This document shows, piece after piece, positions 1 through 64,000 of a stretch of DNA of 64,000 nucleotides. The stretch lies in the NCBI GenBank assembly GCA_937872175.1, contig CALMPI010000010.1, forward strand, positions 1-64,000, written 5' to 3'. The DNA is from an uncultured Flavobacteriales bacterium (lineage in GTDB: Bacteria > Bacteroidota > Bacteroidia > Flavobacteriales_F > PHOS-HE28). The notes beneath the pieces were generated by a model. It saw only the letters and a list, made by a program, of their open reading frames with translations. It did not search any database and was not told where the DNA came from. The translations under genes were made by a program, and so were the position numbers. Within the stretch, counting starts at the first letter, position 1. Every line of letters begins with the position of its first letter.

Positions 1-40
1 CCTCCTTGATGGGAGCAGCGAGCGATCGCTGCTCAGGAGG
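1..40. repeat. nested inverted repeat at window edge
   Basis: Arms at 13-21 and 26-34 are perfect complements around a 4-nt loop, and an outer pair (1-6 with 35-40) extends the structure. The left side is cut by the window edge, so the full extent is unknown. It could be a terminator for a gene to the left or the end of a repeat element. Confidence 0.5.
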
Positions 41-71
41 GGGCTTGACCGCGTGGCCAAACGCCCCAACA

Positions 72-107
72 CCGAGGGCCGCCCCGCGAACGCGAAGCGG
101 CCCTCGG
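72..107 (-). terminator. strong hairpin terminator after the S74 gene
   Basis: Perfect 11-bp GC-rich arms (72-82 and 97-107) enclose a 14-nt loop, 18 nt past the stop codon of the minus-strand gene ending at 126. There is no clear T-run on either side, so this may be a structural or bidirectional terminator. Confidence 0.65.
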
Positions 108-125
108 CAAGGATCCAGCACAACG

Positions 126-2345
126 TTACCGCCCCACCTTCACCGCCTTCTTCACCACGAAGCTGTCGTTGAGGAACAGCGTCACATGGTAGGTGCCGGG
201 CGCCAGGTCCGTGGTGGTCCAGTCGTGGGTGTAGGCACCCGCTTCACGCACGGCCTCCTCCAGCACCTCCAGCCGCTTGCCGCTGGCATCGCTCACCTCC
301 AGCCGCGTGCGGCCTGGTGTGGCCACCGTGTAGCGCAGCTGGGTGTGATCCGCCACCGGGTTGGGCACGATGAAAAGATCGGTGCGCAGGGCCTCTCCTG
401 CACCTGCGTTCGCATCGCCGAAGCCTTGGCGAAGGCGTGCCCCCGCCCCTGCCCCTGGGCTCATGCTGCGCCCATCCGTGCTGCCCTGGGCCGCGCAGCA
501 GGTGGCGAGGTCCTGTTGGAGGGTGCTGATCTCATCCTGTAGGGTATTGATGGTAGTTTGCTGGGCCTCCGTGATCCCTGCCAGTTCCTGTACAGCACTG
601 ATCAGGTAGGGGATGAAGCCCACATAGTTCACGGCCTTGTAGTCGAATGCGGCCGTGATCACATTACCCAAGCTGTCCCTTTGTTCGGGGAAGGTCACAT
701 CGGTCACGAGCTGCGGTAGCACCTGCTGGAGCTCCTGGGCCACAACCCCGGGTTGAACGCCTGTTGGCAGCTCGAACATGCGGAACTGGTTCGTGAGATA
801 TTCGAAGGTGCGCGGCTGAACCAGGTTGAGCGCATCCAAGCCTCCCTGCAACGGCTGCACATTCGTCTTGAACTGGGCATCGCTGTTCTGCCAAAGGCCA
901 CCCGGAATGAAGCCCTTGCCAGTTACATTCACCCGACCCTTGAAGAAGCCGGCCCAGTCCAAGGTGTAGTTCACCTCGCCCATCACACCATAGTCGGTAC
1001 CGGCATTCTCAGCAATGCCGTAAACCCCAACATTGTAGGTCACCGAGGGTGATCCACCAAGGACCGCTCGTCCGTACACCCCGGCATTCCATGTGGCAGT
1101 CCCTCCCGTCATGGACGCCTCACCAGTCAGGCCGCAGGTGCTATAGGTGGTGCCCCCAGTTTGGATAGATTCCCCACGTTGGCCATGATTGTGCAGGAAT
1201 AAGCCCGATTGGGTCACATCCAATTCCGCCTTGCTGCGTGAGCCGTAGTTCTGGTCTGTACCGTTGCGGCTGATCGACAACGTTCCGATACGATAGGTTC
1301 CGGAAGAGCCCGACACACCTGTGGTGATCTTGGCTCCGATGCACTCATCCGTTGCACCCTGTACGATGCACTGAAGGCCTATGATATCGTTGCTTGCCGG
1401 GGTATCGTCGAAGACATCGAGCTTGGCGATCGGCGTGCTCACCCCGATCCCGACGTTCTCGGCCGCATCCGGGCATGCATTGTTCGCCGCACCGACCGCG
1501 GTGATCACGTGGTTCGGCGATGTGCCGCTCATCGTCCATTCGCAATTGTCGGGCAGGTTGGCCAGGCTGCGCCAGTGCAGACGCCCGTCGTTGTCGGTCA
1601 CCACAAAGCGGTCCAGCTCCTGGTTCTCGTAGTCCGGCACCAGCCTGCGGATCATCACGGTGCGGTCCAACACGTCCAGCCGTTCATCTGGCGTGGCGCT
1701 CTGGCCGAACCAGTCGCCGATGCCCACGAACACCTCCGACCCGCTGTCGTGCGGATAGAGCTGCATGGCCTCCAGGCCCTCCATGGAGTTGCTGCCTGTG
1801 GGGTTGGAGCTGCTGTACTCCGAGGTGAAGATGAAGCGCATCCGATCACTGAGCCATGTGCCCGGGTTGTCGCTCCACTGCACAATGGCGTCAGTGTAGT
1901 CGTTCAGCTCACCGGATTCCGGCTCTTCAGGGTTGTCGTAGGTGTACTTCTGCCCGATGTACATCTGGTCGCTGTTACCCGTGAAGGTGACACCGTTGCG
2001 CATCCACGGCCGGTAGCCGATGCCCTGGAACCCGTTGGCCCCGGGCTCCGCCAAATGCAACCGGCTGAAGGGGCCCGGACCGTTGTCCCAGAAGTAGCTG
2101 CTGGGGCTGATGCCGACAAAGCCATCTGCGGGGGAAGTGAACGATTCGATACTGGAGACGTTCTCCTCATTCACGACCAGGCGAACCTTGTCGTAGGTGC
2201 GGATCGTCATCTCCTCGTCATCGGTCGTACCTAAAAAGTGTGTCCCGAAGGACGTACTGGCATTTCCAGTTATATGCCAATCAACCACTTGAGAGGTTCC
2301 GCTGATGGCCACCATCAGCGCACCTGCTAAACTTACCATTCTCAT
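126..2345 (-). CDS. secreted tail-fibre-like protein with S74 chaperone domain and T9SS sorting domain
   Basis: 739 residues. A signal peptide (residues 1 to about 20) is followed by a long extracellular region with a VGIG-type beta segment. An intramolecular chaperone (peptidase S74-like) domain runs from about 485 to 600, recognisable from the NSDAQFKTNV start and the GVVAQELQQVLPQLV motif. A short coiled coil (about 595-630) follows, then a C-terminal Por/T9SS sorting domain beginning VPNPVADH near 655. In phage tail fibres S74 domains assist trimer folding and may then be cleaved; here the T9SS tail predicts export to the cell surface. It lies 24 bp downstream of the secreted gene at 2370-3374, probably as one operon. 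A truncated paralogue lies at 4147-4815. GC is roughly 50-58 percent, lower than the flanking core genes. Confidence 0.85.
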   Translation of the reverse strand: MRMVSLAGALMVAISGTSQVVDWHITGNASTSFGTHFLGTTDDEEMTIRTYDKVRLVVNEENVSSIESFTSPADGFVGISPSSYFWDNGPGPFSRLHLAEPGANGFQGIGYRPWMRNGVTFTGNSDQMYIGQKYTYDNPEEPESGELNDYTDAIVQWSDNPGTWLSDRMRFIFTSEYSSSNPTGSNSMEGLEAMQLYPHDSGSEVFVGIGDWFGQSATPDERLDVLDRTVMIRRLVPDYENQELDRFVVTDNDGRLHWRSLANLPDNCEWTMSGTSPNHVITAVGAANNACPDAAENVGIGVSTPIAKLDVFDDTPASNDIIGLQCIVQGATDECIGAKITTGVSGSSGTYRIGTLSISRNGTDQNYGSRSKAELDVTQSGLFLHNHGQRGESIQTGGTTYSTCGLTGEASMTGGTATWNAGVYGRAVLGGSPSVTYNVGVYGIAENAGTDYGVMGEVNYTLDWAGFFKGRVNVTGKGFIPGGLWQNSDAQFKTNVQPLQGGLDALNLVQPRTFEYLTNQFRMFELPTGVQPGVVAQELQQVLPQLVTDVTFPEQRDSLGNVITAAFDYKAVNYVGFIPYLISAVQELAGITEAQQTTINTLQDEISTLQQDLATCCAAQGSTDGRSMSPGAGAGARLRQGFGDANAGAGEALRTDLFIVPNPVADHTQLRYTVATPGRTRLEVSDASGKRLEVLEEAVREAGAYTHDWTTTDLAPGTYHVTLFLNDSFVVKKAVKVGR

Positions 2346-2369
2346 GACGTGGGATATTCGCCCAACGCC

Positions 2370-3374
2370 CTAATCCACCTTCGTCCATTTCGCTGTTCCG
2401 CGCCAACCACCGCCAACGACCTCGACCACGTACGTTCCTGATGCCAGGATGTGTGTATCGATTGTCACCTGTGAACCTTGGTCAAGCACACGGGCGTCCA
2501 ACACTCGTCGACAATGGAGATCCCAAATGATCAAGCGATCAACATTCGGTACTCGATCCCAACGCACTGTCAATGAACCAGGTCGGGACCACACCGTGGG
2601 GTCCTGTGAGCTCGACTGGACCTCACCGAGCTCCTCAACCACGATTGCGTCGAAGTAGTAGTAGGCGTGGTCATACCCGAAGTTCCCCGTCACCGGCAGC
2701 ACTTCGGTTCCGGCGTTGTCAGTGAAGGAGCCGATCACCATGAACCGCTCACCACCGGCAGCAACGATCGTATCCTCCACATGCATCCAGTCGTCCTCAT
2801 CGATGTAATAGCCCGGTTCGTAGAACAGCGCTTGTGGTACCACAGGTAAGGCGCCAGGGATGGGCACCGTGGGATCGAACACTGTGTCCACGGAGAAAAA
2901 AGTCCCGATCGTACTCACGGCTTGTTGGCTGCAATCAGGCAAGGAAATCTCCATGGCCACGCGGTACGCATGCCCTGCTTGAAGGCTTTGTGTGAGCCCG
3001 ACCTCCATATAGTCCTTAAGCTCCGACAGGTTCTTCCGGAGGTATGCTCCGGCAAAGCGGTTGCCGTGAAAGGGAGCTTGGTAGCAGATCAGCCCAATGG
3101 ATTCGGTGGTATCCATGTACACGCCACACGGGCTATCGTCCATGTTGTAGATGTCCGGGGTGGCGTAGTTGGCGCTGAACCAAGGTGGGGCTACTAGGAT
3201 GGGGTTGTTGGCGGTGGTGCAGTATGCGGTGTCCTCGAACGACCAATTGGGTACCAGATTTTGAGCGTACCCGATCCCCGCCGGGGACCAAAGCGAAACG
3301 GACAGGCCCGCACGCAGCGCGAAGGTGACGACCGCGCGCGGGCTGGTGAACCAAGGGCTGTTGAGCAGGTTCAT
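2370..3374 (-). CDS. secreted NxSFE-type protein with probable T9SS C-terminal domain
   Basis: 334 residues from the ATG at 3374; the frame is open upstream, but only this start gives a signal peptide (MNLLNSPWF then a hydrophobic stretch ending YAQN). The mature protein begins NLVPNWSFEDT, the N-terminal signature of a large family of Bacteroidota surface proteins with a galactose-binding-like fold. The last about 75 residues resemble a degenerate T9SS type A sorting domain ending GTYVVEVVGGG...WTKVD. Function unknown; surface exposure is inferred. It is the first gene of a two-gene unit with the S74 gene downstream and is a diverged paralogue of 4893-5915. GC is near 50 percent by hand count of sample lines. 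Confidence 0.75.
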   Translation of the reverse strand: MNLLNSPWFTSPRAVVTFALRAGLSVSLWSPAGIGYAQNLVPNWSFEDTAYCTTANNPILVAPPWFSANYATPDIYNMDDSPCGVYMDTTESIGLICYQAPFHGNRFAGAYLRKNLSELKDYMEVGLTQSLQAGHAYRVAMEISLPDCSQQAVSTIGTFFSVDTVFDPTVPIPGALPVVPQALFYEPGYYIDEDDWMHVEDTIVAAGGERFMVIGSFTDNAGTEVLPVTGNFGYDHAYYYFDAIVVEELGEVQSSSQDPTVWSRPGSLTVRWDRVPNVDRLIIWDLHCRRVLDARVLDQGSQVTIDTHILASGTYVVEVVGGGWRGTAKWTKVD

Positions 3375-3519
3375 GTTCTTCGCCTTCAATTCTCCTCCGC
3401 CCCTTTCGGCACAGCAAGGACATGCCCGACCCTTGGTCGCGCTGCCTTCGCGCACAGCACCTGGTGCTGCGGGTGCTCACCGCCGCGAGCCGGCGTGCGG
3501 CTGTTCCGGCTCGGGTCGG

Positions 3520-3527
3520 TACTTTTG
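3520..3527 (+). promoter_or_regulatory. TAnnTTTG promoter box upstream of candidate sRNA
   Basis: TACTTTTG matches the Bacteroidota -7 consensus. The following 18 nt are nearly identical to those after the TATCTTTG box at 6061. No TTG is seen at the -33 position. Confidence 0.45.
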
Positions 3528-3612
3528 TGCTAGCTCGTGTTCATGTTCCTATGCCTTAGGGGGTGAATGTTGAGCGACCAGAGCCCTCGGTGTTTGCGCG
3601 CCGGGGGCTTCT
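3528..3612 (+). ncRNA. candidate small RNA, copy 1
   Basis: About 85 nt lie between a promoter-like box and a hairpin terminator, with no open frame of note. The 5' end (GTGCTAGCTCGTGTTCAT) and the terminator are conserved in the second copy at 6069-6149, while the middle has diverged. Conservation of the two ends suggests a transcript rather than chance. A short leader peptide or a repeat remnant is the alternative. Confidence 0.35.
3582..3609 (+). terminator. hairpin terminator, copy 1
   Basis: Arms 3582-3590 (AGCCCTCGG) and 3601-3609 (CCGGGGGCT) form a 9-bp stem with one G-U pair and a 10-nt loop, followed by TCTTCC. The same stem is found at 6121-6148. Confidence 0.5.
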
Positions 3613-3660
3613 TCCATCAACAATTGGTGGGGTTACCTTGGTAGGTCCCAGGCTTGTCGG

Positions 3661-3772
3661 CCTCCAGCCTCCAGCCTCCAGCCTCCAGCCTCCAGCCGCC
3701 AGCCTCCAGCCTCCAGCCTCCAGCCGCCAGCCAAAAGCCGAAGGCCGCCAGCCTCCGGCCACAGGCGGCCAA
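3661..3772. repeat. heptamer tandem array, CCTCCAG units
   Basis: Sixteen consecutive 7-bp units. Nine read CCTCCAG, two read CCGCCAG within the regular part, and the last six (3731-3772) are degenerate but keep the 7-bp register. On the minus strand the unit is GGCTGGA, fitting the GGC-N4 pattern of the other heptamer elements here. The degenerate end (cctccgg, ccacagg) matches the end of the array at 6204-6287. Confidence 0.9.
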
Positions 3773-3876
3773 TCCCATCCATGCAGCCCGCCATGCGGTC
3801 TGCGACCATCCTGATCGGAAGTAGTTGCTGCATGGCGGAACCAATGTAATTCAAGATCGACGCTTTGGTGCATGCT

Positions 3877-3899
3877 GTTGAAAAGTTGCGGTTTTCAAC
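3877..3899. other. hairpin
   Basis: Perfect 8-bp arms GTTGAAAA (3877-3884) and TTTTCAAC (3892-3899) with a 7-nt loop. It lies in the gene-free interval, with no gene close enough to assign a role. Confidence 0.5.
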
Positions 3900-4017
3900 G
3901 GTGCTAGGTTTACTAGCAGAAGGACCATGACCAGCACGGTCTTTTGTTCACCAATTCCCGCAGACCCCTGTGATCGCGGTTCGTTGAACTTTGGAATGAT
4001 CCGCAGGAGAGCGCCCG

Positions 4018-4161
4018 TGGATCAGGGGGAGCGCGACGCATCCCTTCGTGTTGCTCGCGATGACGTTGAGGAGGGAGATCACCACTCATCCCTTCGGTCT
4101 GCTCGCGACGACGATGAGGAAGGAGATCGTCGCGCATTCCGTCGTACTACACAGGATGACG
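4018..4161 (-). repeat. array of three 48-bp dispersed-type repeats
   Basis: On the minus strand the units 4161-4114, 4113-4066 and 4065-4018 each begin CGTCAT or CGTCGT and end in a CTCC-rich tail. Units two and three share CGCGAGCA...CGAAGGGATG. The pattern resembles the CGTCATTGCGAG-type dispersed repeats familiar from many bacterial genomes (from memory, not searched). The first unit forms the last codons and stop of the truncated gene 4147-4815. Confidence 0.8.
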
Positions 4162-4815
4162 GTTCGAAGTCCCGATGCCCACGTGGACCTCTTCCGGCGT
4201 CACCGGATACAGCCGCATGCCTTCCAAACCTTCTTCGCTGTAGGCCCCGGAAGCGCTGGAGCTGCTGTAGCCGCTGGTGAACAGGAAGCGCAAGCGGTCC
4301 GGGCCGTACCAGGTGGCCGGGTTGTCGCTCCAGTGGATCACCATGTCCGTCTTGTCCGCCGCCCTGGCCTTCTGCCCCACGTAGCTGTGGTCGCTGTTGC
4401 CCGTGAGCGTCATGCCCACGTTCATCCAGGGCCGGTCGCTGCTGGTCTGGGCGTTGTTGGTGGCCGCAGCCAGGTGCAGCAGGCTGTACGGCCCGTTGGC
4501 CCCGCTCAGGAAGTTGGCGATGTCCGGGCTCAGCAACATCCACCCGTTGGCCGTCTTGGCCCCGAAGCTGGAGTTCACCACGTAGTTCTCCGTCGGGTTC
4601 AGTTCCACCCGTTGGATCGTGTCCGTCCAGAACTCGATCTCGTGGTTGTTGTTGTGCATCACCTTCAAGGGGACGGTGCTGTTCCCATCACATCCGACGT
4701 AGGAGGTTCCGAGAGTTATGTTATTGTCGGTTTCCGTGATCTGCGCTGGGGCTGAGGTCAAGCCACACGCGAGCACCAGGCCAATGGCCATGGTTGTTGT
4801 AGCGATCGTTCTCAT
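4147..4815 (-). CDS. truncated S74-family paralogue (probable gene remnant)
   Basis: 222 residues with a signal peptide (residues 1-25, cleavage after APAQ). Residues from about 130 on match the protein at 126-2345 closely: SYVGQK, IHWSDNPATW, RLRFLFTSGYSSS, EEGLEGMRLYP and VGIG occur in the same order. After VGIGTSNRHPV the frame stops; the last codons lie inside the 48-bp repeat array. The S74 chaperone, coiled coil and T9SS tail present in the paralogue are all missing, so the product would lack its folding and sorting parts. The ATG directly abuts a 9-bp hairpin (4816-4846). Most likely a decaying duplicate, although the frame itself is intact. Confidence 0.75.
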   Translation of the reverse strand: MRTIATTTMAIGLVLACGLTSAPAQITETDNNITLGTSYVGCDGNSTVPLKVMHNNNHEIEFWTDTIQRVELNPTENYVVNSSFGAKTANGWMLLSPDIANFLSGANGPYSLLHLAAATNNAQTSSDRPWMNVGMTLTGNSDHSYVGQKARAADKTDMVIHWSDNPATWYGPDRLRFLFTSGYSSSSASGAYSEEGLEGMRLYPVTPEEVHVGIGTSNRHPV

Positions 4816-4846
4816 GGTCTTTCGAGGTTATTTCATCCGAAAGACC
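4816..4846 (-). promoter_or_regulatory. hairpin abutting the start codon of the truncated S74 gene
   Basis: Perfect 9-bp arms GGTCTTTCG (4816-4824) and CGAAAGACC (4838-4846) with a 13-nt loop. On the minus strand the stem ends at the base before the ATG. It could terminate the upstream gene or block ribosome loading. Confidence 0.55.
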
Positions 4847-4892
4847 GGGTCAGGTTCATCCTCAGGCACCCAGTCGGTGCTGTGGATTGATG

Positions 4893-5915
4893 CTACTCGA
4901 TCAACACGAACTTCAATGTCCGACGACCTCCCGTCCCTGCCGCCATCAAGAAATAACATCCTCGGGCCCAGGTCCTCACATTCACACGGAGCGATTCGCC
5001 TGTCGGCTTTCCATGCCAGTGCACGCGCCCCGTCCCATCGACCACCATCACCTCCTCTTCGGTGGTGAGGCCACCGACCTCGATCGCTCCACTTGCCGGG
5101 TTCGGGTAGACCGAGATCGGCTCCATGACCAGCCCATCGATCCCTTGGGCCATGGGACAGCCTTCAGGATCCACGGATAAACAGAGCTGGTCTACGTAGG
5201 TATACGCCCGGTAGAGGAACGCTGTAGAGTCCTGCGTGATGATGGTGTCCGCCTCAGCGATGGCGTTGGAGAAGTGGTTGCCCAGAATGATGTAGCGGTA
5301 CGCACTATCGGCAACGAAGGACCCGCTTACCAGCAACCAGTTGGCCGTATCGCCCATCACCTGGTCGTGGTAGACCTGTGCCTGGTTGCGCAAGGGCCAT
5401 GAAGGGTCGTCGTTCTCCCACTCCTGCGCATCCATGGTGAAGAGGGCCCCAAAATGACTCGAAGCCAGCATGGGCCATTCTGTTCCACCGGCCGCTGCGT
5501 TGATGTAGAAACTGAGGTAGTAGGTCGTCCCGATCTCCAATGGATCGACCAGGTCCGCGCCGATCATCTCATGCCAAAGGTTGCTTCCTTGGAAGTAGGT
5601 CCACATTCCTGAGTATGCATCGCCATCGATTGGCTCTTGCCAGCCAAACCAGTTGAGCGGTACGCCTCCCGCATGGCCAAAGGGCTTACAGCGAGTGAAG
5701 TAATCTGGTGATCCGTTCACCTTGAACCATCCGGATGGTCGTTGCCCCGGCTCATACCCAATGGGCGACTGAGGGCACGTATCCACCAACTCAAAGCTGG
5801 GGTTGAAGATCAGGTTCTGCGCTTCGCAGCGGAGAGCCGCAACGAACCCCAGGCAGCCGAGCAACAGGCCAAGGCGTGCGCCCGGCCACCTGAGGTTCAT
5901 CGCGGGGGAGGTCAT
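4893..5915 (-). CDS. secreted NxSFE-type protein with T9SS sorting domain
   Basis: 340 residues from the ATG at 5915 (an alternative ATG at 5900 also keeps the signal peptide, cleavage after RCEA). The mature N-terminus NLIFNPSFELVDTCP carries the NPSFE signature shared with 2370-3374, and a central galactose-binding-like region follows. The C-terminal T9SS type A domain starts near ISVYPNPASG and ends LKFVLIE. A surface role is inferred and no enzyme motif is seen. It sits upstream of the truncated S74 gene, mirroring the gene pair at 126-3374, with a 77-bp gap instead of 24 bp. Confidence 0.8.
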   Translation of the reverse strand: MTSPAMNLRWPGARLGLLLGCLGFVAALRCEAQNLIFNPSFELVDTCPQSPIGYEPGQRPSGWFKVNGSPDYFTRCKPFGHAGGVPLNWFGWQEPIDGDAYSGMWTYFQGSNLWHEMIGADLVDPLEIGTTYYLSFYINAAAGGTEWPMLASSHFGALFTMDAQEWENDDPSWPLRNQAQVYHDQVMGDTANWLLVSGSFVADSAYRYIILGNHFSNAIAEADTIITQDSTAFLYRAYTYVDQLCLSVDPEGCPMAQGIDGLVMEPISVYPNPASGAIEVGGLTTEEEVMVVDGTGRVHWHGKPTGESLRVNVRTWARGCYFLMAAGTGGRRTLKFVLIE

Positions 5916-6060
5916 CGTTCGTTCGTGTTGACCGGGGTAGCAGGCCCGGTCCTCTTCCGCTATGTTCAAGCCCTTGTCCGTCGCGGGTTGCGGCAAGGCT
6001 CCGCTGGTAGACCGTGTCTGCACGGCCTGGCGCTGCCTGGTCGGCTCAGCGGGTGCACCC

Positions 6061-6068
6061 TATCTTTG
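6061..6068 (+). promoter_or_regulatory. TAnnTTTG promoter box, copy 2
   Basis: TATCTTTG is followed by TGCTAGCTCCTGTTCATCTTC, nearly identical to the sequence after the box at 3520. Confidence 0.5.
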
Positions 6069-6149
6069 TGCTAGCTCCTGTTCATCTTCTTTCGCGAGTT
6101 GGTGGGACAAGAGTGACCAAAGCCCTCGGTGTTCACGCGCCGGGGGCTT
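6069..6149 (+). ncRNA. candidate small RNA, copy 2
   Basis: About 80 nt between a promoter-like box and a hairpin (6121-6148), paralogous to 3528-3612. The conserved parts are the first 20 nt and the terminator stem; the middle differs. No family match is claimed. Confidence 0.35.
6121..6148 (+). terminator. hairpin terminator, copy 2
   Basis: A 9-bp stem AGCCCTCGG/CCGGGGGCT with a 10-nt loop (6130-6139), followed by TCCTCATT. The stem is identical to 3582-3609. Confidence 0.5.
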
Positions 6150-6203
6150 CCTCATTGCGGCAGTGGCGGAGCCACTTACCTTCATTGGTCCATGTTGTGT
6201 CGG

Positions 6204-6287
6204 CCTCCAGCCTCCAGCCTCCAGCCTCCAGCCTCCAGCCTCCAGCCTCCAGCCGCAGGCTGCCAGCTTCCGGCCACAAGCTGTCCA
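6204..6287. repeat. heptamer tandem array, CCTCCAG units, copy 2
   Basis: Seven exact CCTCCAG units (6204-6252) are followed by five degenerate units in register (ccgcagg, ctgccag, cttccgg, ccacaag, ctgtcca). The final units correspond to those ending the array at 3661-3772. Confidence 0.9.
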
Positions 6288-6311
6288 CGTGCAGCGCACG
6301 CCAATAGTGGC

Positions 6312-6329
6312 GATCCGTGTGGTCCGTGT
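6312..6329. repeat. two-unit 9-bp repeat
   Basis: GATCCGTGT is followed directly by GGTCCGTGT, and then TCACT. This is a short tandem of the same general style as the 7- and 8-bp elements, too short to interpret alone. Confidence 0.4.
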
Positions 6330-6580
6330 TCACTGGGGTATGCTTCACGGCAGGCATGGCAGGTCGAAAATAGTCGACGACGAGCCAGGTGGTGCTGCTG
6401 GTTGAAAAATTCATGTGGGCTTCACGCCATAGGGCAATTGCGTTCCCCTCCGCTCAGGGAGACTGCCACGGCGCGCCGCACACCACCCCGCTCAACGCCT
6501 CGCCGTGACGGTTTGGAGGTGCTCTGTGCCCTCCGCTTCAATGAGGCGACGCCGGCCCCGGATCGATCCGCCCTTCCTCC

Positions 6581-7117
6581 TCAACCGCCCCCACCGCTCC
6601 GATACAGATCGACCAACCCCTCCGGCGTGCGGATGGTCATCGTGCGCTCCTCCATGTCGAGGTCCACGATCATCTCCTCGACGAGGGGCACCATCACCTC
6701 CTGCTCGCCGTGCAGGATCACCAGCACGGGGTTGCGGTCGGTGCCTTCGATGGCGGTGACCTCACCGAGGTCGCCATGCACTTCGTCGCGCACCACCAGG
6801 CCGATGAACTCATCGGGGTCCCAGCTCTCGTCGCTGCCGTCGCTCAGCAGCCCCGGCGGGGCGTACAGGTCGCGCCCCACCAGGATGGCTGCGCTCTGCG
6901 GATCGTGGAAGTCGTCGAACTTCACCAGCACATCGCGCCCCTTCTCGCGCAGGTCAGTGAAGAAGAAGGGCACCTTCTGGCCCTCGATGTCCACGAAGAG
7001 GGAGCCGGCGTGGACCAGGTCGTCCGGGTCGCAGCCCTCCAGGTGCACGGTGAGGTCGCCCTGGTGGCCCCAGGGTTTGCCCAGTTTGCCGATGCGGTGC
7101 AGGCTCTCGAGGTCCAT
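6581..7117 (-). CDS. rimM: ribosome maturation factor RimM
   Basis: 178 residues, the usual RimM length. The N-terminal beta-barrel opens with LHRIGKLGKPWGHQGDLTV, matching the family's G-x-hGhkG-x-hkV pattern, and the PRC-barrel-like second half contains DEFIGLVVRDEVHGDLGEV and MVPLVEEMIVDLDMEERTM. RimM binds ribosomal protein S19 and helps mature the 16S 3' head domain of the 30S subunit in the cytoplasm. It lies downstream of rpsP, the conserved order in many bacteria, but a 13-bp hairpin separates the two genes and may reduce rimM expression. Confidence 0.93.
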   Translation of the reverse strand: MDLESLHRIGKLGKPWGHQGDLTVHLEGCDPDDLVHAGSLFVDIEGQKVPFFFTDLREKGRDVLVKFDDFHDPQSAAILVGRDLYAPPGLLSDGSDESWDPDEFIGLVVRDEVHGDLGEVTAIEGTDRNPVLVILHGEQEVMVPLVEEMIVDLDMEERTMTIRTPEGLVDLYRSGGGG

Positions 7118-7140
7118 GCCCGAAGGTAGGGGCGGAAAAG

Positions 7141-7172
7141 GAACGGCCCGCGAGGTGGGTCGCGGGCCGTTC
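7141..7172 (-). terminator. 13-bp hairpin between rpsP and rimM (attenuator or partial terminator)
   Basis: Arms 7141-7153 and 7160-7172 are perfect complements around a 6-nt loop. On the minus strand the stem is followed by CCTTTTCC. It lies 16 nt after the rpsP stop and 23 nt before rimM, so it can act as a terminator that is partly read through. Confidence 0.65.
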
Positions 7173-7188
7173 TCCAGTGCGTGGTCGC

Positions 7189-7731
7189 TTATTCGGCGGG
7201 TGCTTCGGCGGGCGCCTCGCCTTCGGCAGCTGCATCAGCAGCGGGAGCTTCAACAGGGGCTTCGGCCGGTGCGGCGGCGAGCTTGGCGCTGAGCTTGGCG
7301 GCCATGTCGGCGGCCTTGCGCTTCTCGGCATCGAGGCGGGCCTTCATGGCCTGTTCGGCACCGGTGGCCAGCTTGCTGCGCTTGCCTTCGACCTTGGCGG
7401 TCTTCTCGTTCAGCCAGATGTCGAAGCGGCGGTCGGCCTCCTCCTGGGCGAAGGCGCCCTTCTTGACGCCGTTCTGCAGGTGGTTGCGGTACACCACGCC
7501 GGTGTAGCTCAGGATGGCCCGGCAGGTGTCGGTGGGCTGGGCGCCCTTCTGCATCCAGTCGAGCGCCTTGGTGCGGTCGATCTCGATGAACGCGGGGTTC
7601 TGGTTGGGGTCGTAGGCACCGATCCTCTCGATGTACTTCCCATCGCGCGGTGCGCGTTGATCAGCCACCACGATGTGGTAGTACGGCTGGCCTTTCTTGC
7701 CTTTCCTCTGAAGGCGGATGCGGGTCGGCAT
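7189..7731 (-). CDS. rpsP: 30S ribosomal protein S16 with long Ala/Glu-rich tail
   Basis: 180 residues. The conserved S16 core is in the first about 85 residues (MPTRIRLQRKGKKGQPYYHI, then IERIGAYDPNQNP and ALDWMQKGAQPTDTCRAIL). The last about 90 residues are a charged and then Ala/Glu/Pro-rich extension, as in many Bacteroidota S16 proteins; E. coli S16 has 82 residues. S16 binds 16S rRNA during 30S assembly. First gene of an rpsP-rimM unit, with a TATCTTCG box 37 nt before the start. Confidence 0.95.
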   Translation of the reverse strand: MPTRIRLQRKGKKGQPYYHIVVADQRAPRDGKYIERIGAYDPNQNPAFIEIDRTKALDWMQKGAQPTDTCRAILSYTGVVYRNHLQNGVKKGAFAQEEADRRFDIWLNEKTAKVEGKRSKLATGAEQAMKARLDAEKRKAADMAAKLSAKLAAAPAEAPVEAPAADAAAEGEAPAEAPAE

Positions 7732-7767
7732 GTCGCTGGTTGTTTATCCCCTTGCTCGAAGGGGCCG

Positions 7768-7775
7768 CGAAGATA
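7768..7775 (-). promoter_or_regulatory. promoter box of rpsP-rimM
   Basis: On the minus strand this reads TATCTTCG, a TAnnTTTG-like -7 element 36 nt upstream of the rpsP ATG. The leader between them contains a short CCCCTT/AAGGGG hairpin. Confidence 0.5.
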
Positions 7776-7801
7776 GGCAGATCCCCGCCACGGCCAACGC
7801 C

Positions 7802-8092
7802 TCAGCGGAAATTGAGCCAGCTGCCCCCGTTCTCCACGTTGGTGAGGCCCTGGGCGCGTAGCCAGGCGGTGGCCTGCCCGCTGCGGTTGCCCGAGGCGCA
7901 CACCAGCACGATGGGCCCGGTGATGGCCTGGAAGCGCGGCAGCTCGCCCTGCACAGTGTCCAGGGGGATGTTCACGGAGCCGGCCACGTGACCGCCGGCG
8001 AACTCGGCCGGGGTGCGGACGTCGATGACGGTGGCCCCTTCCGGCAGGGCGGGGCGTGCGGTGGAACCGAAGATCTGGCCGAAGATGCTCAT
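7802..8092 (-). CDS. rhodanese-like domain protein
   Basis: 96 residues from the ATG at 8092 (MSIFGQIFG); an in-frame start at 8116 is less likely. It is a single rhodanese domain with TVIDVRTPAEFAGGHVAGSV (residues 21-40) and the active loop CASGNRSG with catalytic Cys65. Single-domain rhodaneses carry sulfane sulfur as a Cys persulfide; the physiological acceptor cannot be read from the sequence. No signal peptide, so cytoplasmic. Transcribed away from the small secreted gene at 8203. Confidence 0.88.
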   Translation of the reverse strand: MSIFGQIFGSTARPALPEGATVIDVRTPAEFAGGHVAGSVNIPLDTVQGELPRFQAITGPIVLVCASGNRSGQATAWLRAQGLTNVENGGSWLNFR

Positions 8093-8202
8093 GGGCGGGA
8101 TGTGTTTCGGATGCAAAGGTGGGGGCCGGATGGCGGCGGCGGACGGTGACCCGGATCACCGGCCCCGCCGATCGGCCATCTTTGCGGGACGACCAGACCA
8201 CC

Positions 8203-8544
8203 ATGCGTACCCTTCTGCTCCTCGCCGCCCTGCTGGCCGCGCCGCTGCTGCACGCCCAGAACGTGATCCATGCCATGGCCATCGGCAACTGGCGCAATGG
8301 TCCGGTGGTGTACCTCACCCCGGTGTTCGCCACCACGGAGGCGGCCAGCACCCCGCAGCTGATCGAGCGCGTGAAGCACGAGCACCCGGAACTGGCCGGA
8401 ACGGCGGACATTGATGTGATGCGCTTCGCCACCGTGGAAGAGGGCGAGGCCCACCGCGCCTCGTTGAAGGCCAAGTATGGCGTGCGCAAGCTGGAGGTGG
8501 TGCTGCTGGAGGCCCCTGCGACCGCCCCAGCGACCAAGCCATGA
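8203..8544 (+). CDS. small secreted protein of unknown function
   Basis: 113 residues with a clear signal peptide (MRTLLLLAALLAAPLLHAQ). The mature part contains NWRNGPVVYLTPVF and a predicted helical region rich in charged residues, ending in a Pro/Ala/Thr tail. No domain was recognised. The stop overlaps the start of the GH20 gene by 4 bp (ATGA), so the two are probably co-translated; a link to chitin or peptidoglycan sugar use is only suggested by this position. Confidence 0.75.
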   Translation: MRTLLLLAALLAAPLLHAQNVIHAMAIGNWRNGPVVYLTPVFATTEAASTPQLIERVKHEHPELAGTADIDVMRFATVEEGEAHRASLKAKYGVRKLEVVLLEAPATAPATKP

Positions 8545-10793
8545 GGGTGCGGACGCTGCTGCCCGTGGTCCTGCTGCTGGCAGGGACCCCGGTGCGGGCT
8601 CAACAGGCCCCCGACCTCATCCCCGCCCCGGTGGACCTGCAGCTCGACGGCGGCAGCCTCGACCTGCGCTGCCCATGGGTGGTGAACGCCGATGCCCCGC
8701 TCCGGGCGGTGGTGGAGGCGGAGCTCCTGGCCCTGCACCCCGCTTCTGAGCTGGCCTGCTTCGCCCCCACCCCCATCACCTTCCAGCGCGTCGCGTTCGA
8801 CACGCTGATGCCCCCGGAATGGCACTTGGTGCAGGTCGCGGGGGGCGGCATCACCGTCACCGCGCCCTCCGAAGAAGGCCTGTATCGCGGCAGCCGCACC
8901 CTGATCCAACTGCTGGAACAGGGCCGGGAGACCGGGACCCTCCCCTCCCTCACCGTCACCGACCACCCGCGCTTCCCGTGGCGTGGCATGCACCTGGACC
9001 CCTGCCGCCACTTCTGGAGCGTGGACTTCACCAAGACGTACATCGACCTGCTGGCGCGCTACAAGATGAACCGCTTCCATTGGCACCTTACTGATGACCA
9101 GGGCTGGCGCATCGAGATCAAGAAGTATCCGAAGCTCACCGGGGTGGGCGCGTGGCGGAACGGCAGCCAGGTGGGGCCGTACAGCCGGCGCGAGCATGAC
9201 AGCATCCCCTACGGAGGCTTCTACACGCAGGAGCAGATCAGGGAGGTTGTGGCCTACGCGGCGGCAAGGCACATCACCGTGGTGCCCGAGATCGAGATGC
9301 CTGGACATGCCATGGCGGCCCTGGCCGCGTATCCGCGCTTGGGTTGCACAGGCGGGCCGTACGAGGTGCAGAAGGGCTGGGGCGTGTTCGAGGATGTGTT
9401 CTGTGCAGGCAACGACAGCGTGTTCACCGTGCTTGAGGATGTGCTCACTGAAGTGATGGACCTCTTCCCCAGCGCGACCATCCACATCGGTGGCGACGAG
9501 TGCCCGAAAGAGCGGTGGAAGGCCTGCACGAAGTGCCGGTCGCGGATGAAGGCCGAGGGCCTGAAGGACGAGCACGAACTGCAGAGCTACTTCATCCAGC
9601 GCATCGAGAGGTTCGTGAACGCGAAGGGCCGCACGATCATCGGCTGGGACGAGATCCTGGAGGGCGGCTTGGCGCCCAACGCGGCCGTGATGAGCTGGCG
9701 CGGAACGGAAGGTGGCATGGCCGCAGCGCGCAGCGGGCATTACGCCGTGATGAGTCCCGGCAGCCATTGCTACTTCGACCATTACCAGGGCGACCCTGCC
9801 AACGAACCGCTGGCCATTGGCGGCTATACACCACTTCAGAAGGTCTACAGCTACGAGCCGATCCCCGCCGAGCTGAAGCCGGAGGAGGCGAAGTACATCC
9901 TGGGTGCGCAGGGCAATGTGTGGACGGAGTACATCCTGACACCTGAGCATGTCGAGTACATGGCCGTGCCCCGGATGCTGGCGCTAGCGGAAGTGCTGTG
10001 GACACCGAAGGAGAAGCGGGATGAGGGGGACTTCATCCGGAGGCTGGAGAACGAGTTCCCGAAGCTGGAGGCGATGACGGTGAACGTGAGCAAGAGCCTG
10101 TACCAGGTGAGCATCCGTCCGAAGCAGGGACCCAAGCCTGGCAGCATCGCCGTGGGGATGACCTTGGCCACGGGCGGCTCCTTTTCCATGACCGAGCTGC
10201 GGCCGCCGTACGATGAGACCACCGCGCAGCTCGGTATCTACACCGGACCGGTGATCATCGACAGCGACCGCGAGCTGCACGGCTGGCTCCAGCGTGAAGG
10301 GCTCACCGGTCCGATCTCGAAGCGTCGCTTCCTCTTCAACAAGGCCACCGCCCGCCCCATCACCCTCAGCGTTCCACCCCACGAGCGCTACAACGAGGGC
10401 GGCGCCTTCACCCTGGTGGATGGCATCACCGCACAGGAGAAGCGCGTGAACACCGAGTGGCTCGGCTGGCGCGAGGGCGTCACCATCACCGTGGACCTGG
10501 GCAGCGAGCAGGATGTCCGCGAAGTGGGCATCGGTGCGTTGAACGAGACCCACAGTTGGATCCACCTACCCGAGCGCGTGGACTTCAGTGTGAGCACCGA
10601 TGGGAAGACCTATCTCCAGGTCGGTTCTGCCGAAGTGAAGGCGGGCGTCGGTCGCAACCTGTTCAGCCTGGGCAAGGTGGGCAAGGCGCGCTATGTGCGC
10701 TTCACCGTGAAGCACCGCGGCAAGATCCCCGAGGGATTCCCCGGTGCGGGCAACCCGGCATGGATGTTCCTGGACGAGATCGAGGTGCGGTGA
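8541..10793 (+). CDS. secreted beta-N-acetylhexosaminidase, GH20
   Basis: 750 residues with a signal peptide (cleavage near VRAQQ). Domain order: an N-terminal GH20b-like domain (about 25-145), a GH20 TIM barrel starting WRGMHLDPCRHF (about 148-500), and a C-terminal region with a discoidin/F5-8C-like beta-sandwich (about 600-750). The catalytic Asp-Glu pair is D319-E320 in HIGGDECPKERW; HWHLTDDQGWR is the conserved substrate-side motif. Such enzymes release terminal GlcNAc or GalNAc from chitin oligomers or glycans by substrate-assisted catalysis. Likely periplasmic or outer-membrane side; no T9SS tail is seen. Confidence 0.95.
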   Translation: MRVRTLLPVVLLLAGTPVRAQQAPDLIPAPVDLQLDGGSLDLRCPWVVNADAPLRAVVEAELLALHPASELACFAPTPITFQRVAFDTLMPPEWHLVQVAGGGITVTAPSEEGLYRGSRTLIQLLEQGRETGTLPSLTVTDHPRFPWRGMHLDPCRHFWSVDFTKTYIDLLARYKMNRFHWHLTDDQGWRIEIKKYPKLTGVGAWRNGSQVGPYSRREHDSIPYGGFYTQEQIREVVAYAAARHITVVPEIEMPGHAMAALAAYPRLGCTGGPYEVQKGWGVFEDVFCAGNDSVFTVLEDVLTEVMDLFPSATIHIGGDECPKERWKACTKCRSRMKAEGLKDEHELQSYFIQRIERFVNAKGRTIIGWDEILEGGLAPNAAVMSWRGTEGGMAAARSGHYAVMSPGSHCYFDHYQGDPANEPLAIGGYTPLQKVYSYEPIPAELKPEEAKYILGAQGNVWTEYILTPEHVEYMAVPRMLALAEVLWTPKEKRDEGDFIRRLENEFPKLEAMTVNVSKSLYQVSIRPKQGPKPGSIAVGMTLATGGSFSMTELRPPYDETTAQLGIYTGPVIIDSDRELHGWLQREGLTGPISKRRFLFNKATARPITLSVPPHERYNEGGAFTLVDGITAQEKRVNTEWLGWREGVTITVDLGSEQDVREVGIGALNETHSWIHLPERVDFSVSTDGKTYLQVGSAEVKAGVGRNLFSLGKVGKARYVRFTVKHRGKIPEGFPGAGNPAWMFLDEIEVR

Positions 10794-10852
10794 TGGAACG
10801 TGTCGCACCACGAACGGTCGGCCGCGACCACCGCCGGGCCATCTTCGGGGTG

Positions 10853-12607
10853 ATGCGCAACCCCATCCTCCTGTTCACCCTCCTTTCCCTACCACCCACG
10901 CACGCCCAGGTGCTGGACGGCGCGGCCGCCGCGTTCACACGCGCCGACACGCTGCGCGGCAGCATCGGTCCGGAGCGCGCGTGGTGGAACGCGACCTTCT
11001 ATGATGTGAGCGTCACGCCCGACCTCGACCGGCGCAGCATCAGCGGTGTCACGGCCATCGCCTTCACGACCGTGGCCGAGGGGCGGCGGATGCAGATCGA
11101 CCTGCAGCAGCCGCTGGTGGTGGACAGCGTGACCGTGGAGGCGCAGGCCTACCGCGACAGCGCCATCGCCATCGTGGACCGCTCCGTGGTGTTCACACGT
11201 GAAGCGGACGTGCTGTGGGTGGACCTGCCGGAACCCCTGCGGAGCGGGGAGGCCACCACATTGCGCGTGCACTACCACGGCATCCCACGGGCCGCGAAGA
11301 ACCCGCCCTGGGACGGAGGCTGGATCTGGCGGCGCGACGGGTCCGGCGCGCCTTGGGCCAGCGTGGCCTGCCAGGGCCTGGGCGCCAGTGTGTGGTATCC
11401 CTGCAAGGACCATCAGAGCGACGAACCCGATGACGGCGCCGCGCTGCACATCACCGTGGCGGACAGCCTGCAGGCCGTGGGGAACGGCCGATGGCGCGGC
11501 ACCACACCCAACGGCGATGGCACCAGCACCTGGCACTGGCGCGTCACCAGCCCCATCAACACCTACAACCTGGTGCCGTACATCGGCAGGTACACGCACT
11601 TCAGCGAGGTGTACACAGGCCTGGAGGGTCCATTGGACTGCGACTACTGGGTGTTGGCCGCGAACGAGGCCCGGGCGCGGGAACAGTTCAAGCAGGTGGT
11701 GCCCATGCTGGCCTGCTTCGAGCAGCGCTTCGGCCCCTACCCCTTCCGCAAGGATGGCTACAAGTTGGTGGAGGCTCCGCACCTGGGCATGGAGCACCAG
11801 AGCGCCGTGGCCTATGGCAACGGCTACCAGAACGGCTACCTGGGCCGCGACCTGAGCGGTACGGGCGTGGGCCTGGCGTGGGACTTCATCATCATCCACG
11901 AGAGCGGCCATGAGTGGTTCGGCAACAGCATCACCACGGCCGACATCGCCGACATGTGGGTGCACGAGGGCTTCACGCACTACAGCGAGACCCTCTTCAC
12001 CGAATGCCAGCAGGGCCCGGAGGCCGCCGAGCGCTACGTGATCGGCTGCCGGAAGAACATCGCCAACGACAGGCCCGTCATCGGTCCGTACGGCGTGAAC
12101 GAGGAAGGCAGCGGCGACATGTACTACAAGGGGGCGGCGCTGATCCACATGGTGCGGCACATCGTGGGCGACAGCACCTTCTTCGCCATGTTGCTGGAGA
12201 TGGACCGTCGGTTCCGCCACCGCATCGTCAGCAGTGCGGAGATCGAGGCCTTCATGATCGGTTTCAACGGGCGGAGCCGCGATCGGCTGGACCAGAGCCT
12301 GTTCGATCAGTACCTGCGGACCGTGCAGGTGCCCGTGCTGGAATGGGGCCTCTGGAAGCGGCAGTTGGTCGCGCGGTGGACCAACTGCCTTCCGGGCTTC
12401 ACCATGGCGACGCTCCTCGACCTGAACGGCAGGCCGCTCGTGCAGAAGATCGGCACCGAGTGGACCATCCTGGACAGCGAAGCGGGCAAAGGGACCGACC
12501 TTCGCGTGGATGCGAACTGGTACGTCTCGGCCGCGCGTGTGTCGAAGCATGCGCTGAAGCACCTCATGCCCAGGCCGGCCACCTCACAAGGCCCCCGATC
12601 CAACTGA
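10853..12607 (+). CDS. M1 family zinc aminopeptidase
   Basis: 584 residues. The start at 10853 is chosen because it gives a signal peptide (MRNPILLFTLLSLPPTHAQ) and a promoter-like CATCTTCG lies 5 nt before it; an in-frame ATG at 10793 overlaps the preceding stop and is the alternative. An N-terminal M1 beta domain is followed by the catalytic domain with HESGH (349-353) and the third zinc ligand E372 exactly 18 residues on; the APHLGMEHQSAV stretch is the exopeptidase GxMEN-like motif in variant form. It cleaves N-terminal residues from peptides, here probably outside the cytoplasm. The phosphofructokinase gene follows after 2 nt. Confidence 0.93.
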   Translation: MRNPILLFTLLSLPPTHAQVLDGAAAAFTRADTLRGSIGPERAWWNATFYDVSVTPDLDRRSISGVTAIAFTTVAEGRRMQIDLQQPLVVDSVTVEAQAYRDSAIAIVDRSVVFTREADVLWVDLPEPLRSGEATTLRVHYHGIPRAAKNPPWDGGWIWRRDGSGAPWASVACQGLGASVWYPCKDHQSDEPDDGAALHITVADSLQAVGNGRWRGTTPNGDGTSTWHWRVTSPINTYNLVPYIGRYTHFSEVYTGLEGPLDCDYWVLAANEARAREQFKQVVPMLACFEQRFGPYPFRKDGYKLVEAPHLGMEHQSAVAYGNGYQNGYLGRDLSGTGVGLAWDFIIIHESGHEWFGNSITTADIADMWVHEGFTHYSETLFTECQQGPEAAERYVIGCRKNIANDRPVIGPYGVNEEGSGDMYYKGAALIHMVRHIVGDSTFFAMLLEMDRRFRHRIVSSAEIEAFMIGFNGRSRDRLDQSLFDQYLRTVQVPVLEWGLWKRQLVARWTNCLPGFTMATLLDLNGRPLVQKIGTEWTILDSEAGKGTDLRVDANWYVSAARVSKHALKHLMPRPATSQGPRSN

Positions 12608-12609
12608 CC

Positions 12610-13584
12610 ATGTCGATCACACACCTGGCCCTCCTCACCTCCGGCGGTGATGCGCCCGGCATGAACGCCGCCATCCGCGCGGTGGTGCGGGCGGCGCACC
12701 ACTATGGCCTGATCGTCACCGGTGTGCTGGACGGCTTCGATGGGCTGGTGGAGGGCCGGTATCGCACACTGGGCCCGCGCGACGTGAGCAATATCATCCA
12801 GCGCGGGGGAACGATCCTGCGCAGCGCGCGGAGCGAAGCCTTCCGGACATCCGTGGGGCGCGCAGTGGCCATCGACCGGCTGCGTTCGGCCGGCATCGAC
12901 GCGGTGGCGGTGATCGGCGGCAACGGCTCGCAGACCGGGGCGATGATCCTGCATCAGGAGAGCGGCCTTCCGGTGATCGGCATCGCGAGCACGATCGACA
13001 ACGACCTGGCGGGCACCGACCGCACGATCGGCTTCGACACGGCCTGCAACACGGCGATGGAGGCGATCGACCGGCTGCGCGACACGGCCTCCTCGCACGA
13101 GCGCCTCTTCTTCGTGGAGGTGATGGGGCGGGACGCGGGCTTCATCGCGCTGCGCACGGCCGTCGCCGGAGGGGCCGAATACGCCATGGTGCCGGAGGCG
13201 CGGCAGGACATCGATGAAGTGGTGCGCGTGCTCACCCAAGGCGCGGCCGGCAAGGGCAGCAGCATCGTGGTGGTGGCCGAGGGGGACGAACAGGGCGGGG
13301 CCTTCGCGATCGCCGAGCGGGTGAAAGAGCGTGCGCCGCAGTTCGACATCCGGGTGAGCGTGCTGGGTCACCTGCAGCGCGGGGGCAGCCCCACCGTGGC
13401 GGACCGCGTGCTCGCCAGCCGCCTGGGCGTGGGCGCCGTGGAGCAGCTGCGCGAAGGGCGCTGGGGCGGTGTGCTCGGCATCGTGCACGACCAGCTCGTG
13501 CTGACGCCCTTCGCCGAGGCCATCGCCGGTCGCAAGCCCACCGAGAACGACCTGCTGCGCATCCTGCCCATCCTGGCCGTGTAG
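12610..13584 (+). CDS. pfkA: 6-phosphofructokinase (PfkA family) with GGN variant
   Basis: 324 residues, close to E. coli PfkA (320). GGDAPGMNA (12-20) is the nucleotide loop, TIDND (128-132) holds the catalytic Asp130, and VEVMGR and LGHLQRGGSPT are conserved substrate motifs. The second nucleotide motif reads GGNGS with Asn105 where ATP enzymes usually have GGDGS; Gly106 fits ATP rather than pyrophosphate use. It catalyses fructose 6-phosphate phosphorylation in glycolysis. Only 2 nt follow the aminopeptidase stop. Whether the Asn changes activity or simply marks a subfamily is open. Confidence 0.92.
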   Translation: MSITHLALLTSGGDAPGMNAAIRAVVRAAHHYGLIVTGVLDGFDGLVEGRYRTLGPRDVSNIIQRGGTILRSARSEAFRTSVGRAVAIDRLRSAGIDAVAVIGGNGSQTGAMILHQESGLPVIGIASTIDNDLAGTDRTIGFDTACNTAMEAIDRLRDTASSHERLFFVEVMGRDAGFIALRTAVAGGAEYAMVPEARQDIDEVVRVLTQGAAGKGSSIVVVAEGDEQGGAFAIAERVKERAPQFDIRVSVLGHLQRGGSPTVADRVLASRLGVGAVEQLREGRWGGVLGIVHDQLVLTPFAEAIAGRKPTENDLLRILPILAV

Positions 13585-13590
13585 GCCCGT

Positions 13591-13598
13591 TACCTTCG
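13591..13598 (+). promoter_or_regulatory. promoter box 4 nt before a start codon
   Basis: TACCTTCG, then GGGC, then the ATG at 13603. If transcription starts a few bases after the box, as in other Bacteroidota promoters, the mRNA is leaderless. Confidence 0.5.
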
Positions 13599-13602
13599 GG
13601 GC

Positions 13603-14748
13603 ATGCGCCTCCGCTTCCTTCTTGCCTCTCTGTTGCTGGCCGCACCGTGGTGCATCCGGGCAGCCAACCTGGTCGTGACGCACATCGGCACACCACCGGC
13701 CGCGCAGGCCGCCATCGACCATGCCGCCGGCGTCTGGGGGGGCATCCTGGAGAGCGCGGTGGACATCAAGGTGCGCGTGTTGTGGTTCCCGCTGGGCGGC
13801 ACCACGCTGGGGATCACCTTCCCCAACGGCCGTCGCGACTTCAGCGGGGCCCCGCTGCCACAGACCTGGTACGCCAGCGCGCTCGCCAACAGCATCGCCG
13901 GCACGGAGCTCAACCCGGGCGAGAGCGACATGGACGTCTACCTCAACAGCGGCACCAACTGGTACCTGGTCACCGATGGACAACCCGCGACGGGCCAGCA
14001 CGACCTGGTGACGGTGGCGCTGCACGAGATGGGGCATGGCCTGGGTTTCGTGGGCCTGTCCAAGAAGGTCGGAGGCACCGGCTCCCTCGGTCTGCTGCAG
14101 ATGGCCGACTTCGCCCCGCTGACCACCAGCTTCCCGTGGCCCCAGCTCGACACCTTGCCCGGTGTGTTCGATGTGTTCCTCAGCGACCAGCAGGACGGCC
14201 CGTTGGCGATGATGCCGAACCCCGGCACCCAGCTGGGCGGAGCGATGACCGGCAACCAGCTCTACTTCAACGGTCCGCTTGTGCTTAACGCGAACGGCGG
14301 CACCGGAGCCCGCATGTACGCACCCGGCACCTTCGCGCTCGGCAGCAGCTGCGTGCACTTCAACGAGTCCACCTATCCGGTGGGCAACGCCAACGAACTG
14401 ATGACCCCGTTCAGTTCGACTGGCGATGCGAACCACTGGCCCGGTCCGTTGTGTCTGGCGGTGATGCAGGACATCGGCTGGGTGCTGGCACCGGACGTGA
14501 GCGTGGCGGAGCGGTCCGACCGCGATGAGGCCCGTGTGTGGCCGAACCCGGTGAACGATGTGCTGCACGTGGAACTGGCCGGTATCGCCCCGGGCACCCC
14601 CTTGCGGATCATGGACGGCACGGGACGCGAGGTGGGGAACATGCCTTACGCGGCGGAGCTGTTCGTGGGCGGCCTTGAACCCGGCATCTACATGCTGGTG
14701 ACCGGACCGGGAGGTGCGGGGGTCCGCTTCATCCGTTCGCGCCGATGA
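13603..14748 (+). CDS. secreted metalloprotease-like protein with T9SS sorting domain
   Basis: 381 residues. Signal peptide to about residue 20 (CIRAAN). A metzincin-like zinc motif HEMGHGLGF lies near residue 142; the usual third His is not present at the expected place, so the third ligand is uncertain. The C-terminal T9SS type A domain runs from VWPNPVNDVL to the end. Secreted peptidase activity is inferred from the HExxH motif. The stop overlaps the next start by 4 bp (ATGA), so it is translationally coupled to the amidohydrolase-like gene. Confidence 0.82.
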   Translation: MRLRFLLASLLLAAPWCIRAANLVVTHIGTPPAAQAAIDHAAGVWGGILESAVDIKVRVLWFPLGGTTLGITFPNGRRDFSGAPLPQTWYASALANSIAGTELNPGESDMDVYLNSGTNWYLVTDGQPATGQHDLVTVALHEMGHGLGFVGLSKKVGGTGSLGLLQMADFAPLTTSFPWPQLDTLPGVFDVFLSDQQDGPLAMMPNPGTQLGGAMTGNQLYFNGPLVLNANGGTGARMYAPGTFALGSSCVHFNESTYPVGNANELMTPFSSTGDANHWPGPLCLAVMQDIGWVLAPDVSVAERSDRDEARVWPNPVNDVLHVELAGIAPGTPLRIMDGTGREVGNMPYAAELFVGGLEPGIYMLVTGPGGAGVRFIRSRR

Positions 14749-15896
14749 GACCCGGCACGCTGATCGCGGCCCTGCTGATGGGCGCCATGGCCATGGCACA
14801 GCCCTATGTGCCCGGGCAGACCTACCTGAGCCCCAACGGGCACGTGGAATACCGATGCGGCGACCTGCCCCTGGTGATCTCCGTGCCCCATGGGGGCGCG
14901 TTGATGCCGACGGACATACCGGACCGCACCTGCAACAGCCCGGTGTACGACACGGATGCGAACACGATCCAGCTCGGTGAGGCCATCGACTCGGTGTTCG
15001 CGGCGAACGAAGGCTGCCGCCCCCATCTGGTGATCTGCCACCTGGCCCGCCGGAAGCTCGACGCCAACCGGAACCTGGCCGACGGCGCCTGCGGCGACCC
15101 GCAGGCCGAATTCGCCTGGCAGGCCTTCCATGCCTTCATCGACAGTGCGAAAGCCCGGGTGACGGCCGATGCCGGCAAGGGCCTGTACCTGGACCTGCAC
15201 GGGCACGGCCATACGGTGCAGCGGCTGGAGCTGGGCTACCTGCTCTATGAGGATGAGCTGGCCTTCTCCGACGCGACGCTCAATACGAACACGTACATCA
15301 ACTACAGCAGCATCCGCAACCTGGCACTGGACAACCTGCTGGGCCTGGCCCATGCCGACCTGTTGCGCGGCTCCCTGGCCTTGGGCACCCGTTTGGGTGC
15401 GATGGGCTTTCCGGCGGTGCCCAGCCTGCAGGATCCCTTTCCGATGCCCGGAGAACCCTACTTCAGCGGCGGCTACAACACGGCCCGGCACAGCAGTTAC
15501 GGAGGCGGCACCATCGATGGGCTGCAGGTGGAGTGCCACTTCACCGGTGTGCGCGACAACGCGGCGAACAGGGTCCGGTTCGCCGACTCGCTTCGTGTGG
15601 CCGTGGTCGCCTTCCTCAAGGACCACTACTTCGGCACCGCGCCCGGATGCGCCACCAGTGTGACCGAACCTGACGGAGCCCAGGCGCTGGGCCTGTGGCC
15701 GAACCCCTGCGGTGACCGGCTGGTCCTGGATCTGCCATCTGGCGGGGTCGTCAGCGTGGTGATCCACGACCTATCGGGCCGCGCGGTCCTTCGCCAACTC
15801 AGCCGCGGCCTCGTCGATGTGGGTCGGTTGTCCCCGGGGGCGTATGTCCTCCGCGTGGAAGGCCGGCCAGCTCGCTCCACGTTCGTCAAGGAATGA
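14745..15896 (+). CDS. secreted N-formylglutamate amidohydrolase-like protein with T9SS sorting domain
   Basis: 383 residues. A signal peptide (to AMAQ) is followed by a domain resembling N-formylglutamate amidohydrolases: LVISVPHGG near residue 45, ARRKLDANRN, and the metal-site-like LYLDLHGHGH near 147. The T9SS tail begins LGLWPNPCGDRL. Known family members act in cytoplasmic histidine breakdown; here export implies another N-acyl or peptide substrate. It forms a pair with the upstream metalloprotease-like gene. It converges on the NTF2-like gene with only 10 bp between the stops. Confidence 0.75.
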   Translation: MRPGTLIAALLMGAMAMAQPYVPGQTYLSPNGHVEYRCGDLPLVISVPHGGALMPTDIPDRTCNSPVYDTDANTIQLGEAIDSVFAANEGCRPHLVICHLARRKLDANRNLADGACGDPQAEFAWQAFHAFIDSAKARVTADAGKGLYLDLHGHGHTVQRLELGYLLYEDELAFSDATLNTNTYINYSSIRNLALDNLLGLAHADLLRGSLALGTRLGAMGFPAVPSLQDPFPMPGEPYFSGGYNTARHSSYGGGTIDGLQVECHFTGVRDNAANRVRFADSLRVAVVAFLKDHYFGTAPGCATSVTEPDGAQALGLWPNPCGDRLVLDLPSGGVVSVVIHDLSGRAVLRQLSRGLVDVGRLSPGAYVLRVEGRPARSTFVKE

Positions 15897-15906
15897 TCCT
15901 GCCGGG

Positions 15907-16362
15907 TCAGGCCTTCGACATCGCCTTGAGCAAGGAGGCCGCGGCCATGCCGCGCACTTTGTCCCGCACCGCCGGTGTCCATCCCAGCAGGGAGCCCTTC
16001 CACCCCAACGCCTGCCGGCTCCAGCGCCAGAAGGAGAAGGAATCACGCTGGGTGAGGATCAGCCCGTCACGGAACGTGAACCGTGAATCGATGGTATTGT
16101 GGACCTTCCGCCCGGTGCGCGAGAAGGTGTAGAAGGCCTCCCAGCGCACATGCCCTTTTCGGTGATCCTCGTGGAGCACCGTGAAGCTGATGCAGAGGTC
16201 GTGCCCCTGTTCGACCAGCATCCGCCACATGGCGCGGACGTGCAGGGCGTCCAGATCCGGAAAGACCGGGTCGCTGAACCGGGCATCGGGGTGATAGAGG
16301 GCGCTCATCACCGCCGCATCCCGCTGGGCGAACGCGGTATAGAACGCATGTAGCACGGACAT
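15907..16362 (-). CDS. NTF2-like / SnoaL-like protein
   Basis: 151 residues from the ATG at 16362. The N-terminal helix and strand pattern LHAFYTAFAQRDAAVMSALYHPDARFSDPVF is typical of the NTF2-like cone fold, as is the later HNTIDSRFTFRDGLILTQRD. Such proteins are small ligand-binding proteins or enzymes; the substrate cannot be predicted. A TACCTTCA box 4 nt before the start (16367-16374) suggests a leaderless transcript. Divergent from the OsmC gene with a 33-bp shared gap. Confidence 0.8.
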   Translation of the reverse strand: MSVLHAFYTAFAQRDAAVMSALYHPDARFSDPVFPDLDALHVRAMWRMLVEQGHDLCISFTVLHEDHRKGHVRWEAFYTFSRTGRKVHNTIDSRFTFRDGLILTQRDSFSFWRWSRQALGWKGSLLGWTPAVRDKVRGMAAASLLKAMSKA

Positions 16363-16366
16363 GCTG

Positions 16367-16374
16367 TGAAGGTA
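16367..16374 (-). promoter_or_regulatory. promoter box 4 nt before the NTF2-like start
   Basis: On the minus strand this reads TACCTTCA, then CAGC, then the ATG at 16362. Confidence 0.4.
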
Positions 16375-16395
16375 GCGTTCGCGACCTTCGCCCAC

Positions 16396-16866
16396 ATGGC
16401 CGCCGCGCATCACTACGCCCTGGAGCTCGAATGGACCGGCAACACCGGCCAGGGCACCAGCACCTATGAAGGCTACTCACGAGCGCATGTCGTGCGCATC
16501 ACCGGCAAGCCCGATCTGTTGGGCAGCGCCGATCCGATGTTCCGGGGCGACCCCGCGTTGCACAACCCCGAGGACCTGTTGCTGGCGGCCTTGAGCCAAT
16601 GCCACCTCCTCACCTACCTGGCGCTCTGTGCAAGGGCGCGCATCAACGTGCTGAGCTATCGGGACCGCGCGGAAGGCATCCTGCTGCTCACCAAGGACGG
16701 CGGTGGGCAGTTCACCGAGGTGGTGCTCCGTCCGGAGGTGGGGGTGGCCGATGCGGGCATGCTGGCCAAGGCGCAGCACTTCCACGGCGAGGTGCACAAG
16801 TACTGCTTCATTGCTCGAAGCGTGAATTTCCCGGTGCGGTGTGAGGCGGTGGTGCGTGCGTTGTAA
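16396..16866 (+). CDS. OsmC family protein
   Basis: 156 residues from MAAAHHYALEL. The pattern NPEDLLLAALSQCHLLTYL with Cys near 74, and a second Cys near the C-terminus (FPVRCE), is typical of OsmC/YhfA-type proteins. OsmC and Ohr use two Cys to reduce organic hydroperoxides; YhfA-like members are less well understood. Cytoplasmic. Divergently transcribed from the NTF2-like gene. Confidence 0.88.
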   Translation: MAAAHHYALELEWTGNTGQGTSTYEGYSRAHVVRITGKPDLLGSADPMFRGDPALHNPEDLLLAALSQCHLLTYLALCARARINVLSYRDRAEGILLLTKDGGGQFTEVVLRPEVGVADAGMLAKAQHFHGEVHKYCFIARSVNFPVRCEAVVRAL

Positions 16867-16949
16867 GCCTACCTGTCCGGACCGTCAGTGGGATGGATCG
16901 TACCGGTGATCGTGGATAACTGACCCCTTCCCTCCGATCCCCTCCCCGG

Positions 16950-16957
16950 TACCTTCG
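16950..16957 (+). promoter_or_regulatory. candidate dnaE promoter box
   Basis: TACCTTCG lies 76 nt before the dnaE ATG. No TTG was found at the expected -33 spacing, so this is a weak call. Confidence 0.35.
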
Positions 16958-17033
16958 TGGCCCCTCCGCCATCGTTCAGCCAGCTCCAAGACCACTGCCG
17001 ATCCAGGGCTCGTCCCACATCCGAAGAAATCGC

Positions 17034-20000
17034 ATGCAGTTCTCCCACCTGCACGTCCACACACAGTTCAGCCTCCTCGACGGGGCCGCCAGCATCCCCT
17101 CGCTCTACAAGAAGGCCCTGAAGGACGGCCAGCCCGCGCTCGCCATCACCGACCATGGCAACATGTTCGGTGCCTTCAAGTTCGTGGCCGAGGCCGGCAA
17201 GCACAAGAACGAGGATGGCAGCCTGAAGGTGAAGCCCATCGTGGGCTGCGAGTTCTACGTGGTGAACGACCGGCACAAGAAGACCTTCACCCGCGACGAC
17301 AAGGACAAGCGCTTCCACCAGCTGATGCTGGCCAAGAACGCCACCGGCTACAAGAACCTGAGCAAGCTGTGCTCCCTGGGCTTCATCGAAGGCTTCTACA
17401 GCAAATACCCGCGCATCGACAAGGAGCTCATTCTACAGTACCATGAAGGGCTCATCGCCACCACGTGCTGCCTGGGCGCCAGTGTACCGCAGGCCATCCT
17501 CCGCGCGGGCGACGGCGACCTCAGTGCGGCCGAGGCGGAGTTCAAGTGGTGGCTGGACCTCTTCGGCGAGGACTACTACGTGGAGCTGCAGCGGCACGGC
17601 ATCCCCGAGCAGGACAAGGTGAACGCCGTGCTGGTGCAATGGGCCAGGAAGTACAACGTGCCCATCATCGCCAGCAACGACAGCCACTACACCGACCAGG
17701 AGGACAGCAACGCGCACGACATCCTGCTGTGCGTGAACACCGGCGAGAAGCAGAGCACGCCCATCGCCACGGACGAGGACATCAACACCAAGGACAAGCG
17801 CTTCGGTTTCCCCAACGACCAGTTCTTCTTCAAGACCCAGGGGCAGATGGCCCAGACCTTCAGCGACCTGCCGGAGGCGCTGGACAACACGGGCCTCATC
17901 GTGGACAAGGTGGAGACCCTGAAGCTGAAGAAGGACATCCTGCTGCCCAACTACCAGCTGCCCGAGGGCTTCACCGACCAGGACGAATACCTGCAGCACC
18001 TGACGTACCAAGGGGCGATCAAGCGATATCTCGGCGCGAAAAAGGTGAATGGCGAATGGTCAATGGCGAATGGTGATCCCTCCCATTCACCATTCACCAA
18101 CTCCCATTCGCCGGAATTCGGCCTTTCCGGTGGCATCGATTCGCTCGATCCCAAGATCAAGGAGCGGCTGGACTTCGAGCTCTTCACCATCCGTACGATG
18201 GGCTTCGCGGGCTACTTCCTCATCGTGCAGGACTTCATCAATGCCGGCCGCAACATGGGGGTGCTGATCGGCCCGGGCCGTGGCAGTGCGGCGGGCAGCG
18301 CGGTGGCCTATTGCATCGGCATCACCAACATCGACCCCATCAAGTACGACCTACTGTTCGAGCGCTTCCTGAACCCGGACCGCAAGAGCATGCCTGATGT
18401 GGATACCGACTTCGACGACGAAGGGCGCCAGAAGGTGATCGACTACGTGGTGGAGAAGTACGGCCGGAACCAGGTGGCGCAGATCGTCACCTACGGCAGC
18501 ATGGCCGCCAAGAGCAGCATCCGCGATGTGTCACGCGTGATGGACCTGCCGCTATCGGAGGCCGACCGCTTGGCCAAGCTCATTCCGGAACGACCGGGGA
18601 TCGAACTGAACCGCGTGCTGCATGCGCCATTGGAGGGTGAGGGCAGCTTGAGGGCCAAGGAGAACTTCAGCGCGGAAGAGGTGGCGGCGGCCAAGCAGCT
18701 GCGCGAGATCCTGGAGAGCGGCGAGCTCACCGCCGACGTGCTGCGCGAAGCGGAGAAGCTGGAAGGGAGTGTGCGCGGGGTGGGCATCCATGCGGCCGGA
18801 TTGATCATCGCACCCAGCGACCTCACCGAGCATATCCCGGTGTGCACCAGCAAGGACTCGCCGATGCTCATCACCCAGTTCGACGGCAAGGTGATCGAGG
18901 ATGCTGGCGTCATCAAGATGGACTTCCTGGGGCTGAAGACGCTCACCATCATCCGCGATGCCCTGCGCATGATCGACGCGAACCACGGGGTGCGGATCGA
19001 CATCGACGGCATTCCGCTGGACGATCCGAAGACCTTCGCCCTGTACCAGCGCGCCGAGACCAACGGCACCTTCCAGTTCGAAAGCGCGGGCATGCAGAAG
19101 TACCTGCGCGAGCTGAAGCCCGACCAGTTCGCCGACCTCATCGCCATGAACGCCCTGTACCGCCCGGGGCCGCTGGAATACATCCCCACCTTCATCAAGC
19201 GCAAGCACGGTCTGGAGAAGATCGTATACGACCTGCCCGAGATGGAGGAGCTGCTGCGCGAGACCTACGGCGTGACGGTGTATCAGGAGCAGGTGATGTT
19301 GCTGAGCCAGAAGCTCGCGGGCTTCACCAAGGGCGATGCCGACGTGCTGCGCAAGGCGATGGGCAAGAAGGACCGCGCCACGCTGGACAAGATGAAGGGC
19401 AAGTTCCTGGAGGGAACGGCCCAGCGCGGCTTCGACGCCAAGGTGTGCGAGAAGGTGTGGACCGATTGGGAGGCCTTCGCGCAGTATGCCTTCAACAAGT
19501 CGCACAGCACGTGCTACGCCTTCGTGGCCTACCAGACGGCGTGGCTGAAGGCGAACTACCCGAGCGAGTACATGGCCAGCGTGCTCACGCACTCGCAGGG
19601 CAGCATCGACAAGATCACCTTCTTCATGGAGGAATGCCGGCGCATGGGCATCCCCGTGCTGGGGCCGGATGTGAACGAGAGCCAGCTGCAGTTCAGCGTG
19701 AACAAGCAGGGGCAGATCCGTTTCGGGTTGGGCGCGGTGAAGGGCGTGGGCGAAGCGGCGGTGGAGGCCATCGTGACCGAACGACAGGCCAACGGCCCCT
19801 ACAAGGACATCTACGACCTGATGCGCCGGGTGAACCTGCGCGCCGCCAACCGCAAGGCCTTGGAAAGCCTGGCCTATGCCGGTGCCTTCGATGGCTTCCC
19901 CAAGAGCCACCGCGCCCACTACTTCCACAGCCCCGGCGAGGGCAAGCCCACCTTCCTGGAGACCTTGGTACGCTACGGCCAGCAAAGCCAGGACGGCGCC

Positions 20001-20738
20001 GACAGCGCCCAGGTGAACATGTTCGGTGAGTTCGATGAAGCAGCGGGGATCCCGGAGCCCGCTCTGCCCGCCATCGACCCTTGGAGCGCCTTGGAACAGC
20101 TCCACTACGAGAAGGACGTGATCGGCTTCTACCTGAGCGGCCACCCCTTGGACGATCACCGCCTGGAGATCAAGCACCTGTGCAACACCACGCTGCCCGA
20201 GCTGAAGGAGCTGGACAAGCTCAATGGGCGCGACCTCGCCTTCGCGGGCATCGTCACCAAGGCGGAGCACCGTATCGCCAAGAGCGGCAAGCCCTTTGGT
20301 TCGTTCAGCCTGGAGGACCACCATGGCACGCACGACTTCATGCTCTTCAGCGAGGACTACATGAAGTTCAAGCTGTACCTGCAGACCGGTGCATTGCTGT
20401 TCGTAAAGGGCCGTGCCAGTGCCCGCACATGGGGCCGTGATGAGGGACAGATGGAGTTCAAGATCGGCAACATCGACCTGCTGAGCGATGTGCGGGAGAA
20501 GTACTTCACCAAGCTGAACCTGAAGCTGGAGGCCGAGCGGGTGAACGACCTCCTGGCCCGCGAACTGGGCGAGCTGTTGAAGCGCAGCCCGGGCAAGTGC
20601 CGGGTGAACTTCCAGATCGTGAGCCACCAGGAGAACCTGGCGATCGAAGCGCCGAGCAAGGGCTTGAGCGTAGCTGTCAGCGAGGACCTGATCCGGGCGC
20701 TGGACGGGCTCGGGGATGTGATCTACACACTGAACTGA
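17034..20738 (+). CDS. dnaE: DNA polymerase III alpha subunit
   Basis: 1234 residues (E. coli 1160). The N-terminal PHP domain has LHVHTQFSLLDG (residues 5-16) and ITDHGNMFG. The polymerase domain follows with GPGRGSAAGSAVAYCIGI and the catalytic Asp cluster PDVDTDFDDEGR, then fingers, a helix-hairpin-helix region (NLRAANRKALESL) and an OB-fold (LAFAGIVTKAEHRIAKSG). It synthesises DNA in the replisome. Residues 337-360, in the linker between the PHP and polymerase domains, are encoded by a 69-bp inverted heptamer repeat (18044-18112), an in-frame insertion of 23 codons. Confidence 0.97.
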   Translation: MQFSHLHVHTQFSLLDGAASIPSLYKKALKDGQPALAITDHGNMFGAFKFVAEAGKHKNEDGSLKVKPIVGCEFYVVNDRHKKTFTRDDKDKRFHQLMLAKNATGYKNLSKLCSLGFIEGFYSKYPRIDKELILQYHEGLIATTCCLGASVPQAILRAGDGDLSAAEAEFKWWLDLFGEDYYVELQRHGIPEQDKVNAVLVQWARKYNVPIIASNDSHYTDQEDSNAHDILLCVNTGEKQSTPIATDEDINTKDKRFGFPNDQFFFKTQGQMAQTFSDLPEALDNTGLIVDKVETLKLKKDILLPNYQLPEGFTDQDEYLQHLTYQGAIKRYLGAKKVNGEWSMANGDPSHSPFTNSHSPEFGLSGGIDSLDPKIKERLDFELFTIRTMGFAGYFLIVQDFINAGRNMGVLIGPGRGSAAGSAVAYCIGITNIDPIKYDLLFERFLNPDRKSMPDVDTDFDDEGRQKVIDYVVEKYGRNQVAQIVTYGSMAAKSSIRDVSRVMDLPLSEADRLAKLIPERPGIELNRVLHAPLEGEGSLRAKENFSAEEVAAAKQLREILESGELTADVLREAEKLEGSVRGVGIHAAGLIIAPSDLTEHIPVCTSKDSPMLITQFDGKVIEDAGVIKMDFLGLKTLTIIRDALRMIDANHGVRIDIDGIPLDDPKTFALYQRAETNGTFQFESAGMQKYLRELKPDQFADLIAMNALYRPGPLEYIPTFIKRKHGLEKIVYDLPEMEELLRETYGVTVYQEQVMLLSQKLAGFTKGDADVLRKAMGKKDRATLDKMKGKFLEGTAQRGFDAKVCEKVWTDWEAFAQYAFNKSHSTCYAFVAYQTAWLKANYPSEYMASVLTHSQGSIDKITFFMEECRRMGIPVLGPDVNESQLQFSVNKQGQIRFGLGAVKGVGEAAVEAIVTERQANGPYKDIYDLMRRVNLRAANRKALESLAYAGAFDGFPKSHRAHYFHSPGEGKPTFLETLVRYGQQSQDGADSAQVNMFGEFDEAAGIPEPALPAIDPWSALEQLHYEKDVIGFYLSGHPLDDHRLEIKHLCNTTLPELKELDKLNGRDLAFAGIVTKAEHRIAKSGKPFGSFSLEDHHGTHDFMLFSEDYMKFKLYLQTGALLFVKGRASARTWGRDEGQMEFKIGNIDLLSDVREKYFTKLNLKLEAERVNDLLARELGELLKRSPGKCRVNFQIVSHQENLAIEAPSKGLSVAVSEDLIRALDGLGDVIYTLN
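18044..18112. repeat. in-frame inverted heptamer element inside dnaE
   Basis: Left arm units ggtgaat, ggcgaat, ggtcaat, ggcgaat (18044-18071); right arm units attcacc, attcacc, aactccc, attcgcc (18085-18112). The arms are inverted with a 7-bp period. The length is 69 bp, a multiple of three, so the reading frame is kept. The encoded segment (VNGEWSMANGDPSHSPFTN and on) is low in complexity and lies in a linker. Confidence 0.88.
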
Positions 20739-21039
20739 TCGGCCGGTCCTTCGAGCAGCCCCGCCGCCATGGAGCGCGGCCCTGACCGATCGGTACACGG
20801 CGTGGAACCGAGCGCCGGAAGCCCTCCGGAACAGGAACGGCAACCCTTGGGATCCTGCCTTTCTGTCCGGTTAGTTTCCATGGCAAGGAAAATGCTGAGG
20901 GGGGTTACCTTTGCACGATCGCTGGTGGACGGCAGGGACCCAGAGGCTGGGAACCCGGACCAGGAGATCCCCACCTTGCGACCGCACGACGAACCCTTAG
21001 CAACCAAACCCGGACGCCCGGCGTCCACAGCGAACGACC
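20739..21039. other. dnaE-trxA intergenic region
   Basis: 301 bp without a gene. Near 20739-20796 an imperfect inverted repeat built on GATCGG/CCGATC may end dnaE transcription. A promoter box lies at 20906. The about 120-nt trxA leader contains a perfect 7-bp hairpin (21012-21018 with 21020-21026). Confidence 0.5.
20906..20913 (+). promoter_or_regulatory. trxA promoter box
   Basis: TACCTTTG is an exact TAnnTTTG match, 126 nt before the trxA start. Confidence 0.55.
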
Positions 21040-21360
21040 ATGGCACTCGAACTGACCGACAACAACTTTGAGGAACTCGTCCTGAAGAGCGACAAGCCTG
21101 TGATGGTGGACTTCTGGGCCGAATGGTGCGGCCCCTGCCGCATGGTGGGCCCCGTGGTGGAGGAACTGGGCAAGGAGTACGACGGCAAGGCCGTGGTGGG
21201 CAAGCTCAACGTGGACCACAACCCCGGCATCAGCATGAAGTACGGCATCCGCAGCATCCCCACGATCCTGTTCTTCAAGAACGGACAGGTGGTGGACCGC
21301 AGCGTGGGCGCCGTGCCCAAGCCCCAGTTGGCACAGAAGCTCGAGGGCCAGTTGCAGTAG
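21040..21360 (+). CDS. trxA: thioredoxin
   Basis: 106 residues, the standard thioredoxin length. The active site WCGPC has Cys30 and Cys33 within VMVDFWAEWCGPC; Pro in SIPTILFFKNG is the cis-Pro loop. It reduces protein disulfides in the cytoplasm using thioredoxin reductase. A promoter box and a long leader precede it. The gene ends directly at the left arm of the heptamer-flanked four-helix-bundle element; its last codons (cag ttg cag) resemble the repeat unit. Confidence 0.96.
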   Translation: MALELTDNNFEELVLKSDKPVMVDFWAEWCGPCRMVGPVVEELGKEYDGKAVVGKLNVDHNPGISMKYGIRSIPTILFFKNGQVVDRSVGAVPKPQLAQKLEGQLQ

Positions 21361-21367
21361 GTAGTTG

Positions 21368-21411
21368 GGCAGTTGGCAGTTGGCAGTTGGCAGTTGGGCA
21401 GTTGGGCAGTT
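21368..21411. repeat. left heptamer arm, GGCAGTT units
   Basis: Four exact heptamers GGCAGTT (21368-21395) are followed by two octamer variants GGGCAGTT (21396-21411). They start seven bases after the trxA stop. Confidence 0.9.
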
Positions 21412-21438
21412 AGCAGCAAACCGGTGGCGCCAAGCCAG

Positions 21439-21446
21439 TAAGTTTG
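21439..21446 (+). promoter_or_regulatory. promoter box of the four-helix-bundle gene
   Basis: TAAGTTTG is an exact TAnnTTTG match 19 nt before the start codon, so the gene inside the element has its own promoter. Confidence 0.5.
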
Positions 21447-21465
21447 GTTTCCAACGCGAGCTGCC

Positions 21466-21840
21466 ATGGCCGGTCTGAAGGACCTGATCGTCTACAAGAA
21501 GTCGTTCGAGCTGTCGATGATGGTCTTCGTGTTGACGAAGAAGTTCCCGGTGGAGGAGCGTTACAGCCTTACCACGCAGATACGCAACAGCTCCCGTTCG
21601 GTGCCAGCCAACCTTGCTGAAGCGTATCGCAAACGTCGATACCTGGCCGCTTTCATCGCCAAGCTGACGGACTGCGACGGGGAGAACGCCGAGACCGACG
21701 TGCATCTGGATACCGCGCTGGCCTGCAACTACATCGCGCCTGAAGAACACGCTCCTGCCGCAGCCCTCAGCGCTGAGGTGGGCCGGCTGCTCAGTGATAT
21801 GATGAACAACCCGGGAAAGTACGGGGTGAAGGCCCGCTGA
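21466..21840 (+). CDS. four-helix-bundle protein (23S rRNA intervening-sequence protein family)
   Basis: 124 residues. The pattern LIVYKKSFELSMMVFVLTKK, then YSLTTQIRNSSRSVPANLAEAY, is the signature of the small S23/IVP-type four-helix-bundle family, first seen in 23S rRNA intervening sequences and also related in fold to the avd accessory proteins of diversity-generating retroelements. The biochemical function of free-standing members is not known. Here it has its own promoter box and is enclosed by inverted heptamer repeats between trxA and a DUF58 gene, unrelated housekeeping neighbours. GC of about 58 percent in a sampled line is below the flanking genes. Confidence 0.85.
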   Translation: MAGLKDLIVYKKSFELSMMVFVLTKKFPVEERYSLTTQIRNSSRSVPANLAEAYRKRRYLAAFIAKLTDCDGENAETDVHLDTALACNYIAPEEHAPAAALSAEVGRLLSDMMNNPGKYGVKAR

Positions 21841-21925
21841 TCCCGCCAGGAAGCACGACCTGCGTTCACGGTCCTTAGCTTGCCAAGCCCCGCTCAACAG
21901 CCAACTGCAACCTGTCCGACCGAAG

Positions 21926-21989
21926 AGACCCAGGACCCAGGACCAGCTCCCGGACCATCCGGCACCTGAACTGCCAACTGCGAACTGCC
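21926..21989. repeat. right heptamer arm, GGACCCA and AACTGCC units
   Basis: About three GGACCCA-like units (21926-21946) are followed, after a spacer, by AACTGCC, AACTGCG, AACTGCC (21969-21989). The latter are the reverse complement of the left-arm unit. A further partial unit (ccaactgcaacc) lies at 21901-21912. Confidence 0.8.
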
Positions 21990-22008
21990 TCCTGCTGAAC
22001 TTCTTCCG

Positions 22009-22932
22009 ATGCCCATCGAACAGCAGCACATCCAGGCCCTGAGCGCCCTCGAATTCAAGGCGCGGCAAGTGGTGGAGGGCTTCCTTGCCGGCCTGCACAA
22101 GAGCCCCTTTCACGGGTTCAGCGTGGAGTTCGCCGAACACCGCGCATACAACAGCGGGGAGAGCACGCGGCACCTGGACTGGAAGCTGTACGCCCGCACG
22201 GACAAGCTCTTCGTGAAGCGGTATGAGGAAGAGACCAACCTGCGATGCCATCTGGTGCTGGACGCCTCCTCATCGATGTACTTCCCCGCCCGCGGCGATG
22301 CCGGCGAGTTCAACAAGGTGGAGTTCGCGGTGCACGCGGCCGCGGCGTTCATCCAACTGCTGCGGAAACAGCGCGATGCCGTGGGTCTCACGGTGTTCCG
22401 CGAGGCGGTCGCGCTCACCGAGGAGGCCCGGAGCAACGCCGTTCACCTGCGCCATCTGACCCGTCACCTGGAGCAACTCCTGACCGCCGATGCACCGGCC
22501 CGCGGCCACCGCACCGGTCTGGTGGAGGCCCTGCACGACATCGCCCGGCGCGCCCATCGCCGCAGCCTGGTGGTGGTGTTGAGCGATATGCTGGACGATG
22601 CCGGACGCGAGGAGGAGGTCTTTGATGCCCTGCAGCACCTGCGGTTCAACAAGCACGACATCATCGTGTTCCATGTGGTGGACCGCAAGCGCGAGCTCGA
22701 CCTGGCGCTGGAGGACCGGCCCTACACGTTCGTGGATGTGGAGACCGGGGCCCAGGTGAAGGCGCATGCCGCGGAGGTGCGCGAGGGCTACCGTCAGGCC
22801 GTGGCCGAGCGTTGGCACCGGCTGAAGCTCAAATGCGGCCAATACCGGATCGACCTGGTGGAGGCCGATATCAACGCCGGCTTCGGCCCCGTCCTGCTGG
22901 AGTTCCTGACCAAACGGGCCCGGCTATACTGA
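22009..22932 (+). CDS. DUF58 domain protein (VWA-like)
   Basis: 307 residues. It has the DUF58 hallmark EHRAYNSGESTRHLDWKLYARTDKLFVKRYEEE in about residues 44-77 and a VWA-type metal site LDASSSM (DxSxS) near residue 84. DUF58 proteins are usually encoded beside MoxR ATPases and VWA membrane proteins; no such neighbour is present here. Cytoplasmic, no signal peptide. The start lies 13 bp after the right heptamer arm, so the element now occupies its upstream region. Confidence 0.9.
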   Translation: MPIEQQHIQALSALEFKARQVVEGFLAGLHKSPFHGFSVEFAEHRAYNSGESTRHLDWKLYARTDKLFVKRYEEETNLRCHLVLDASSSMYFPARGDAGEFNKVEFAVHAAAAFIQLLRKQRDAVGLTVFREAVALTEEARSNAVHLRHLTRHLEQLLTADAPARGHRTGLVEALHDIARRAHRRSLVVVLSDMLDDAGREEEVFDALQHLRFNKHDIIVFHVVDRKRELDLALEDRPYTFVDVETGAQVKAHAAEVREGYRQAVAERWHRLKLKCGQYRIDLVEADINAGFGPVLLEFLTKRARLY

Positions 22933-22949
22933 TCTGGCCGGCGATCCGC

Positions 22950-22979
22950 TTGCAAAGTCGGCGGGGGGAACTACATTTG
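22950..22979 (+). promoter_or_regulatory. tRNA-Asp promoter (TTG-N19-TACATTTG)
   Basis: TTG at 22950-22952 and TACATTTG at 22972-22979 with a 19-nt spacer match the full Bacteroidota promoter consensus; the tRNA begins 29 nt later. This is the best-formed promoter in the window. Confidence 0.8.
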
Positions 22980-23008
22980 CACCCGCTTCACCGCAAGGCG
23001 AAGCCAAC

Positions 23009-23082
23009 GGACCGGTAGTTCAGCTGGTTAGAATGCCGCCCTGTCACGGCGGAGGTCGCGGGTTCGAGTCCCGTCCGGTCCG
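23009..23082 (+). tRNA. tRNA-Asp (GTC)
   Basis: 74 nt. Acceptor stem GGACCGG/CCGGTCC (23009-23015 with 23075-23081), discriminator G at 23082, anticodon stem CCGCC/GGCGG with loop CTGTCAC giving anticodon GTC, and a T arm with GGTTCGAGTCC. CCA is not encoded. Confidence 0.97.
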
Positions 23083-23089
23083 CAGCAAG

Positions 23090-23112
23090 AAGCCATCTTC
23101 GGATGGCTTTTT
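23090..23112 (+). terminator. rho-independent terminator after tRNA-Asp
   Basis: Stem AAGCCATC/GATGGCTT (23090-23097 with 23102-23109) closed by a TTCG tetraloop and followed by a T-run to 23112. The kinase gene starts 14 nt later, so it needs its own promoter or readthrough. Confidence 0.9.
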
Positions 23113-23125
23113 CGCTTTCCAGGCC

Positions 23126-25093
23126 ATGCGTGCCCTTCTTCCCGTCCTGACGGCCCTGTGCGCCATGCTGGGAGCGTCCGCGCAGGATGGGACGCTCGTG
23201 CCCGCCATCCGCGCCGAACTGGCTTCCGCCGCGAATGACACAGCCCGTGCCGATGCCCTGGCCCGCCTTTGCTTCAACCTGATCCGGACGGACCCGGACA
23301 GTGCACGCCTGTTCGGCGAGCAGGCCCTTGCGCTGGCCAGGCGGATCGGCAACCAGCGCGCCATCGGCGACGCGCACAACAACCTGGGCTGGCTGGAGGC
23401 CGAACAGGGGCGCCTGGACAGTGCGGACGCCCACCTGGACCGGGCGCTGGCCGTCTTCCGCCGCGCCGGCAGGCCGGAGCATATCGCGGTGACCTTGAGC
23501 AACAAGGGCTGGGTGGCCGAGAAACGCGGGGATCAGGTGGGCGCACTGCTCCAGTTCCTCGACGCCTTGAAGCACAGCGAACAGGCCCGCGACAGCGCGA
23601 GCACCTCCATTCTGCTCTACTCCATCGGTGTCGCCTACCGGAAGACCGGTGATCGGACGCAGGCCTTGGAGTTCCTGGAACGCTCGGCGGCCATGGAACG
23701 GGCGCTCGGCCGTGTGGAAAAACAGGCGCATTGCGCCGTGGCCATCGGCAACACCCACCGCGAGCGCGGCGACACCCTGCAGGCTTTGAACCGGATGGAG
23801 GAGGCCGCCACCCTCTACGCCACGCTCGGCGATCACCACGGCCTGGGCATCGCGGCCGAGAACACCGGCGACCTGCTGGCCCCGCGTGACCCGGGTGCTG
23901 CACTGGAAGCCTACCAGCGCGCACGAGCCCATTACGACACGTTGCACAGCACGACGGACCTGGCCTACGTGCTCCGCAGCCTTGGCGCCCTGCATTTGCG
24001 AATGGGGCAGGTGCGGAAGGCGGAGGAGACCCTGCTCGAGGGAGAGGCCCTCGCGCAAGGCACGGGTGATGCCGAACTGCGCATGAACTACGCCTTCAGC
24101 CTGGCCAAGCTGGCGCGGGATCAGGGCGACGCTGCGGCCGTCCTCGCGCACATGCAGCACTACCTGGCCCTGAAGGACAGCCTGCAGGGGGCGGACACCC
24201 AGCGTGAGCTCGCCCGCCTTCGCACGGCGTTCGACAGCGAGCGAAAGGAGAAGGACAACGCCCTGCTGCGCGCGCAGAACAGCGAGCAGGCCGAGCGCAT
24301 CCGCCGCACCCAGCAGCGTCTCCTCGGCATCGCACTGATCGCCTTGCTGGCCCTCACCGCCGCCCTGCTCTTCTTCCGCAACTCCCGCCAGAAACGGCGC
24401 CATGCCGTCCTGCTGGAACAGCTGAACCGCGAACTGGCCGCCAGCAACCGGGAGATCGGCGAGATCAACGGCCTGTTGGAGATGAAGCTGTTGCGCAGCC
24501 AGATGAACCCCCACTTCATCTACAACGGCCTGAACAGTGCCGCGCGCATGACCCAGGCCGGCCAACAGGTGGAGGCCCTCGCCTACCTGCAGGGCTTCGC
24601 CCGGCTGCTGCGCATGGTGCTGGACCACAGCGTGAACGACCGCGTGACGGTCCAGGAGGAGATGGACTTCCTGCGCCAGTACCTCAAGCTCGAATCCGTT
24701 CGGCTCGGCGACCTCACCTACGCGGTGGACGCCTCACCGGACCTGCTCGAGGAGGGGGTGGAGATACCCGCGTTGATCGTGCAGCCCTTCGTGGAGAACG
24801 CGGTATGGCATGGGCTGGCCGACAAGCAAGGGGACAGGCGCGTGGAGGTGCGTTTCGCGGCCGTCGGCGACGATGTCGAATGCACGGTCCAGGACAACGG
24901 CATCGGCCGCGCCCTGGCCGGGGTGAGCGGGAGACGCTCCGAAGGCCACGCCTCCCTAGGCATGCAGCTCACCGACGAGCGTTTGAAGCTGCTGGGGCGC
25001 AGGTTGAGCGACCAGGAGGCGATCCGCGTCGAGGACCTGTGCGATGCGGAGGGCCGTCCTTCGGGCACCCGGGTCACGGTACGGCTGACCTGA
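23126..25093 (+). CDS. TPR-containing LytS-type sensor histidine kinase
   Basis: 655 residues from the ATG at 23126; longer frames would run into the tRNA. Order: signal peptide (to ASAQ), tetratricopeptide repeats (about 60-350), a coiled stretch, one transmembrane helix (about 398-418), then a His_kinase domain with QMNPHFIYNGLNS (His463) and an HATPase part with QPFVENAVWHGLADK and DNGIGRALAG. It should sense a periplasmic signal through the TPRs and phosphorylate the LytTR regulator encoded 161 bp downstream. Confidence 0.92.
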   Translation: MRALLPVLTALCAMLGASAQDGTLVPAIRAELASAANDTARADALARLCFNLIRTDPDSARLFGEQALALARRIGNQRAIGDAHNNLGWLEAEQGRLDSADAHLDRALAVFRRAGRPEHIAVTLSNKGWVAEKRGDQVGALLQFLDALKHSEQARDSASTSILLYSIGVAYRKTGDRTQALEFLERSAAMERALGRVEKQAHCAVAIGNTHRERGDTLQALNRMEEAATLYATLGDHHGLGIAAENTGDLLAPRDPGAALEAYQRARAHYDTLHSTTDLAYVLRSLGALHLRMGQVRKAEETLLEGEALAQGTGDAELRMNYAFSLAKLARDQGDAAAVLAHMQHYLALKDSLQGADTQRELARLRTAFDSERKEKDNALLRAQNSEQAERIRRTQQRLLGIALIALLALTAALLFFRNSRQKRRHAVLLEQLNRELAASNREIGEINGLLEMKLLRSQMNPHFIYNGLNSAARMTQAGQQVEALAYLQGFARLLRMVLDHSVNDRVTVQEEMDFLRQYLKLESVRLGDLTYAVDASPDLLEEGVEIPALIVQPFVENAVWHGLADKQGDRRVEVRFAAVGDDVECTVQDNGIGRALAGVSGRRSEGHASLGMQLTDERLKLLGRRLSDQEAIRVEDLCDAEGRPSGTRVTVRLT

Positions 25094-25227
25094 ACCGCCC
25101 CCTTGATGCCCTGACCGCCGGCTCAAGCGCAGCAATGGGACCCGGGGGGGGCATCCCCCCTTCGGCCCATGGTGCATCAGCGCGACCTGCGGCTCTGGTG
25201 CGCGGATACCGGGTGCATGCGGCCGTC

Positions 25228-25235
25228 TATCTTGC
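25228..25235 (+). promoter_or_regulatory. possible promoter box of the LytTR regulator gene
   Basis: TATCTTGC lies 19 nt before the regulator start, after a G-run/C-run hairpin near 25144-25162 that could end the kinase transcript. Confidence 0.3.
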
Positions 25236-25254
25236 GGGCAGCAACACCAGCGGG

Positions 25255-25989
25255 ATGATCGGCGCCTTGATCGTGGACGATGACGTCGCCAACCGCGACT
25301 ATCTGCGTTCATTGCTCGCGGCGCACCCCGAGGTGCAGGTGGTCGGCGAAGCCCAGGACATCGCAACGGCCGCCGAACGCATCCGCGACCTGAAGCCGGA
25401 CGTGCTCTTCCTGGACGTGGAGATGCCCGGGGGAACGGGCTTCGACCTCCTCCAGCGGCTGGGCAGCTGGCCCTTCGAGGTCATCTTCTGCACCGGATTC
25501 CAGCGCTACGCCATCCAGGCCATCCGCTTCAGTGCGCTGGACTACCTGCTGAAACCCGTGCATCCCGATGAGCTCTCCGAGGCCCTGAGGCGCTACCGGA
25601 GCAAACACCCGGATGGCGACCGTGCCACCTTCCAGCGGCAGTTCCTGGAGAACATCCGTCAGCCCGACGAACAGCACCTCAAGCTCACGCTCACCACCGG
25701 CGACCGCACCTATTTCGTGGCCCCCGCCGAGCTGAGCCATTGCACCGCGGACGACAATTACACCCAGCTGTACACCGTGGACGGGCGTCGCTATGTGAGC
25801 GCGCGGACCTTGAAGGACTACGAGGACATGCTGGCCCCCTTGGGGTTCCTGCGCGTGCACCGGAGCGCGTTGGTCAACAAGGCGCAGATCGATCATGTGG
25901 ACGCCGGCCATGTGGTGTTGAGGAGCGAAGTGCGCGTGGAGGTCAGCCGCAGGAAGAAGGAGGAGGTGATGCGAGCGCTGGCCGGTTGA
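25255..25989 (+). CDS. LytTR family response regulator
   Basis: 244 residues from MIGALIVDDD. Receiver domain with acidic pair D8-D10, phospho-acceptor D54 in LFLDVEMPGG and Lys in YLLKPVHPDEL; a LytTR DNA-binding domain from about residue 145 with CTADDNYTQLYT, RTLKDYEDML and FLRVHRSALVNKAQI. Partner of the upstream TPR kinase. A second such pair is at 56222-60102. Confidence 0.93.
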   Translation: MIGALIVDDDVANRDYLRSLLAAHPEVQVVGEAQDIATAAERIRDLKPDVLFLDVEMPGGTGFDLLQRLGSWPFEVIFCTGFQRYAIQAIRFSALDYLLKPVHPDELSEALRRYRSKHPDGDRATFQRQFLENIRQPDEQHLKLTLTTGDRTYFVAPAELSHCTADDNYTQLYTVDGRRYVSARTLKDYEDMLAPLGFLRVHRSALVNKAQIDHVDAGHVVLRSEVRVEVSRRKKEEVMRALAG

Positions 25990-26077
25990 GCCACTCGCTC
26001 AGGGCGACGACCGCTCCCTCGGAGTCGCTTTGCAGCGGATGCCGGGGGCCGTTAGTTCGGGGCACGAACAGCGACCC

Positions 26078-27754
26078 ATGCGCACCTTCACGATCTCCCT
26101 CGCCACCCTCCTCGCCATCGGCGCACACGCCCAATGGCCCACGGACCCCAACGCCCCGTTGGTGGTCTGCGATGACGCCAGCAGCCAGACCGACCTGCGC
26201 CTGGTGGCCGACGGCGTGGGCGGCTGGTACGTGCTCTGGCGCGACAACCGGTTGGCCAACGACCGCTACGCCGTCTTCGGACAGCGGCTCGATGCGCAGG
26301 GCAACCTGCTGTGGGAGCCCGAAGGCCGCCTCATTCAGGAGGTGCCCGGCCGCAGCATCAACATGATCGGGGCGACCCGGATGAGCGACGACAAGCTCTT
26401 CCTGGCCTACATCAGCGGGGCCGGCACCAGTGGTGCCGATACCGTCCGGGCCATGGCGTACGACAGCGAGGCGGTGGCGGCCTGGCCCCAGCCCACCCTG
26501 CTGGCCTATCCGGGACCCTTGCCCGGCGGCGGCACCTCCGGTGGCAACTACTACCCGCGGGTGGTGCCTGTGCTCAATGGCGTCTTCGTGGGCTGGGGCA
26601 CCAACCCGATCGGCGCCTCGGACTACGTGCATATCGCCCGGATCCTGAACGACGGCACCAATGTGATGCCGGAGCAGGGCGTGGAGGTGGCCAGCCTGAA
26701 CAACTCCATTGTGACCGGGCCATGGACCATGCGGCATGACCTGGCCGGCGGGCTGCTGCTGGAGGAACGCTGGGGGAACGGAGCGGGAGCGCCGCTTCGC
26801 GCCATGCGCGTGGACAGCATGGGCGTGGCGCAATGGCCCGCGCTTCTGGAGGTCAGCGCCAACAGCCCCGGTCTGGGCTACGAATGGAGCACGGCCGTGG
26901 CACCGAATGCACGCGTCAACTCCGTCTGGGGGTATGGCTACGACCTGCGCATGGCCATCTATGACACCACCGGCGTGCTGTTCAACACCGCAGCGTCGAT
27001 CCCGGTCTGCCTGCAGGCCGACGTGCAGGAGAACCCCTTCGTCGTGCAGTCGGCCACAGGGACCACGGTGTTCTGGGCGGACAACCGCAGTTCGGCCGGC
27101 ACCGGCCGGCAGGTGTTCATGCAGCGTTTCGATGCCACCGGCACCCCGTTGCTGGCCACCGATGGTGTGCTGGCCATGCAGTGCGACGGCAACCTGAACG
27201 GATACCCGCGTGCGATCGCCGCGGAGGACAGCACCCACATCGTGGCCCTCTTCACCTCGGCGAACCTCCAGGGGGGAACATCCGGGTTCCGGGTGGGTCG
27301 TGTGACCGGTAGTGGCACCAACCTATGGAGCGACACCACGCGCTTCTGCACGCCTGCGCTCGGCCCCAACGGCGGCACCGACTTCGCCATGACGAGCGAC
27401 GGCGACGGAGGGGTGATGGCCGTGTGGTTCAACTGGAACAACGACGCCATCTATGCCGCACGTCTGGACCGCAACGGGCGTATGGGCGACTTCACCGGCA
27501 TCGACGAGCGTGGCGGAGCATCCATCGTCACGGCGTTCCCCAATCCGGCGGCGGACCACATCACCTTCGCTCTGCCGGCCGGCGAACGCATTCTGGGCAT
27601 CGACCTGATGGATGCCCACGGCTCCATCTCCGCCTCGCCGGCCATGGAGCGCACCATGGCCACGAACGCCCTGGCCCCCGGGTTGTACACGGCACGGATC
27701 CGCACCGCAACGGGCACCTTCACCGCACGCTTCATCAAAGACCAACTGCCCTGA
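26078..27754 (+). CDS. secreted protein with T9SS sorting domain
   Basis: 558 residues, signal peptide to AIGAHAQ. The body has repeating motifs such as GWYVLWRDNRLANDRYAVFGQRLDAQGN and VFWADNRSSAGTGRQVFMQRFDATG, spaced as in beta-propeller-like secreted proteins. The C-terminal T9SS type A domain begins TAFPNPAADHITF. Function unknown; surface location is predicted. The lipoprotein gene follows after 2 nt, suggesting an operon. Confidence 0.82.
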   Translation: MRTFTISLATLLAIGAHAQWPTDPNAPLVVCDDASSQTDLRLVADGVGGWYVLWRDNRLANDRYAVFGQRLDAQGNLLWEPEGRLIQEVPGRSINMIGATRMSDDKLFLAYISGAGTSGADTVRAMAYDSEAVAAWPQPTLLAYPGPLPGGGTSGGNYYPRVVPVLNGVFVGWGTNPIGASDYVHIARILNDGTNVMPEQGVEVASLNNSIVTGPWTMRHDLAGGLLLEERWGNGAGAPLRAMRVDSMGVAQWPALLEVSANSPGLGYEWSTAVAPNARVNSVWGYGYDLRMAIYDTTGVLFNTAASIPVCLQADVQENPFVVQSATGTTVFWADNRSSAGTGRQVFMQRFDATGTPLLATDGVLAMQCDGNLNGYPRAIAAEDSTHIVALFTSANLQGGTSGFRVGRVTGSGTNLWSDTTRFCTPALGPNGGTDFAMTSDGDGGVMAVWFNWNNDAIYAARLDRNGRMGDFTGIDERGGASIVTAFPNPAADHITFALPAGERILGIDLMDAHGSISASPAMERTMATNALAPGLYTARIRTATGTFTARFIKDQLP

Positions 27755-27756
27755 CC

Positions 27757-28734
27757 ATGCGCAGCTCCATTCCCGCCTTGTCGATCGTGCTCCTCATCAG
27801 CGCGTGCCAGAAGGACGACCCTTCACCGGGCGGCTCCAATGGTGGTGGAACCGGCGGCCCGGGCACGGGTGCCGGGCTCATCAGCAGCTGGTCGCCGCTC
27901 AAGCCCTACGTGGATGAGGCCATCACGTTCGTCGGCGGCCCCTTCCCCACCGCGCCGAACGCCATCACGATCACCTCCAATGGGCTGCCCTTGGAGATCA
28001 TCGGGAATACCGGAACGGAGCTGGTGGTGCAGGCACCAGCAGGGACCGAGGACGACATGGTGGTCTGGTATTCCACGGTCGTGATCGCCACGGCCACCGA
28101 TACGGCGGAGATCTACCCCTTCTACTGGAAGAAACGCATGGACGTCACCTTCTTCGCGGACAACCTGGACGAGACCTTCAACGGACAGCCGGCGCGTGCA
28201 GGAGATTCGTTGCGCTTCAACGGATCCGGGTTCACGACCTCGGGCATGACCGTATCGATCAATGGCCAGCCCATCACCACGCCGGTCGGCATCGACTCCT
28301 CCTTCTGGTGCAACATGCGGTTCAGGGTGCCGCTCAGCCTGGCCTCAGGCAACGATGAATCCGTGGTGACCTCGGCATTGCTTACCGCCACCAATGCGGA
28401 TGGCCGCACGGACACACTGACGTTCGCCTTCGCGCCCACCCCGCGGATGGACCTGTACGAGATCATTCTGTTGGGCGGTGGGTACACCTTCGACATCTCG
28501 GACATGAGCAGCGGCGCCCAGGTGCTCAACTTCGAGGTGCGCGGCCGCCATCTCCGACCCGACCTGAACTGGAGCCTGCAGGGGCCAAGTCCGGTGAGCG
28601 GCACACTGGGCGTAGGCGGCTATCCGAGCACGGCAGCGCTCACCGTGGATCCCGCGTCCATGGCGCCCGGAACCTATACGCTCTCCGTGGGCGGGTTCTT
28701 CGGCGTCCACATCGGATTCGCGCTGGTTCCTTGA
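27757..28734 (+). CDS. lipoprotein with IPT/TIG-like domains
   Basis: 325 residues. The lipobox LISAC near residue 19 is followed by a Gly/Ser/Pro-rich linker with many acceptor-type residues (DDPSPGGSNGGG), as in outer-membrane lipoproteins. Two regions with immunoglobulin-like IPT/TIG features follow (ITFVGGPFPTAPNAITITSN; SLRFNGSGFTTSGMTVSING). No enzyme motif. Two nt after the T9SS gene, so probably a partner or anchor of that protein. Confidence 0.8.
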   Translation: MRSSIPALSIVLLISACQKDDPSPGGSNGGGTGGPGTGAGLISSWSPLKPYVDEAITFVGGPFPTAPNAITITSNGLPLEIIGNTGTELVVQAPAGTEDDMVVWYSTVVIATATDTAEIYPFYWKKRMDVTFFADNLDETFNGQPARAGDSLRFNGSGFTTSGMTVSINGQPITTPVGIDSSFWCNMRFRVPLSLASGNDESVVTSALLTATNADGRTDTLTFAFAPTPRMDLYEIILLGGGYTFDISDMSSGAQVLNFEVRGRHLRPDLNWSLQGPSPVSGTLGVGGYPSTAALTVDPASMAPGTYTLSVGGFFGVHIGFALVP

Positions 28735-28836
28735 GCCGTTCGCCGATCTCCGCAAGGGCACCCGTCCGCCCGGTCCATCGGGATGGTGACGGCTGCTGAA
28801 CCAGTCGTGATGGAACTTCTTGGACCGGATCGTCCG

Positions 28837-28855
28837 GGCCGAGGTCGCTTCGGCC
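28837..28855. terminator. weak hairpin between convergent genes
   Basis: Arms GGCCGA (28837-28842) and TCGGCC (28850-28855) with a 7-nt loop, in the 146-bp gap where two converging genes end. Weak evidence. Confidence 0.3.
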
Positions 28856-28880
28856 GCTGTGTGCGCCCGAAAAGGCCTGG

Positions 28881-29693
28881 TCAGCGGTTCTTCCCCTCGG
28901 TAAGCCCCGGATCAATGGTGAAGTCCACGCTGCCGATGGAGAACGGCTTGGGCGTCACCTCGCGGAAGGCATCGTTCCACACGAGCTTCATGTTGGCGAA
29001 CTGCATGTCCACGATCTTCCCCGGGATCTCGCCCCACACGGTGAAGGCATCATCTTCGCCCTGTTGCAGCATCACTTCCTTGCTCTTGCTGCTGGCGTTG
29101 GCGAACTCCTGGCCGGACTCGATGCGGAGCGCCGTACGGCTGGGGTCCACCAGGGCGACCTTGCTTCCCCGATAGACCACCTTGAACTTGGCGGCGGTCT
29201 TGGCGGTCTCCTTGTCCAGGCTCACCAGATTCACCTCGAAGTTGCCCACGGTGAAGGCGTTCTTGCTGGGCGGGATGTCGAAGTCGGGCACGCTCACCTT
29301 GCCCTCGGTGCGCGACACGCGGCTGGCACCGCCGAACTTCACGCTGAACGCATCGTGATGCATGTTGCCGCCGGTGACCTCCAGGGTGCGGCTGATGTGG
29401 TCGTTGGGCCGGATCACGAAATCGCGGTCCTTGGGCGTGTAGGTGGCGCCGCCCACGGTGAACACGATCTCGGACGCCTTGATCATCAGGATGTCCGAGG
29501 TCTTGTTGGTGAACTCCACCCGCACCTTGCACATGGCCAGCTGGGCCACGGGGTCCTTGAACTCGATGCGGATCGCCTCGTTCTCGATGGGTGCGGGGAT
29601 CCGGTAGAAGTTCGTGTGCTTGGGATCGGCCTTCTGGGCGAGGAGGGGGAAGGCGGCCATCATGGCGGCGGCGGCGAGGGACGTGCGGATCAT
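28881..29693 (-). CDS. secreted protein of unknown function
   Basis: 270 residues from MIRTSLAAAAMMAAFPLLAQ, a signal peptide. The body is a beta-rich protein with FYRIPAPIENEAIRIEFKDP, KVRVEFTNKTSDILMIKASE and a later VDFTIDPGLTEG tail; no known domain was recognised with confidence. A TATTTTCG promoter box lies 21 nt upstream. It is transcribed away from the ABC exporter genes and shares their promoter region. Confidence 0.75.
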   Translation of the reverse strand: MIRTSLAAAAMMAAFPLLAQKADPKHTNFYRIPAPIENEAIRIEFKDPVAQLAMCKVRVEFTNKTSDILMIKASEIVFTVGGATYTPKDRDFVIRPNDHISRTLEVTGGNMHHDAFSVKFGGASRVSRTEGKVSVPDFDIPPSKNAFTVGNFEVNLVSLDKETAKTAAKFKVVYRGSKVALVDPSRTALRIESGQEFANASSKSKEVMLQQGEDDAFTVWGEIPGKIVDMQFANMKLVWNDAFREVTPKPFSIGSVDFTIDPGLTEGKNR

Positions 29694-29714
29694 GGTGGAT
29701 GGGTTCGTGCCCGG

Positions 29715-29722
29715 CGAAAATA
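29715..29722 (-). promoter_or_regulatory. promoter box of the 28881-29693 gene
   Basis: On the minus strand this reads TATTTTCG, 21 nt before the start codon. Confidence 0.45.
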
Positions 29723-29829
29723 GTCCGGTGCGGGCTGATGGCAACCGGTGTGCCAAAGGCACCGGCCTGCCGCTCCTCCCCCGCCCGTGCCGCTCATGTA
29801 GCCCCCCTCGGTGCCGGTGGCCGTTCCGG

Positions 29830-29837
29830 TACTTTCG
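29830..29837 (+). promoter_or_regulatory. promoter box 4 nt before the ABC ATPase start
   Basis: TACTTTCG, then GGCC, then the ATG at 29842. A leaderless transcript of the exporter operon is suggested. Confidence 0.5.
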
Positions 29838-29841
29838 GGCC

Positions 29842-30585
29842 ATGATCGTCCTGAAGGACATCCGCAAGGCGTACCGTACCGGGGCCAACATCCTGCAGGT
29901 GCTGAAGGGCATCGACCTGGAGATCCGCAGCGGCGAACTGGTGAGCATCATGGGCAGCTCCGGCTCCGGCAAGAGCACCATGCTGAACATCATCGGCATC
30001 CTGGACAATTACGACCATGGGGAGTACCTCCTGGACGGCATGTTGATCAAGGGCCAGAGCGAAACGGAGAACGCGATCCTGCGCAGCAAGTACATCGGCT
30101 TCGTCTTCCAGAGCTTCAACCTGATCACCTTCAAGAACGCCATGGAGAACGTGGCGCTGCCCCTGTACTACCAGGGTGTGCCACGCCGCAGGCGGAACGA
30201 GCTGGCCCTGGAGATGCTGGGTCGCGTGGGCCTGCGCGAATGGGCGCACCACATGCCCAACGAACTGAGCGGCGGTCAGAAGCAGCGGGTGGCGATCGCC
30301 CGGGCGTTGATCAGCGACCCCAAGATCATCCTGGCCGACGAGCCGACGGGTGCGTTGGACAGCAGGACCAGCGAGGAAGTGATGGCCCTGCTCACCGAGG
30401 TGAACCGCGACCTGGGCAAGACCGTGGTGATCGTGACGCACGAACGGGACGTGGCCGCGGCCACACAGCGTGTGATCTACCTCCGCGACGGGCTGATCGA
30501 GAACGCCCACCTGGACCCGCGCAGCCTGAACACCGGCATGGACGGTGTGATCGCCGCGCGCAAACCCGCAGGCGATGTTCGATAG
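29842..30585 (+). CDS. MacB/LolD-type ABC transporter ATP-binding protein
   Basis: 247 residues. Walker A GSSGSGKST (about 36-44), Q-loop FVFQSFN, signature LSGGQKQR, Walker B IILADEPTGALD and H-loop VTHE are all intact. Such ATPases power MacB-type efflux or lipoprotein-release complexes with FtsX-like permeases and a membrane-fusion adaptor, which follow downstream. The last codons and stop (30575-30585) form one copy of the 11-bp duplication flanking the octamer element. Confidence 0.93.
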   Translation: MIVLKDIRKAYRTGANILQVLKGIDLEIRSGELVSIMGSSGSGKSTMLNIIGILDNYDHGEYLLDGMLIKGQSETENAILRSKYIGFVFQSFNLITFKNAMENVALPLYYQGVPRRRRNELALEMLGRVGLREWAHHMPNELSGGQKQRVAIARALISDPKIILADEPTGALDSRTSEEVMALLTEVNRDLGKTVVIVTHERDVAAATQRVIYLRDGLIENAHLDPRSLNTGMDGVIAARKPAGDVR

Positions 30586-30698
30586 AAGGGGCCGCAAGGA
30601 CGCAGAGGCGCAGAGGACGGACCTGTCCGTGCATCGTCCCATGGCGCATGCGGCATGCCTTGCGACCTTGCGTCCCTGCGGCGAACACCCCTCCGCCC
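30586..30698. mobile_element. octamer inverted-repeat element with 11-bp target duplication
   Basis: ATGTTCGATAG occurs at 30575-30585 and again at 30699-30709, exactly flanking 113 bp. Inside are octamers cgcaagga, cgcagagg, cgcagagg (30593-30616) and the inverted set ccttgcga, ccttgcgt, ccctgcgg (30658-30681), with a perfect 6-bp hairpin between them (30617-30630). Without the insert, the ATPase stop and the permease start would overlap within the single 11-bp site, the natural compact operon form. No protein is encoded. Confidence 0.8.
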
Positions 30699-31943
30699 AT
30701 GTTCGATAGGGAGAAGTGGGCCGAGGTGCTGGACAGCATCGGCAAGAACAAGCTCCGTGCGGTGCTGACGGGTTTCGCCGTGTTCTGGGGGATCTTCATG
30801 CTCATCATCCTGCTGGGCGCCGGGGCGGGCCTGCGCAACGGCTTCAGCTACAACTTCCGCAACACGGCCACCAACAGCATCCGCATTTGGGGCAACGAGA
30901 CCAGCAAGCCGTGGAAGGGCCTGCCGCCGAACCGCACCATCGAGCTCGAGGACGCCGACATCGCAGCGCTGAGGAACGCCATCCCCGGCATCCAGCACAT
31001 CAGCGGCCAGTACAGCGTGTGGCGCGGGCAGAGCAAGCTGCAGTACGGCATGAGCTCGGGCAGCTACAGCATCCGGGGCATCCAGCCCGCCCATCAACAC
31101 CTGCAGCACCAGCGGATCATCGCCGGGCGCTTCATCAACGAGGTGGACGAGGTGCAGGACCGCAAGGTGATCGTGATCGCGGAGGACTGCCGCACCGAGC
31201 TCTTCAAGAAGGAGGACCCCTTGCACAAGTGGGTGAACGTGAACGGCATCCCCTTCGAGGTGGTGGGGCTGTACGCCTACGAGACCGGCGGCCCGGAGCG
31301 GGGCCAGCGCAGTCCGGTGTACATCCCGCTGAGCGCGGCGCAGAAGGTGTTCAATGCCAAGGGCATCGTGGACGACATCACCTTCAGCTTCGCGGACGCG
31401 AGCATCGCGGGGGCGAAACGTGCGGAGCAGCGGGCGATCCACACCCTCGCGCGCCGGCACGACTTCGACCCCACGGATGAACGCGCCCTGTGGGTGAACA
31501 ACAACGTGGAGAACGTGGGCACCATGAGCTCCATCTTCAACGGGATCACCGCCTTCCTGTGGTTCGTGGGCATCGGTTCGTTGATCGCGGGCATCGTGGG
31601 GGTCAGCAACATCATGCTCATCGTGGTGAAGGAGCGTACGCGGGAGATCGGCATCCGCAAGGCCCTGGGTGCCACGCCGGCCAATGTGGTGGGCCAGGTG
31701 CTGCTGGAGTCGGTCTTCATCACCGGCATGGCAGGCTGGCTGGGGCTGGTGCTCGGGATCTTCCTCATGGAGGGCATCGCCAGCGTGGTGCCGGGCAGCG
31801 AGTTCTTCCGCGATCCCACCATCCGCATCGACGTGGCGGTCACGGCCCTCGTCGCGCTCGTCATCGCCGGGGCCCTGGCGGGCTTCATCCCCGCCCGCCG
31901 GGCCGCGGCCATCCGTCCCATCGAAGCCCTGCGAGACGAATAA
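30699..31943 (+). CDS. MacB-type ABC transporter permease, first
   Basis: 414 residues starting MFDREKWAEVLDSIGKNKLR. N-terminal transmembrane helix (about 20-45), a large periplasmic MacB_PCD-like domain, then three C-terminal helices of the FtsX fold (including FVGIGSLIAGIVGVSNIMLI) ending RRAAAIRPIEALRDE. It works with the ATPase upstream and probably forms a heterodimer with the second permease, which has a matching start and topology. Its start codon lies in the second copy of the 11-bp duplication. Confidence 0.9.
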   Translation: MFDREKWAEVLDSIGKNKLRAVLTGFAVFWGIFMLIILLGAGAGLRNGFSYNFRNTATNSIRIWGNETSKPWKGLPPNRTIELEDADIAALRNAIPGIQHISGQYSVWRGQSKLQYGMSSGSYSIRGIQPAHQHLQHQRIIAGRFINEVDEVQDRKVIVIAEDCRTELFKKEDPLHKWVNVNGIPFEVVGLYAYETGGPERGQRSPVYIPLSAAQKVFNAKGIVDDITFSFADASIAGAKRAEQRAIHTLARRHDFDPTDERALWVNNNVENVGTMSSIFNGITAFLWFVGIGSLIAGIVGVSNIMLIVVKERTREIGIRKALGATPANVVGQVLLESVFITGMAGWLGLVLGIFLMEGIASVVPGSEFFRDPTIRIDVAVTALVALVIAGALAGFIPARRAAAIRPIEALRDE

Positions 31944-31946
31944 GCC

Positions 31947-33194
31947 ATGTTCGACAACGATCGCTGGGGCGAGATCTGGAACACGCTGAGCAGGAACAAG
32001 CTGCGCAGCTTCCTCACCATGTTCGGTGTGGGCTGGGGCATCTTCATGCTCGTGGTGATGCTGGGCATGGGCAACGGCCTGAAGAACGCCGTGCTCGGCG
32101 GCTTCGAGGGCTTCGCCACCAACAGCGCCTTCCTGTGGACGATGCCGACGACCAAGCCGTACGCCGGCTTCCAGAAGGGCCGTTCGTTCACCTTCGACAA
32201 CGAGGACATCAGCATCATCCGCAACAACGTGCCGGGCATCGCGGTATGCTCGCCCCAGCTGCAACTGGGCGGCTGGCGCAGCGGCAACAACGTGAGCTAC
32301 GGCGGCAAGGTGGGCGCCTTCAGCGTGTACGGCAGCGAGCCCGAGGTGATCCTGGTGGAGGCCATCCGCCTGCCGCAGGGCCGCTTCCTCAACCAGGCCG
32401 ACCTCGGCGAGGAGCGCAAGGTGGCGGTGATCGGTCAGGACGTGGTGGACCAGCTCTTCAAGCCCGAGGACCCCATCGGCAAGCACATCAAGATCAACGG
32501 GGTGTACTTCCAGGTGGTGGGGGTGAGCAAGAAGAAGAGCAGCGCCGAGATGGGCGACAACCCCGACGCCAAGATCTACGTGCCCTTCACCACCTTCCAG
32601 AAGGCCTTCAACGCCCTCAACCAGGTCCATTGGTTCACGCTGGTGGCCGAGCCCGGGGTGGACGTGGGCGACGTGGAGAAGCAGGTGCGGCAGCTGATGG
32701 CACGCAAGCACCGTGTGGATCCCACGGACGAGAGCGCCTTCGGCAGCTGGAACATGCAGGAGTTCTATGGCAAGATGAACGGCCTCTTCATCGGCATCGG
32801 CGGCCTGAGCTGGTTCGTGGGCATCTGCACCTTGCTGGCGGGTGCCATCGGCATCGGCAACATCATGCTGGTGAGCATCCAGGAGCGCACCAAGGAGATC
32901 GGCATCCGCCGCAGCCTGGGCGCCACCCCGCGCAACATCACCGGGCAGATCGTGCAGGAGGCCCTCACCCTCACCTTCATCGCCGGCTACTTCGGACTGC
33001 TCGCCGGCGTGGGCGTGCTGGAGGCCGTCCGCTCGGTGGCCGGTGAGGCGGACTTCTTCAAGAACCCGGGCGTCGACCTGTTCGTCGCCCTTGTCGCCTT
33101 TGCCGTGCTCATCGCCAGTGGTCTGCTCGCCGGGCTGCTTCCCGCCCGACGCGCCCTGGCCATCAAGGCGGTGGATGCACTGAGGGCCGAATGA
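31947..33194 (+). CDS. MacB-type ABC transporter permease, second
   Basis: 415 residues, MFDNDRWGEIWNTLSRNKLR, the same topology as the preceding permease: N-terminal helix, periplasmic domain, three C-terminal helices with TLLAGAIGIGNIMLVSIQER and terminal RRALAIKAVDALRAE. It begins 3 nt after the first permease stop. The tandem pair suggests a heterodimeric exporter rather than the homodimer of E. coli MacB; the substrate is not predictable. Confidence 0.9.
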   Translation: MFDNDRWGEIWNTLSRNKLRSFLTMFGVGWGIFMLVVMLGMGNGLKNAVLGGFEGFATNSAFLWTMPTTKPYAGFQKGRSFTFDNEDISIIRNNVPGIAVCSPQLQLGGWRSGNNVSYGGKVGAFSVYGSEPEVILVEAIRLPQGRFLNQADLGEERKVAVIGQDVVDQLFKPEDPIGKHIKINGVYFQVVGVSKKKSSAEMGDNPDAKIYVPFTTFQKAFNALNQVHWFTLVAEPGVDVGDVEKQVRQLMARKHRVDPTDESAFGSWNMQEFYGKMNGLFIGIGGLSWFVGICTLLAGAIGIGNIMLVSIQERTKEIGIRRSLGATPRNITGQIVQEALTLTFIAGYFGLLAGVGVLEAVRSVAGEADFFKNPGVDLFVALVAFAVLIASGLLAGLLPARRALAIKAVDALRAE

Positions 33195-33230
33195 ACGCAT
33201 GAACACCCACGCCACGACCGATCACCGACC

Positions 33231-34343
33231 ATGAAAAAGATCCTCAAATACCTCCTGTTCATCGGACTGGCCGTCCTGTTCATCTGGACGCTCTACTTCC
33301 TCTATCAGAAAAGCGCCAGCCGTCCCGACGAGTTCAAGGTGGAGAAGCTCACGCGGAACAACGTGGTGAAGAAGACCGTGGCCAACGGCAAGATGGTGCC
33401 GCGCAAGGAGATCATGATCAAGCCCGTGGTGAGCGGCATCATCGCCGAGCTCTACGTCGAGGCCGGGGATGAGGTGAAGCGCGACCAGCCACTGGCCAAG
33501 ATCAAGATCGTGCCCGACATGCTGAGCCTGAGCAACGCCGAGAACCGCGTGCGCAACGCCGAGATCGCCCGAGAGAACGCCCGCCTCAACTACGACCGCA
33601 ACAAGCCGCTCGCCGACAAGGGCGTGATCAGTGCGGCCGAGATGCAGGGCTTCGACGTGGCCCTGAAGAACGCCGACCAGGAGGTGGCCGCCGCGAAGGA
33701 GGCGCTCCAGGTGGTGCGCGACGGGATCAGCCGAAGCAGCGCCGGCAACACCATCGTGCGCAGCACCATCGATGGCATGGTGCTCGACGTGCCCGTGAAG
33801 GAGGGCAACAGCGTGATCGAGCGCAACAACTTCAACGAGGGCACCACCATCGCCGCCATCGCCGACATGAACGACCTGATCTTCCAGGGCAAGGTGGACG
33901 AGAGCGAGGTGGGTAAGGTGAAGCTCGGCATGCCCGTGGTGCTCACGGTGGGCGCCATCGAGAACGCCCGGTGGGACGCCGACCTGGAGTATATCGCCCC
34001 GAAGGGTGTGGAGGAGAACGGCGCCATCCAGTTCGAGATCCGGGCGGCCGTGAAGCTCAAGGACGGGCAGACCCTGCGCAGTGGCTACAGTGCCAACGCG
34101 GACATCGTGCTGGAGCAGCGCGACAGCGTGTACACCGTGCCGGAGAGCATCGTGGAGTTCAATGACAAGGGCGACAGCGCCTTCGTGCAGGTGAAGAACG
34201 GGGAGGAATGGAAGAAGACCTACATCCGCACCGGTCTCAGCGATGGCATCAACCTCGAGGTGCTCGAGGGCGTTTCGCCCGGGACCGAACTGAAGGGCGC
34301 GAAGATCGAGGACAAGGAGAGCGTTGGCGTCACGGTGAACTGA
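33231..34343 (+). CDS. HlyD/MacA-type membrane-fusion adaptor
   Basis: 370 residues. One N-terminal membrane anchor (LLFIGLAVLFIWTLYFL), a lipoyl/barrel-sandwich segment (GIIAELYVEAGDEVKRDQPLAKI), an alpha-helical hairpin (about 100-160) and beta-barrel domains with GYSANADIVLEQRDSVYTVP near the end. It should bridge the MacB-like permeases to an outer-membrane channel, which is not encoded in this window. Last gene of the exporter operon, 36 bp after the second permease. Confidence 0.9.
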   Translation: MKKILKYLLFIGLAVLFIWTLYFLYQKSASRPDEFKVEKLTRNNVVKKTVANGKMVPRKEIMIKPVVSGIIAELYVEAGDEVKRDQPLAKIKIVPDMLSLSNAENRVRNAEIARENARLNYDRNKPLADKGVISAAEMQGFDVALKNADQEVAAAKEALQVVRDGISRSSAGNTIVRSTIDGMVLDVPVKEGNSVIERNNFNEGTTIAAIADMNDLIFQGKVDESEVGKVKLGMPVVLTVGAIENARWDADLEYIAPKGVEENGAIQFEIRAAVKLKDGQTLRSGYSANADIVLEQRDSVYTVPESIVEFNDKGDSAFVQVKNGEEWKKTYIRTGLSDGINLEVLEGVSPGTELKGAKIEDKESVGVTVN

Positions 34344-34347
34344 CCGC

Positions 34348-35361
34348 TCAGGGTTGTGGAAGCGCCTTCACGTGGGCGCGGAACGCCACGCCGTTCACCG
34401 TGCCCTCCACATCGGTCGCGTTCAGCTTCACCCCCTTCACGTCGTAGAAAAGACCGTGGGGTGAGATGGCCTTCACTCCCAACTCCCTGCCGTCCGGCGC
34501 GAGGGCTTTGATGTCGAACACGTTGCCCAGCCGGCGCACCGCCTTCACAGGCAACCGGGTGCCATCTGCGGCCACGGCCTTCACGTCCAGGATGGTGCCA
34601 TCCGGCAGCAACGCGTTCACGGACATGGGAGTGTCCTGGGTGGCCAGCACCTTCACGGGCACCTCCCGGCCGTTCACCAGTGCGCGCACATCGAGCATGG
34701 TCGCGTCGCCATCGGCCAGGAGTGCCTTGATGTCGTGCATGGTGCCGGCCGCGTCGATGGCCTTGATGCCGAGCAGGTGGCCGTCCGGCTGCACACACTT
34801 CACGTTCCACACCGGGTCACCGTCATGGTCCGTAGGATGCGGAAGAGCCTTCACATGCGCCGCGATCGCCACGCCGTTCATGCGCTCCCCGTCATCGGAA
34901 AGATCCAGGCCCTTCACATCGCGCATGCGGCCGTCCGGGGCGATGGCCTTCACCGCGTAAAGGGACCATTCATCGCCGATGGCCTTGATGTGGACCAAGT
35001 GACCGGCGCGGGCCACGCCCTTCACATCGAGGCGGCGACCGTCGGGGCCGATGGCCTTCACGTCCAGCAGGGTGCCGTCCGTCGCAATGGCCTTCACCGG
35101 ACGCATCGCTTCATCACTTGCGATCACCTTCACCGGGAGCAAGCTCCCGTTGTCCATCGCCTTCACGTCCATCACATGCGTGTCGTCCTCTTCGAGGGCC
35201 TTCACGTCCAATACGCGACCTGATCGGTCGAAGGCCTTCACGTCCAGGGTGGTGCCGTTGGGCAGCACGGCCTTGATGTTCCAGATGATCGGGCCGGTCT
35301 GCGCGGTGGCCCAGAGCGGCAGCAGCAGTGACAAGGCGATCAACCGGCCAGGCATGCGCAT
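34348..35361 (-). CDS. secreted protein made of 2 x 12 copies of a 12-residue repeat
   Basis: 337 residues from MRMPGRLIALSLLLPLWATA, a signal peptide. The whole mature protein is a tandem repeat of about 12 residues with consensus DVKAIxxDGxxL (Asp/Pro-Val-Lys-Ala at the start, Asp-Gly in the turn, Leu at the end), 24 copies. The copies fall into two blocks of 12 that correspond one to one: each opens with WN(I/V)K, has a longer third repeat, a shorter fourth, an extended eleventh with NGVA, and ends HVKALPxP. The regular spacing predicts a beta-solenoid or propeller-like fold. No family was recognised and no T9SS tail is seen. It converges on the adaptor gene with a 4-bp gap. Confidence 0.85.
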   Translation of the reverse strand: MRMPGRLIALSLLLPLWATAQTGPIIWNIKAVLPNGTTLDVKAFDRSGRVLDVKALEEDDTHVMDVKAMDNGSLLPVKVIASDEAMRPVKAIATDGTLLDVKAIGPDGRRLDVKGVARAGHLVHIKAIGDEWSLYAVKAIAPDGRMRDVKGLDLSDDGERMNGVAIAAHVKALPHPTDHDGDPVWNVKCVQPDGHLLGIKAIDAAGTMHDIKALLADGDATMLDVRALVNGREVPVKVLATQDTPMSVNALLPDGTILDVKAVAADGTRLPVKAVRRLGNVFDIKALAPDGRELGVKAISPHGLFYDVKGVKLNATDVEGTVNGVAFRAHVKALPQP

Positions 35362-35408
35362 GGGATGGCTTTTCACCGAAGGTAGTCCGACATCCGCGAA
35401 CACGACGA

Positions 35409-36941
35409 TCACCGGATGAACCGCGCGCGATGCACGGTGCGGGGTCCGATGAGCTCCAGGACATGCTCCCCGGGCGGCAGTTCGTGAAGGTCCAGCGGCC
35501 TGGACGCCTCGGCCACACCTTGGGCCAGCAATTGGCCGGTGAGCGAGATCACGCGGAAGGACCACCGGTCGCCAGGGGCACCGCCACGGACATGGACCAG
35601 ACCGCTCTCCGACGGCACCGGATAGAGCATGAGGCCCTCGCGGGTCACTTCATCCGAAGCAATGCCGGTGGAAAGGCAGAGCGGAGCGGCGGCGACGGTC
35701 AGCGGATCGAAGGATGGCGTGAACGCTACGGAGGTGATGAGCGGCACGGAGGAGGAGTGCACCAAGGGGTTGGCGGTCGCCACCACGGTCAGCACGCCCA
35801 GGCTGTCCGCTTCCCCGCACGGAGGCGGCAGCGCGGTGAGGTCGATGAGCTCCACGCTGGACCGGTCCGGGGCGCTCGCGCCGCATCGGACCAGATGATC
35901 GTCGTCCACCGCCACAGCGGTGAATGCGGCCAGGGCGGGGTCCGGAGCCACCTGCCAGAGCACGTCGCCGTTCGCGGTCATCCGCAGCAGGACACTGTTG
36001 TCGTAGGGCACGGATGCCAGCAGGATGACCTCGATCAGAACATCGCCGCCGGGAAGGGGGGTGAGCATCACCTCGCCGAAGTCGCGGACGGCATGGTCGA
36101 GCAGCCTGCACCAGAGGACCGCACCTTGGGGATCGAGCATCACCAGGCTCATCTCACCGGCGGTGGGGTTGAACAAGGTCTCGATCGCGAGAAGGATATT
36201 GCCGCTCGGGAGCACTGCGGCTTCGTACGTGCGGTTGTTGTTGCTACCGTCGATGATCAGGCTCTCGCTCCAGAGCACCGTGCCATCCGCTGCCAGCCTT
36301 GAGATCACCGAATTGGTGGAGGAGCTTCCGAAGAAGAGGACGAGGTCATCCGCGATGCCTGGGGCAAGACCCGCGTACAACGCGCCACCGTTCGCCTGCG
36401 GGAAGAGCCGACCCTGCGGACCGGCCCCATCCGGCCCGGTGCGCACCACAGCGAAGGTCGACGGCGCCATCGAATAGGCGAGGACGGCCAGGTCGCCCGA
36501 GCTGGTGCGCACCGCGTCAAGCGGACCGAGGTCCAGGGTATCCACCTGGTGATACACGGCATCCAGCGGTGTTCCGCTCCCGCTGATCCGGATGAACGCG
36601 GGACAGGTCCTTCCCAGGACATTGTCCCACTGGCCGCAGAGGACCAGGTCGCCGGTGGAGGTCTCGAACGGGGCGGCGCGGAGCGCCAGTGGGTCGGTGG
36701 ACCGAAGAGCCCAAAGCACTGTTCCGTCGGAAGAGAGCCGCAGCACGGGTGGCTGGGCACTGCCCAGCCGACCGGGGCTTACGAGCAGGTCGCCATTGCC
36801 GGCGGTGCGGATGTCCGAGAAGCCCAGGCCGGTGGGAGCGGCGTACTTCAGGGTGAAGGGTGCCTGGGCGTGCGCGGCCCACAGGCTGAGCACAGTGCCG
36901 AGGATGAGCGGGACTCGGAACAAGTTGGGCCTTGGGCGCAT
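35409..36941 (-). CDS. secreted propeller-like protein with T9SS sorting domain
   Basis: 510 residues from MRPRPNLFRVPLILG, signal peptide to AAHAQ. The body repeats DG/NG-turn motifs (LRLSSDGTVLWALR, ISRLAADGTVLWSESL, LRMTANGDVLWQV) spaced as blades of a beta-propeller. The T9SS type A domain starts LMLYPVPSESGL and ends RARFIR. Surface location inferred; function unknown. Divergent from the beta-lactamase-like gene at 37043, sharing a 101-bp gap. Confidence 0.82.
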   Translation of the reverse strand: MRPRPNLFRVPLILGTVLSLWAAHAQAPFTLKYAAPTGLGFSDIRTAGNGDLLVSPGRLGSAQPPVLRLSSDGTVLWALRSTDPLALRAAPFETSTGDLVLCGQWDNVLGRTCPAFIRISGSGTPLDAVYHQVDTLDLGPLDAVRTSSGDLAVLAYSMAPSTFAVVRTGPDGAGPQGRLFPQANGGALYAGLAPGIADDLVLFFGSSSTNSVISRLAADGTVLWSESLIIDGSNNNRTYEAAVLPSGNILLAIETLFNPTAGEMSLVMLDPQGAVLWCRLLDHAVRDFGEVMLTPLPGGDVLIEVILLASVPYDNSVLLRMTANGDVLWQVAPDPALAAFTAVAVDDDHLVRCGASAPDRSSVELIDLTALPPPCGEADSLGVLTVVATANPLVHSSSVPLITSVAFTPSFDPLTVAAAPLCLSTGIASDEVTREGLMLYPVPSESGLVHVRGGAPGDRWSFRVISLTGQLLAQGVAEASRPLDLHELPPGEHVLELIGPRTVHRARFIR

Positions 36942-37030
36942 GGCGTGCAGTGATCTGCCCAATAGGACGCAGAGGGACATACCGGTTGCCTCCATGGCCG
37001 CTCTCCGGGCCGGTCGAACCCATCGTGCTG

Positions 37031-37038
37031 TACACTTG
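37031..37038 (+). promoter_or_regulatory. promoter box 4 nt before the beta-lactamase-like gene
   Basis: TACACTTG, then TGCC, then the ATG at 37043. Confidence 0.45.
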
Positions 37039-37042
37039 TGCC

Positions 37043-38560
37043 ATGCGCCGCACCCTGACACGCCGAACCCTTCGCGCGAACCTGCTCGCCCTGTTCACCC
37101 TGGGCACCATGCTGGCGACCGCCCAGCCCGACCTTGCCGCGTTGGACGCCTACCTCGCCGATGCCCTCAAGCGCTTCGACCAGCCCGGTCTGGCCGTGGG
37201 CGTGGTGAAGGACGGACAGCTGGTGTGGAGCAAGGGCTACGGCAAGCTCGACCTGGCCAAGGCCGATCTGGTGACACCCAACAGCATCTTCTACCTGGCC
37301 AGCATCAGCAAGGCCTTCACCGCCTGCGCCGTGGGCCTGCTGGTGGACGAGGGCAAGGTGGACTGGAACGACCCGGTGGTGAAGCACCTGCCCTGGTTCA
37401 GGACGCCGGATGCGTATGTCACCGAGCACATGCTGGTGAAGGACCTGCTCTGCCACCGCAGTGGATGGATCACCTTCGATGGCGATCTGCTGTGGTATGG
37501 GACCGACTACGATCAGCGCCAGATCCTGGAGCGTCACGCGCACGCGCCCTTCACGCACCCCTTCCGCGATGCGTTCGGTTACAGCAACCTGATGTTCATC
37601 GCGGCCGCGCAGCTCATCGAGGCGGTGAGCGGGCAGACCTGGGACGCCTTTCTGACCAGGCGGATCATCGAGCCGCTGGGCATGACCCGCACCGTGGTGG
37701 AGACGGCCGAACTCGCCCGCTTCACGGACGTGGCGCTTCCGCATGTGCGCAAGGGCCAGGACCCCGCCGCCGCGCAGAAGAGCATGCCCTACCAGCCGCT
37801 TCGCGGGGCCGATGGTGCCTGTGGGGTGAACAGCTGTGTGACGGACCTGGCGAAGTGGGACGCCATGTGGGCCGATGAGGGCAAGGTGAACGGGAAGCCG
37901 TTCCTGAGCGAGGCGAGCTACCGCACGATCACCAGCAGCCACCTGCCGATGGGCACCGAAGGCGCCGGGCTGGGCTGGTTCCTGGAGGAGTTCAACGGCC
38001 ATGCGGTGATCACGCACAGCGGCGGCATGCCCGGCTTCATCCTGAACCACGCGGTGGTGCCCGACCAGGACCTGGCGGTGATCGCCCTGGGCAACGGGGA
38101 GAGCTACAGCGTGTTCGCCGCCACCCAGAAGCTGCTCGACGCCTGGCTGGGCGAGGGCAAGGCGGATCCGGTGGGCGACATGCTGCCGCGGGTGGCCAAG
38201 CGAAAGGAGCGCGAGGGCCAGCGCGTGGCCGCACGAACGGCCGCCCGCGTGGCGAAGACCAAGCCCTCGCTCCCGCTCGGCGGTTTCGTGGGCACGTACA
38301 CGGACAAGATCTACGGGGAGGCCACCATCACCGAGGCGAACGGCGCGCTGCAGCTCACCTTCCAGCCGGCGAAGGACCTCTTGACCGGGGCGCTGGCGCA
38401 CTGGCACTACGACACCTTCCAGTGGCAGCACGCGGATCCGTTCCTGGAGCCGGGGTACATCACCTTCACCTTCGACACCGACCACAAGGTGAGCGGTTTC
38501 AAGGTGGACCTGCACAGTCCGGACTTCCATTTTTACAAGCTGGACTTCCGCCGGAAATGA
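37043..38560 (+). CDS. class C beta-lactamase-like serine hydrolase
   Basis: 505 residues, signal peptide to ATAQ. Serine hydrolase motifs: SISK (Ser87, Lys90), YSN (Tyr180, Asn182) and a late HSGG that replaces the KTG box. A C-terminal beta-barrel extension (GGFVGTYTDKIYGEATITE onward) resembles the DUF3471 tail. Members include D-aminopeptidases, esterases and peptidoglycan hydrolases; antibiotic hydrolysis is not implied. Periplasmic or surface. A 9-bp hairpin terminator follows. Confidence 0.9.
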   Translation: MRRTLTRRTLRANLLALFTLGTMLATAQPDLAALDAYLADALKRFDQPGLAVGVVKDGQLVWSKGYGKLDLAKADLVTPNSIFYLASISKAFTACAVGLLVDEGKVDWNDPVVKHLPWFRTPDAYVTEHMLVKDLLCHRSGWITFDGDLLWYGTDYDQRQILERHAHAPFTHPFRDAFGYSNLMFIAAAQLIEAVSGQTWDAFLTRRIIEPLGMTRTVVETAELARFTDVALPHVRKGQDPAAAQKSMPYQPLRGADGACGVNSCVTDLAKWDAMWADEGKVNGKPFLSEASYRTITSSHLPMGTEGAGLGWFLEEFNGHAVITHSGGMPGFILNHAVVPDQDLAVIALGNGESYSVFAATQKLLDAWLGEGKADPVGDMLPRVAKRKEREGQRVAARTAARVAKTKPSLPLGGFVGTYTDKIYGEATITEANGALQLTFQPAKDLLTGALAHWHYDTFQWQHADPFLEPGYITFTFDTDHKVSGFKVDLHSPDFHFYKLDFRRK

Positions 38561-38562
38561 AC

Positions 38563-38584
38563 GGAGGCGGCCGCAGCCGCCTCC
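38563..38584. terminator. bidirectional hairpin terminator
   Basis: Perfect 9-bp arms GGAGGCGGC (38563-38571) and GCCGCCTCC (38576-38584) with a CGCA loop, in the 48-bp gap between converging genes. Confidence 0.75.
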
Positions 38585-38608
38585 ATCCATGTGCGATATG
38601 AGGTCCGG

Positions 38609-39688
38609 TCAGCGTTCGGCCTTCACCGGAGCCGTGCCATGCTCGATGGCCTCGAGCCGCGCCTCGGCGCGCTCCAGGGCGCCAAGCACACGGGCCTGTT
38701 GATCGCGGAGGGCCTCCACTTCGGCACGCAGGCCGGCGTTCTCCGCATGCAGCTCGCGCAGGGCCTCCACGGCCAACGCCTCGAAACCGCGGATGGTGAG
38801 CCGCTTGTAGCCGTCCACCTCCTCCACCCAGTCCGGCAGCACCTGCTCCACCTCCTGGGCGATGAAGCCGATGCGGGTACCGGGCAGCTCGTGGATGGCG
38901 GCGGGGTCCTTGTACTCGAAGGTGACCCCGCGCAGGCCCAGCAGGGTGTTGAGCGAACCGGTGAGCGGCGCCACGTTCTTCTTGAGCCGGAGGTCCGAAC
39001 TGTTGGACCAGCTGCCGCCGCCGGGTTTGGCCGCGCTGCCGTTCACCAGCAGACCGAACGCCCCGGGCGTGGCGGTGCCGATGCCCACGTTGCCCTGCAC
39101 CAGAAGGCCGTTGGCCGGTGCCGTGCTGGTGCCCGAATAGGCCGCGCCGATCACCGCCGCTCCTTCCACATCGAGCTTGTTCACGGGGTTGTCCACCCCG
39201 ACACCGAAACGATAGTCAGGATGAACGTACATGTCGTTGAACAGGTCGACCACCAGGGCGCTGTCCATCATCGTGCGCGCGAAGCGGGACATGATCGCAT
39301 ACGGTGCCGCACTGATGCTCGTGGGCGGCCACAACGCGGTGAAGCTCGTTCCACCGGTGAGGTCGATCTGCACTTCCAACCGGTGCGGGCAGTTGCTGGT
39401 CCACTCGTACCCCTCGAAGGTCCCTACCTCCGGAGTTCCCTGGCCCATGCGCAGGTTCACCATGCCGAGGTCATCGGTGGTCACCAGATGGGTCTCCCAG
39501 TACGTCACCCCACCGATGCACGGACCCAGGCCGAGGCGAAGATTGACCAGCTGGTTGGGAAGGGCGTTGCCGAAGGCGTCGCGCACCACGGCCTGGTAGC
39601 TGAAGGATCCGTAAGGCGTGAACGGCTGCGCCGAAAGAGCGCCCATCACAGCGATGGCGATGATGAGCAAGGTTGAACGGAGGTTCAT
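38609..39688 (-). CDS. tail-fibre-like secreted protein with S74 chaperone domain
   Basis: 359 residues from MNLRSTLLIIAIAVMG, signal peptide to ALSAQ. The N-terminal domain begins FSYQAVVRDAFGNALPNQLV, shared with the protein at 50546-52687. After a VGIGTATPGAFG stretch the S74 chaperone domain starts near SSDLRLKKNVAPL and contains IGFIAQEVEQVLPDWV. It ends in a coiled coil (about 315-350), with no T9SS tail. Second gene of a unit with the dockerin-like protein 31 bp upstream. Confidence 0.87.
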   Translation of the reverse strand: MNLRSTLLIIAIAVMGALSAQPFTPYGSFSYQAVVRDAFGNALPNQLVNLRLGLGPCIGGVTYWETHLVTTDDLGMVNLRMGQGTPEVGTFEGYEWTSNCPHRLEVQIDLTGGTSFTALWPPTSISAAPYAIMSRFARTMMDSALVVDLFNDMYVHPDYRFGVGVDNPVNKLDVEGAAVIGAAYSGTSTAPANGLLVQGNVGIGTATPGAFGLLVNGSAAKPGGGSWSNSSDLRLKKNVAPLTGSLNTLLGLRGVTFEYKDPAAIHELPGTRIGFIAQEVEQVLPDWVEEVDGYKRLTIRGFEALAVEALRELHAENAGLRAEVEALRDQQARVLGALERAEARLEAIEHGTAPVKAER

Positions 39689-39719
39689 GATCGTGGGGGG
39701 TGTGGGAGCAGTTGGGTGA

Positions 39720-40667
39720 TCAGGGGACGAACGTGGACCGCGTGGAGGTGGGCACGCTGCCACCGACCGTGGTGAGGATCACATCGCGGTCATTGGCCGA
39801 ACCGGCATACTTGGTCACGCCGTTGAGGTTCACATCGGTGCCCGCATAGCCGGAGACCGTGGCCGTGGGCACCGCTCCGCCGATGGCCACCAGGATCGGG
39901 TCGCGGTCGTTGGAGCCACCGGTGTACTTCACCTGTCCGTTGCCGGTGACATCCCCGGCCCACATGGCACGCACGCCGCCATTGAGCCGTTGCGCGGCCG
40001 TGCCGCCGAAGGTGGCCGCCGTTCCGTTGGTGAAGTTCACCGGCACTGCCAGCGGGCCGAGGCTGATGGTGTTGGCCGACATGATCGCCAGGTGGTTGCG
40101 ATGGCGCACCACGAGGTAGTAGAAGTCAGGCACCGCCACGAACGAGATCGGGTCCGCCCCGTCAAGCGCCACCACATCCCCGTCGCGCTGCAGCAGGCCC
40201 ACGGCCGTGGCCTTCACCACCGTGTTGTCGCTCGCTGAGCGCAGTTCCAGGAAGACCCAGTCGACGATGGCGTTGTTGCCGGTGATGCCCAGCACGTTCG
40301 GGCTCACGGTCTCGAAGCCCGAGCCGATGTGCGTGTAGCCCAGGCCCGTGTAAGGCTCCGTCAATGGGAAGCTCGGCAGGGTGCGCAGGTCGTCGTTCAT
40401 CAGCCCGGACACGAGCGGACCGTCGAGGAAGACCTTGGCCAACACCCCCACCCGTTCCGGATCCGGCTGGTGAAAGCCCTGGGTGAGCGCCGTGGTGGGC
40501 CATCCGACCGGACCGATCACCGCCTGCCCGATGGTCCACTTCAAGGTCCCACCGTTCGGCAGCGGGTTGCTGTCGCCCCCGCTGGCGATCACTTCAGGCC
40601 TGAGCGACTGAGCGCTCGATCCGATCACGCCGAACAGGGCGAGCAGGCAGCAGAGGGAACCGCGCAT
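39720..40667 (-). CDS. secreted protein with shared C-terminal module and double dockerin-like motif
   Basis: 315 residues from MRGSLCCLLALFG, signal peptide to SSAQ. The middle has AIVDWVFLELR and VVRHRNHLAIM; the C-terminus has two Ca-site-like repeats, DVTGNGQVKYTGGSNDRDPIL and DVNLNGVTKYAGSANDRDVIL (each near 25 residues with IGG/VGG), ending STFVP. The same module is found in the proteins at 52690-55041 and 55038-55991. The DxNxxG pattern resembles dockerin type calcium loops. A role as an alternative sorting or anchoring tail is possible. Upstream of an S74 gene. Confidence 0.8.
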   Translation of the reverse strand: MRGSLCCLLALFGVIGSSAQSLRPEVIASGGDSNPLPNGGTLKWTIGQAVIGPVGWPTTALTQGFHQPDPERVGVLAKVFLDGPLVSGLMNDDLRTLPSFPLTEPYTGLGYTHIGSGFETVSPNVLGITGNNAIVDWVFLELRSASDNTVVKATAVGLLQRDGDVVALDGADPISFVAVPDFYYLVVRHRNHLAIMSANTISLGPLAVPVNFTNGTAATFGGTAAQRLNGGVRAMWAGDVTGNGQVKYTGGSNDRDPILVAIGGAVPTATVSGYAGTDVNLNGVTKYAGSANDRDVILTTVGGSVPTSTRSTFVP

Positions 40668-40777
40668 GACGTTCGTTTGGGTGTTGCAAGCTAGAATTTC
40701 CTTTCGGATGGGCAAACCGGTCGTCGAACAGATCCCTCCTCCATCCGTTCGCAACTTGCGGCGCGATCCCCTCCGCC

Positions 40778-42118
40778 GTGCGCCCGCTTCCCTTCCTCCT
40801 GCTGATGCTGCTGCTCTGCGGCTGGCACCTGGACCGCGGGCCCAATGACAACACGATGAGCCGTGCCGCGATGGTGGCCGCCCTGGTGGAGCACGGAAGC
40901 CTGTGCATCGACCCCTACCATATGCACACGCAGGACAAGTCGCTGATCGACGGGCACCACTACAGCGACAAGGCCCCGCTTCCGGCGCTGCTGGTGGCGC
41001 CGGTCTACGCCGCGCTGGTGGCGGCCGGTGCGGTGGCCCCCGGGCCTGACGGGCTGCTGACGCCGCAGCTGCTGATGCTGGGCGGTCTGCTGTGCGGCAG
41101 CGTGCCGCTCGCGCTCATCATCACCCTGTGCTGGATGCGGCTCCGTCGACAGGCCACCGCCCTCTCCCCCGTTCTGCTCGCGGCGCTGCCCTTCCTCGGC
41201 TCCTTCCTCTTCGTGTACAGCGGCAGCTTCAACGCCCACCTCCTCGGCGCGCTCTTCGCCCTGCTGGCCTTGATCGCCGTGGAGGACGACCGGCCGTTCG
41301 TGGCCGGGCTGTGGTGCGGCTGCGCGGTGCTGTGCGAATACCCCCTGGCCGTGCTGGCCGGTTGGTGGGCGCTGCGTCCGCTGTGGGGTGAAGGCGCGTG
41401 GCACCACCGGATGCGCAGCAGCCTGCGGTTCATCGCCGGCGGTCTCCCGGCGGCGGTCCTGCTGCTGGTGTACAACACCCTGCTCACCGGCTCACCGTTC
41501 AGCATCGGCTACGAGCACGAAGCCCACTACACCTTCATGCACGACAGCTACGGCCTGGCCCTGCCCTCGCTGTCCGCGCTGTGGGGGCTCACCTTCAGCG
41601 GCTACCGCGGCCTCTTCGTGCACATGCCGGTGCTGCTGGCCGGGCTGCTCGCCTGGGGCCTCAGCACCCGGCGTACGGCTTCATTCCGGTACGACCCCGT
41701 TCTACCGGCCACGCTCCTTCTACTGCTGGTGATCGCCAGCTATCGCATGTGGTGGGGCGGATGGGCCCTGGGGCCGCGGCACCTCAGCGCGGCGGCCGTG
41801 CTGCTGGCGTGGCGCTGGCTTCCGCTCGTGTCCGAGCACCGCTGGCTGCGCCCGCCGGTGGGCGTGCTCGGTGCCTTCGGCCTGTTCGTCGCCGTGGCCG
41901 CCAAGTGCACCGTGTGGTACTCCTTCCCTACCGAGGTCCGGCACCCGCTTCGCGACCGCCTCTGGCCCGCGCTTCGCGACGGCGGATGGACGGACATGCA
42001 GGTGCCGGTCGCCTTCGGCCTCTCCCCCGCCGCCTCTTCCGCCGCGTTCGTGGTGCTGCTCATCACCGTCATGGCCGTTCTTTGGTGGCACGAACGCACA
42101 CGCGGGTCCCTTCCCTGA
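40778..42118 (+). CDS. polytopic membrane protein, GT-C glycosyltransferase-like
   Basis: 446 residues with a GTG start; the first ATG in frame is at 40805. About ten hydrophobic helices. Near the N-terminus SRAAMVAALVEHGSLCIDPY and HHYSDKAPLPALLVAPVY resemble the first periplasmic loop and following helix of GT-C type mannosyl- or glucosyltransferases. A lipid-linked sugar transfer role is inferred only. The stop overlaps the rsmE start by 1 nt (TGATG). Confidence 0.75.
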   Translation: MRPLPFLLLMLLLCGWHLDRGPNDNTMSRAAMVAALVEHGSLCIDPYHMHTQDKSLIDGHHYSDKAPLPALLVAPVYAALVAAGAVAPGPDGLLTPQLLMLGGLLCGSVPLALIITLCWMRLRRQATALSPVLLAALPFLGSFLFVYSGSFNAHLLGALFALLALIAVEDDRPFVAGLWCGCAVLCEYPLAVLAGWWALRPLWGEGAWHHRMRSSLRFIAGGLPAAVLLLVYNTLLTGSPFSIGYEHEAHYTFMHDSYGLALPSLSALWGLTFSGYRGLFVHMPVLLAGLLAWGLSTRRTASFRYDPVLPATLLLLLVIASYRMWWGGWALGPRHLSAAAVLLAWRWLPLVSEHRWLRPPVGVLGAFGLFVAVAAKCTVWYSFPTEVRHPLRDRLWPALRDGGWTDMQVPVAFGLSPAASSAAFVVLLITVMAVLWWHERTRGSLP

Positions 42119-42819
42119 TGCACCGCTTCCACTGCACCGGCCTGCAAGCCCCCGAGGTCCAGCTACCGGAGGAGGAGGCGGCCCATGCCTTGCGCGTGCT
42201 CCGCCTGCGCGACGGCGACGCGGTTGAACTGGTGGACGGCGCAGGGCTGGAGGCGGACGGCGTGCTGCACCTTGTGGGAAAGCACGAGGTCCGTGTGGCC
42301 ATTGGTTCCAGACGCATCCATCCGGCGCCGCGCACGACCGTGCATCTGGCCGTTGCGCCCACCAAGCAGGCCGAGCGCTTCGAGTGGTTCGTGGAGAAGG
42401 CCGTGGAGGTGGGTGTGGAGCGCATCACGCCGCTGGCCACGGCCCGCACCGAACGCGGGCACCTGCGCATCGACCGGCTCCACCGGGTGGCCGTCAGCGC
42501 GATGAAGCAGAGCCGCCGGGCCTGGCTCCCCGCCATCGACCCGCTGACACCGCTTCACGACCTGCTGACGCAACCGCTACCCGCACAGCGCTTCGTGGCC
42601 CACGCCTTCGGCGACCCCGACCCGCTGATGGACGCGTTCGACCCGGCGCAGGATGCGCTGGTGCTCGTGGGCCCCGAGGGCGACTGGACGGATGAAGAGC
42701 TTGGCCTGCTGCTGAACGCCGGTTTCCGGACGGTGGGCCTGGGTGAGGCCCGGCTCCGCACCGAGACGGCGGCCCTGGCGTCCTGCACCTGGATGAGCCT
42801 CGCCCGCCAGCGGCGGTAA
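42118..42819 (+). CDS. rsmE: 16S rRNA (uracil-1498-N3)-methyltransferase
   Basis: 233 residues. The N-terminal PUA-like domain has EEAAHALRVLRLRDGDAVELVDG; the SPOUT methyltransferase domain has KQAERFEWFVEKAVEVGVE and the SAM knot LVGPEGDWTDEEL followed by GLGEARLRTETAA. It methylates U1498 of 16S rRNA in the 30S subunit. Translationally coupled to the upstream membrane protein by a 1-nt overlap; the functional link is not clear. Confidence 0.94.
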   Translation: MHRFHCTGLQAPEVQLPEEEAAHALRVLRLRDGDAVELVDGAGLEADGVLHLVGKHEVRVAIGSRRIHPAPRTTVHLAVAPTKQAERFEWFVEKAVEVGVERITPLATARTERGHLRIDRLHRVAVSAMKQSRRAWLPAIDPLTPLHDLLTQPLPAQRFVAHAFGDPDPLMDAFDPAQDALVLVGPEGDWTDEELGLLLNAGFRTVGLGEARLRTETAALASCTWMSLARQRR

Positions 42820-42824
42820 CTTGC
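42817..42824 (+). promoter_or_regulatory. promoter box 4 nt before the DUF4159 gene
   Basis: TAACTTGC overlaps the rsmE stop codon and is followed by GCCC and the ATG at 42829. Confidence 0.35.
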
Positions 42825-42828
42825 GCCC

Positions 42829-43491
42829 ATGATGCTTCGGTCGGTCCTGCTCGCCCTGCTCTTCCCGTTCCTGTCCGGCACCTCGGCCCAGAGCACCTAC
42901 AGCATCGCCCTGCTCAAGTACAACGGCGGCGGCGACTGGTACGCCAACCCCACGAGCCTGCCCAACCTGGTGCGCTTCTGCAACGCCAACCTCGGCACGC
43001 GCATGAACCCCGATGTGCCCACGGTGGAGGTGGGGTCCAGCGACCTGTTCAACCATCCGCTGGTGCACATGACCGGGCACGGCAACGTGGTGTTCAGCCC
43101 GGCGGAGGCGGAGAACCTGCGCAACTACCTCATCGGTGGCGGCTTCCTGCACATCAGCGACAACTACGGAATGGACCCCTTCATCCGGCCGATGATGAAG
43201 CGCGTGTTCCCCGAGCTGGAATTCGTGGCCCTGCCCTTCGCCCACCCCATCTACCACCAGCGCTACGACTTCGCCGCAGGCCTGCCCAAGGTGCACGAGC
43301 ATGACGACAAGTCCCCTTCGGGCCTCGGCCTCATCTGGGACGGCCGCCTGGTGTGCTTCTACGACCTGGAGTGCGACCTGGGCGACGGCTGGGAGGACCC
43401 CGACGTGCACGGCGACAGCGAGGCGGTGCGCACGAAGGCCCTGCAGATGGGCGCCAACATCGTGCAGTACGTGTTCGCCGGTGTGCCGTAA
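42829..43491 (+). CDS. DUF4159 domain protein
   Basis: 220 residues (219 if the second ATG is used), signal peptide to TSAQ. The DUF4159 domain fills the rest: YSIALLKYNGGGDWYANPTS, a mid HPLVHMTGHGNVVFS, then LRNYLIGGGFLHISDNYGMD. The fold is related to glutamine amidotransferase-like domains without an assigned activity. Exported; often found beside DUF58/MoxR clusters in other genomes, but not here. Confidence 0.88.
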   Translation: MMLRSVLLALLFPFLSGTSAQSTYSIALLKYNGGGDWYANPTSLPNLVRFCNANLGTRMNPDVPTVEVGSSDLFNHPLVHMTGHGNVVFSPAEAENLRNYLIGGGFLHISDNYGMDPFIRPMMKRVFPELEFVALPFAHPIYHQRYDFAAGLPKVHEHDDKSPSGLGLIWDGRLVCFYDLECDLGDGWEDPDVHGDSEAVRTKALQMGANIVQYVFAGVP

Positions 43492-43500
43492 GCACAGGGC

Positions 43501-43586
43501 GTGGCGAGTGACGAGTGGCGAGTGAATGCCTGACGGCCCGAGCGGAGTCGATGAGCGGCATTCACTCGCCACTCGTCACTCGCCAC
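43501..43586. repeat. perfect 30-bp inverted heptamer repeat
   Basis: The left arm 43501-43530 (gtggcga, gtgacga, gtggcga, gtgaatg, cc) is an exact complement of 43557-43586, with a 26-nt spacer. Two more bases of pattern continue to about 43591. It lies between converging genes and could act as a terminator. The 7-bp period and GGCGAGT unit match the other heptamer elements. Confidence 0.95.
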
Positions 43587-43599
43587 TCGCCACACGAAC

Positions 43600-44337
43600 T
43601 CACTTGTTCAACCGCACCACCCGCTTGCGGTAGCGCATGTTGAGCAGCTCCACGATGAAGCTGAAGGCCATGGCCGCGTAGGCGTAGCCCTTGGGGATCT
43701 CGCTGTGGTGCACCGGCTCCAGGCCCTCGAAGAAGAGCATGAAGCCCACCAGCACCAGGAAGGAGAGCGCGAGCATCTTCAGCGATGGGTGCTTCTCGAT
43801 GAAGCCGCTGATGCCGTTGGCGAAGAAGAACATCACGATCATGGCCACCACCACGGCGGCGATCATGATCTCCACGTGCTGGGCGAGCCCGATGGCGGTG
43901 ACGATGCTATCGAAGGAGAACACGGCGTCCACCAGCAGGATCTGCGCCATCAGGGCGCCGAACGAAGCGGGCTTCGCCTTCATCCCGGCGTCCACGTCCT
44001 CCCCCTCCAGCTTGTGGTGGATCTCCTTCACCGCCTTGTAGAGCAGGAAGAGCCCGCCGAAGAACATGATGCAGTTGCGCAGGTTGAACGGATAGCCCAG
44101 CACGGAGAAGAGCGCCCGCTCGCCGTTGTGCACCAGCCAGCCGATGCCGAGCAGCAGGACGGACCGCAGCAGGATGCCGCCCACCATCCAGATACGTCGG
44201 CCCGCGAGCCGCTTCCCTTCGGGCATGCGCCCCAGGATGATGCTGACGAAGATGACGTTGTCGATGCCCAGCACCACCTCCAGCACGGTAAGGGTGATGA
44301 GGCTGACGAGCGCACCGACGGTGAAGAGGTCCTCCAT
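43600..44337 (-). CDS. TerC family integral membrane protein
   Basis: 245 residues from the ATG at 44337. Multi-helix membrane protein with LEVVLGIDNVIFVSIILGRM, the TerC signature with conserved Asp in a helix, and DAVFSFDSIVTAIGL, the repeated second signature. TerC-family proteins are linked to metal (manganese) export or metal loading of exported proteins. It ends 14 bp from the perfect heptamer inverted repeat. Confidence 0.92.
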   Translation of the reverse strand: MEDLFTVGALVSLITLTVLEVVLGIDNVIFVSIILGRMPEGKRLAGRRIWMVGGILLRSVLLLGIGWLVHNGERALFSVLGYPFNLRNCIMFFGGLFLLYKAVKEIHHKLEGEDVDAGMKAKPASFGALMAQILLVDAVFSFDSIVTAIGLAQHVEIMIAAVVVAMIVMFFFANGISGFIEKHPSLKMLALSFLVLVGFMLFFEGLEPVHHSEIPKGYAYAAMAFSFIVELLNMRYRKRVVRLNK

Positions 44338-44341
44338 GGGG

Positions 44342-44349
44342 CGAAGATG
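44342..44349 (-). promoter_or_regulatory. promoter-like box 4 nt before the TerC start
   Basis: On the minus strand this reads CATCTTCG, then CCCC, then the ATG at 44337. The first base differs from TAnnTTTG. Confidence 0.3.
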
Positions 44350-44399
44350 CGAAGGGCAACCTGAACCGGATCCCGGCGTCCACCTGACAAACCTTTCCC

Positions 44400-45212
44400 A
44401 TGAAGGCCATCTCCACGACCGTGGCCCAGTGCTGCTGCATCCTCGGCTTCGGCCAGGTGCTGAACGGGGACTTCGAGGCGCAGCTTCAGCAGTGGACCAG
44501 CACCTGCCCCTCATCCACGGCGGTGAGCATGGATGTTCCGCCCGGAGGTGGACAGTTCAGCGTACAGATGCCCATGCTCACGCCGAACGAGTCCTGCTAC
44601 GTGCTGAACGGCGTTGAGCCGTACATCCACCAGGAGCTTCCTTCGGTCGTCAATGGCGATGACCTGTTCCTGAGCTACTGGCACCAAGGCACCCCCATCG
44701 ACCCCAATGAGGCCGCGTTGATGACGAGCCTGCACCTGTTCGGTTGGTTCGACGCGTTCGACGTGTTCAACCCGCTGCCCAACCAGGGAGGAGGGGTAAA
44801 CGCCGACCCTTGGGCGCTCCGCACGGCGAACTTCACGGTGACGGGTCTGCCGCCAGGCGAGCCCTTGGTGCTGGCCCTTGCCGGACAGGCCTTGGGCAAC
44901 AGCGTGGGCGGTACCGTCCGGTTCGACAACGTCGGGCTGACGGTCAATGGCACGGTCGCGGTGCAGGATCTGGACAAGGCCGGGGTTTCCGCCCATCCGA
45001 TCCCCGCTCAGGAAACGCTCACGATCACGGCGCGAAGCCCCATCGTGGCGGTGCAGCTTCGGGATCCGGCAGGTCAGTTGGTGCGGTCGGAAGTGCGCAT
45101 GATCGGCCCACACACCTGCGCGCTCGAGCTGAACGGGCTCCCGGCCGGGATGTTCCTGGCGACGATCCGGACCACCGACGGATCATCCGTCATCCGTTTC
45201 CCCAAGCAGTGA
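44400..45212 (+). CDS. secreted protein with T9SS-like C-terminal domain
   Basis: 270 residues. A short, Cys-containing signal peptide (MKAISTTVAQCCCILGFGQ) precedes VLNGDFEAQLQQWTS, a galactose-binding-like start. The C-terminal about 80 residues (VSAHPIPAQETLTI to IRFPKQ) match a T9SS type A sorting domain. Function unknown. Divergent from TerC across 62 bp. Confidence 0.78.
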   Translation: MKAISTTVAQCCCILGFGQVLNGDFEAQLQQWTSTCPSSTAVSMDVPPGGGQFSVQMPMLTPNESCYVLNGVEPYIHQELPSVVNGDDLFLSYWHQGTPIDPNEAALMTSLHLFGWFDAFDVFNPLPNQGGGVNADPWALRTANFTVTGLPPGEPLVLALAGQALGNSVGGTVRFDNVGLTVNGTVAVQDLDKAGVSAHPIPAQETLTITARSPIVAVQLRDPAGQLVRSEVRMIGPHTCALELNGLPAGMFLATIRTTDGSSVIRFPKQ

Positions 45213-45383
45213 ACGGCCGGTCTGACCGGGTCGGTGCGTGATACCGGGCCGGGTTCGGCAGGGACCGGAGCGATCCGCCGCGCAACCAAGGGCGGCCGGA
45301 CCGGTATATCGATCGAACGGATCGGCGGATCCGCGTGTACGGGGGGCTGAACGCGGACCGTTCCCCGCACAAACCCCTGCGCC

Positions 45384-46253
45384 ATGTGGACCCTGCTGCT
45401 CCTCGCCTTCATCGCCGTCCTCGCCCTGCTGCTCCACGCCGACGGATGGAGCAATGTGCTCTCCCCCGCCCGCAACGACCTGGTCTTCGCCGGGCGGCAC
45501 CAAGCCTATGGCGCCTACCGCCTGCGCCGCGACCATCAGCGGGTGATGGCCATCGCCATGGTCACCACGATCGCGCTTGTGGGGCTCATCCTGGGTCTGC
45601 CCCGGCTCTTTGCTCCGCCCAGCCTCGGCGTGGCCGCACCCCGGCAGACCGGCATCATCGTGGAACTGGACAAGTTCGCGGCGCAGGCCTCCAAACCCGC
45701 AGCTCCTCAGCCCCAGGCACCGCGCAGCAGCGCCAAAGCCCCGCGCAGCCAGGGCCAGGGCTTCGTGCCGATCGCCGTGGACAGCACCACCGCCGCGCCC
45801 GTGGACAGCAGCACCACGTCGTCCAACGGCACGGGCACCACGGGGTCGAGCACGGACAGCAGCTCGACGGCCGGCCCCACCGGCGGCGACGGGGGCAGCG
45901 GAACGGATGGCGGCACCGGCAGCACCGGGCCGATGGGCATGATGGCCGTGGAGGAGGTGCCGGAGTACCCCGGCGGCATGGAGGCCCTGTACCGCGACCT
46001 GGGCCGCTGGGTGGACTATCCGGAGATCGAACGCACGGCCGGGCGTGAAGGCCGGGTGCTCGTGGGCTTCGTGGTGGACGAGGAAGGCCGCGTGGGCGAG
46101 GTGCGCGTGATCAGCGGGGTGAGCCGCTCGCTCGATGCCGAGGCCGTGCGCGTGGTGAAGCGCATGCCCAAGTGGAAGCCCGGGCGACACGGGGGCAAGG
46201 CCGTGTCCGTCTTCTACGTGCTGCCGATCAACTTCAAGCTGGGCCGGAACTGA
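45384..46253 (+). CDS. energy transducer TonB
   Basis: 289 residues. It has two hydrophobic segments (residues 1-20 and about 55-75) with the Bacteroidota TonB motif NDLVFAGRHQAYGAYRLRRDH between them, a periplasmic Pro/Gln/Ser/Thr/Gly-rich linker (about 100-185) and a C-terminal TonB domain with VEEVPEYPGGMEALYRDLGRWVDYP and RVLVGFVVDEEGRVGEVRVI. It transmits proton-motive force to outer-membrane receptors. The 3' end overlaps the convergent hydrolase gene by 20 bp. Confidence 0.92.
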   Translation: MWTLLLLAFIAVLALLLHADGWSNVLSPARNDLVFAGRHQAYGAYRLRRDHQRVMAIAMVTTIALVGLILGLPRLFAPPSLGVAAPRQTGIIVELDKFAAQASKPAAPQPQAPRSSAKAPRSQGQGFVPIAVDSTTAAPVDSSTTSSNGTGTTGSSTDSSSTAGPTGGDGGSGTDGGTGSTGPMGMMAVEEVPEYPGGMEALYRDLGRWVDYPEIERTAGREGRVLVGFVVDEEGRVGEVRVISGVSRSLDAEAVRVVKRMPKWKPGRHGGKAVSVFYVLPINFKLGRN

Positions 46254-46904
46254 GCGCCTCGCCGGCCAGCGCGCGTTGCACGAGGGCCGAGATCGTGGGC
46301 GCCAAGGTGTGCACCATCAGGTGCCCGCCGCCCTTCACCACCACCGCATCGCGGATGGGTCCCAACGGCATCAGGTGGTCCCGATCGCCGTGCAGATGCA
46401 CCAAGCCCGGCACCGCCCGCGGAGGACCGTTCCACTGCAACACCGCGGCCACCTGCACTTGCAGCTGAGCCGCGGTGTGCACCTCGAGCAGGGCATCCAG
46501 CAGCGCGACATCCTCCGGCGTGTTCGCGCCCATCTGCCACCGCAGGAAGGGTTTCGTGCGCTGGATGAAGGCCCGGGAGAGCAGCTTCTCGGGATGGGTG
46601 CCGCGCAGCACCTTGATCGGCGCCGGCATCTCGTGCGGTCCTTTCCAGCTGGAAATGATCACCACCCGCTGCGGACCGGTCAACGCCGCCAGCTCCTGCG
46701 CCACCAGGCCGCCCATGCTCACGCCCACCAGGGCATGCGGCCGCTCCGCATCGACCTGTGCCGCCAGCACGGACGCGAAGTCCGCCAGGGTGCTCCCCTT
46801 CGGCATCACCGGCCAGTCGTGGGCGATCAGGTGGTGGCCCGGAAGCCGAAGCTTCGCGAACAGCCGATGGTCCGCACCGAGACCAGGGATGAGGTGGACG
46901 TCCA

Positions 46905-46905
<1 letters not shown>
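46234..46905 (-). CDS. alpha/beta hydrolase
   Basis: 223 residues from MDVHLIPGLGADHRLF, the usual oxyanion-loop start. Nucleophile elbow GVSMGG with Ser63; the acid is probably in LHGDRDHLMP and the His in VKGGGHLMV near 203. Soluble and cytoplasmic. The ATG shares one base with the histidine ammonia-lyase stop (TGATG), so the two are coupled, although no pathway link is evident. Confidence 0.85.
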
Positions 46906-48413
<1,508 letters not shown>

Positions 48414-48454
48414 GATCTGCTGTTCGTTCCGCGCTTGACGTTTCCCTGCGATGA

Positions 48455-49003
48455 TCAGAACTGCCTTTCGAAGATGAAGAGGTGCCCCTTCTTCGGATGG
48501 AGGTAATAGAGCGAGCCCAGCTGCCCTTCCCATACCTGGTAGCTTTCCGGTGGATCGAACCAGTCCGGGGCTCCATGCATCTCCTGCCAGTGCTCCAGCC
48601 GCTTGAAGTTGCGGCCCATCACGAAGTCCTTGGCGCGCGGGAACTTCAATTCCATGTAAAGTTCGTACTCCTTCGTCCAGTGCGCCGAGGCCCAGTACTC
48701 CCCGTTCAGCACGTGCATGTCCTCGTCGGGGTCCTGGCCGGCCCAGTAACGGTAGGTCTCCAGCGCGCCGACCACATGCTCATGTTCGCTCTCCCTCTCC
48801 TGGGCGGCTTCGGAGGGTATGGAGTCCTCCATGGCCGGCACTTGCTCCGGGGTCGCGCTTACCACGGTGTCAACGGCCTGAGCGGGCTCCGGACCATCGC
48901 ATCCGAGCATGAGGGAGCCGAGCAACAACGCTGCGATGATGGCGCCGAGCATCTGATGGCACCATGCGCGGTGGAACAGAGGTCCGGATCGCGACACCTT
49001 CAT
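48455..49003 (-). CDS. lipoprotein of unknown function
   Basis: 182 residues from the ATG at 49003, which overlaps the hisS stop by 1 nt (TGATG); an ATG at 48952 gives 165 residues and a more usual lipoprotein signal. Lipobox LMLGC is followed by an acidic linker (about 45-80) and a compact C-terminal part with HVLNGEYWASAHWTKEYELYMEL and EHWQEMHGAPDWFDPP. No family recognised. Outer-membrane lipoprotein by inference. Confidence 0.75.
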   Translation of the reverse strand: MKVSRSGPLFHRAWCHQMLGAIIAALLLGSLMLGCDGPEPAQAVDTVVSATPEQVPAMEDSIPSEAAQERESEHEHVVGALETYRYWAGQDPDEDMHVLNGEYWASAHWTKEYELYMELKFPRAKDFVMGRNFKRLEHWQEMHGAPDWFDPPESYQVWEGQLGSLYYLHPKKGHLFIFERQF

Positions 49004-50391
49004 CACTTGGACGTTGCGTCGGTGGTCCCGAACAGCCCGACAAGCTCCTCCTGCCGCACGGCCTTCTGCTCACCGCTCTTCATGTCCTTCACGGTGATGA
49101 GGCCCTGCTTCAGCTCGTTCTCGCCGAGGATGGCCACATATGGGATGCCCTTGTCGTCAGCGTACTTGAACTGTTTCGCCATCTTGGCCTTGTCCGGGTA
49201 AAGCTCGGCGGCAATGCCCGCGTCGCGCACCGCGCGCAACAGCTTCAGGCAATGCAGCGCTTCGGCCTCGCCGAAGTTGGCGAAGAGCAATCTCGTGCTG
49301 CCACCCAGCTCCGCGGGGAACTTGTTGGTCTCCAGCAGTACGTCGTAGATGCGGTCGGCGCCGAAGCTGATGCCCACGCCGCTCATGCCCTTCAGACCGA
49401 ACACGCCGGTGAGGTCGTCGTAGCGCCCGCCACCGGAGATGCTGCTCCGCAGCGTGCCTTCGTTGGCCTTCACCTCGAAGATGGCGCCGGTGTAGTAGTC
49501 GAGGCCGCGGGCCAGGGTCATGTCGTGTACCCACCGAGCCCAAAGACCAGGTGCTTCATGCCTATTGGCTCGATTGAACACGAAGCTCAATTCGTTCATC
49601 CCTAGGATGCCCGTTTCAATATTGGCCTCAACGAACATGCTCAGTATCATTCCATGGTTCTCAGATGACTTCTGATCTTCCAGTGGAATAAGCCTTTCAT
49701 AGAAGTCTTTCAAGCGTACTATAGCTGCTTGAGAAAATGAAGCACTTCGCATCTCATCTAATACACCACTAACTCCGATTTTATCTTTCTTGTCCATGAT
49801 CGTAATGAACTCAACCATTCGATCTTTGACTCCAAACAATTCGGCGAGTCCAACGAGGACTTTTCTGTTATTGATATAGATGGTAACAGGTAACGATAGG
49901 GTCTCGAAGACTTCGCTTAGTAGGAAAATCAAGTCTACTTCGCTGAGCAAGCTGGTGCTCCCGATCACATCCGCATCACACTGGACGAACTCGCGGTAGC
50001 GACCCTTCTGCGGACGGTCCGCGCGCCATACCGGCTGGATCTGGTAACGCTTGAAGGGGAAGCTGAGCTCGTTCTGGTGCTGCACCACATAGCGCGCGAA
50101 GGGGACGGTGAGGTCGTAGCGCAGTGCTTCATCGGCCAAACCCTTGCTGCGGTCCTCCAACGCACGCTCCAGTTCGGCGCCACGCTTCAGCACCTTGAAG
50201 ATCAACCGATCCCCTTCCTCACCGTACTTGCCGGTGAGGGTCTCCAGGTGCTCCATGGCCGGTGTTTCCAGGGGCAGGAAGCCGTACTTCTGGAAGACCC
50301 GCTCGATGGTGGAGAAGATGTACTTGCGACGGAGCATCTCCTGCGGACCGAAGTCGCGGGTGCCCTTGGGGATGGAAGGCTTTGTGGCCAT
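49003..50391 (-). CDS. hisS: histidyl-tRNA synthetase
   Basis: 462 residues. Class II motif 1 region at the start (PSIPKGTRDFGPQEMLRRKY), motif 2 around YQIQPVWRADRPQKGRYREF, the histidine-specific LARGLDYYTGAIFEV, and motif 3 with GVGISFGADRIYDVLL; a C-terminal anticodon-binding domain follows. It charges tRNA-His. Between about 49550 and 49945 (residues 149-280) the DNA drops to roughly 40 percent GC while both sides are over 60 percent, and codon use shifts to A/T-ending codons, suggesting a recombined internal tract. Confidence 0.95.
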   Translation of the reverse strand: MATKPSIPKGTRDFGPQEMLRRKYIFSTIERVFQKYGFLPLETPAMEHLETLTGKYGEEGDRLIFKVLKRGAELERALEDRSKGLADEALRYDLTVPFARYVVQHQNELSFPFKRYQIQPVWRADRPQKGRYREFVQCDADVIGSTSLLSEVDLIFLLSEVFETLSLPVTIYINNRKVLVGLAELFGVKDRMVEFITIMDKKDKIGVSGVLDEMRSASFSQAAIVRLKDFYERLIPLEDQKSSENHGMILSMFVEANIETGILGMNELSFVFNRANRHEAPGLWARWVHDMTLARGLDYYTGAIFEVKANEGTLRSSISGGGRYDDLTGVFGLKGMSGVGISFGADRIYDVLLETNKFPAELGGSTRLLFANFGEAEALHCLKLLRAVRDAGIAAELYPDKAKMAKQFKYADDKGIPYVAILGENELKQGLITVKDMKSGEQKAVRQEELVGLFGTTDATSK

Positions 50392-50397
50392 GGGCCG

Positions 50398-50405
50398 CGA
50401 AAGTA
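50398..50405 (-). promoter_or_regulatory. promoter box 6 nt before hisS
   Basis: On the minus strand this reads TACTTTCG, then CGGCCC, then the ATG at 50391. Confidence 0.4.
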
Positions 50406-50545
50406 CGGGGCGGGCCCAAGGCCGGATGCACCGACCACTTCACGGAGCGCAGCGGGCCGGGCCACTGCCGGGCGGTCGGAGCGCGTAGATCCCGGTGGGC
50501 ATACCCTTCGTTGACAGGGTCGTCACCGGTCCTTCGAAGGCGGCC

Positions 50546-52687
50546 TCACCGTGGATCCGCGTGTCGTTGGGCCACCTGTGCCTTGAGCACCGCGAGTTCC
50601 GCTTGCAAGGCCTCGATCAGCACCTGCTGTTCCTGCACGGCCTTCACGAGCGGGGGGACGAACTCGGCATAACGCAGACCATAGTGCGCACCGGCATGCT
50701 GCGGCCTGTCGACACCATGGAAGTCAAAGCCGATCGAGCGGGCGGCCTGCTCCACCTCCTGCGCCACAAAGCCCACCTGCAGCTCCGCCGCCTTCAACGC
50801 CTCGGCCTCGGGCAGCCGCAGCTCCCGCGGTGTGCCCTGGAACGCGGCCAGCGCTTCCATGTCCAAGTGGTAGGTCACAGGGCGCAGTTTCAGCACGAAG
50901 TCCAGCCCGGCCACGTTCTCCCGCACATCGGACTTGAAGCGTCCATCGCTCAGGTTGCTCCAGTTCGCGTAGCCACCGATCACCGACACGGTGGGGTTGC
51001 CGAGCTGCACCTTGTTGCTCGCACCGGGTTCGGAATCGTAGCCCACGCCGGTGCTGTTGGTGAAGTTGCCCGCATTGGAATTGGCGCTGTAGCCCAGGCC
51101 GGTGTTGTTCGACGCCGTGGAGTTGAACTCCAGGGCGAACCCACCGATCGCCGTATTGCTCCCGCCGGTCGTATTGGCGAAAAGGGAGGTGTGTCCCATC
51201 GCCGTGTTGCGCAGGCCGATCGTGTTCCCGGCCAGTGCACCATGGCCTACGGCCGAGTTGTAGTTGCCTGCGGTGTTCCCCTGCAGCGCCTGGGTCCCCA
51301 CCGCCGCGTTCTGTATTCCGGTGGTCGTATTCCACAAGGCCTCCGACCCGAACGCCGAGTTGTTGCTCGCGGATGTGTTCTTCTCCAGGGCGCGGAAGCC
51401 GACCGCCGTGTTGTTGGTGCCGGTGGTGTTCAGCTCGAGCGTCTCCACCCCGACGGCCGTGTTCTTGAAGCCGGCCGTATTCGTGTAGAGCGCGCTGTTC
51501 CCCACGGCCGTGTTGTTCGTGGAGGCGTTGTTGTACAGGGTCTGGTAGCCAACGGCCGTATTGCCCTGCCCGCCGCTGCTCGTGCGCATGGCGTCCACAC
51601 CGATGGCGGTGCTGCGGTTCGCGGTCGTGGCCGCATAAAGCGCTCCACGCCCCACGGCCACGTTCTCATCACCACTGGTATTGAAGTACAGGGCCTCGTG
51701 CCCCACCGCGGTATTGCCGAAGCCGGTCGTGTTGGCCAGGGAGGCGTAGGCGCCGAGCGCCGTATTGTAGCTGCCGGTGGTGTTCTGAAGGAGGGATTGG
51801 CGACCCGCCCCCGTGTTCTCCGTGCCCGTGCTGTTGTTGACCAGGCTCGACGCTCCAAGGGCCGTATTGTTGGAAGCCGTGGTAAGCCGCAGGCTGGACT
51901 GTCCCACGGCCGTATTGTCCGTTCCCGTGGTGGACATCTCCATGGCGTTCACGCCGATGGCCGTGTTCGCATTGTTCGTGGTGAGCGAAGAGAGCGATCC
52001 GTATCCCAGAGCGGTGTTGTTGGCCCCCGAAGTGAGGGCATCCCCGCTTCCGGCTCCGATGAGCGTATTGTGATTGTTGGTGAGGTCGTCGTTCGCGCCG
52101 GCCTGGTCCCCCACGAACACCGAACCACCCGTATTGACCACCTCCAATCTGCCTGCGCGCATGCGGAAGCGCTCGGTGCCGGCGACATCGAACCGGATGA
52201 TGTCCTCGTCCGGGCTCTCCTCCACCTGGACCTTGGTGTCATTGTCGGCATCAGCAAGGCTCAGCGCCTTACCGGTGGTGCGCGCGTGCAGGCTGTAGGG
52301 CACGGAGTTGAGCCGAGCGGTACCGAGGTCCACGTAGCCTGTACCGGGATCCACCTCCACTTGCAGATAGTGATCGGACGCGCTCCAACCGACCGCTGCG
52401 TAGGACCCGACGACCGGCGAGCCCTCACCGATGCCGGCCGTGATCAAGCCGAACGCATTGGTGGTGAGACCGTGCGTCTCGCGATACGCGATGGTACCGC
52501 CGATCGAGCCGGTACGCACGGTGAAGCGGACGGTGACCGAAGTGGAGACCAACGGTTCCCCGAGGGCATCACGCACCACCGCCTGGTAGTTCGTGCTGAA
52601 GGGGGCCTGGGCACACACCGGTGCGATGAGGGCGATGGCCAGCGCCGGTCCGGCCAAACGGATGATGATCGGTCCCAGGTACGGCAT
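50546..52687 (-). CDS. YadA-like repeat protein with S74 chaperone domain
   Basis: 713 residues, signal peptide to APVCAQ. An N-terminal domain (STNYQAVVRDALGEPL) shared with 38609-39688 is followed, from about 190 to 530, by some 17 repeats of 21-23 residues with the core NTAVG...AL..NTTG, the left-handed roll pattern of YadA-type trimeric heads. Then the S74 chaperone (SDGRFKSDVRENVAGLDFVL; VGFVAQEVEQAARSIGF) and a C-terminal coiled coil follow. A trimeric surface fibre is inferred. Third gene of an operon with the two dockerin-module genes; the gap to the previous gene is 2 bp. Confidence 0.88.
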   Translation of the reverse strand: MPYLGPIIIRLAGPALAIALIAPVCAQAPFSTNYQAVVRDALGEPLVSTSVTVRFTVRTGSIGGTIAYRETHGLTTNAFGLITAGIGEGSPVVGSYAAVGWSASDHYLQVEVDPGTGYVDLGTARLNSVPYSLHARTTGKALSLADADNDTKVQVEESPDEDIIRFDVAGTERFRMRAGRLEVVNTGGSVFVGDQAGANDDLTNNHNTLIGAGSGDALTSGANNTALGYGSLSSLTTNNANTAIGVNAMEMSTTGTDNTAVGQSSLRLTTASNNTALGASSLVNNSTGTENTGAGRQSLLQNTTGSYNTALGAYASLANTTGFGNTAVGHEALYFNTSGDENVAVGRGALYAATTANRSTAIGVDAMRTSSGGQGNTAVGYQTLYNNASTNNTAVGNSALYTNTAGFKNTAVGVETLELNTTGTNNTAVGFRALEKNTSASNNSAFGSEALWNTTTGIQNAAVGTQALQGNTAGNYNSAVGHGALAGNTIGLRNTAMGHTSLFANTTGGSNTAIGGFALEFNSTASNNTGLGYSANSNAGNFTNSTGVGYDSEPGASNKVQLGNPTVSVIGGYANWSNLSDGRFKSDVRENVAGLDFVLKLRPVTYHLDMEALAAFQGTPRELRLPEAEALKAAELQVGFVAQEVEQAARSIGFDFHGVDRPQHAGAHYGLRYAEFVPPLVKAVQEQQVLIEALQAELAVLKAQVAQRHADPR

Positions 52688-52689
52688 GG

Positions 52690-55041
52690 TCAGGGGAGTT
52701 GTGCAGTGCGCGTGCTGGTGGCCACGGCACCGCCGATGTTCAACAGGATCCGATCGCGGTCGTTGCCCGCACCGGTGTACTTCACCACACCGTCCATGTC
52801 CAGGTCGGTCGCCAGGTAGCCACTGATCGTGGCCGTGGGTACGGCGCCGCCGAGGTCCAGCAGAATGAGGTCCCTGTCATTCCCGGAGCCGGTGTACTTC
52901 ACCACCCCATCCGCATTCGCATCCCCCGCCCACAGGCACATGGTGCCCCCCACGGCGACCATGGCCTCCGAGCCGTGGACCGGCAGGTTCGGCGATGTGA
53001 ACGCGAGGGTGGCGGGCGGTGTCTGAGGTCCGATCTCCACTGGGAACGTCGTCATCACCCCCAAGTGGTGGCGATGCCGCACGGCCACATGGTACCAGCC
53101 GGGCAGGGCATCCATGGAAAAGGGGGTCGTCCCATCGAATTGCACGACCAGCCCATCGCGGCGTAAGAGCCCCACCCGCGAGGCGAGGACCGATCCGGGG
53201 GACTGCGGGTCCCGGAGTTCCACGAGCACATGGTCCACAATGGCACCGACGCCGCCGACCTGCAGGACGGCCGGGTCCAGCTGCGCACCCGGGTTCTCCG
53301 TGACCGTGAAGCCCAGTTGGGAGTACGGCTCCCAGGCAGGCAGCCATCCGCCGAGCCTCAACCCATCGTCCATCAGCCCGGTGAAGGCATCCATCGGCCC
53401 TTGCAGGCCCATGACCACGGGTACGGATACGCCGCCCACCACACTGCCACAAACGCAATCCGGGCCGAGCACATCAGGCACGCCGCCGGGACCTGTGCAG
53501 GGCGCACCGGAGAACTTGAGCGGGTCGGTATCATCGCAGTCGCGGTCGTTGCGGACATGGCCCGGTGGTGGATCGCACGCGAAGACCGATACGGAAGGCG
53601 ACCCGAAGCCATCACCATCCGTGTCGGCATACCACGAGGCACCGCCGCTCGGGTGGACCTTCACGATCCACATGTCGAAGTCACCACCGCGGCTGTCGTG
53701 CGTCTTGTCCCAGCCTGCGTCGGCGCCGCTGATGCCCGCGAGCAGGTAACCGCCATCGGGAGTGATGAGCACCTTGCGCACCTCGTCCCACTGATCCGTG
53801 CCACAGCGGAACTCGTCCACCACGGTGTTGTTCACGGTCTGAATGGTGAGCCAGTAGTCGTAGTGACCGCGCGGAATACCGGTGATGGTGCCGCTCACCG
53901 GTGAGTTGGTCACACCGGCGAGGGCGATGTCGGAGATGGAACTGGAAGGGTCGATCGCCGCGATGCTTCGGGCATCATCGACATCGCTCCCTCCGGCCCG
54001 CGTCTCGAAGGTCAGCACACCGCTGCCGCCGGCGACCCAGAGGCCGAAGGCATCACCCACACCGAGGCTCGGCCAGAAGAGGTCGTGCCCTGCTGCGCCG
54101 AAGGCGTACCCTGCGATGAAGTGATCGCCGCCAACGTTCAAGATGCCGGCGTTCGGGATGGTCTGTGTGCTGCCGCCCAGCCGTTTCTCCCAGAGCTTGT
54201 TTCCGGACGCGTCGAGCCGGAGCGACCAGCAATCGTTCGTGCCGCGCCGCAGCTCGGAGATATCGCCGGACGGACCGGAGTACGAGTTCCCGGTGAGCAC
54301 TGCGCCACCCGAAACCGCGCTGGCCATTCCATGAAGGCGATCGCTCAACGATCCGCCGAAGCCGGCATCCCAGAGCTTCACACCGGCACCGTCGATGGCA
54401 ACGACCCAATAATCGTAGCCACCACGGGGCGCTGCGGACTTGTTGCCGCTCACCGGGGACTCGGAGTTCCCGGCGAGCAGGAAGCTGCCGTCCGTGCGTG
54501 CGATCACCGCCACCCCTTCATCGACGAGGGTGCCACCGTATCGGCGGTCCCAAAGGACATTGCCCAAGGCGTCGGTCCGAACAGCCCAGAGATCATCAAC
54601 ACCGAAGGAAGGCTCGCTCACCAGGCCGGACATGGGGCTGGCCGTGAACCCGCAGAAGAGGAAGCCTCCATCGTCCGTGAGCGCCACGTCCATGAACGCG
54701 TCCCGCCACGATCCGCCATAGCGGCGTTCCCAAAGGAGGGTGCCATCGGCGGCGAGGAGGACCGCCCAGCCATCGCTCAGGCCGTAGCCCGGCTCCGATA
54801 CCTCGCCACCGAGCGGCGAACTGGTGGAACCGACCAGCAGGTAGCTGCCATCCGGAAGCACGACCCCACTTTCGACCAGGTCCACATCGCTGCCACCGAG
54901 GGTCACGTCCCATTCGATGGTGAGGCAGGGTTGGGCCCCAAGCTGGCACGCGACCCAGATGGACAACAGGCAAGAGGTCCAACGGGGTCGCCATGGGCTC
55001 CAGGATCCGGTATCGGGGGTATGCCTCGTTCGCATCGTCAT
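52690..55041 (-). CDS. secreted propeller-like protein with shared C-terminal module
   Basis: 783 residues; the start at 55041 overlaps the upstream stop by 4 bp (ATGA), with an alternative ATG at 55035. Signal peptide, then repeated blades of the form WDVTLGGSDVDLVESG...DGSYLLVGSTSS, a linker with YADTDGDGFGSPSVSVFACD and RNDRDCDDTD (calcium-site-like), then the module AIVDHVLVELR...VAVRHRHHLGVM and two NDRD repeats (VVKYTGSGNDRDLIL, VVKYTGAGNDRDRIL) ending RTAQLP. The module makes up most of the upstream protein, as if fused here to a propeller. Confidence 0.85.
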   Translation of the reverse strand: MTMRTRHTPDTGSWSPWRPRWTSCLLSIWVACQLGAQPCLTIEWDVTLGGSDVDLVESGVVLPDGSYLLVGSTSSPLGGEVSEPGYGLSDGWAVLLAADGTLLWERRYGGSWRDAFMDVALTDDGGFLFCGFTASPMSGLVSEPSFGVDDLWAVRTDALGNVLWDRRYGGTLVDEGVAVIARTDGSFLLAGNSESPVSGNKSAAPRGGYDYWVVAIDGAGVKLWDAGFGGSLSDRLHGMASAVSGGAVLTGNSYSGPSGDISELRRGTNDCWSLRLDASGNKLWEKRLGGSTQTIPNAGILNVGGDHFIAGYAFGAAGHDLFWPSLGVGDAFGLWVAGGSGVLTFETRAGGSDVDDARSIAAIDPSSSISDIALAGVTNSPVSGTITGIPRGHYDYWLTIQTVNNTVVDEFRCGTDQWDEVRKVLITPDGGYLLAGISGADAGWDKTHDSRGGDFDMWIVKVHPSGGASWYADTDGDGFGSPSVSVFACDPPPGHVRNDRDCDDTDPLKFSGAPCTGPGGVPDVLGPDCVCGSVVGGVSVPVVMGLQGPMDAFTGLMDDGLRLGGWLPAWEPYSQLGFTVTENPGAQLDPAVLQVGGVGAIVDHVLVELRDPQSPGSVLASRVGLLRRDGLVVQFDGTTPFSMDALPGWYHVAVRHRHHLGVMTTFPVEIGPQTPPATLAFTSPNLPVHGSEAMVAVGGTMCLWAGDANADGVVKYTGSGNDRDLILLDLGGAVPTATISGYLATDLDMDGVVKYTGAGNDRDRILLNIGGAVATSTRTAQLP

Positions 55042-55991
55042 GGGATCTGGGCGTTGCGGATACCGGTGGGAAGGATCCCTCCGATGTTCTGGAGGATGGG
55101 GTCCCTGTCGTTCTCCGCACCCGCGTATTTGACGACCCCGTCCAGGTTCACATCGGTCGACAGGTAGCCGGTGGTCGTCGCCGTGGGGACAACCCCACCG
55201 ATCGCCACGAGGATGGGATCGCGATCGTTCCCCGCACCGGCGTACTTGATCACGCCATCGCCGGTCACATCACCGCTCCAGAGCATGCGCACACCGGCCA
55301 ACACCCGCTGTGCATCGACCCCATAGGTCGCCGTACCACCGTTCGTCAGGTCCACGGCCACGGGCGGACCACCGAGCGCAATGGGCGACAGCGAGAGCAC
55401 AGCGAGGTGATTGCGATGGCGCACACTGATGAAGTACTCATCCGCCGGCATGGGGATGGACACGGGCGAGCTGCCGTCGGTGTCCACGATGTCGCCGTCG
55501 GCCTGCAGGAGGGCAGAACGGCCGTGGAGCACCACGGTGTTGTTCGTCCTGTCCCTGAGCTCCAGAAAGACCCAGTCGATGATGGCATCGGGTCCTGTGA
55601 TGGCCAGTACCGCAGGTGTGATGCTCTCCCCACCACCACCGATCGGTGAATAGCCCAGGTCGGTATAGGGCTCGGTCAGCGGCACCCACCCGTTGACCCG
55701 CAATCCGTCGCTCATCATGCCGGTCCCGGTGTTGTAAGGGCCCTGCAGGAAAGCCCGCATACTGAGCCGCAGGCGGACGGGCACGGGCTGGTGGAACCCC
55801 TGCGTGAGGAGGATGGGGCCGGCCTGCATGGTGTTCACCGCTGGCTCGCCAACGGTCCAGGCGACCTGGAGGGTGCCGGCGCCCACCGCAACTCCTGCGC
55901 TGGCCGCGACCTGTGGTGCAAGGCTCTGGGCCCCGGTCTGGAAGGGCACGGCCAGAACAGCGGCGAGCAGGGGTCTGGAGCAGCTGTTCAT
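55038..55991 (-). CDS. secreted dockerin-like module protein
   Basis: 317 residues from MNSCSRPLLAAVLAV, signal peptide to TGAQ. Paralogue of 39720-40667 over its full length: WTVGEPAV, LTQGFHQPVPVR, AIIDWVFLELRDR, SVRHRNHLAVL, then DVTGDGVIKYAGAGNDRDPIL and DVNLDGVVKYAGAENDRDPIL and the end RNAQIP. First gene of a three-gene unit with two overlaps or near-overlaps downstream. Function unknown; surface localisation inferred. Confidence 0.82.
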   Translation of the reverse strand: MNSCSRPLLAAVLAVPFQTGAQSLAPQVAASAGVAVGAGTLQVAWTVGEPAVNTMQAGPILLTQGFHQPVPVRLRLSMRAFLQGPYNTGTGMMSDGLRVNGWVPLTEPYTDLGYSPIGGGGESITPAVLAITGPDAIIDWVFLELRDRTNNTVVLHGRSALLQADGDIVDTDGSSPVSIPMPADEYFISVRHRNHLAVLSLSPIALGGPPVAVDLTNGGTATYGVDAQRVLAGVRMLWSGDVTGDGVIKYAGAGNDRDPILVAIGGVVPTATTTGYLSTDVNLDGVVKYAGAENDRDPILQNIGGILPTGIRNAQIP

Positions 55992-56221
55992 GACCGATCG
56001 GCAAGTGGGCGCAAGCTGCTTCACGATAGCGACGGCTCCCAATGCGATCGAGCCGCTGCATCATCCGATCGAGGCACTGGCCATCGATCCCGGACCGTTC
56101 GGTGAGGGCGTTCCTTCGCAGCACCGGGCGCTTCCATAGCTCCTTGCTCTGGCCAACGAACAACCGTGGATCGGGGGCGGAGGACGCGGCCATGCGGACG
56201 GACCGCGGTCCCAAGCGGCTC

Positions 56222-56977
56222 CTAGCGTGCGCCAAGGACCCGTAGCAACTCCTCCTTCCGGGAGCGGGAAACGGGGAGTTCCTCGCCGCCGGCCAGCACG
56301 ACGTAACCGCCTGCCCCGCGCACATAACGCACCACCCGATCGATGGCGACCACATGTGAAAGATGGATGCGCACAAAGCGATCCGCCGGAAGATCGCGCT
56401 CCACATCCTTCAGCGTGCGCGACACCAGCACCCGTCCGCCATCAGTGAGCTGCAGCACGGTGTAGTTGTCATCGGCCGTGGCGAACGCGATACGGTCCAG
56501 CGCCAGCATCTCCAGCCCCTCCCGTGTGGGGATCGCGATGCGGGCTGCCCGCTGCGGGACCATCTGCCGGAGCAGCTCACCGAGCCGGTCCTGACCGCCC
56601 CCCCTTCCTGCGGTCTGCTCCACCTTGGCCACCGCGCTGATCAGCTCACCCTTCTCCACCGGCTTCAACAGGTAGTCGAGCGCGTTGTGCTTGATGGCCT
56701 TCATGGCGAACTCATCGTAGGCCGTGGTGAAGATCACGTGACAGGCATGGTCGCCCAGGCCCTGGAGCAGGTCGAACGCGTTCATCACCGGCATCTGGAT
56801 GTCGAGGAAGAGCAGGTCGGTGCCGTGCTCCTTGAGGTGCTTCAGCGCCTCCGTGGGTTCGTTGAAGACGGCCTCGACGCGGACCTGCGGGCAGTACTTC
56901 TCCAGCATCCACCGGAGGGTCACGGTGCAGTGCTCCTCATCATCGACGAGGACGGCGCGGATCGGGTGGGCGCTCAT
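56222..56977 (-). CDS. LytTR family response regulator
   Basis: 251 residues. Receiver domain with D12-D13, phospho-site D59 in LFLDIQMPVM and Lys in YLLKPVEKGEL; LytTR domain from about 145 with FATADDNYTVLQL, RTLKDVERDL and FVRIHLSHVVAI. Its ATG overlaps the stop of the propeller kinase by 4 bp (ATGA), so the pair is made together. Confidence 0.93.
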   Translation of the reverse strand: MSAHPIRAVLVDDEEHCTVTLRWMLEKYCPQVRVEAVFNEPTEALKHLKEHGTDLLFLDIQMPVMNAFDLLQGLGDHACHVIFTTAYDEFAMKAIKHNALDYLLKPVEKGELISAVAKVEQTAGRGGGQDRLGELLRQMVPQRAARIAIPTREGLEMLALDRIAFATADDNYTVLQLTDGGRVLVSRTLKDVERDLPADRFVRIHLSHVVAIDRVVRYVRGAGGYVVLAGGEELPVSRSRKEELLRVLGAR

Positions 56978-59900
56978 TTCTTCCTGGGGCTTAACCGGAT
57001 GACGACGCGAGTGCCCTCCGGCCGTTGATGAAGGTCGTAGAGATCGGTGATGCGCACATCCGCCTCCATGTCGTGGAGGCCCCGCACAAGATCCAGCCGC
57101 TCGCGGGTGATGCGCATGCCCATGGAACGATGCCCCGTGACCGACCGGCTCTTCATCTCCGCGGCCGCCTTGCGCCCCACGCCGTTGTCCTCGATCACCA
57201 ATTCCTTCGCTTCATTGGCGCGACGCACGGTGATGGAGAGATGACCGCCGGGCACCTTGCGATGCATGAGCCCGTGCCAGATGGCGTTCTCCACGTACGG
57301 CTGCAGCAGCATCGGCGGGATCATCACACGCGAAAGGTCCGCATCGAGCTCGATGTGCGCCGCGTAGGTGAAGGTGTGCTTGAATCGCAGGGCCTCCATC
57401 TCGATGTAGAGGCGCAGGGCGTCAAGCTCATCCATCAACGGCACGAGCTGTTCCTTGCTGTTGACAAGCACGCTGCGCATCAGCCTGGCGAACTTGGTGA
57501 GGTACTCCGATGCCATCTCGGGCTCGTTCTCCACGATGTATCGGTTGATGGAGTTGAGGCTGTTGAACAGGAAGTGCGGGTTCATCTGCGACCGCAGGGC
57601 CTGCATCTCCATGCCGGCCAGCCGACGCTGCAGGTCGGCGCGCAGGCGCTCCCGATCCCGGATCGCCCTCGCACGCCACCGCCAGAGGATCACGACCATT
57701 GCGACCACGGCAAGGACCGCCGCCACCTTGAACCACCAGGTCTGCCAGAGGTGCGGTCGTACGCGTATGGTGAGCTCGCGAAGCGGAGCTGCGCGGTCCG
57801 ATGAACGGTTGGCATCCGTGATCAGCAATCGATGCTCGCCGGGAGGAAGGCTCGTGTACACGGCACGACCGTCCGCGCCGGTGATGACCGGGTCGGGGTC
57901 GATGCCGACGAGCTGATGGGCGAGGCTGATCCTCGTCCGGCGGGAGAAGGCGATGGCGCCATAACCCAGCTCGATGAAGTTCTGATCCGGCCCCAGGTCG
58001 ATGTGCTGGATGCGGTCCAGGGCGGGATCCGTGCGCCAGGCATGGCCGTGGATGAGAAGATCGCGGATGGTGACGCCGAAAGGGCCGGGGTCAGCATCGA
58101 GCTTTCCCGGATCGACGATGATGAGCTCGTCGCGGTGGGGGACGAAGGTGATGCGTCCACTGGGATGTTGGCGGATATCGACATGATGGAAGTCGGTGCC
58201 GCGCAGCCCATCGGAGCGATCGAAGCGTTTCACCTCCAGCGATCCGGGATCGATGCGATACAGCCCGGAAGGACCACCCGCCCAGATCAGGCCATCCCGG
58301 TCCGTGAAGAGGGAGGAGACCATCGCAGGTACGCCTGTGCTCCCTCCCATCAGCTGCATCGTTCCCGGCCCGCCCGGGTCATCCGCCGGGGTGATGACGA
58401 TGCCGCGTCCGTTGGTGCCCAGCCACAACCGGTCATGATGATCGACCACGAGGTCCCAGATCCGTCCGGTGCGAAGCCATGGATGCTCGCTGGCCCGGAA
58501 GTGCTCCACGGTGCGCCGATCGGTGCTGATACGGTCGACCCCCACTTCATAGGCGCTCACCCAGATGCGGCCCTTACGGTCTTCGGCAAGCCCTTGGCAC
58601 CACACGCTCGAGGAGAGCCGGCGGTCGACCGGACCGTCCTCCGTGAACCGTTGCAGCGTGCCGTGCGCTGGATCGACGACCGCGACCCCGGTACGCTGGG
58701 ATCCGAACCACCAGCGACCTTCATGATCCTCCAGATGGGACAACGGCCCCGCCGTGCCCGGAGGAAGCGAGACCGGCAGGGGCCGCAGCTCCGCCCCACC
58801 CCTTCCCACCACATGGAGCCCGGTGCTCGTGGTGGCCATGACCGTTCCCGAGCGCATCCGCATCAGGCCGGTGATCTGCACGGCACTGAAGCCATGCGGT
58901 GCCAGGGCAGGATGCGGATGTGCGCTGAGCGGACCGTCGTCCTGCTCGGTCAGCAGCCCGTCCCCGTTGCTCGTCCCGACCAAGAGGATGCCATCGAGCT
59001 CGGCCACTCCGGTGATGTGCGGAACGGGTGTGGAGCGCTCGATGAGGTTCGTGATCCGCCGCGTGGCGAAGACGTCCTGAGCGGGGTCCCATTTGGAGAC
59101 CCCTTGGGCCCGGGCGATCCAGACGATGCCCGCGTCATCCACGAGCAGGTCCTTGACCCCTTCATCGGGCAGCGCGTGGGGATCCGTGGGATCCACCAGG
59201 AACGGACCGAACCGTCCGGTCCCTGGATCGAAGCGAAGCAGTCCACGCTCTGTGCCCACCAACATGCCCTGCGGCGTGCTGGGCAGCACATCACTGATGA
59301 TGTTCTTCGCTCGAGTGAGCGGCGGTGCCGGGTCGGGCAGGTACTGCACGCATACACCGCTGTGAGGGTCGCAGGCCAGAAGGCCATCACCCCAGGTGCA
59401 CACCCAGAACCGATCGGGTCCGACCGCATGGATCGCGGTCATGATCATGCGTTGCGGTGCACGCCCCGGAACGCTGAGCTCGAACGGCCTGGTCCGCCCG
59501 GTGCGAATGTCCAGCACGACCGCCCGGTCACCCAAGAGAACAAGCAGTTCGTTCCGATGGCCGGGCCATGGCACGATGGCGATCGCCGTTCCCTCAGGGC
59601 CATCCGTCACGCATGGGATGCGCGTGCTGGACCCATCGCTCGGCCGATAGAGCCGGACCCCTTCCCCGAAGACGCCGACGAAGATGGAATCAACGCCGTG
59701 GCAATGGACGGCCCGCGTGGGAAGCCCGGCGCCGGGGTCCACCCGCCCCGTCAACTGCCGCCAGGTGAGGAAACGGTCGCGCCCCGGATCGTACATCGTG
59801 AGACCACCATTGCCAGAGGTGATCCAGATGCGTCCATCGGCATCCTGCGCGATGCGCTCCACATGGTCGTGCGGCAGGCTCGAGCTGTCGGCGGGATCGT

Positions 59901-60102
59901 AGTGGTAGGCCTTGAACCGTCCGCCATCGTAACGGTAGAGGCCCTGTTGTGTACCCAGCCAGAGGTGACCCGTGCGGTCCTTCAACAGGCAGGTGACACC
60001 CGGATCGAGCAGGCCATCGGCCGGTCCGTAGTTGGTGAAGAACTGCGCGCGCCCCACCTGCCCGAGCATCGCCATGGCCGCGAGCAGAAGGGACCTGCGC
60101 AT
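56974..60102 (-). CDS. two-component regulator propeller sensor histidine kinase
   Basis: 1042 residues. Signal peptide to GRAQ, then two seven-bladed-type sets of regulator propeller repeats (GLLDPGVTCLLKDRTGHLWL, LAQDADGRIWITSGNG and similar), a Y_Y_Y-like domain before one transmembrane helix (about 790-815), and a LytS-type His_kinase domain with QMNPHFLFNSLNS (His843) and QPYVENAIWHGLM, DNGVGRKA. Unlike Bacteroides hybrid systems it has no receiver or AraC domain, but is followed by a separate LytTR regulator. The ligand is unknown; glycan breakdown products are common for this class. Confidence 0.92.
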   Translation of the reverse strand: MRRSLLLAAMAMLGQVGRAQFFTNYGPADGLLDPGVTCLLKDRTGHLWLGTQQGLYRYDGGRFKAYHYDPADSSSLPHDHVERIAQDADGRIWITSGNGGLTMYDPGRDRFLTWRQLTGRVDPGAGLPTRAVHCHGVDSIFVGVFGEGVRLYRPSDGSSTRIPCVTDGPEGTAIAIVPWPGHRNELLVLLGDRAVVLDIRTGRTRPFELSVPGRAPQRMIMTAIHAVGPDRFWVCTWGDGLLACDPHSGVCVQYLPDPAPPLTRAKNIISDVLPSTPQGMLVGTERGLLRFDPGTGRFGPFLVDPTDPHALPDEGVKDLLVDDAGIVWIARAQGVSKWDPAQDVFATRRITNLIERSTPVPHITGVAELDGILLVGTSNGDGLLTEQDDGPLSAHPHPALAPHGFSAVQITGLMRMRSGTVMATTSTGLHVVGRGGAELRPLPVSLPPGTAGPLSHLEDHEGRWWFGSQRTGVAVVDPAHGTLQRFTEDGPVDRRLSSSVWCQGLAEDRKGRIWVSAYEVGVDRISTDRRTVEHFRASEHPWLRTGRIWDLVVDHHDRLWLGTNGRGIVITPADDPGGPGTMQLMGGSTGVPAMVSSLFTDRDGLIWAGGPSGLYRIDPGSLEVKRFDRSDGLRGTDFHHVDIRQHPSGRITFVPHRDELIIVDPGKLDADPGPFGVTIRDLLIHGHAWRTDPALDRIQHIDLGPDQNFIELGYGAIAFSRRTRISLAHQLVGIDPDPVITGADGRAVYTSLPPGEHRLLITDANRSSDRAAPLRELTIRVRPHLWQTWWFKVAAVLAVVAMVVILWRWRARAIRDRERLRADLQRRLAGMEMQALRSQMNPHFLFNSLNSINRYIVENEPEMASEYLTKFARLMRSVLVNSKEQLVPLMDELDALRLYIEMEALRFKHTFTYAAHIELDADLSRVMIPPMLLQPYVENAIWHGLMHRKVPGGHLSITVRRANEAKELVIEDNGVGRKAAAEMKSRSVTGHRSMGMRITRERLDLVRGLHDMEADVRITDLYDLHQRPEGTRVVIRLSPRKK

Positions 60103-60230
60103 GTCCGAAGATCGTGGATCGCCGTCCGCCAGCGCATGTCAATGTGTAGGATGCACGCCCGATCGCGTCACCGGTCATCCGCACCCGACCCGCTGATCGT
60201 TCGGAACGCAGGGTCCGGGCGGAAACGGCA

Positions 60231-60265
60231 GTGGACCGCCCAGGCTGTGCCCAAGGACGGTCCAC
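60231..60265. terminator. hairpin in the gap before the propeller kinase
   Basis: 8-bp arms GTGGACCG (60231-60238) and CGGTCCAC (60258-60265) with a 19-nt loop, in the 256-bp gap below the GreA/GreB-like gene. A second short hairpin lies near 60277-60290. No T-run. Confidence 0.4.
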
Positions 60266-60358
60266 CCACCAGAATGTCCCACAGGGGGACGCTTCGCACC
60301 ACAAGGGTAGGTGAAGAGGACGGGCGCGGCGCGCCAGGATCGGGGAAGGATATACCGG

Positions 60359-60883
60359 TCAGACGGCCTGGCCGGCGGGGTAGGACACGGCGGTGACCCG
60401 CAGGCGTTGCACGCCACCGGCGAGCCGGAGCTCGACCTCATCGCCGCGTTCCCGGCCCATCAGCGCGCGGGCCATCGGCGCGGTGAAGGCGATGCGGCCC
60501 TCCCGCACCGAGGCTTCGTCGACCCCCACGATGGTGAAGCTGCGCTCCTGGCCGGCCTGCGGCCCGTTCAGCCAATGGACCGTCACGCTGGCGCCGAAGC
60601 GCACATCCTCGGGTGCGGGCCGCGGTGGCTCCACCACGTGGGCAGTGGCGATGCGCTCGTTGAGCAGCTCCAACCGGCCATCGATCTCCGCCCAGGCCCT
60701 GCGCTTGGCCTCCTCGCTTTCGTAGGGCTTCGAACGGTCGGCTTCCAGCGCGGCGCGCTCCTCCTGCAACAGCCGAAGCCCGCGCGGGGTCACGTGGTTG
60801 GGCACGCCCGGCGGTAGTGGCGCACGCGGCGGAATGAAGGGCGCCTCCTCCTGATCGCCTTCGCGGACAAAGCCCCGGGACAT
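60359..60883 (-). CDS. GreA/GreB-family transcript cleavage factor-like protein
   Basis: 174 residues. The N-terminal half has a helical hairpin preceded by PPGVPNHVTPRGLRLLQEE (GreA N-terminal like) with an acidic tip region; the C-terminal FKBP-like domain has VTVHWLNGPQAGQERSFTIVGVDEASVREGRIAFTAPMARALMG-type pattern typical of Gre C-domains (about 100-165). Gre factors stimulate cleavage by backtracked RNA polymerase. A nucleoside diphosphate kinase regulator (Rnk) type is less likely because the helical hairpin is full length. Confidence 0.82.
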   Translation of the reverse strand: MSRGFVREGDQEEAPFIPPRAPLPPGVPNHVTPRGLRLLQEERAALEADRSKPYESEEAKRRAWAEIDGRLELLNERIATAHVVEPPRPAPEDVRFGASVTVHWLNGPQAGQERSFTIVGVDEASVREGRIAFTAPMARALMGRERGDEVELRLAGGVQRLRVTAVSYPAGQAV

Positions 60884-60895
60884 GGTGCAAAGGAA

Positions 60896-60918
60896 AAGCC
60901 CGGCTCATCGCCGGGCTT
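60896..60918 (-). terminator. rho-independent terminator of the ABC-F gene
   Basis: 9-bp stem AAGCCCGGC/GCCGGGCTT (60896-60904 with 60910-60918); on the minus strand it is followed by TTTTCCTTT. It ends the ABC-F transcript, 42 nt after its stop. Confidence 0.85.
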
Positions 60919-60919
60919 C

Positions 60920-60956
60920 CATCATCTCATCATCTCATTCTCCGATCATCTGATCG
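60920..60956. repeat. octamer tandem CATCATCT with inverted tail
   Basis: Two octamers CATCATCT (60920-60935) are followed by CATTCTCC and GATCATCTGATC, whose ends are complementary. Short-period repeat of the same style as the other elements, next to the ABC-F stop. Confidence 0.55.
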
Positions 60957-60959
60957 GGC

Positions 60960-62654
60960 TCACCCCCGCACCAGCTTGCGGTACTTGATGCGGTGCGGCA
61001 CGATGTCGCCGCCGAGGCGCTTCCTGCGGTTCTCCTCGTAGTCGCTGAAGCCGCCCTCGAACCAGTACACCTGACTGTCGCCCTCGAAGGCGAGGATGTG
61101 CGTGCACACGCGGTCCATGAACCAGCGGTCGTGGCTGATGATCACCGCGCAGCCGCTGTAGTCCTGGATGGCCTCCTCCAGCGCGCGCAGTGTGTTCACG
61201 TCCAGGTCGTTGGTCGGTTCGTCCAGCAGCAGCACGTTGCTGCTCTGCTTCACCGTCATGGCCAGGTGCAGGCGGTTGCGTTCGCCGCCGGAAAGCACGC
61301 CCACCTTCTTGTTCTGGTCGGTGCCGCTGAAGTTGAAGCGGCTGAGGTAGGCGCGCGTGTTCATCACCACGTTGCCGAAGGTGATGTTCTCCAGGCCGCC
61401 GCTGATCACCTCGTACACGGTCTTGTCGGCCACCAGCTCCTTGTGGCTCTGGTCCACGTAGGCGATCTGCACGGTCTCGCCGATGGTGATGGTGCCGCTG
61501 TCCGGCTTCTCGGCGCCCATCACCATGCGGAACAGCGTGGTCTTGCCGGCGCCATTGGGACCGATGATGCCCACGATGCCGGCGGGTGGCAGGGCGAAGC
61601 TGAGGTTGTCGATGAGCAGCCGGTCGCCGAAGCCCTTGCTCACGTTCTTGAACTCGATCACCTTGTCGCCCAGGCGCGGCCCGTTGGGGATGAAGATCTC
61701 CAGCTTGGCCTCCTTCTCCTTCACGCTCTCGCTCTGCATCTTCTCGTAGTTCTGCAGGCGGGCCTTGCTCTTGGTGCGGCGCGCACTGGCATTGCTGCGC
61801 ACCCACTCGAGCTCCTGCTTCAGCACGCGCTGGCGCTTGCTCTCCTGCTTCTCCTCCTGGGCCATGCGGGCGGTCTTCTGCTCCAGCCAGTTGGTGTAGT
61901 TGCCCTTGAAGGGGATGCCCTCGCCGCGGTCCAGTTCCAGGATCCAGCCGGCCACGTTGTCCAGGAAGTAGCGGTCGTGGGTGATGGCGATCACGGTGCC
62001 CTTGTACTGCTGCAGGTGCAGCTCGAGCCAGGCCACGCTCTCGGCATCGAGGTGGTTGGTGGGTTCGTCCAGCAGCAGGATGTCCGGCTGTTGCAGCAGC
62101 AGGCGGCAGAGGGCCACGCGGCGGCGCTCCCCCCCGCTCAGCACCTTGATGGACGTGTCTCCGTCCGGGCAGCGCAGGGCGTCCATGGCCACCTCCAGCT
62201 TCTGGTCGATGTTCCAGGCGTCGCTCACCTCGATCTTGTCCTGCAGGGCGGCCTGCCGGGCGATGAGCTTGTCCATCTTGTCCGGGTCGTTCAGCACCTC
62301 ATCGTCGGCGAACTTGTTGTTCACCTCCTCGTACTCCTTCAGCAGGTCCATGATGGGCTGCACGCCTTCGCGCACGATCTCGATCACGGTCTTGCTCTCG
62401 TCCAGCTCGGGCTCCTGCTCCAGGTGACCGATGGAGTAGCCGGGGCTCAGGTGCACGTCGCCCTCGAAGCTCGTCTCCTTGCCGGCGATGATGCGCATCA
62501 GCGTGGACTTGCCCGAGCCGTTGAGGCCGAGCACGCCGATCTTGGCCCCATAGTAGAAGCCCAGGTAGATATCGTTGAGGATCTTCTTACCGGAAGGGAG
62601 CGTCTTGCCCACCTTCACCATGTTGAAGATGATCTGGCGGCCTTCTTCTGCCAT
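60960..62654 (-). CDS. ettA: ABC-F family translational throttle ATPase (EttA-like)
   Basis: 564 residues from MAEEGRQIIFNMVKVGKT. Two ABC ATPase domains with Walker A GLNGSGKST and GPNGAGKT, signatures VLSGGERRR and VLSGGERN, and Walker B LLLDEPTNHLD and LLLDEPTNDLD; the linker with WVRSNASARRTKSKARLQNY is the ABC-F P-site tRNA interaction motif. No membrane segments, as in ABC-F. EttA-type proteins bind the ribosomal E site and gate elongation by ATP/ADP ratio. Confidence 0.9.
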   Translation of the reverse strand: MAEEGRQIIFNMVKVGKTLPSGKKILNDIYLGFYYGAKIGVLGLNGSGKSTLMRIIAGKETSFEGDVHLSPGYSIGHLEQEPELDESKTVIEIVREGVQPIMDLLKEYEEVNNKFADDEVLNDPDKMDKLIARQAALQDKIEVSDAWNIDQKLEVAMDALRCPDGDTSIKVLSGGERRRVALCRLLLQQPDILLLDEPTNHLDAESVAWLELHLQQYKGTVIAITHDRYFLDNVAGWILELDRGEGIPFKGNYTNWLEQKTARMAQEEKQESKRQRVLKQELEWVRSNASARRTKSKARLQNYEKMQSESVKEKEAKLEIFIPNGPRLGDKVIEFKNVSKGFGDRLLIDNLSFALPPAGIVGIIGPNGAGKTTLFRMVMGAEKPDSGTITIGETVQIAYVDQSHKELVADKTVYEVISGGLENITFGNVVMNTRAYLSRFNFSGTDQNKKVGVLSGGERNRLHLAMTVKQSSNVLLLDEPTNDLDVNTLRALEEAIQDYSGCAVIISHDRWFMDRVCTHILAFEGDSQVYWFEGGFSDYEENRRKRLGGDIVPHRIKYRKLVRG

Positions 62655-62746
62655 CGTCGTCAGGGATCTGCGGTTGGTGTGGACCGTTGCCGGGCAACGG
62701 GGCCGCAAAGGTCGCGCTTCGGCGGGAACTTCCGGCGCGTGGGTCG

Positions 62747-64000
62747 TCACCGCACCGTGGCGCGCCACACTTCCAGCCGCTTCCAGTCCTGCACCCGGTC
62801 CGGCACCGTCAGTTGGTCCGGACGGTGGTCGTGGTGCAGCAGCACCCCCTCGAGGGTTTGTTCACGCGCCGGGCTCACCAGCACATAGAGCGTGGCACCC
62901 GGGGTCGTGGGCCGGTACAGCACGTCGATGGGGATGCGTCGGTCCCTGAAATGGAACTCCACCGGCGCCTCCCAGGGGAACTCGGTCATCACCCGGTCGG
63001 CGGGCATCAGCGCCCCGCGGAAGTAGTCCGCCGCCAAGGCCGCTTCCGGGAACCGCTCGATGCGGTCCTGGATGCCACGCATGCCCGTCCACGACATTCC
63101 GGTGAGCACCACGAGGGCGGTGATGCTGGTGCGCACGCGCTTGCTGAGCGTGGGCAACAGGGTCTCCTGCACCAGCTTCAGCAGGTAGAAGAGGGCGATG
63201 GCCGAGCTGAGGTGCAGGACGAACAGGGTGTAGATCCATACGCGCGGCGGGGCCACCAGCCGCTGGGCGATCACGATGGGGATGGCCCCCAACGCGGTGG
63301 CGATCAGCAGCAGCCGGAACTTGGAACTGATGTACGCCGCATACACCACGCCGGCCAGGCCCAGCAGGCTGATCCAGGTGGCGGCCGTGTCGTTGAAGTA
63401 GGCGTAGAGGTCGAAGGTGCGGTCCTGGTGGGTGGCGGAGAACACTTCCCAGCTGTTGTCGCCCATGGTGGGGTGATGGAAGAGCTGGCCCAGGCCGTGC
63501 ACGACGATCACCGGCATGTAGAGCGCGCCGGTGAGCACCAGGAACACCCCGAAGGACAAGGCCAGCCGTTGTGTCCGTTTGGCGAGGGTGCTGTCGTAGG
63601 CGGACATCAGGTGGAGCAGCAGCCACAGGTAGCATGCGGCGGCGATGTAGAGCATGGTGGTCACCGTCCACATGCCGAGCGCATTGATCACCGCCAGAGC
63701 GAGGGCACTGCCCAGGGCGTTGGTCTTGGCGAAGTGGCGGCCGGCCAGCCAACCCAGCAGCAGCAGGCACCAAGTGAGGCTGTAGCCGCGGCCCAGCGCA
63801 CTGTACTCGATCAACGAGCCGCTGGAGGCCACGAAGGCCAGCATCAGCAGGGCGATGTAGCGGTTGAAGTGCGCGCGGGCGAAGAGGTAGGCCAGCGGCA
63901 TGGCCAGGATGCCCGCAAGAAGCGCCGGAAGCCGGAGGCTCCACAGGTGCACCCCGAAGAGCGCCGTGCTCAACTTCACCAGCAGGGTGTGCAGGATCTG
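62747..64000 (-). CDS. GT-C / ArnT-like glycosyltransferase, 5' part cut by window end
   Basis: At least 417 residues, with no start within the window; the frame is open to the last base, so the N-terminus lies outside. Multi-pass membrane protein: LHTLLVKLSTALFGVHLWSLRLPALLAG is the conserved second part of the first luminal loop of GT39/ArnT enzymes; about ten helices follow, then a soluble C-terminal part (RRIPIDVLYRPTTPGATLYV). It probably transfers sugars from lipid carriers at the periplasmic face. Confidence 0.75.
   Translation of the reverse strand, partial: QILHTLLVKLSTALFGVHLWSLRLPALLAGILAMPLAYLFARAHFNRYIALLMLAFVASSGSLIEYSALGRGYSLTWCLLLLGWLAGRHFAKTNALGSALALAVINALGMWTVTTMLYIAAACYLWLLLHLMSAYDSTLAKRTQRLALSFGVFLVLTGALYMPVIVVHGLGQLFHHPTMGDNSWEVFSATHQDRTFDLYAYFNDTAATWISLLGLAGVVYAAYISSKFRLLLIATALGAIPIVIAQRLVAPPRVWIYTLFVLHLSSAIALFYLLKLVQETLLPTLSKRVRTSITALVVLTGMSWTGMRGIQDRIERFPEAALAADYFRGALMPADRVMTEFPWEAPVEFHFRDRRIPIDVLYRPTTPGATLYVLVSPAREQTLEGVLLHHDHRPDQLTVPDRVQDWKRLEVWRATVR

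Follow-up and report, generated by a model that had tools for sequence, protein, structure and literature searches.

A probable mobile element, built like a 23S rRNA intervening sequence, with inverted heptamer arms between two protein genes of an uncultured Flavobacteriales bacterium

The 23S rRNA intervening sequence (IVS) of Coxiella burnetii carries an S23 ORF within a 28-bp terminal inverted-repeat stem and is excised by RNase III (PMC4990558). Two or three tandem heptamers, GACAGAT, precede the ORF in variable copy number, and a selfish or mobile nature has been proposed for this IVS (PMC4990558). In the RAYT/REP systems (BIME, REPIN), a single gene lies between inverted, palindrome-forming repeats that are also dispersed without the gene, and repeat and protein co-evolve (PMC2817692). 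Orphan tandem heptamers are described in two further reports, namely GGGAATC in Xanthomonas and GGGGA(T/C)T in Nostoc (PMC4692102), and TAACTGA in Beggiatoaceae and Cyanobacteria (PMC4679880). In a library of open-access papers, no account was found of free-standing genes of the 23S rRNA intervening-sequence protein (IVP) family that carry inverted heptamer arms.

Such a gene, with such arms, is present in the window, by which is meant the whole 64,000-nucleotide stretch analysed here. It lies between trxA (21040–21360, + strand) and a DUF58 protein gene (22009–22932, + strand), and family searches bore out both neighbours as named in the initial annotation. The left arm (21361–21411, + strand) begins right at the trxA stop codon and contains about six GGCAGTT-type units, with an exact period of 7 for four of them (21368–21397) and a spacing of 8 for the last ones. 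The right arm (21969–21989, − strand) consists of three AACTGCC units, inverted with respect to the left arm, with weaker similarity continuing to 22001; a degenerate extra right-hand unit, CAACAGCCAACTGC, is found at 21895–21908 (− strand). Complementarity between the arms is 95% over 21 nt, and a longer match (21363–21395 with 21969–22001) is 85% complementary over 33 nt. The sole ORF enclosed by the arms is the IVP gene of 124 aa (21466–21840, + strand). Repeat analysis thus confirmed the arrangement that had been read from the letters, GGCAGTT units on the left and inverted AACTGCC units on the right of one small gene. Upstream of the gene is TAAGTTTG (21439–21446, + strand), which we take to be promoter-like as it fits the Bacteroidota −7 consensus TAnnTTTG. 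In the predicted RNA fold of 21355–22008 the closing stem is formed by the two arms; the z-score of the whole element is −2.1, so this fold is just mildly better than those of shuffled sequences.

The assignment of the protein to the S23/IVP four-helix-bundle family also held. It scored 91.9 bits against PF05635 (23S_rRNA_IVP; cut-off 33.8) and 81.8 bits against TIGR02436 (cut-off 24). Its AF2 model is a four-helix bundle (pLDDT 96.5), and Foldseek matched this model to 2gsc, 2rld and Avd (4dwl), a protein of diversity-generating retroelements, with query TM-scores of 0.87 to 2gsc and 0.78 to Avd. Similarity to Pfam bAvd and NCBIfam Avd is weaker, the Avd model giving 28.5 bits against a cut-off of 80. 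By analogy with its solved relatives, the IVP protein is probably a pentamer. No catalytic domain is known for it, and the single 124-aa ORF of the window element gave no match to a transposase domain, PF01797 (Y1) included. The dN/dS ratio was 0.07–0.14 in three IVP pairs with estimable dS, while dS was saturated in four pairs; one same-site orthologous pair, at about 1% divergence, gave 0.61. Where dS was estimable, these comparisons indicate purifying selection on IVP genes.

Of the known cases, the S23-encoding IVS in the 23S rRNA of Coxiella comes closest to the window element. The two share the protein family, the terminal inverted repeats that form a stem around the ORF, and the tandem heptamers. 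They differ in that the Coxiella IVS occupies a single site in helix 45, whereas the window element lies between protein genes. In addition, the arms of IVP elements are themselves inverted heptamer arrays, and several elements with different words, as well as dispersed arms-only copies, occur per genome. No 23S rRNA was found at the window element; an Rfam scan of the window gave one tRNA and no family covering the element. The window element lies outside rRNA and so does not count as an rRNA IVS, though it is built like one. IVP elements (about 0.43–0.65 kb) are regarded here as probable mobile elements of one kind with the S23-encoding IVSs of 23S rRNA, but inserted between protein genes.

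Genes matching PF05635 were present in 38 of the 39 related genomes searched, and nine were found above the cut-off in the 4.3-Mb genome of the window (G000). Several of these nine have inverted arms, each with a different word that is common to both arms. Element L004, between sdhA and sdhB, has the arms GGTGAAT/CCATTCA, and element L009, between cysD and cysN, has GAAAGCG/TTTCAGC; these neighbours were identified by reading translations, without a family search. The other resident elements include L002 (hexameric GGGCAG/CTGCCC), L008 (GGCGAGT) and L005 (GCCTCCA/AGCTGGA).

To score the flanks of IVP genes, the upstream flank was aligned locally with the reverse complement of the downstream one, and the best alignment was taken. 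In the related genomes, a score of at least 16 was reached by 58 of 99 distinct IVP genes and by none of 355 control genes, and lag-7 tandem arrays accompanied 36% of IVP genes against 2.5% of controls. Period 7 and its multiple 14 are prominent; lag 8 reflects an octamer subfamily, GATCAGAN, and all remaining lags stay at or below 4%. After syntenic copies were collapsed to 53 clusters, 31.1 of the 53 still scored at least 16, against 0.3% of mispaired flanks. In 52 of 58 cases, the coding strand of the left arm is rich in G. The elements also favour the sense orientation in co-directional gene pairs: among 89 IVP genes with both neighbours, 58 point the same way as the two and 6 run against the two, a count that is noisy because it relies on longest-ORF gene calls. 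Two patterns had been named at the outset as speaking against a single unit, the gene without repeats and the random association of such repeats with other genes. Neither is seen as a rule, although arms could not be detected for roughly a third of IVP genes at the thresholds used.

The predicted 7-bp-periodic inverted flanks are thus far above controls in the class, and they recur in many phyla. One scan of GTDB genomes provided 80 named loci, 76 of them with usable flanks; 51 of these 76 scored at least 14, compared with 1.5% of mispaired flanks, and 45% carried lag-7 arrays. Armed loci in that scan came from Clostridia, Acidobacteria, Planctomycetes, Verrucomicrobia, Proteobacteria, CPR, Cloacimonadota, Ignavibacteria and Bacteroidota. 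Complementary flanks were also detected in 19 of 25 IVP genes of Gammaproteobacteria (versus 2%) and in 11 of 16 on cyanobacterial plasmids (versus 6.7%). A plasmid of Nostoc edaphicum carries TAGGGAGTAGGGAGT / TCCCTACTCCCTACT arms between its two ribonucleotide reductase genes. Three IVP elements of cyanobacterial plasmids (L299, L304 and L307) are located within CRISPR-Cas operons (cas6-cas4, cas10-cmr3).

IVP elements are absent from orthologous sites in relatives and are inserted at many sites, which differ between species. The trxA-DUF58 junction is conserved, and the empty junctions that the initial annotation had called for were found: in nine same-genus genomes it is 70–135 bp long and contains a hairpin resembling a terminator but no IVP gene, and, across the class, about 10 genomes of other families also have trxA-DUF58 without the element, most other families being empty. 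The terminator is no longer recognisable in G000, so the ancestral trxA-DUF58 segment looks replaced rather than cleanly interrupted. Three same-genus genomes (L045, L047 and L064) have an unrelated conserved ORF of about 150 aa at this junction, for which Pfam gave no family above the cut-off.

Empty sites at base level were obtained from plasmids. Two cyanobacterial plasmids that are 98% identical differ by the presence of an element between two genes (L303 versus L373), and further pairs are L302 versus L375 (96%), L308 versus L379 (94%) and L380 versus L383. Decayed or arms-only remnants (L374 and L377) occupy those same plasmid sites. From the alignments, presence and absence on these plasmids would represent gain or precise loss, and several independent sites differ. 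Target-site duplication candidates of 4–5 bp (GTAA, TTCTA) were seen in two plasmid cases; there was no clear one outside these two, and no consistent duplication. On the Nostoc plasmid pNPM1 (L382), several CTGACTC heptamer arrays lie scattered after a shortened IVP gene, in what looks like a decaying element. The element between sdhA and sdhB is about 100% identical between G000 (L004) and G009 (L088), and the flanking DNA is 88–98% identical; identity above that of the flanks suggests recent transfer or conversion. Together, the empty junctions and the family-wide 7-bp-periodic inverted flanks support the original proposal that gene and arms are one mobile unit, which we regard as very probably correct.

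Heptamer arms are also dispersed without the gene. A hairpin with the GGTGAATGG word lies in frame inside dnaE in the window (18044–18112, + strand; fold z −5.05) and shares its word with the resident element L004. This in-frame hairpin of about 80 bp is absent in most of the genus, and older, diverged versions occur in G009, G039, G006 and G043. The hairpin was considered as a scar-free insertion, and this was set aside; linker length varies in the genus and the exact ends are unreadable. About 17 hairpins with the GAATGG word, intergenic or in ORFs, are found in G000, where a single IVP element bears this word, and the folds of six GAATGG or similar hairpins gave z between −3 and −10. Two neighbouring cyclase-like ORFs (L183 and L186) share a GAATGG hairpin at the same position, a pattern that gene duplication would leave. 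The word of resident L008 recurs in the window as an arms-only inverted pair, GGCGAGT or GAGTGGC / CACTCGC (43503–43594, no strand assigned), at a gene end, flanked by a small ORF and a TerC-like gene. Two long GCCTCCA arrays without an IVP gene, carrying the word of resident L005, are located at 3660–3760 and 6203–6283 (no strand assigned). In 464 kb of G000 there are seven lag-7 arrays, against none after shuffling; one belongs to the window element, and each of the other six matches arms of resident L005 or L008. L095, an orthologous-site relative of L008, is the sole non-resident with as high a score. The other heptamer arrays of the window (3660, 6203, 18044 and 43503) belong to the same phenomenon as the IVP element.

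The likeness to RAYT/REP systems extends to this dispersal: the GGCAGTT arrays of the window element occur gene-less too (at C9:164560 and C16:10545), and the trait is strongest for the GAATGG family. The systems differ in that RAYT is a catalytic Y1/HUH transposase, whereas the IVP protein is without a known catalytic domain, and in that the IVP repeat is a tandem heptamer array and not a REP. Co-variation of repeat and protein is a further point of likeness. Even where the sites are unrelated, the heptamer word goes with the protein subfamily. Similar arms were seen in 1–2% of non-syntenic pairs at low protein similarity, in 36% at a similarity of 0.55–0.70 and in 53% above 0.70. At non-syntenic sites the Mantel correlation between word and protein was 0.20, and none of 2000 permutations was as large. 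A plain rank correlation over all pairs was not significant, because the signal sits in similar proteins alone. Orientation is kept, left arms being more like left arms than like right arms. GGCAGTT-like words are common to the subfamily of the window protein (L007, L036, L084, L086 and L090, together with L030, L124 and L127 from genomes of other families). At the syntenic sdhA-sdhB site (L004, L027, L028, L034, L075, L078, L083, L088 and L129), different words at apparently one junction across species suggest word turnover or repeated insertion.

In line with the initial annotation, we infer that the IVP protein recognises the folded arms, which would fit both the co-variation of word and protein and the same-word arms-only copies in trans. 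Such co-variation could also be expected from movement of whole elements without recognition, and is no proof of it. The reading that we consider probable, though with less assurance than mobility itself, is that of a mobile element resembling an IVS, with a protein that recognises the heptamer arms and also acts in trans on copies consisting of arms alone. The transcribed arms are predicted to fold into a long stem around the gene, which would make insertion between co-transcribed genes tolerable, and RNase III may cleave this stem, as it does in the IVSs of rRNA. The IVP protein would bind the heptamer stem, or that stem as single-stranded DNA, with a word preference that depends on the subfamily, and might then recruit a host nuclease or polymerase, or a transposase supplied in trans. 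The recruited machinery would insert copies of the element, and of hairpins made of arms alone, at new junctions, in a manner comparable to the mobilisation of REPs by RAYT.

A different division of labour is unlikely, although it fares best among the alternatives. A host system, for example an IS200/IS605-type Y1 transposase or replication-fork repair, would move any palindromic heptamer array, and the IVP protein would just protect or regulate the RNA. Hairpin substrates are known targets of Y1 transposases, and Y1_Tnp (PF01797) genes occur in 31 of the 39 related genomes, including G000. They were not found in G020, G030 and G036, which are 98–100% complete and all have IVP genes, and a Y1 transposase as universal motor is disfavoured by such complete IVP-bearing genomes. 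Movement of any array also fits poorly with a word that follows the IVP subfamily and with inverted arms that enclose IVP genes and not other genes.

Somewhat less likely still, the arms would serve an ordinary resident gene in regulation or RNA processing, as a terminator, an RNase III site or a site for autoregulatory binding, with heptamers growing by slippage and gene-less hairpins arising as independent terminators. The location of elements at gene ends agrees with this, as does the variable heptamer number among Coxiella strains (PMC4990558). In G027, moreover, a bare heptamer hairpin, GTTCAAT/ATTGAAC, replaces the trxA terminator (L060, 2424–2516; fold z −10.1), and from this case heptamer hairpins may act as terminators. 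Against it, copying between loci is needed to account for the empty sites with 94–98% identical flanks, the in-frame hairpins in dnaE and other ORFs, and the gene-less copies that bear the word of a resident element.

RNA-mediated retro-insertion, in which the IVP protein, like Avd, would deliver hairpin RNA to a reverse transcriptase, appears improbable. It draws on the shared four-helix-bundle fold and the bAvd and Avd profile similarity, and on the strong sense bias in operons. Unlike in diversity-generating retroelements, no reverse transcriptase was found in G000, where RVT_1 (PF00078) had no match in a nearly complete genome, and none was among the listed ORFs beside the IVP gene. RVT_1 occurs in 9 of the 39 relatives, against IVP genes in 38, and dependence on a reverse transcriptase is disfavoured. 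Chance adjacency of tandem heptamers and a small gene, which has nothing in its favour past the single locus, is refuted for practical purposes by the 58 of 99 IVP genes against 0 of 355 controls and by the repetition of this result in independent samples.

IVP elements may also be compared with MITEs and with the orphan heptamers. MITEs likewise occur as short hairpins at numerous sites, in some cases in frame within genes, but for IVP elements no parental transposase was recognised and target-site duplication is not consistent. The orphan heptamers share the intergenic 7-nt tandem arrays, with 70–75 inverted pairs in Xanthomonas, and differ in that the passages of PMC4692102 and PMC4679880 drawn on here make no link to an IVP gene. 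These families look like IVP-element arms, a candidate link. The structure 2gsc is XCC0516 of X. campestris, an IVP from the same genus as the GGGAATC repeats; no close Xanthomonas ortholog of XCC0516 was present among 369 genomes drawn.

More broadly, and tentatively, since we hold it somewhat short of an even chance, PF05635 proteins may define a class of enzyme-less mobile elements in many bacterial phyla. A four-helix-bundle pentamer without catalytic function would read a 7-nt tandem word and, via host machinery, copy itself and gene-less hairpins into operon junctions and rRNA; rRNA IVSs and the heptamer families of cyanobacteria, xanthomonads and Bacteroidota would then be products of one system. 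A mobile element encoding just a small non-enzymatic protein would be unusual, if true. The findings offer a testable role for a widespread protein family whose solved structures, 2gsc and 2rld, are annotated as of unknown function, and one possible cause for heptamer repeat families that were reported separately and unexplained. They connect the IVSs of rRNA with a far larger group of elements that sit in ordinary operons (RNR, sdh, cysDN, cas and tra), and the pairing of word and protein may find use as a sequence-specific nucleic-acid binding module.

Follow-up and report, generated by a model that had tools for sequence, protein, structure and literature searches.

The window analysed here, 64,000 nucleotides of contig CALMPI010000010.1 from an uncultured Flavobacteriales bacterium, carries on its minus strand a gene that runs from an ATG at 35361 to a final codon at 34351-34353 and a stop codon at 34348-34350. 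Together with its neighbours and the subdivisions of its product, the gene is listed in Table 1. Comparison with a close orthologue gave a dN of 0.10 and a dS of 0.54, which shows purifying selection on a maintained gene. The product had been described in the initial annotation as a secreted protein made of two blocks of twelve 12-residue repeats, and a signal peptide can indeed be read at residues 1-20. A signal peptide or a lipobox is present, by eye, in nearly all complete homologues, and many homologues from Flavobacteriaceae are lipoproteins as judged by their lipobox. Every clue to location agrees, and we infer that the protein is extracytoplasmic: the signal peptide would direct its exit from the cytoplasm and, since the window's lineage lacks a lipobox, it would be either periplasmic or released. 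The upstream neighbour (35409-36941, minus strand) also encodes a secreted protein, whose similarity to PQQ/BamB-like propellers is weak (E 5e-4) and falls below the cut-off; its C-terminus resembles a sorting tail for type IX secretion, without confirmation from NCBIfam.

Table 1. Features of the DUF7486 locus and its flanks, in window coordinates.
Feature	Coordinates	Strand	Basis
Periplasmic adaptor of MacA type, converging on the DUF7486 gene	33231..34343	+	NCBIfam TIGR01730 RND_mfp above cut-off
DUF7486 protein CDS, 337 aa, including stop codon	34348..35361	-	ORF; two matches to Pfam PF24307, E 4e-99; dN/dS to orthologues about 0.1-0.2
Sec-type signal peptide, residues 1-20, MRMPGRLIALSLLLPLWATA, without lipobox	35302..35361	-	sequence reading by eye
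Block 1, first DUF7486 domain, 147 aa	34843..35283	-	PF24307 match 34843-35289, 171.5 bits
Block 1 degenerate twelfth strand, GERMNG	34873..34890	-	alignment to family match columns
Inter-block linker, 11 residues, PHPTDHDGDPV	34810..34842	-	sequence reading
Block 2, second DUF7486 domain, 150 aa; modelled part	34360..34809	-	PF24307 match 34360-34812, 161.9 bits; AF2 model
Block 2 degenerate twelfth strand, VEGTVNG, tight NG turn into strand 13	34390..34410	-	model DSSP strand 136-138; E135 95%, G140 96% conserved
Serine hydrolase, beta-lactamase type (named by eye)	37043..38560	+	tblastn synteny; start codon by eye

Family assignment, repeats and predicted structure

The Pfam profile PF24307 (DUF7486) matches the whole protein with a score of 328.9 bits, the cut-off being 27, in two stretches that cover the domain nearly in full, with the blocks spanning profile positions 3-154 and 4-154 of 154. 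On this profile match the window protein is a two-domain DUF7486 protein, a member of a family that is already catalogued and whose function is not known, and the earlier statement that the repeat belongs to no known family no longer holds; such a match is the outcome that the initial annotation itself had named as its refutation. As the family is catalogued, the repeat itself is no discovery; what is added here is a confident all-beta model, a set of invariant residues testable as a ligand site, a repeated doubling of the block and a fixed genomic site of gain and loss. NCBIfam contained no model for the protein, single-sequence and profile searches of PDB sequences returned nothing under E 0.1, defence and phage libraries gave weak local matches only, and no paper in the literature library searched names DUF7486 or PF24307. 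One relative (L026, 6043-6978) also passes the Pfam cut-off for PepSY_2 (28.8 against 24.3 bits over 31 residues), probably because its strand-DG-strand pattern is locally similar.

Each block comprises twelve copies of xVKAIxxDGxx, and the two blocks are 47% identical to each other. The mature part contains 25 motifs of the form [VI][KRN][ACGV][ILVFM], with 18 neighbour-to-neighbour steps of 11 or 12 residues. As 2000 shuffles of the same part gave a mean of 0.85 motifs (maximum 5) and at most one step of that length, the repeats are real. The central lysines are spaced by 12, 12, 13, 11, 12, 12, 12, 12, 12, 12 and 21 residues in block 1 and by 12, 12, 14, 11, 12, 12, 12, 12, 12, 12 and 23 residues in block 2. 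The blocks thus align in register, with the long third, short fourth and extended eleventh units recurring in both, as had been noted at the outset. The extended eleventh unit contains a degenerate twelfth strand, VExxxNG, that lies in register at Lys+12 and accounts for the thirteen strands per block in the predicted structure.

AlphaFold2 modelling of block 2, with an input of 13 blocks taken from the window and from six related loci, produced a model with a pLDDT of 93.8 and a pTM of 0.89, consisting of consecutive beta strands only. Two of the five models were poor (pLDDT 59 and 47), and a single-sequence model of the whole protein (pLDDT 37.9) was set aside. The thirteen strands fall at residues 2-6, 12-18, 24-31, 39-45, 48-55, 62-67, 73-79, 85-94, 97-103, 109-115, 121-127, 136-138 and 141-149. 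Each domain would be a compact all-beta body of thirteen short strands with DG or NG turns; twelve of the strands are recognisable copies of the 12-residue strand-turn unit, and the total is one more than the twelve strands per block suggested initially. A transmembrane barrel was considered and rejected, as strands of about 7 residues are too short.

Distribution, block doubling and genomic site

Within the window's own GTDB family, of which one genus was sampled, DUF7486 occurs patchily, in 10 of 45 genomes; copies with both ends present are of the two-block form, and contig ends truncate some of the others. It is also found in one large Flavobacteriales family, presumably the Flavobacteriaceae, where 34 of 397 sampled genomes (about 9%) carry either a form with one block in approximately 205 residues or a form with two blocks in about 370-390 residues, and where two genomes have two adjacent single-block genes each. 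Wider sampling at the level of phylum, class and order yielded almost nothing beyond these two families, and plasmid, phage and viral collections gave no DUF7486 match.

A tree built from 80 blocks places the two blocks of the window's lineage together in one clade (99/95), within which the first blocks (99/95) and the second blocks (99/86) each form a clade. A separate clade of 26 rows (99/92) likewise divides into first and second blocks and, since each of the two clades has such a split, doubling happened at least twice. On this tree, the block doubling in the window's lineage is separate from at least one duplication in Flavobacteriaceae, and the most direct reading makes the single block the older state. 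The order of events put forward in the initial annotation, a domain that arose first and was duplicated later, agrees with these results: the single-block homologues that it proposed to look for were found in the large Flavobacteriales family, and the two blocks of the window's lineage fall into one clade.

The MacA-type adaptor next to the gene is kept in 40 of the 44 genomes of the window's family. In several relatives without DUF7486 the serine hydrolase lies directly beyond MacA, and in most carriers with a contig spanning the site DUF7486 is found between these two genes, with or without a further secreted protein; in one carrier (G016) it lies on another contig. A relative whose MacA is 93% identical (G037) is without the DUF7486 gene. 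In the window's genus DUF7486 is thus an accessory gene that is gained or lost mostly at a fixed site. Its coming and going beside a conserved MacA makes a functional link to the MacAB exporter unlikely. The corresponding indel site extends over 34344-37043 in the window and is also seen at L151, L155, L156 and L160, with DUF7486, alone or accompanied by a further secreted protein, in some of the genomes.

Analysis of the neighbours in 49 stretches and the window identified no conserved partner. Local associations, with gene families named by eye, were seen in individual groups. At L083 and L085 (genomes G498 and G703), two adjacent single-block genes lie about 110 bases beyond an apparent molybdenum hydroxylase large subunit on the same strand, and in G636 (L093) the DUF7486 gene is near molybdenum-hydroxylase-type, XdhC-like and MocA-like genes. 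In one Flavobacteriaceae group (L062, L076 and L077) a metallo-beta-lactamase-fold-like hydrolase is located 174-205 bases upstream of the two-block gene, again on the same strand.

Conserved residues and putative role

Across 105 blocks, W1, K53, G126 and H146 are invariant, and K125, K128, E135 and P51 are conserved in at least 93%. Neither Ser nor Cys is among the highly conserved positions (95 of the 105 blocks have no Cys at all), so that no obvious catalytic set emerges. The residues W1, K53, K125-G126-x-K128, E135 and H146 break the repeat and are not explained by it alone; they would be the best candidates for a functional site and would mark a likely ligand site. The repeated D-x-K would probably form rows of salt bridges along one face of many strands.

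With neither a catalytic signature nor a conserved partner gene, a binding or scaffold role is favoured, and we tentatively propose, stopping a little short of calling it probable, that the protein is exported and works at the cell envelope as a non-enzymatic module for binding or scaffolding. Such a role is consistent with the two PF24307 domains, the confident all-beta model and the export signals of nearly all complete homologues, and also with the convergent tandem doubling of the block, which could confer higher avidity. A lack of a conserved operon partner across the family is expected for a self-contained module, although the one Flavobacteriaceae pair that immediately follows a molybdenum hydroxylase could hint at a role tied to a specific partner in that lineage. 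Confidence in the proposal is also lowered by the two poor AF2 models and because the invariance of H, E and K could also mark a catalytic site. An enzyme, with W1, K53, K125, K128, E135 and H146 as its active site on a beta scaffold, would account for the position-specific invariance and for the departure of several of these residues from the repeat consensus; as no family or fold match to any enzyme was obtained, we regard this as quite improbable.

Comparison with known folds and families

The strict repeat length had initially been taken to suggest a closed beta-propeller or a beta-solenoid. Structure prediction, which had been proposed as a check, delivered a confident all-beta block and no support for either fold: neither was recognised among the fold-search matches listed, where an absent row is not an exclusion, and the best of the weak alignments were to beta-trefoils. 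Foldseek against the PDB reached a best E of 0.03 with TM scores of at most 0.3, and against viral models it returned nothing under E 0.03. Of the 50 rows listed by VIA-align, nearly all are trefoils or trefoil-containing proteins (among them FGF1, Symfoil, the BoNT binding domain, the MOA lectin and the RyR N-terminal domain), with Z scores of 3.0-4.3 at about 4-5 Å, values that lie below the level the tool calls meaningful and come from a candidate list that is itself rich in trefoils. Solved structures thus offer no convincing match, and we assign no fold, treating trefoil-likeness as the leading lead and not as a finding.

A beta-trefoil consists of three units of four strands, with six hairpins of which three form a barrel; a block of this kind could be a lectin-like or receptor-binding domain. 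Besides the VIA-align matches, the twelve main strands fit this arrangement loosely, and the model has two-residue turns after strands 4, 8 and 12 and nowhere else, the remaining loops having five to eight residues; this hints at a three-fold order that would arise by chance in about 2% of cases for evenly spaced turns, a figure calculated post hoc. Set against this, the Z scores and the Foldseek values are too low, the thirteenth strand is in excess, and the strand cores compared at a four-repeat shift are no more alike than chance (p 0.58), although three-fold sequence pseudo-symmetry is common and not obligatory in trefoils and many true ones lack it. Mean-field covariation over the 105 blocks (Neff 71) placed adjacent antiparallel strands barely above the rest and is too weak to assign strands or topology. 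On balance, we consider a trefoil doubtful.

MORN repeats are antiparallel strand-turn units with glycine turns, and their hairpins recur roughly every 23-24 residues. A meander of this kind, antiparallel and either open or rolled, in which two 12-residue units make a hairpin of about 23 residues, would suit a single-strand repeat with a DG turn, and among the viral-library rows of Foldseek are several proteins with MORN repeats and one that is YwqK-like. These rows have TM scores of at most 0.2, however, no MORN-named chain is among the PDB rows listed and the Pfam scan, taken as far as E 10, shows no MORN model, which makes a MORN-like meander an unlikely description of the block. It is possible, and to us a candidate more than an expectation, that DUF7486 represents a fold without a solved relative, composed of approximately thirteen copies of one 12-residue strand-turn peptide. 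If the fold were new, DUF7486 would offer an unusually clear example from nature of a one-strand peptide that grew into a globular domain.

Compared with the family as defined in Pfam, the window protein shows no essential difference: one-block and two-block architectures both occur in DUF7486, and the lineage of the window protein is a separate one with a block duplication of its own. With the MORN repeats, DUF7486 shares antiparallel strand-turn repeats, glycine turns and the hairpin period, alongside the weak Foldseek rows, and it differs from them in its consensus and in the lack of a MORN profile match. With beta-trefoils such as FGF1, Symfoil and the ricin-type lectins, it has in common the number of main strands (twelve), tight turns that in the model follow each fourth strand, and its best, though weak, alignments (Z no higher than 4.3), whereas the 12-residue repeat per strand, the thirteenth strand and a sequence without a three-fold signal set it apart.
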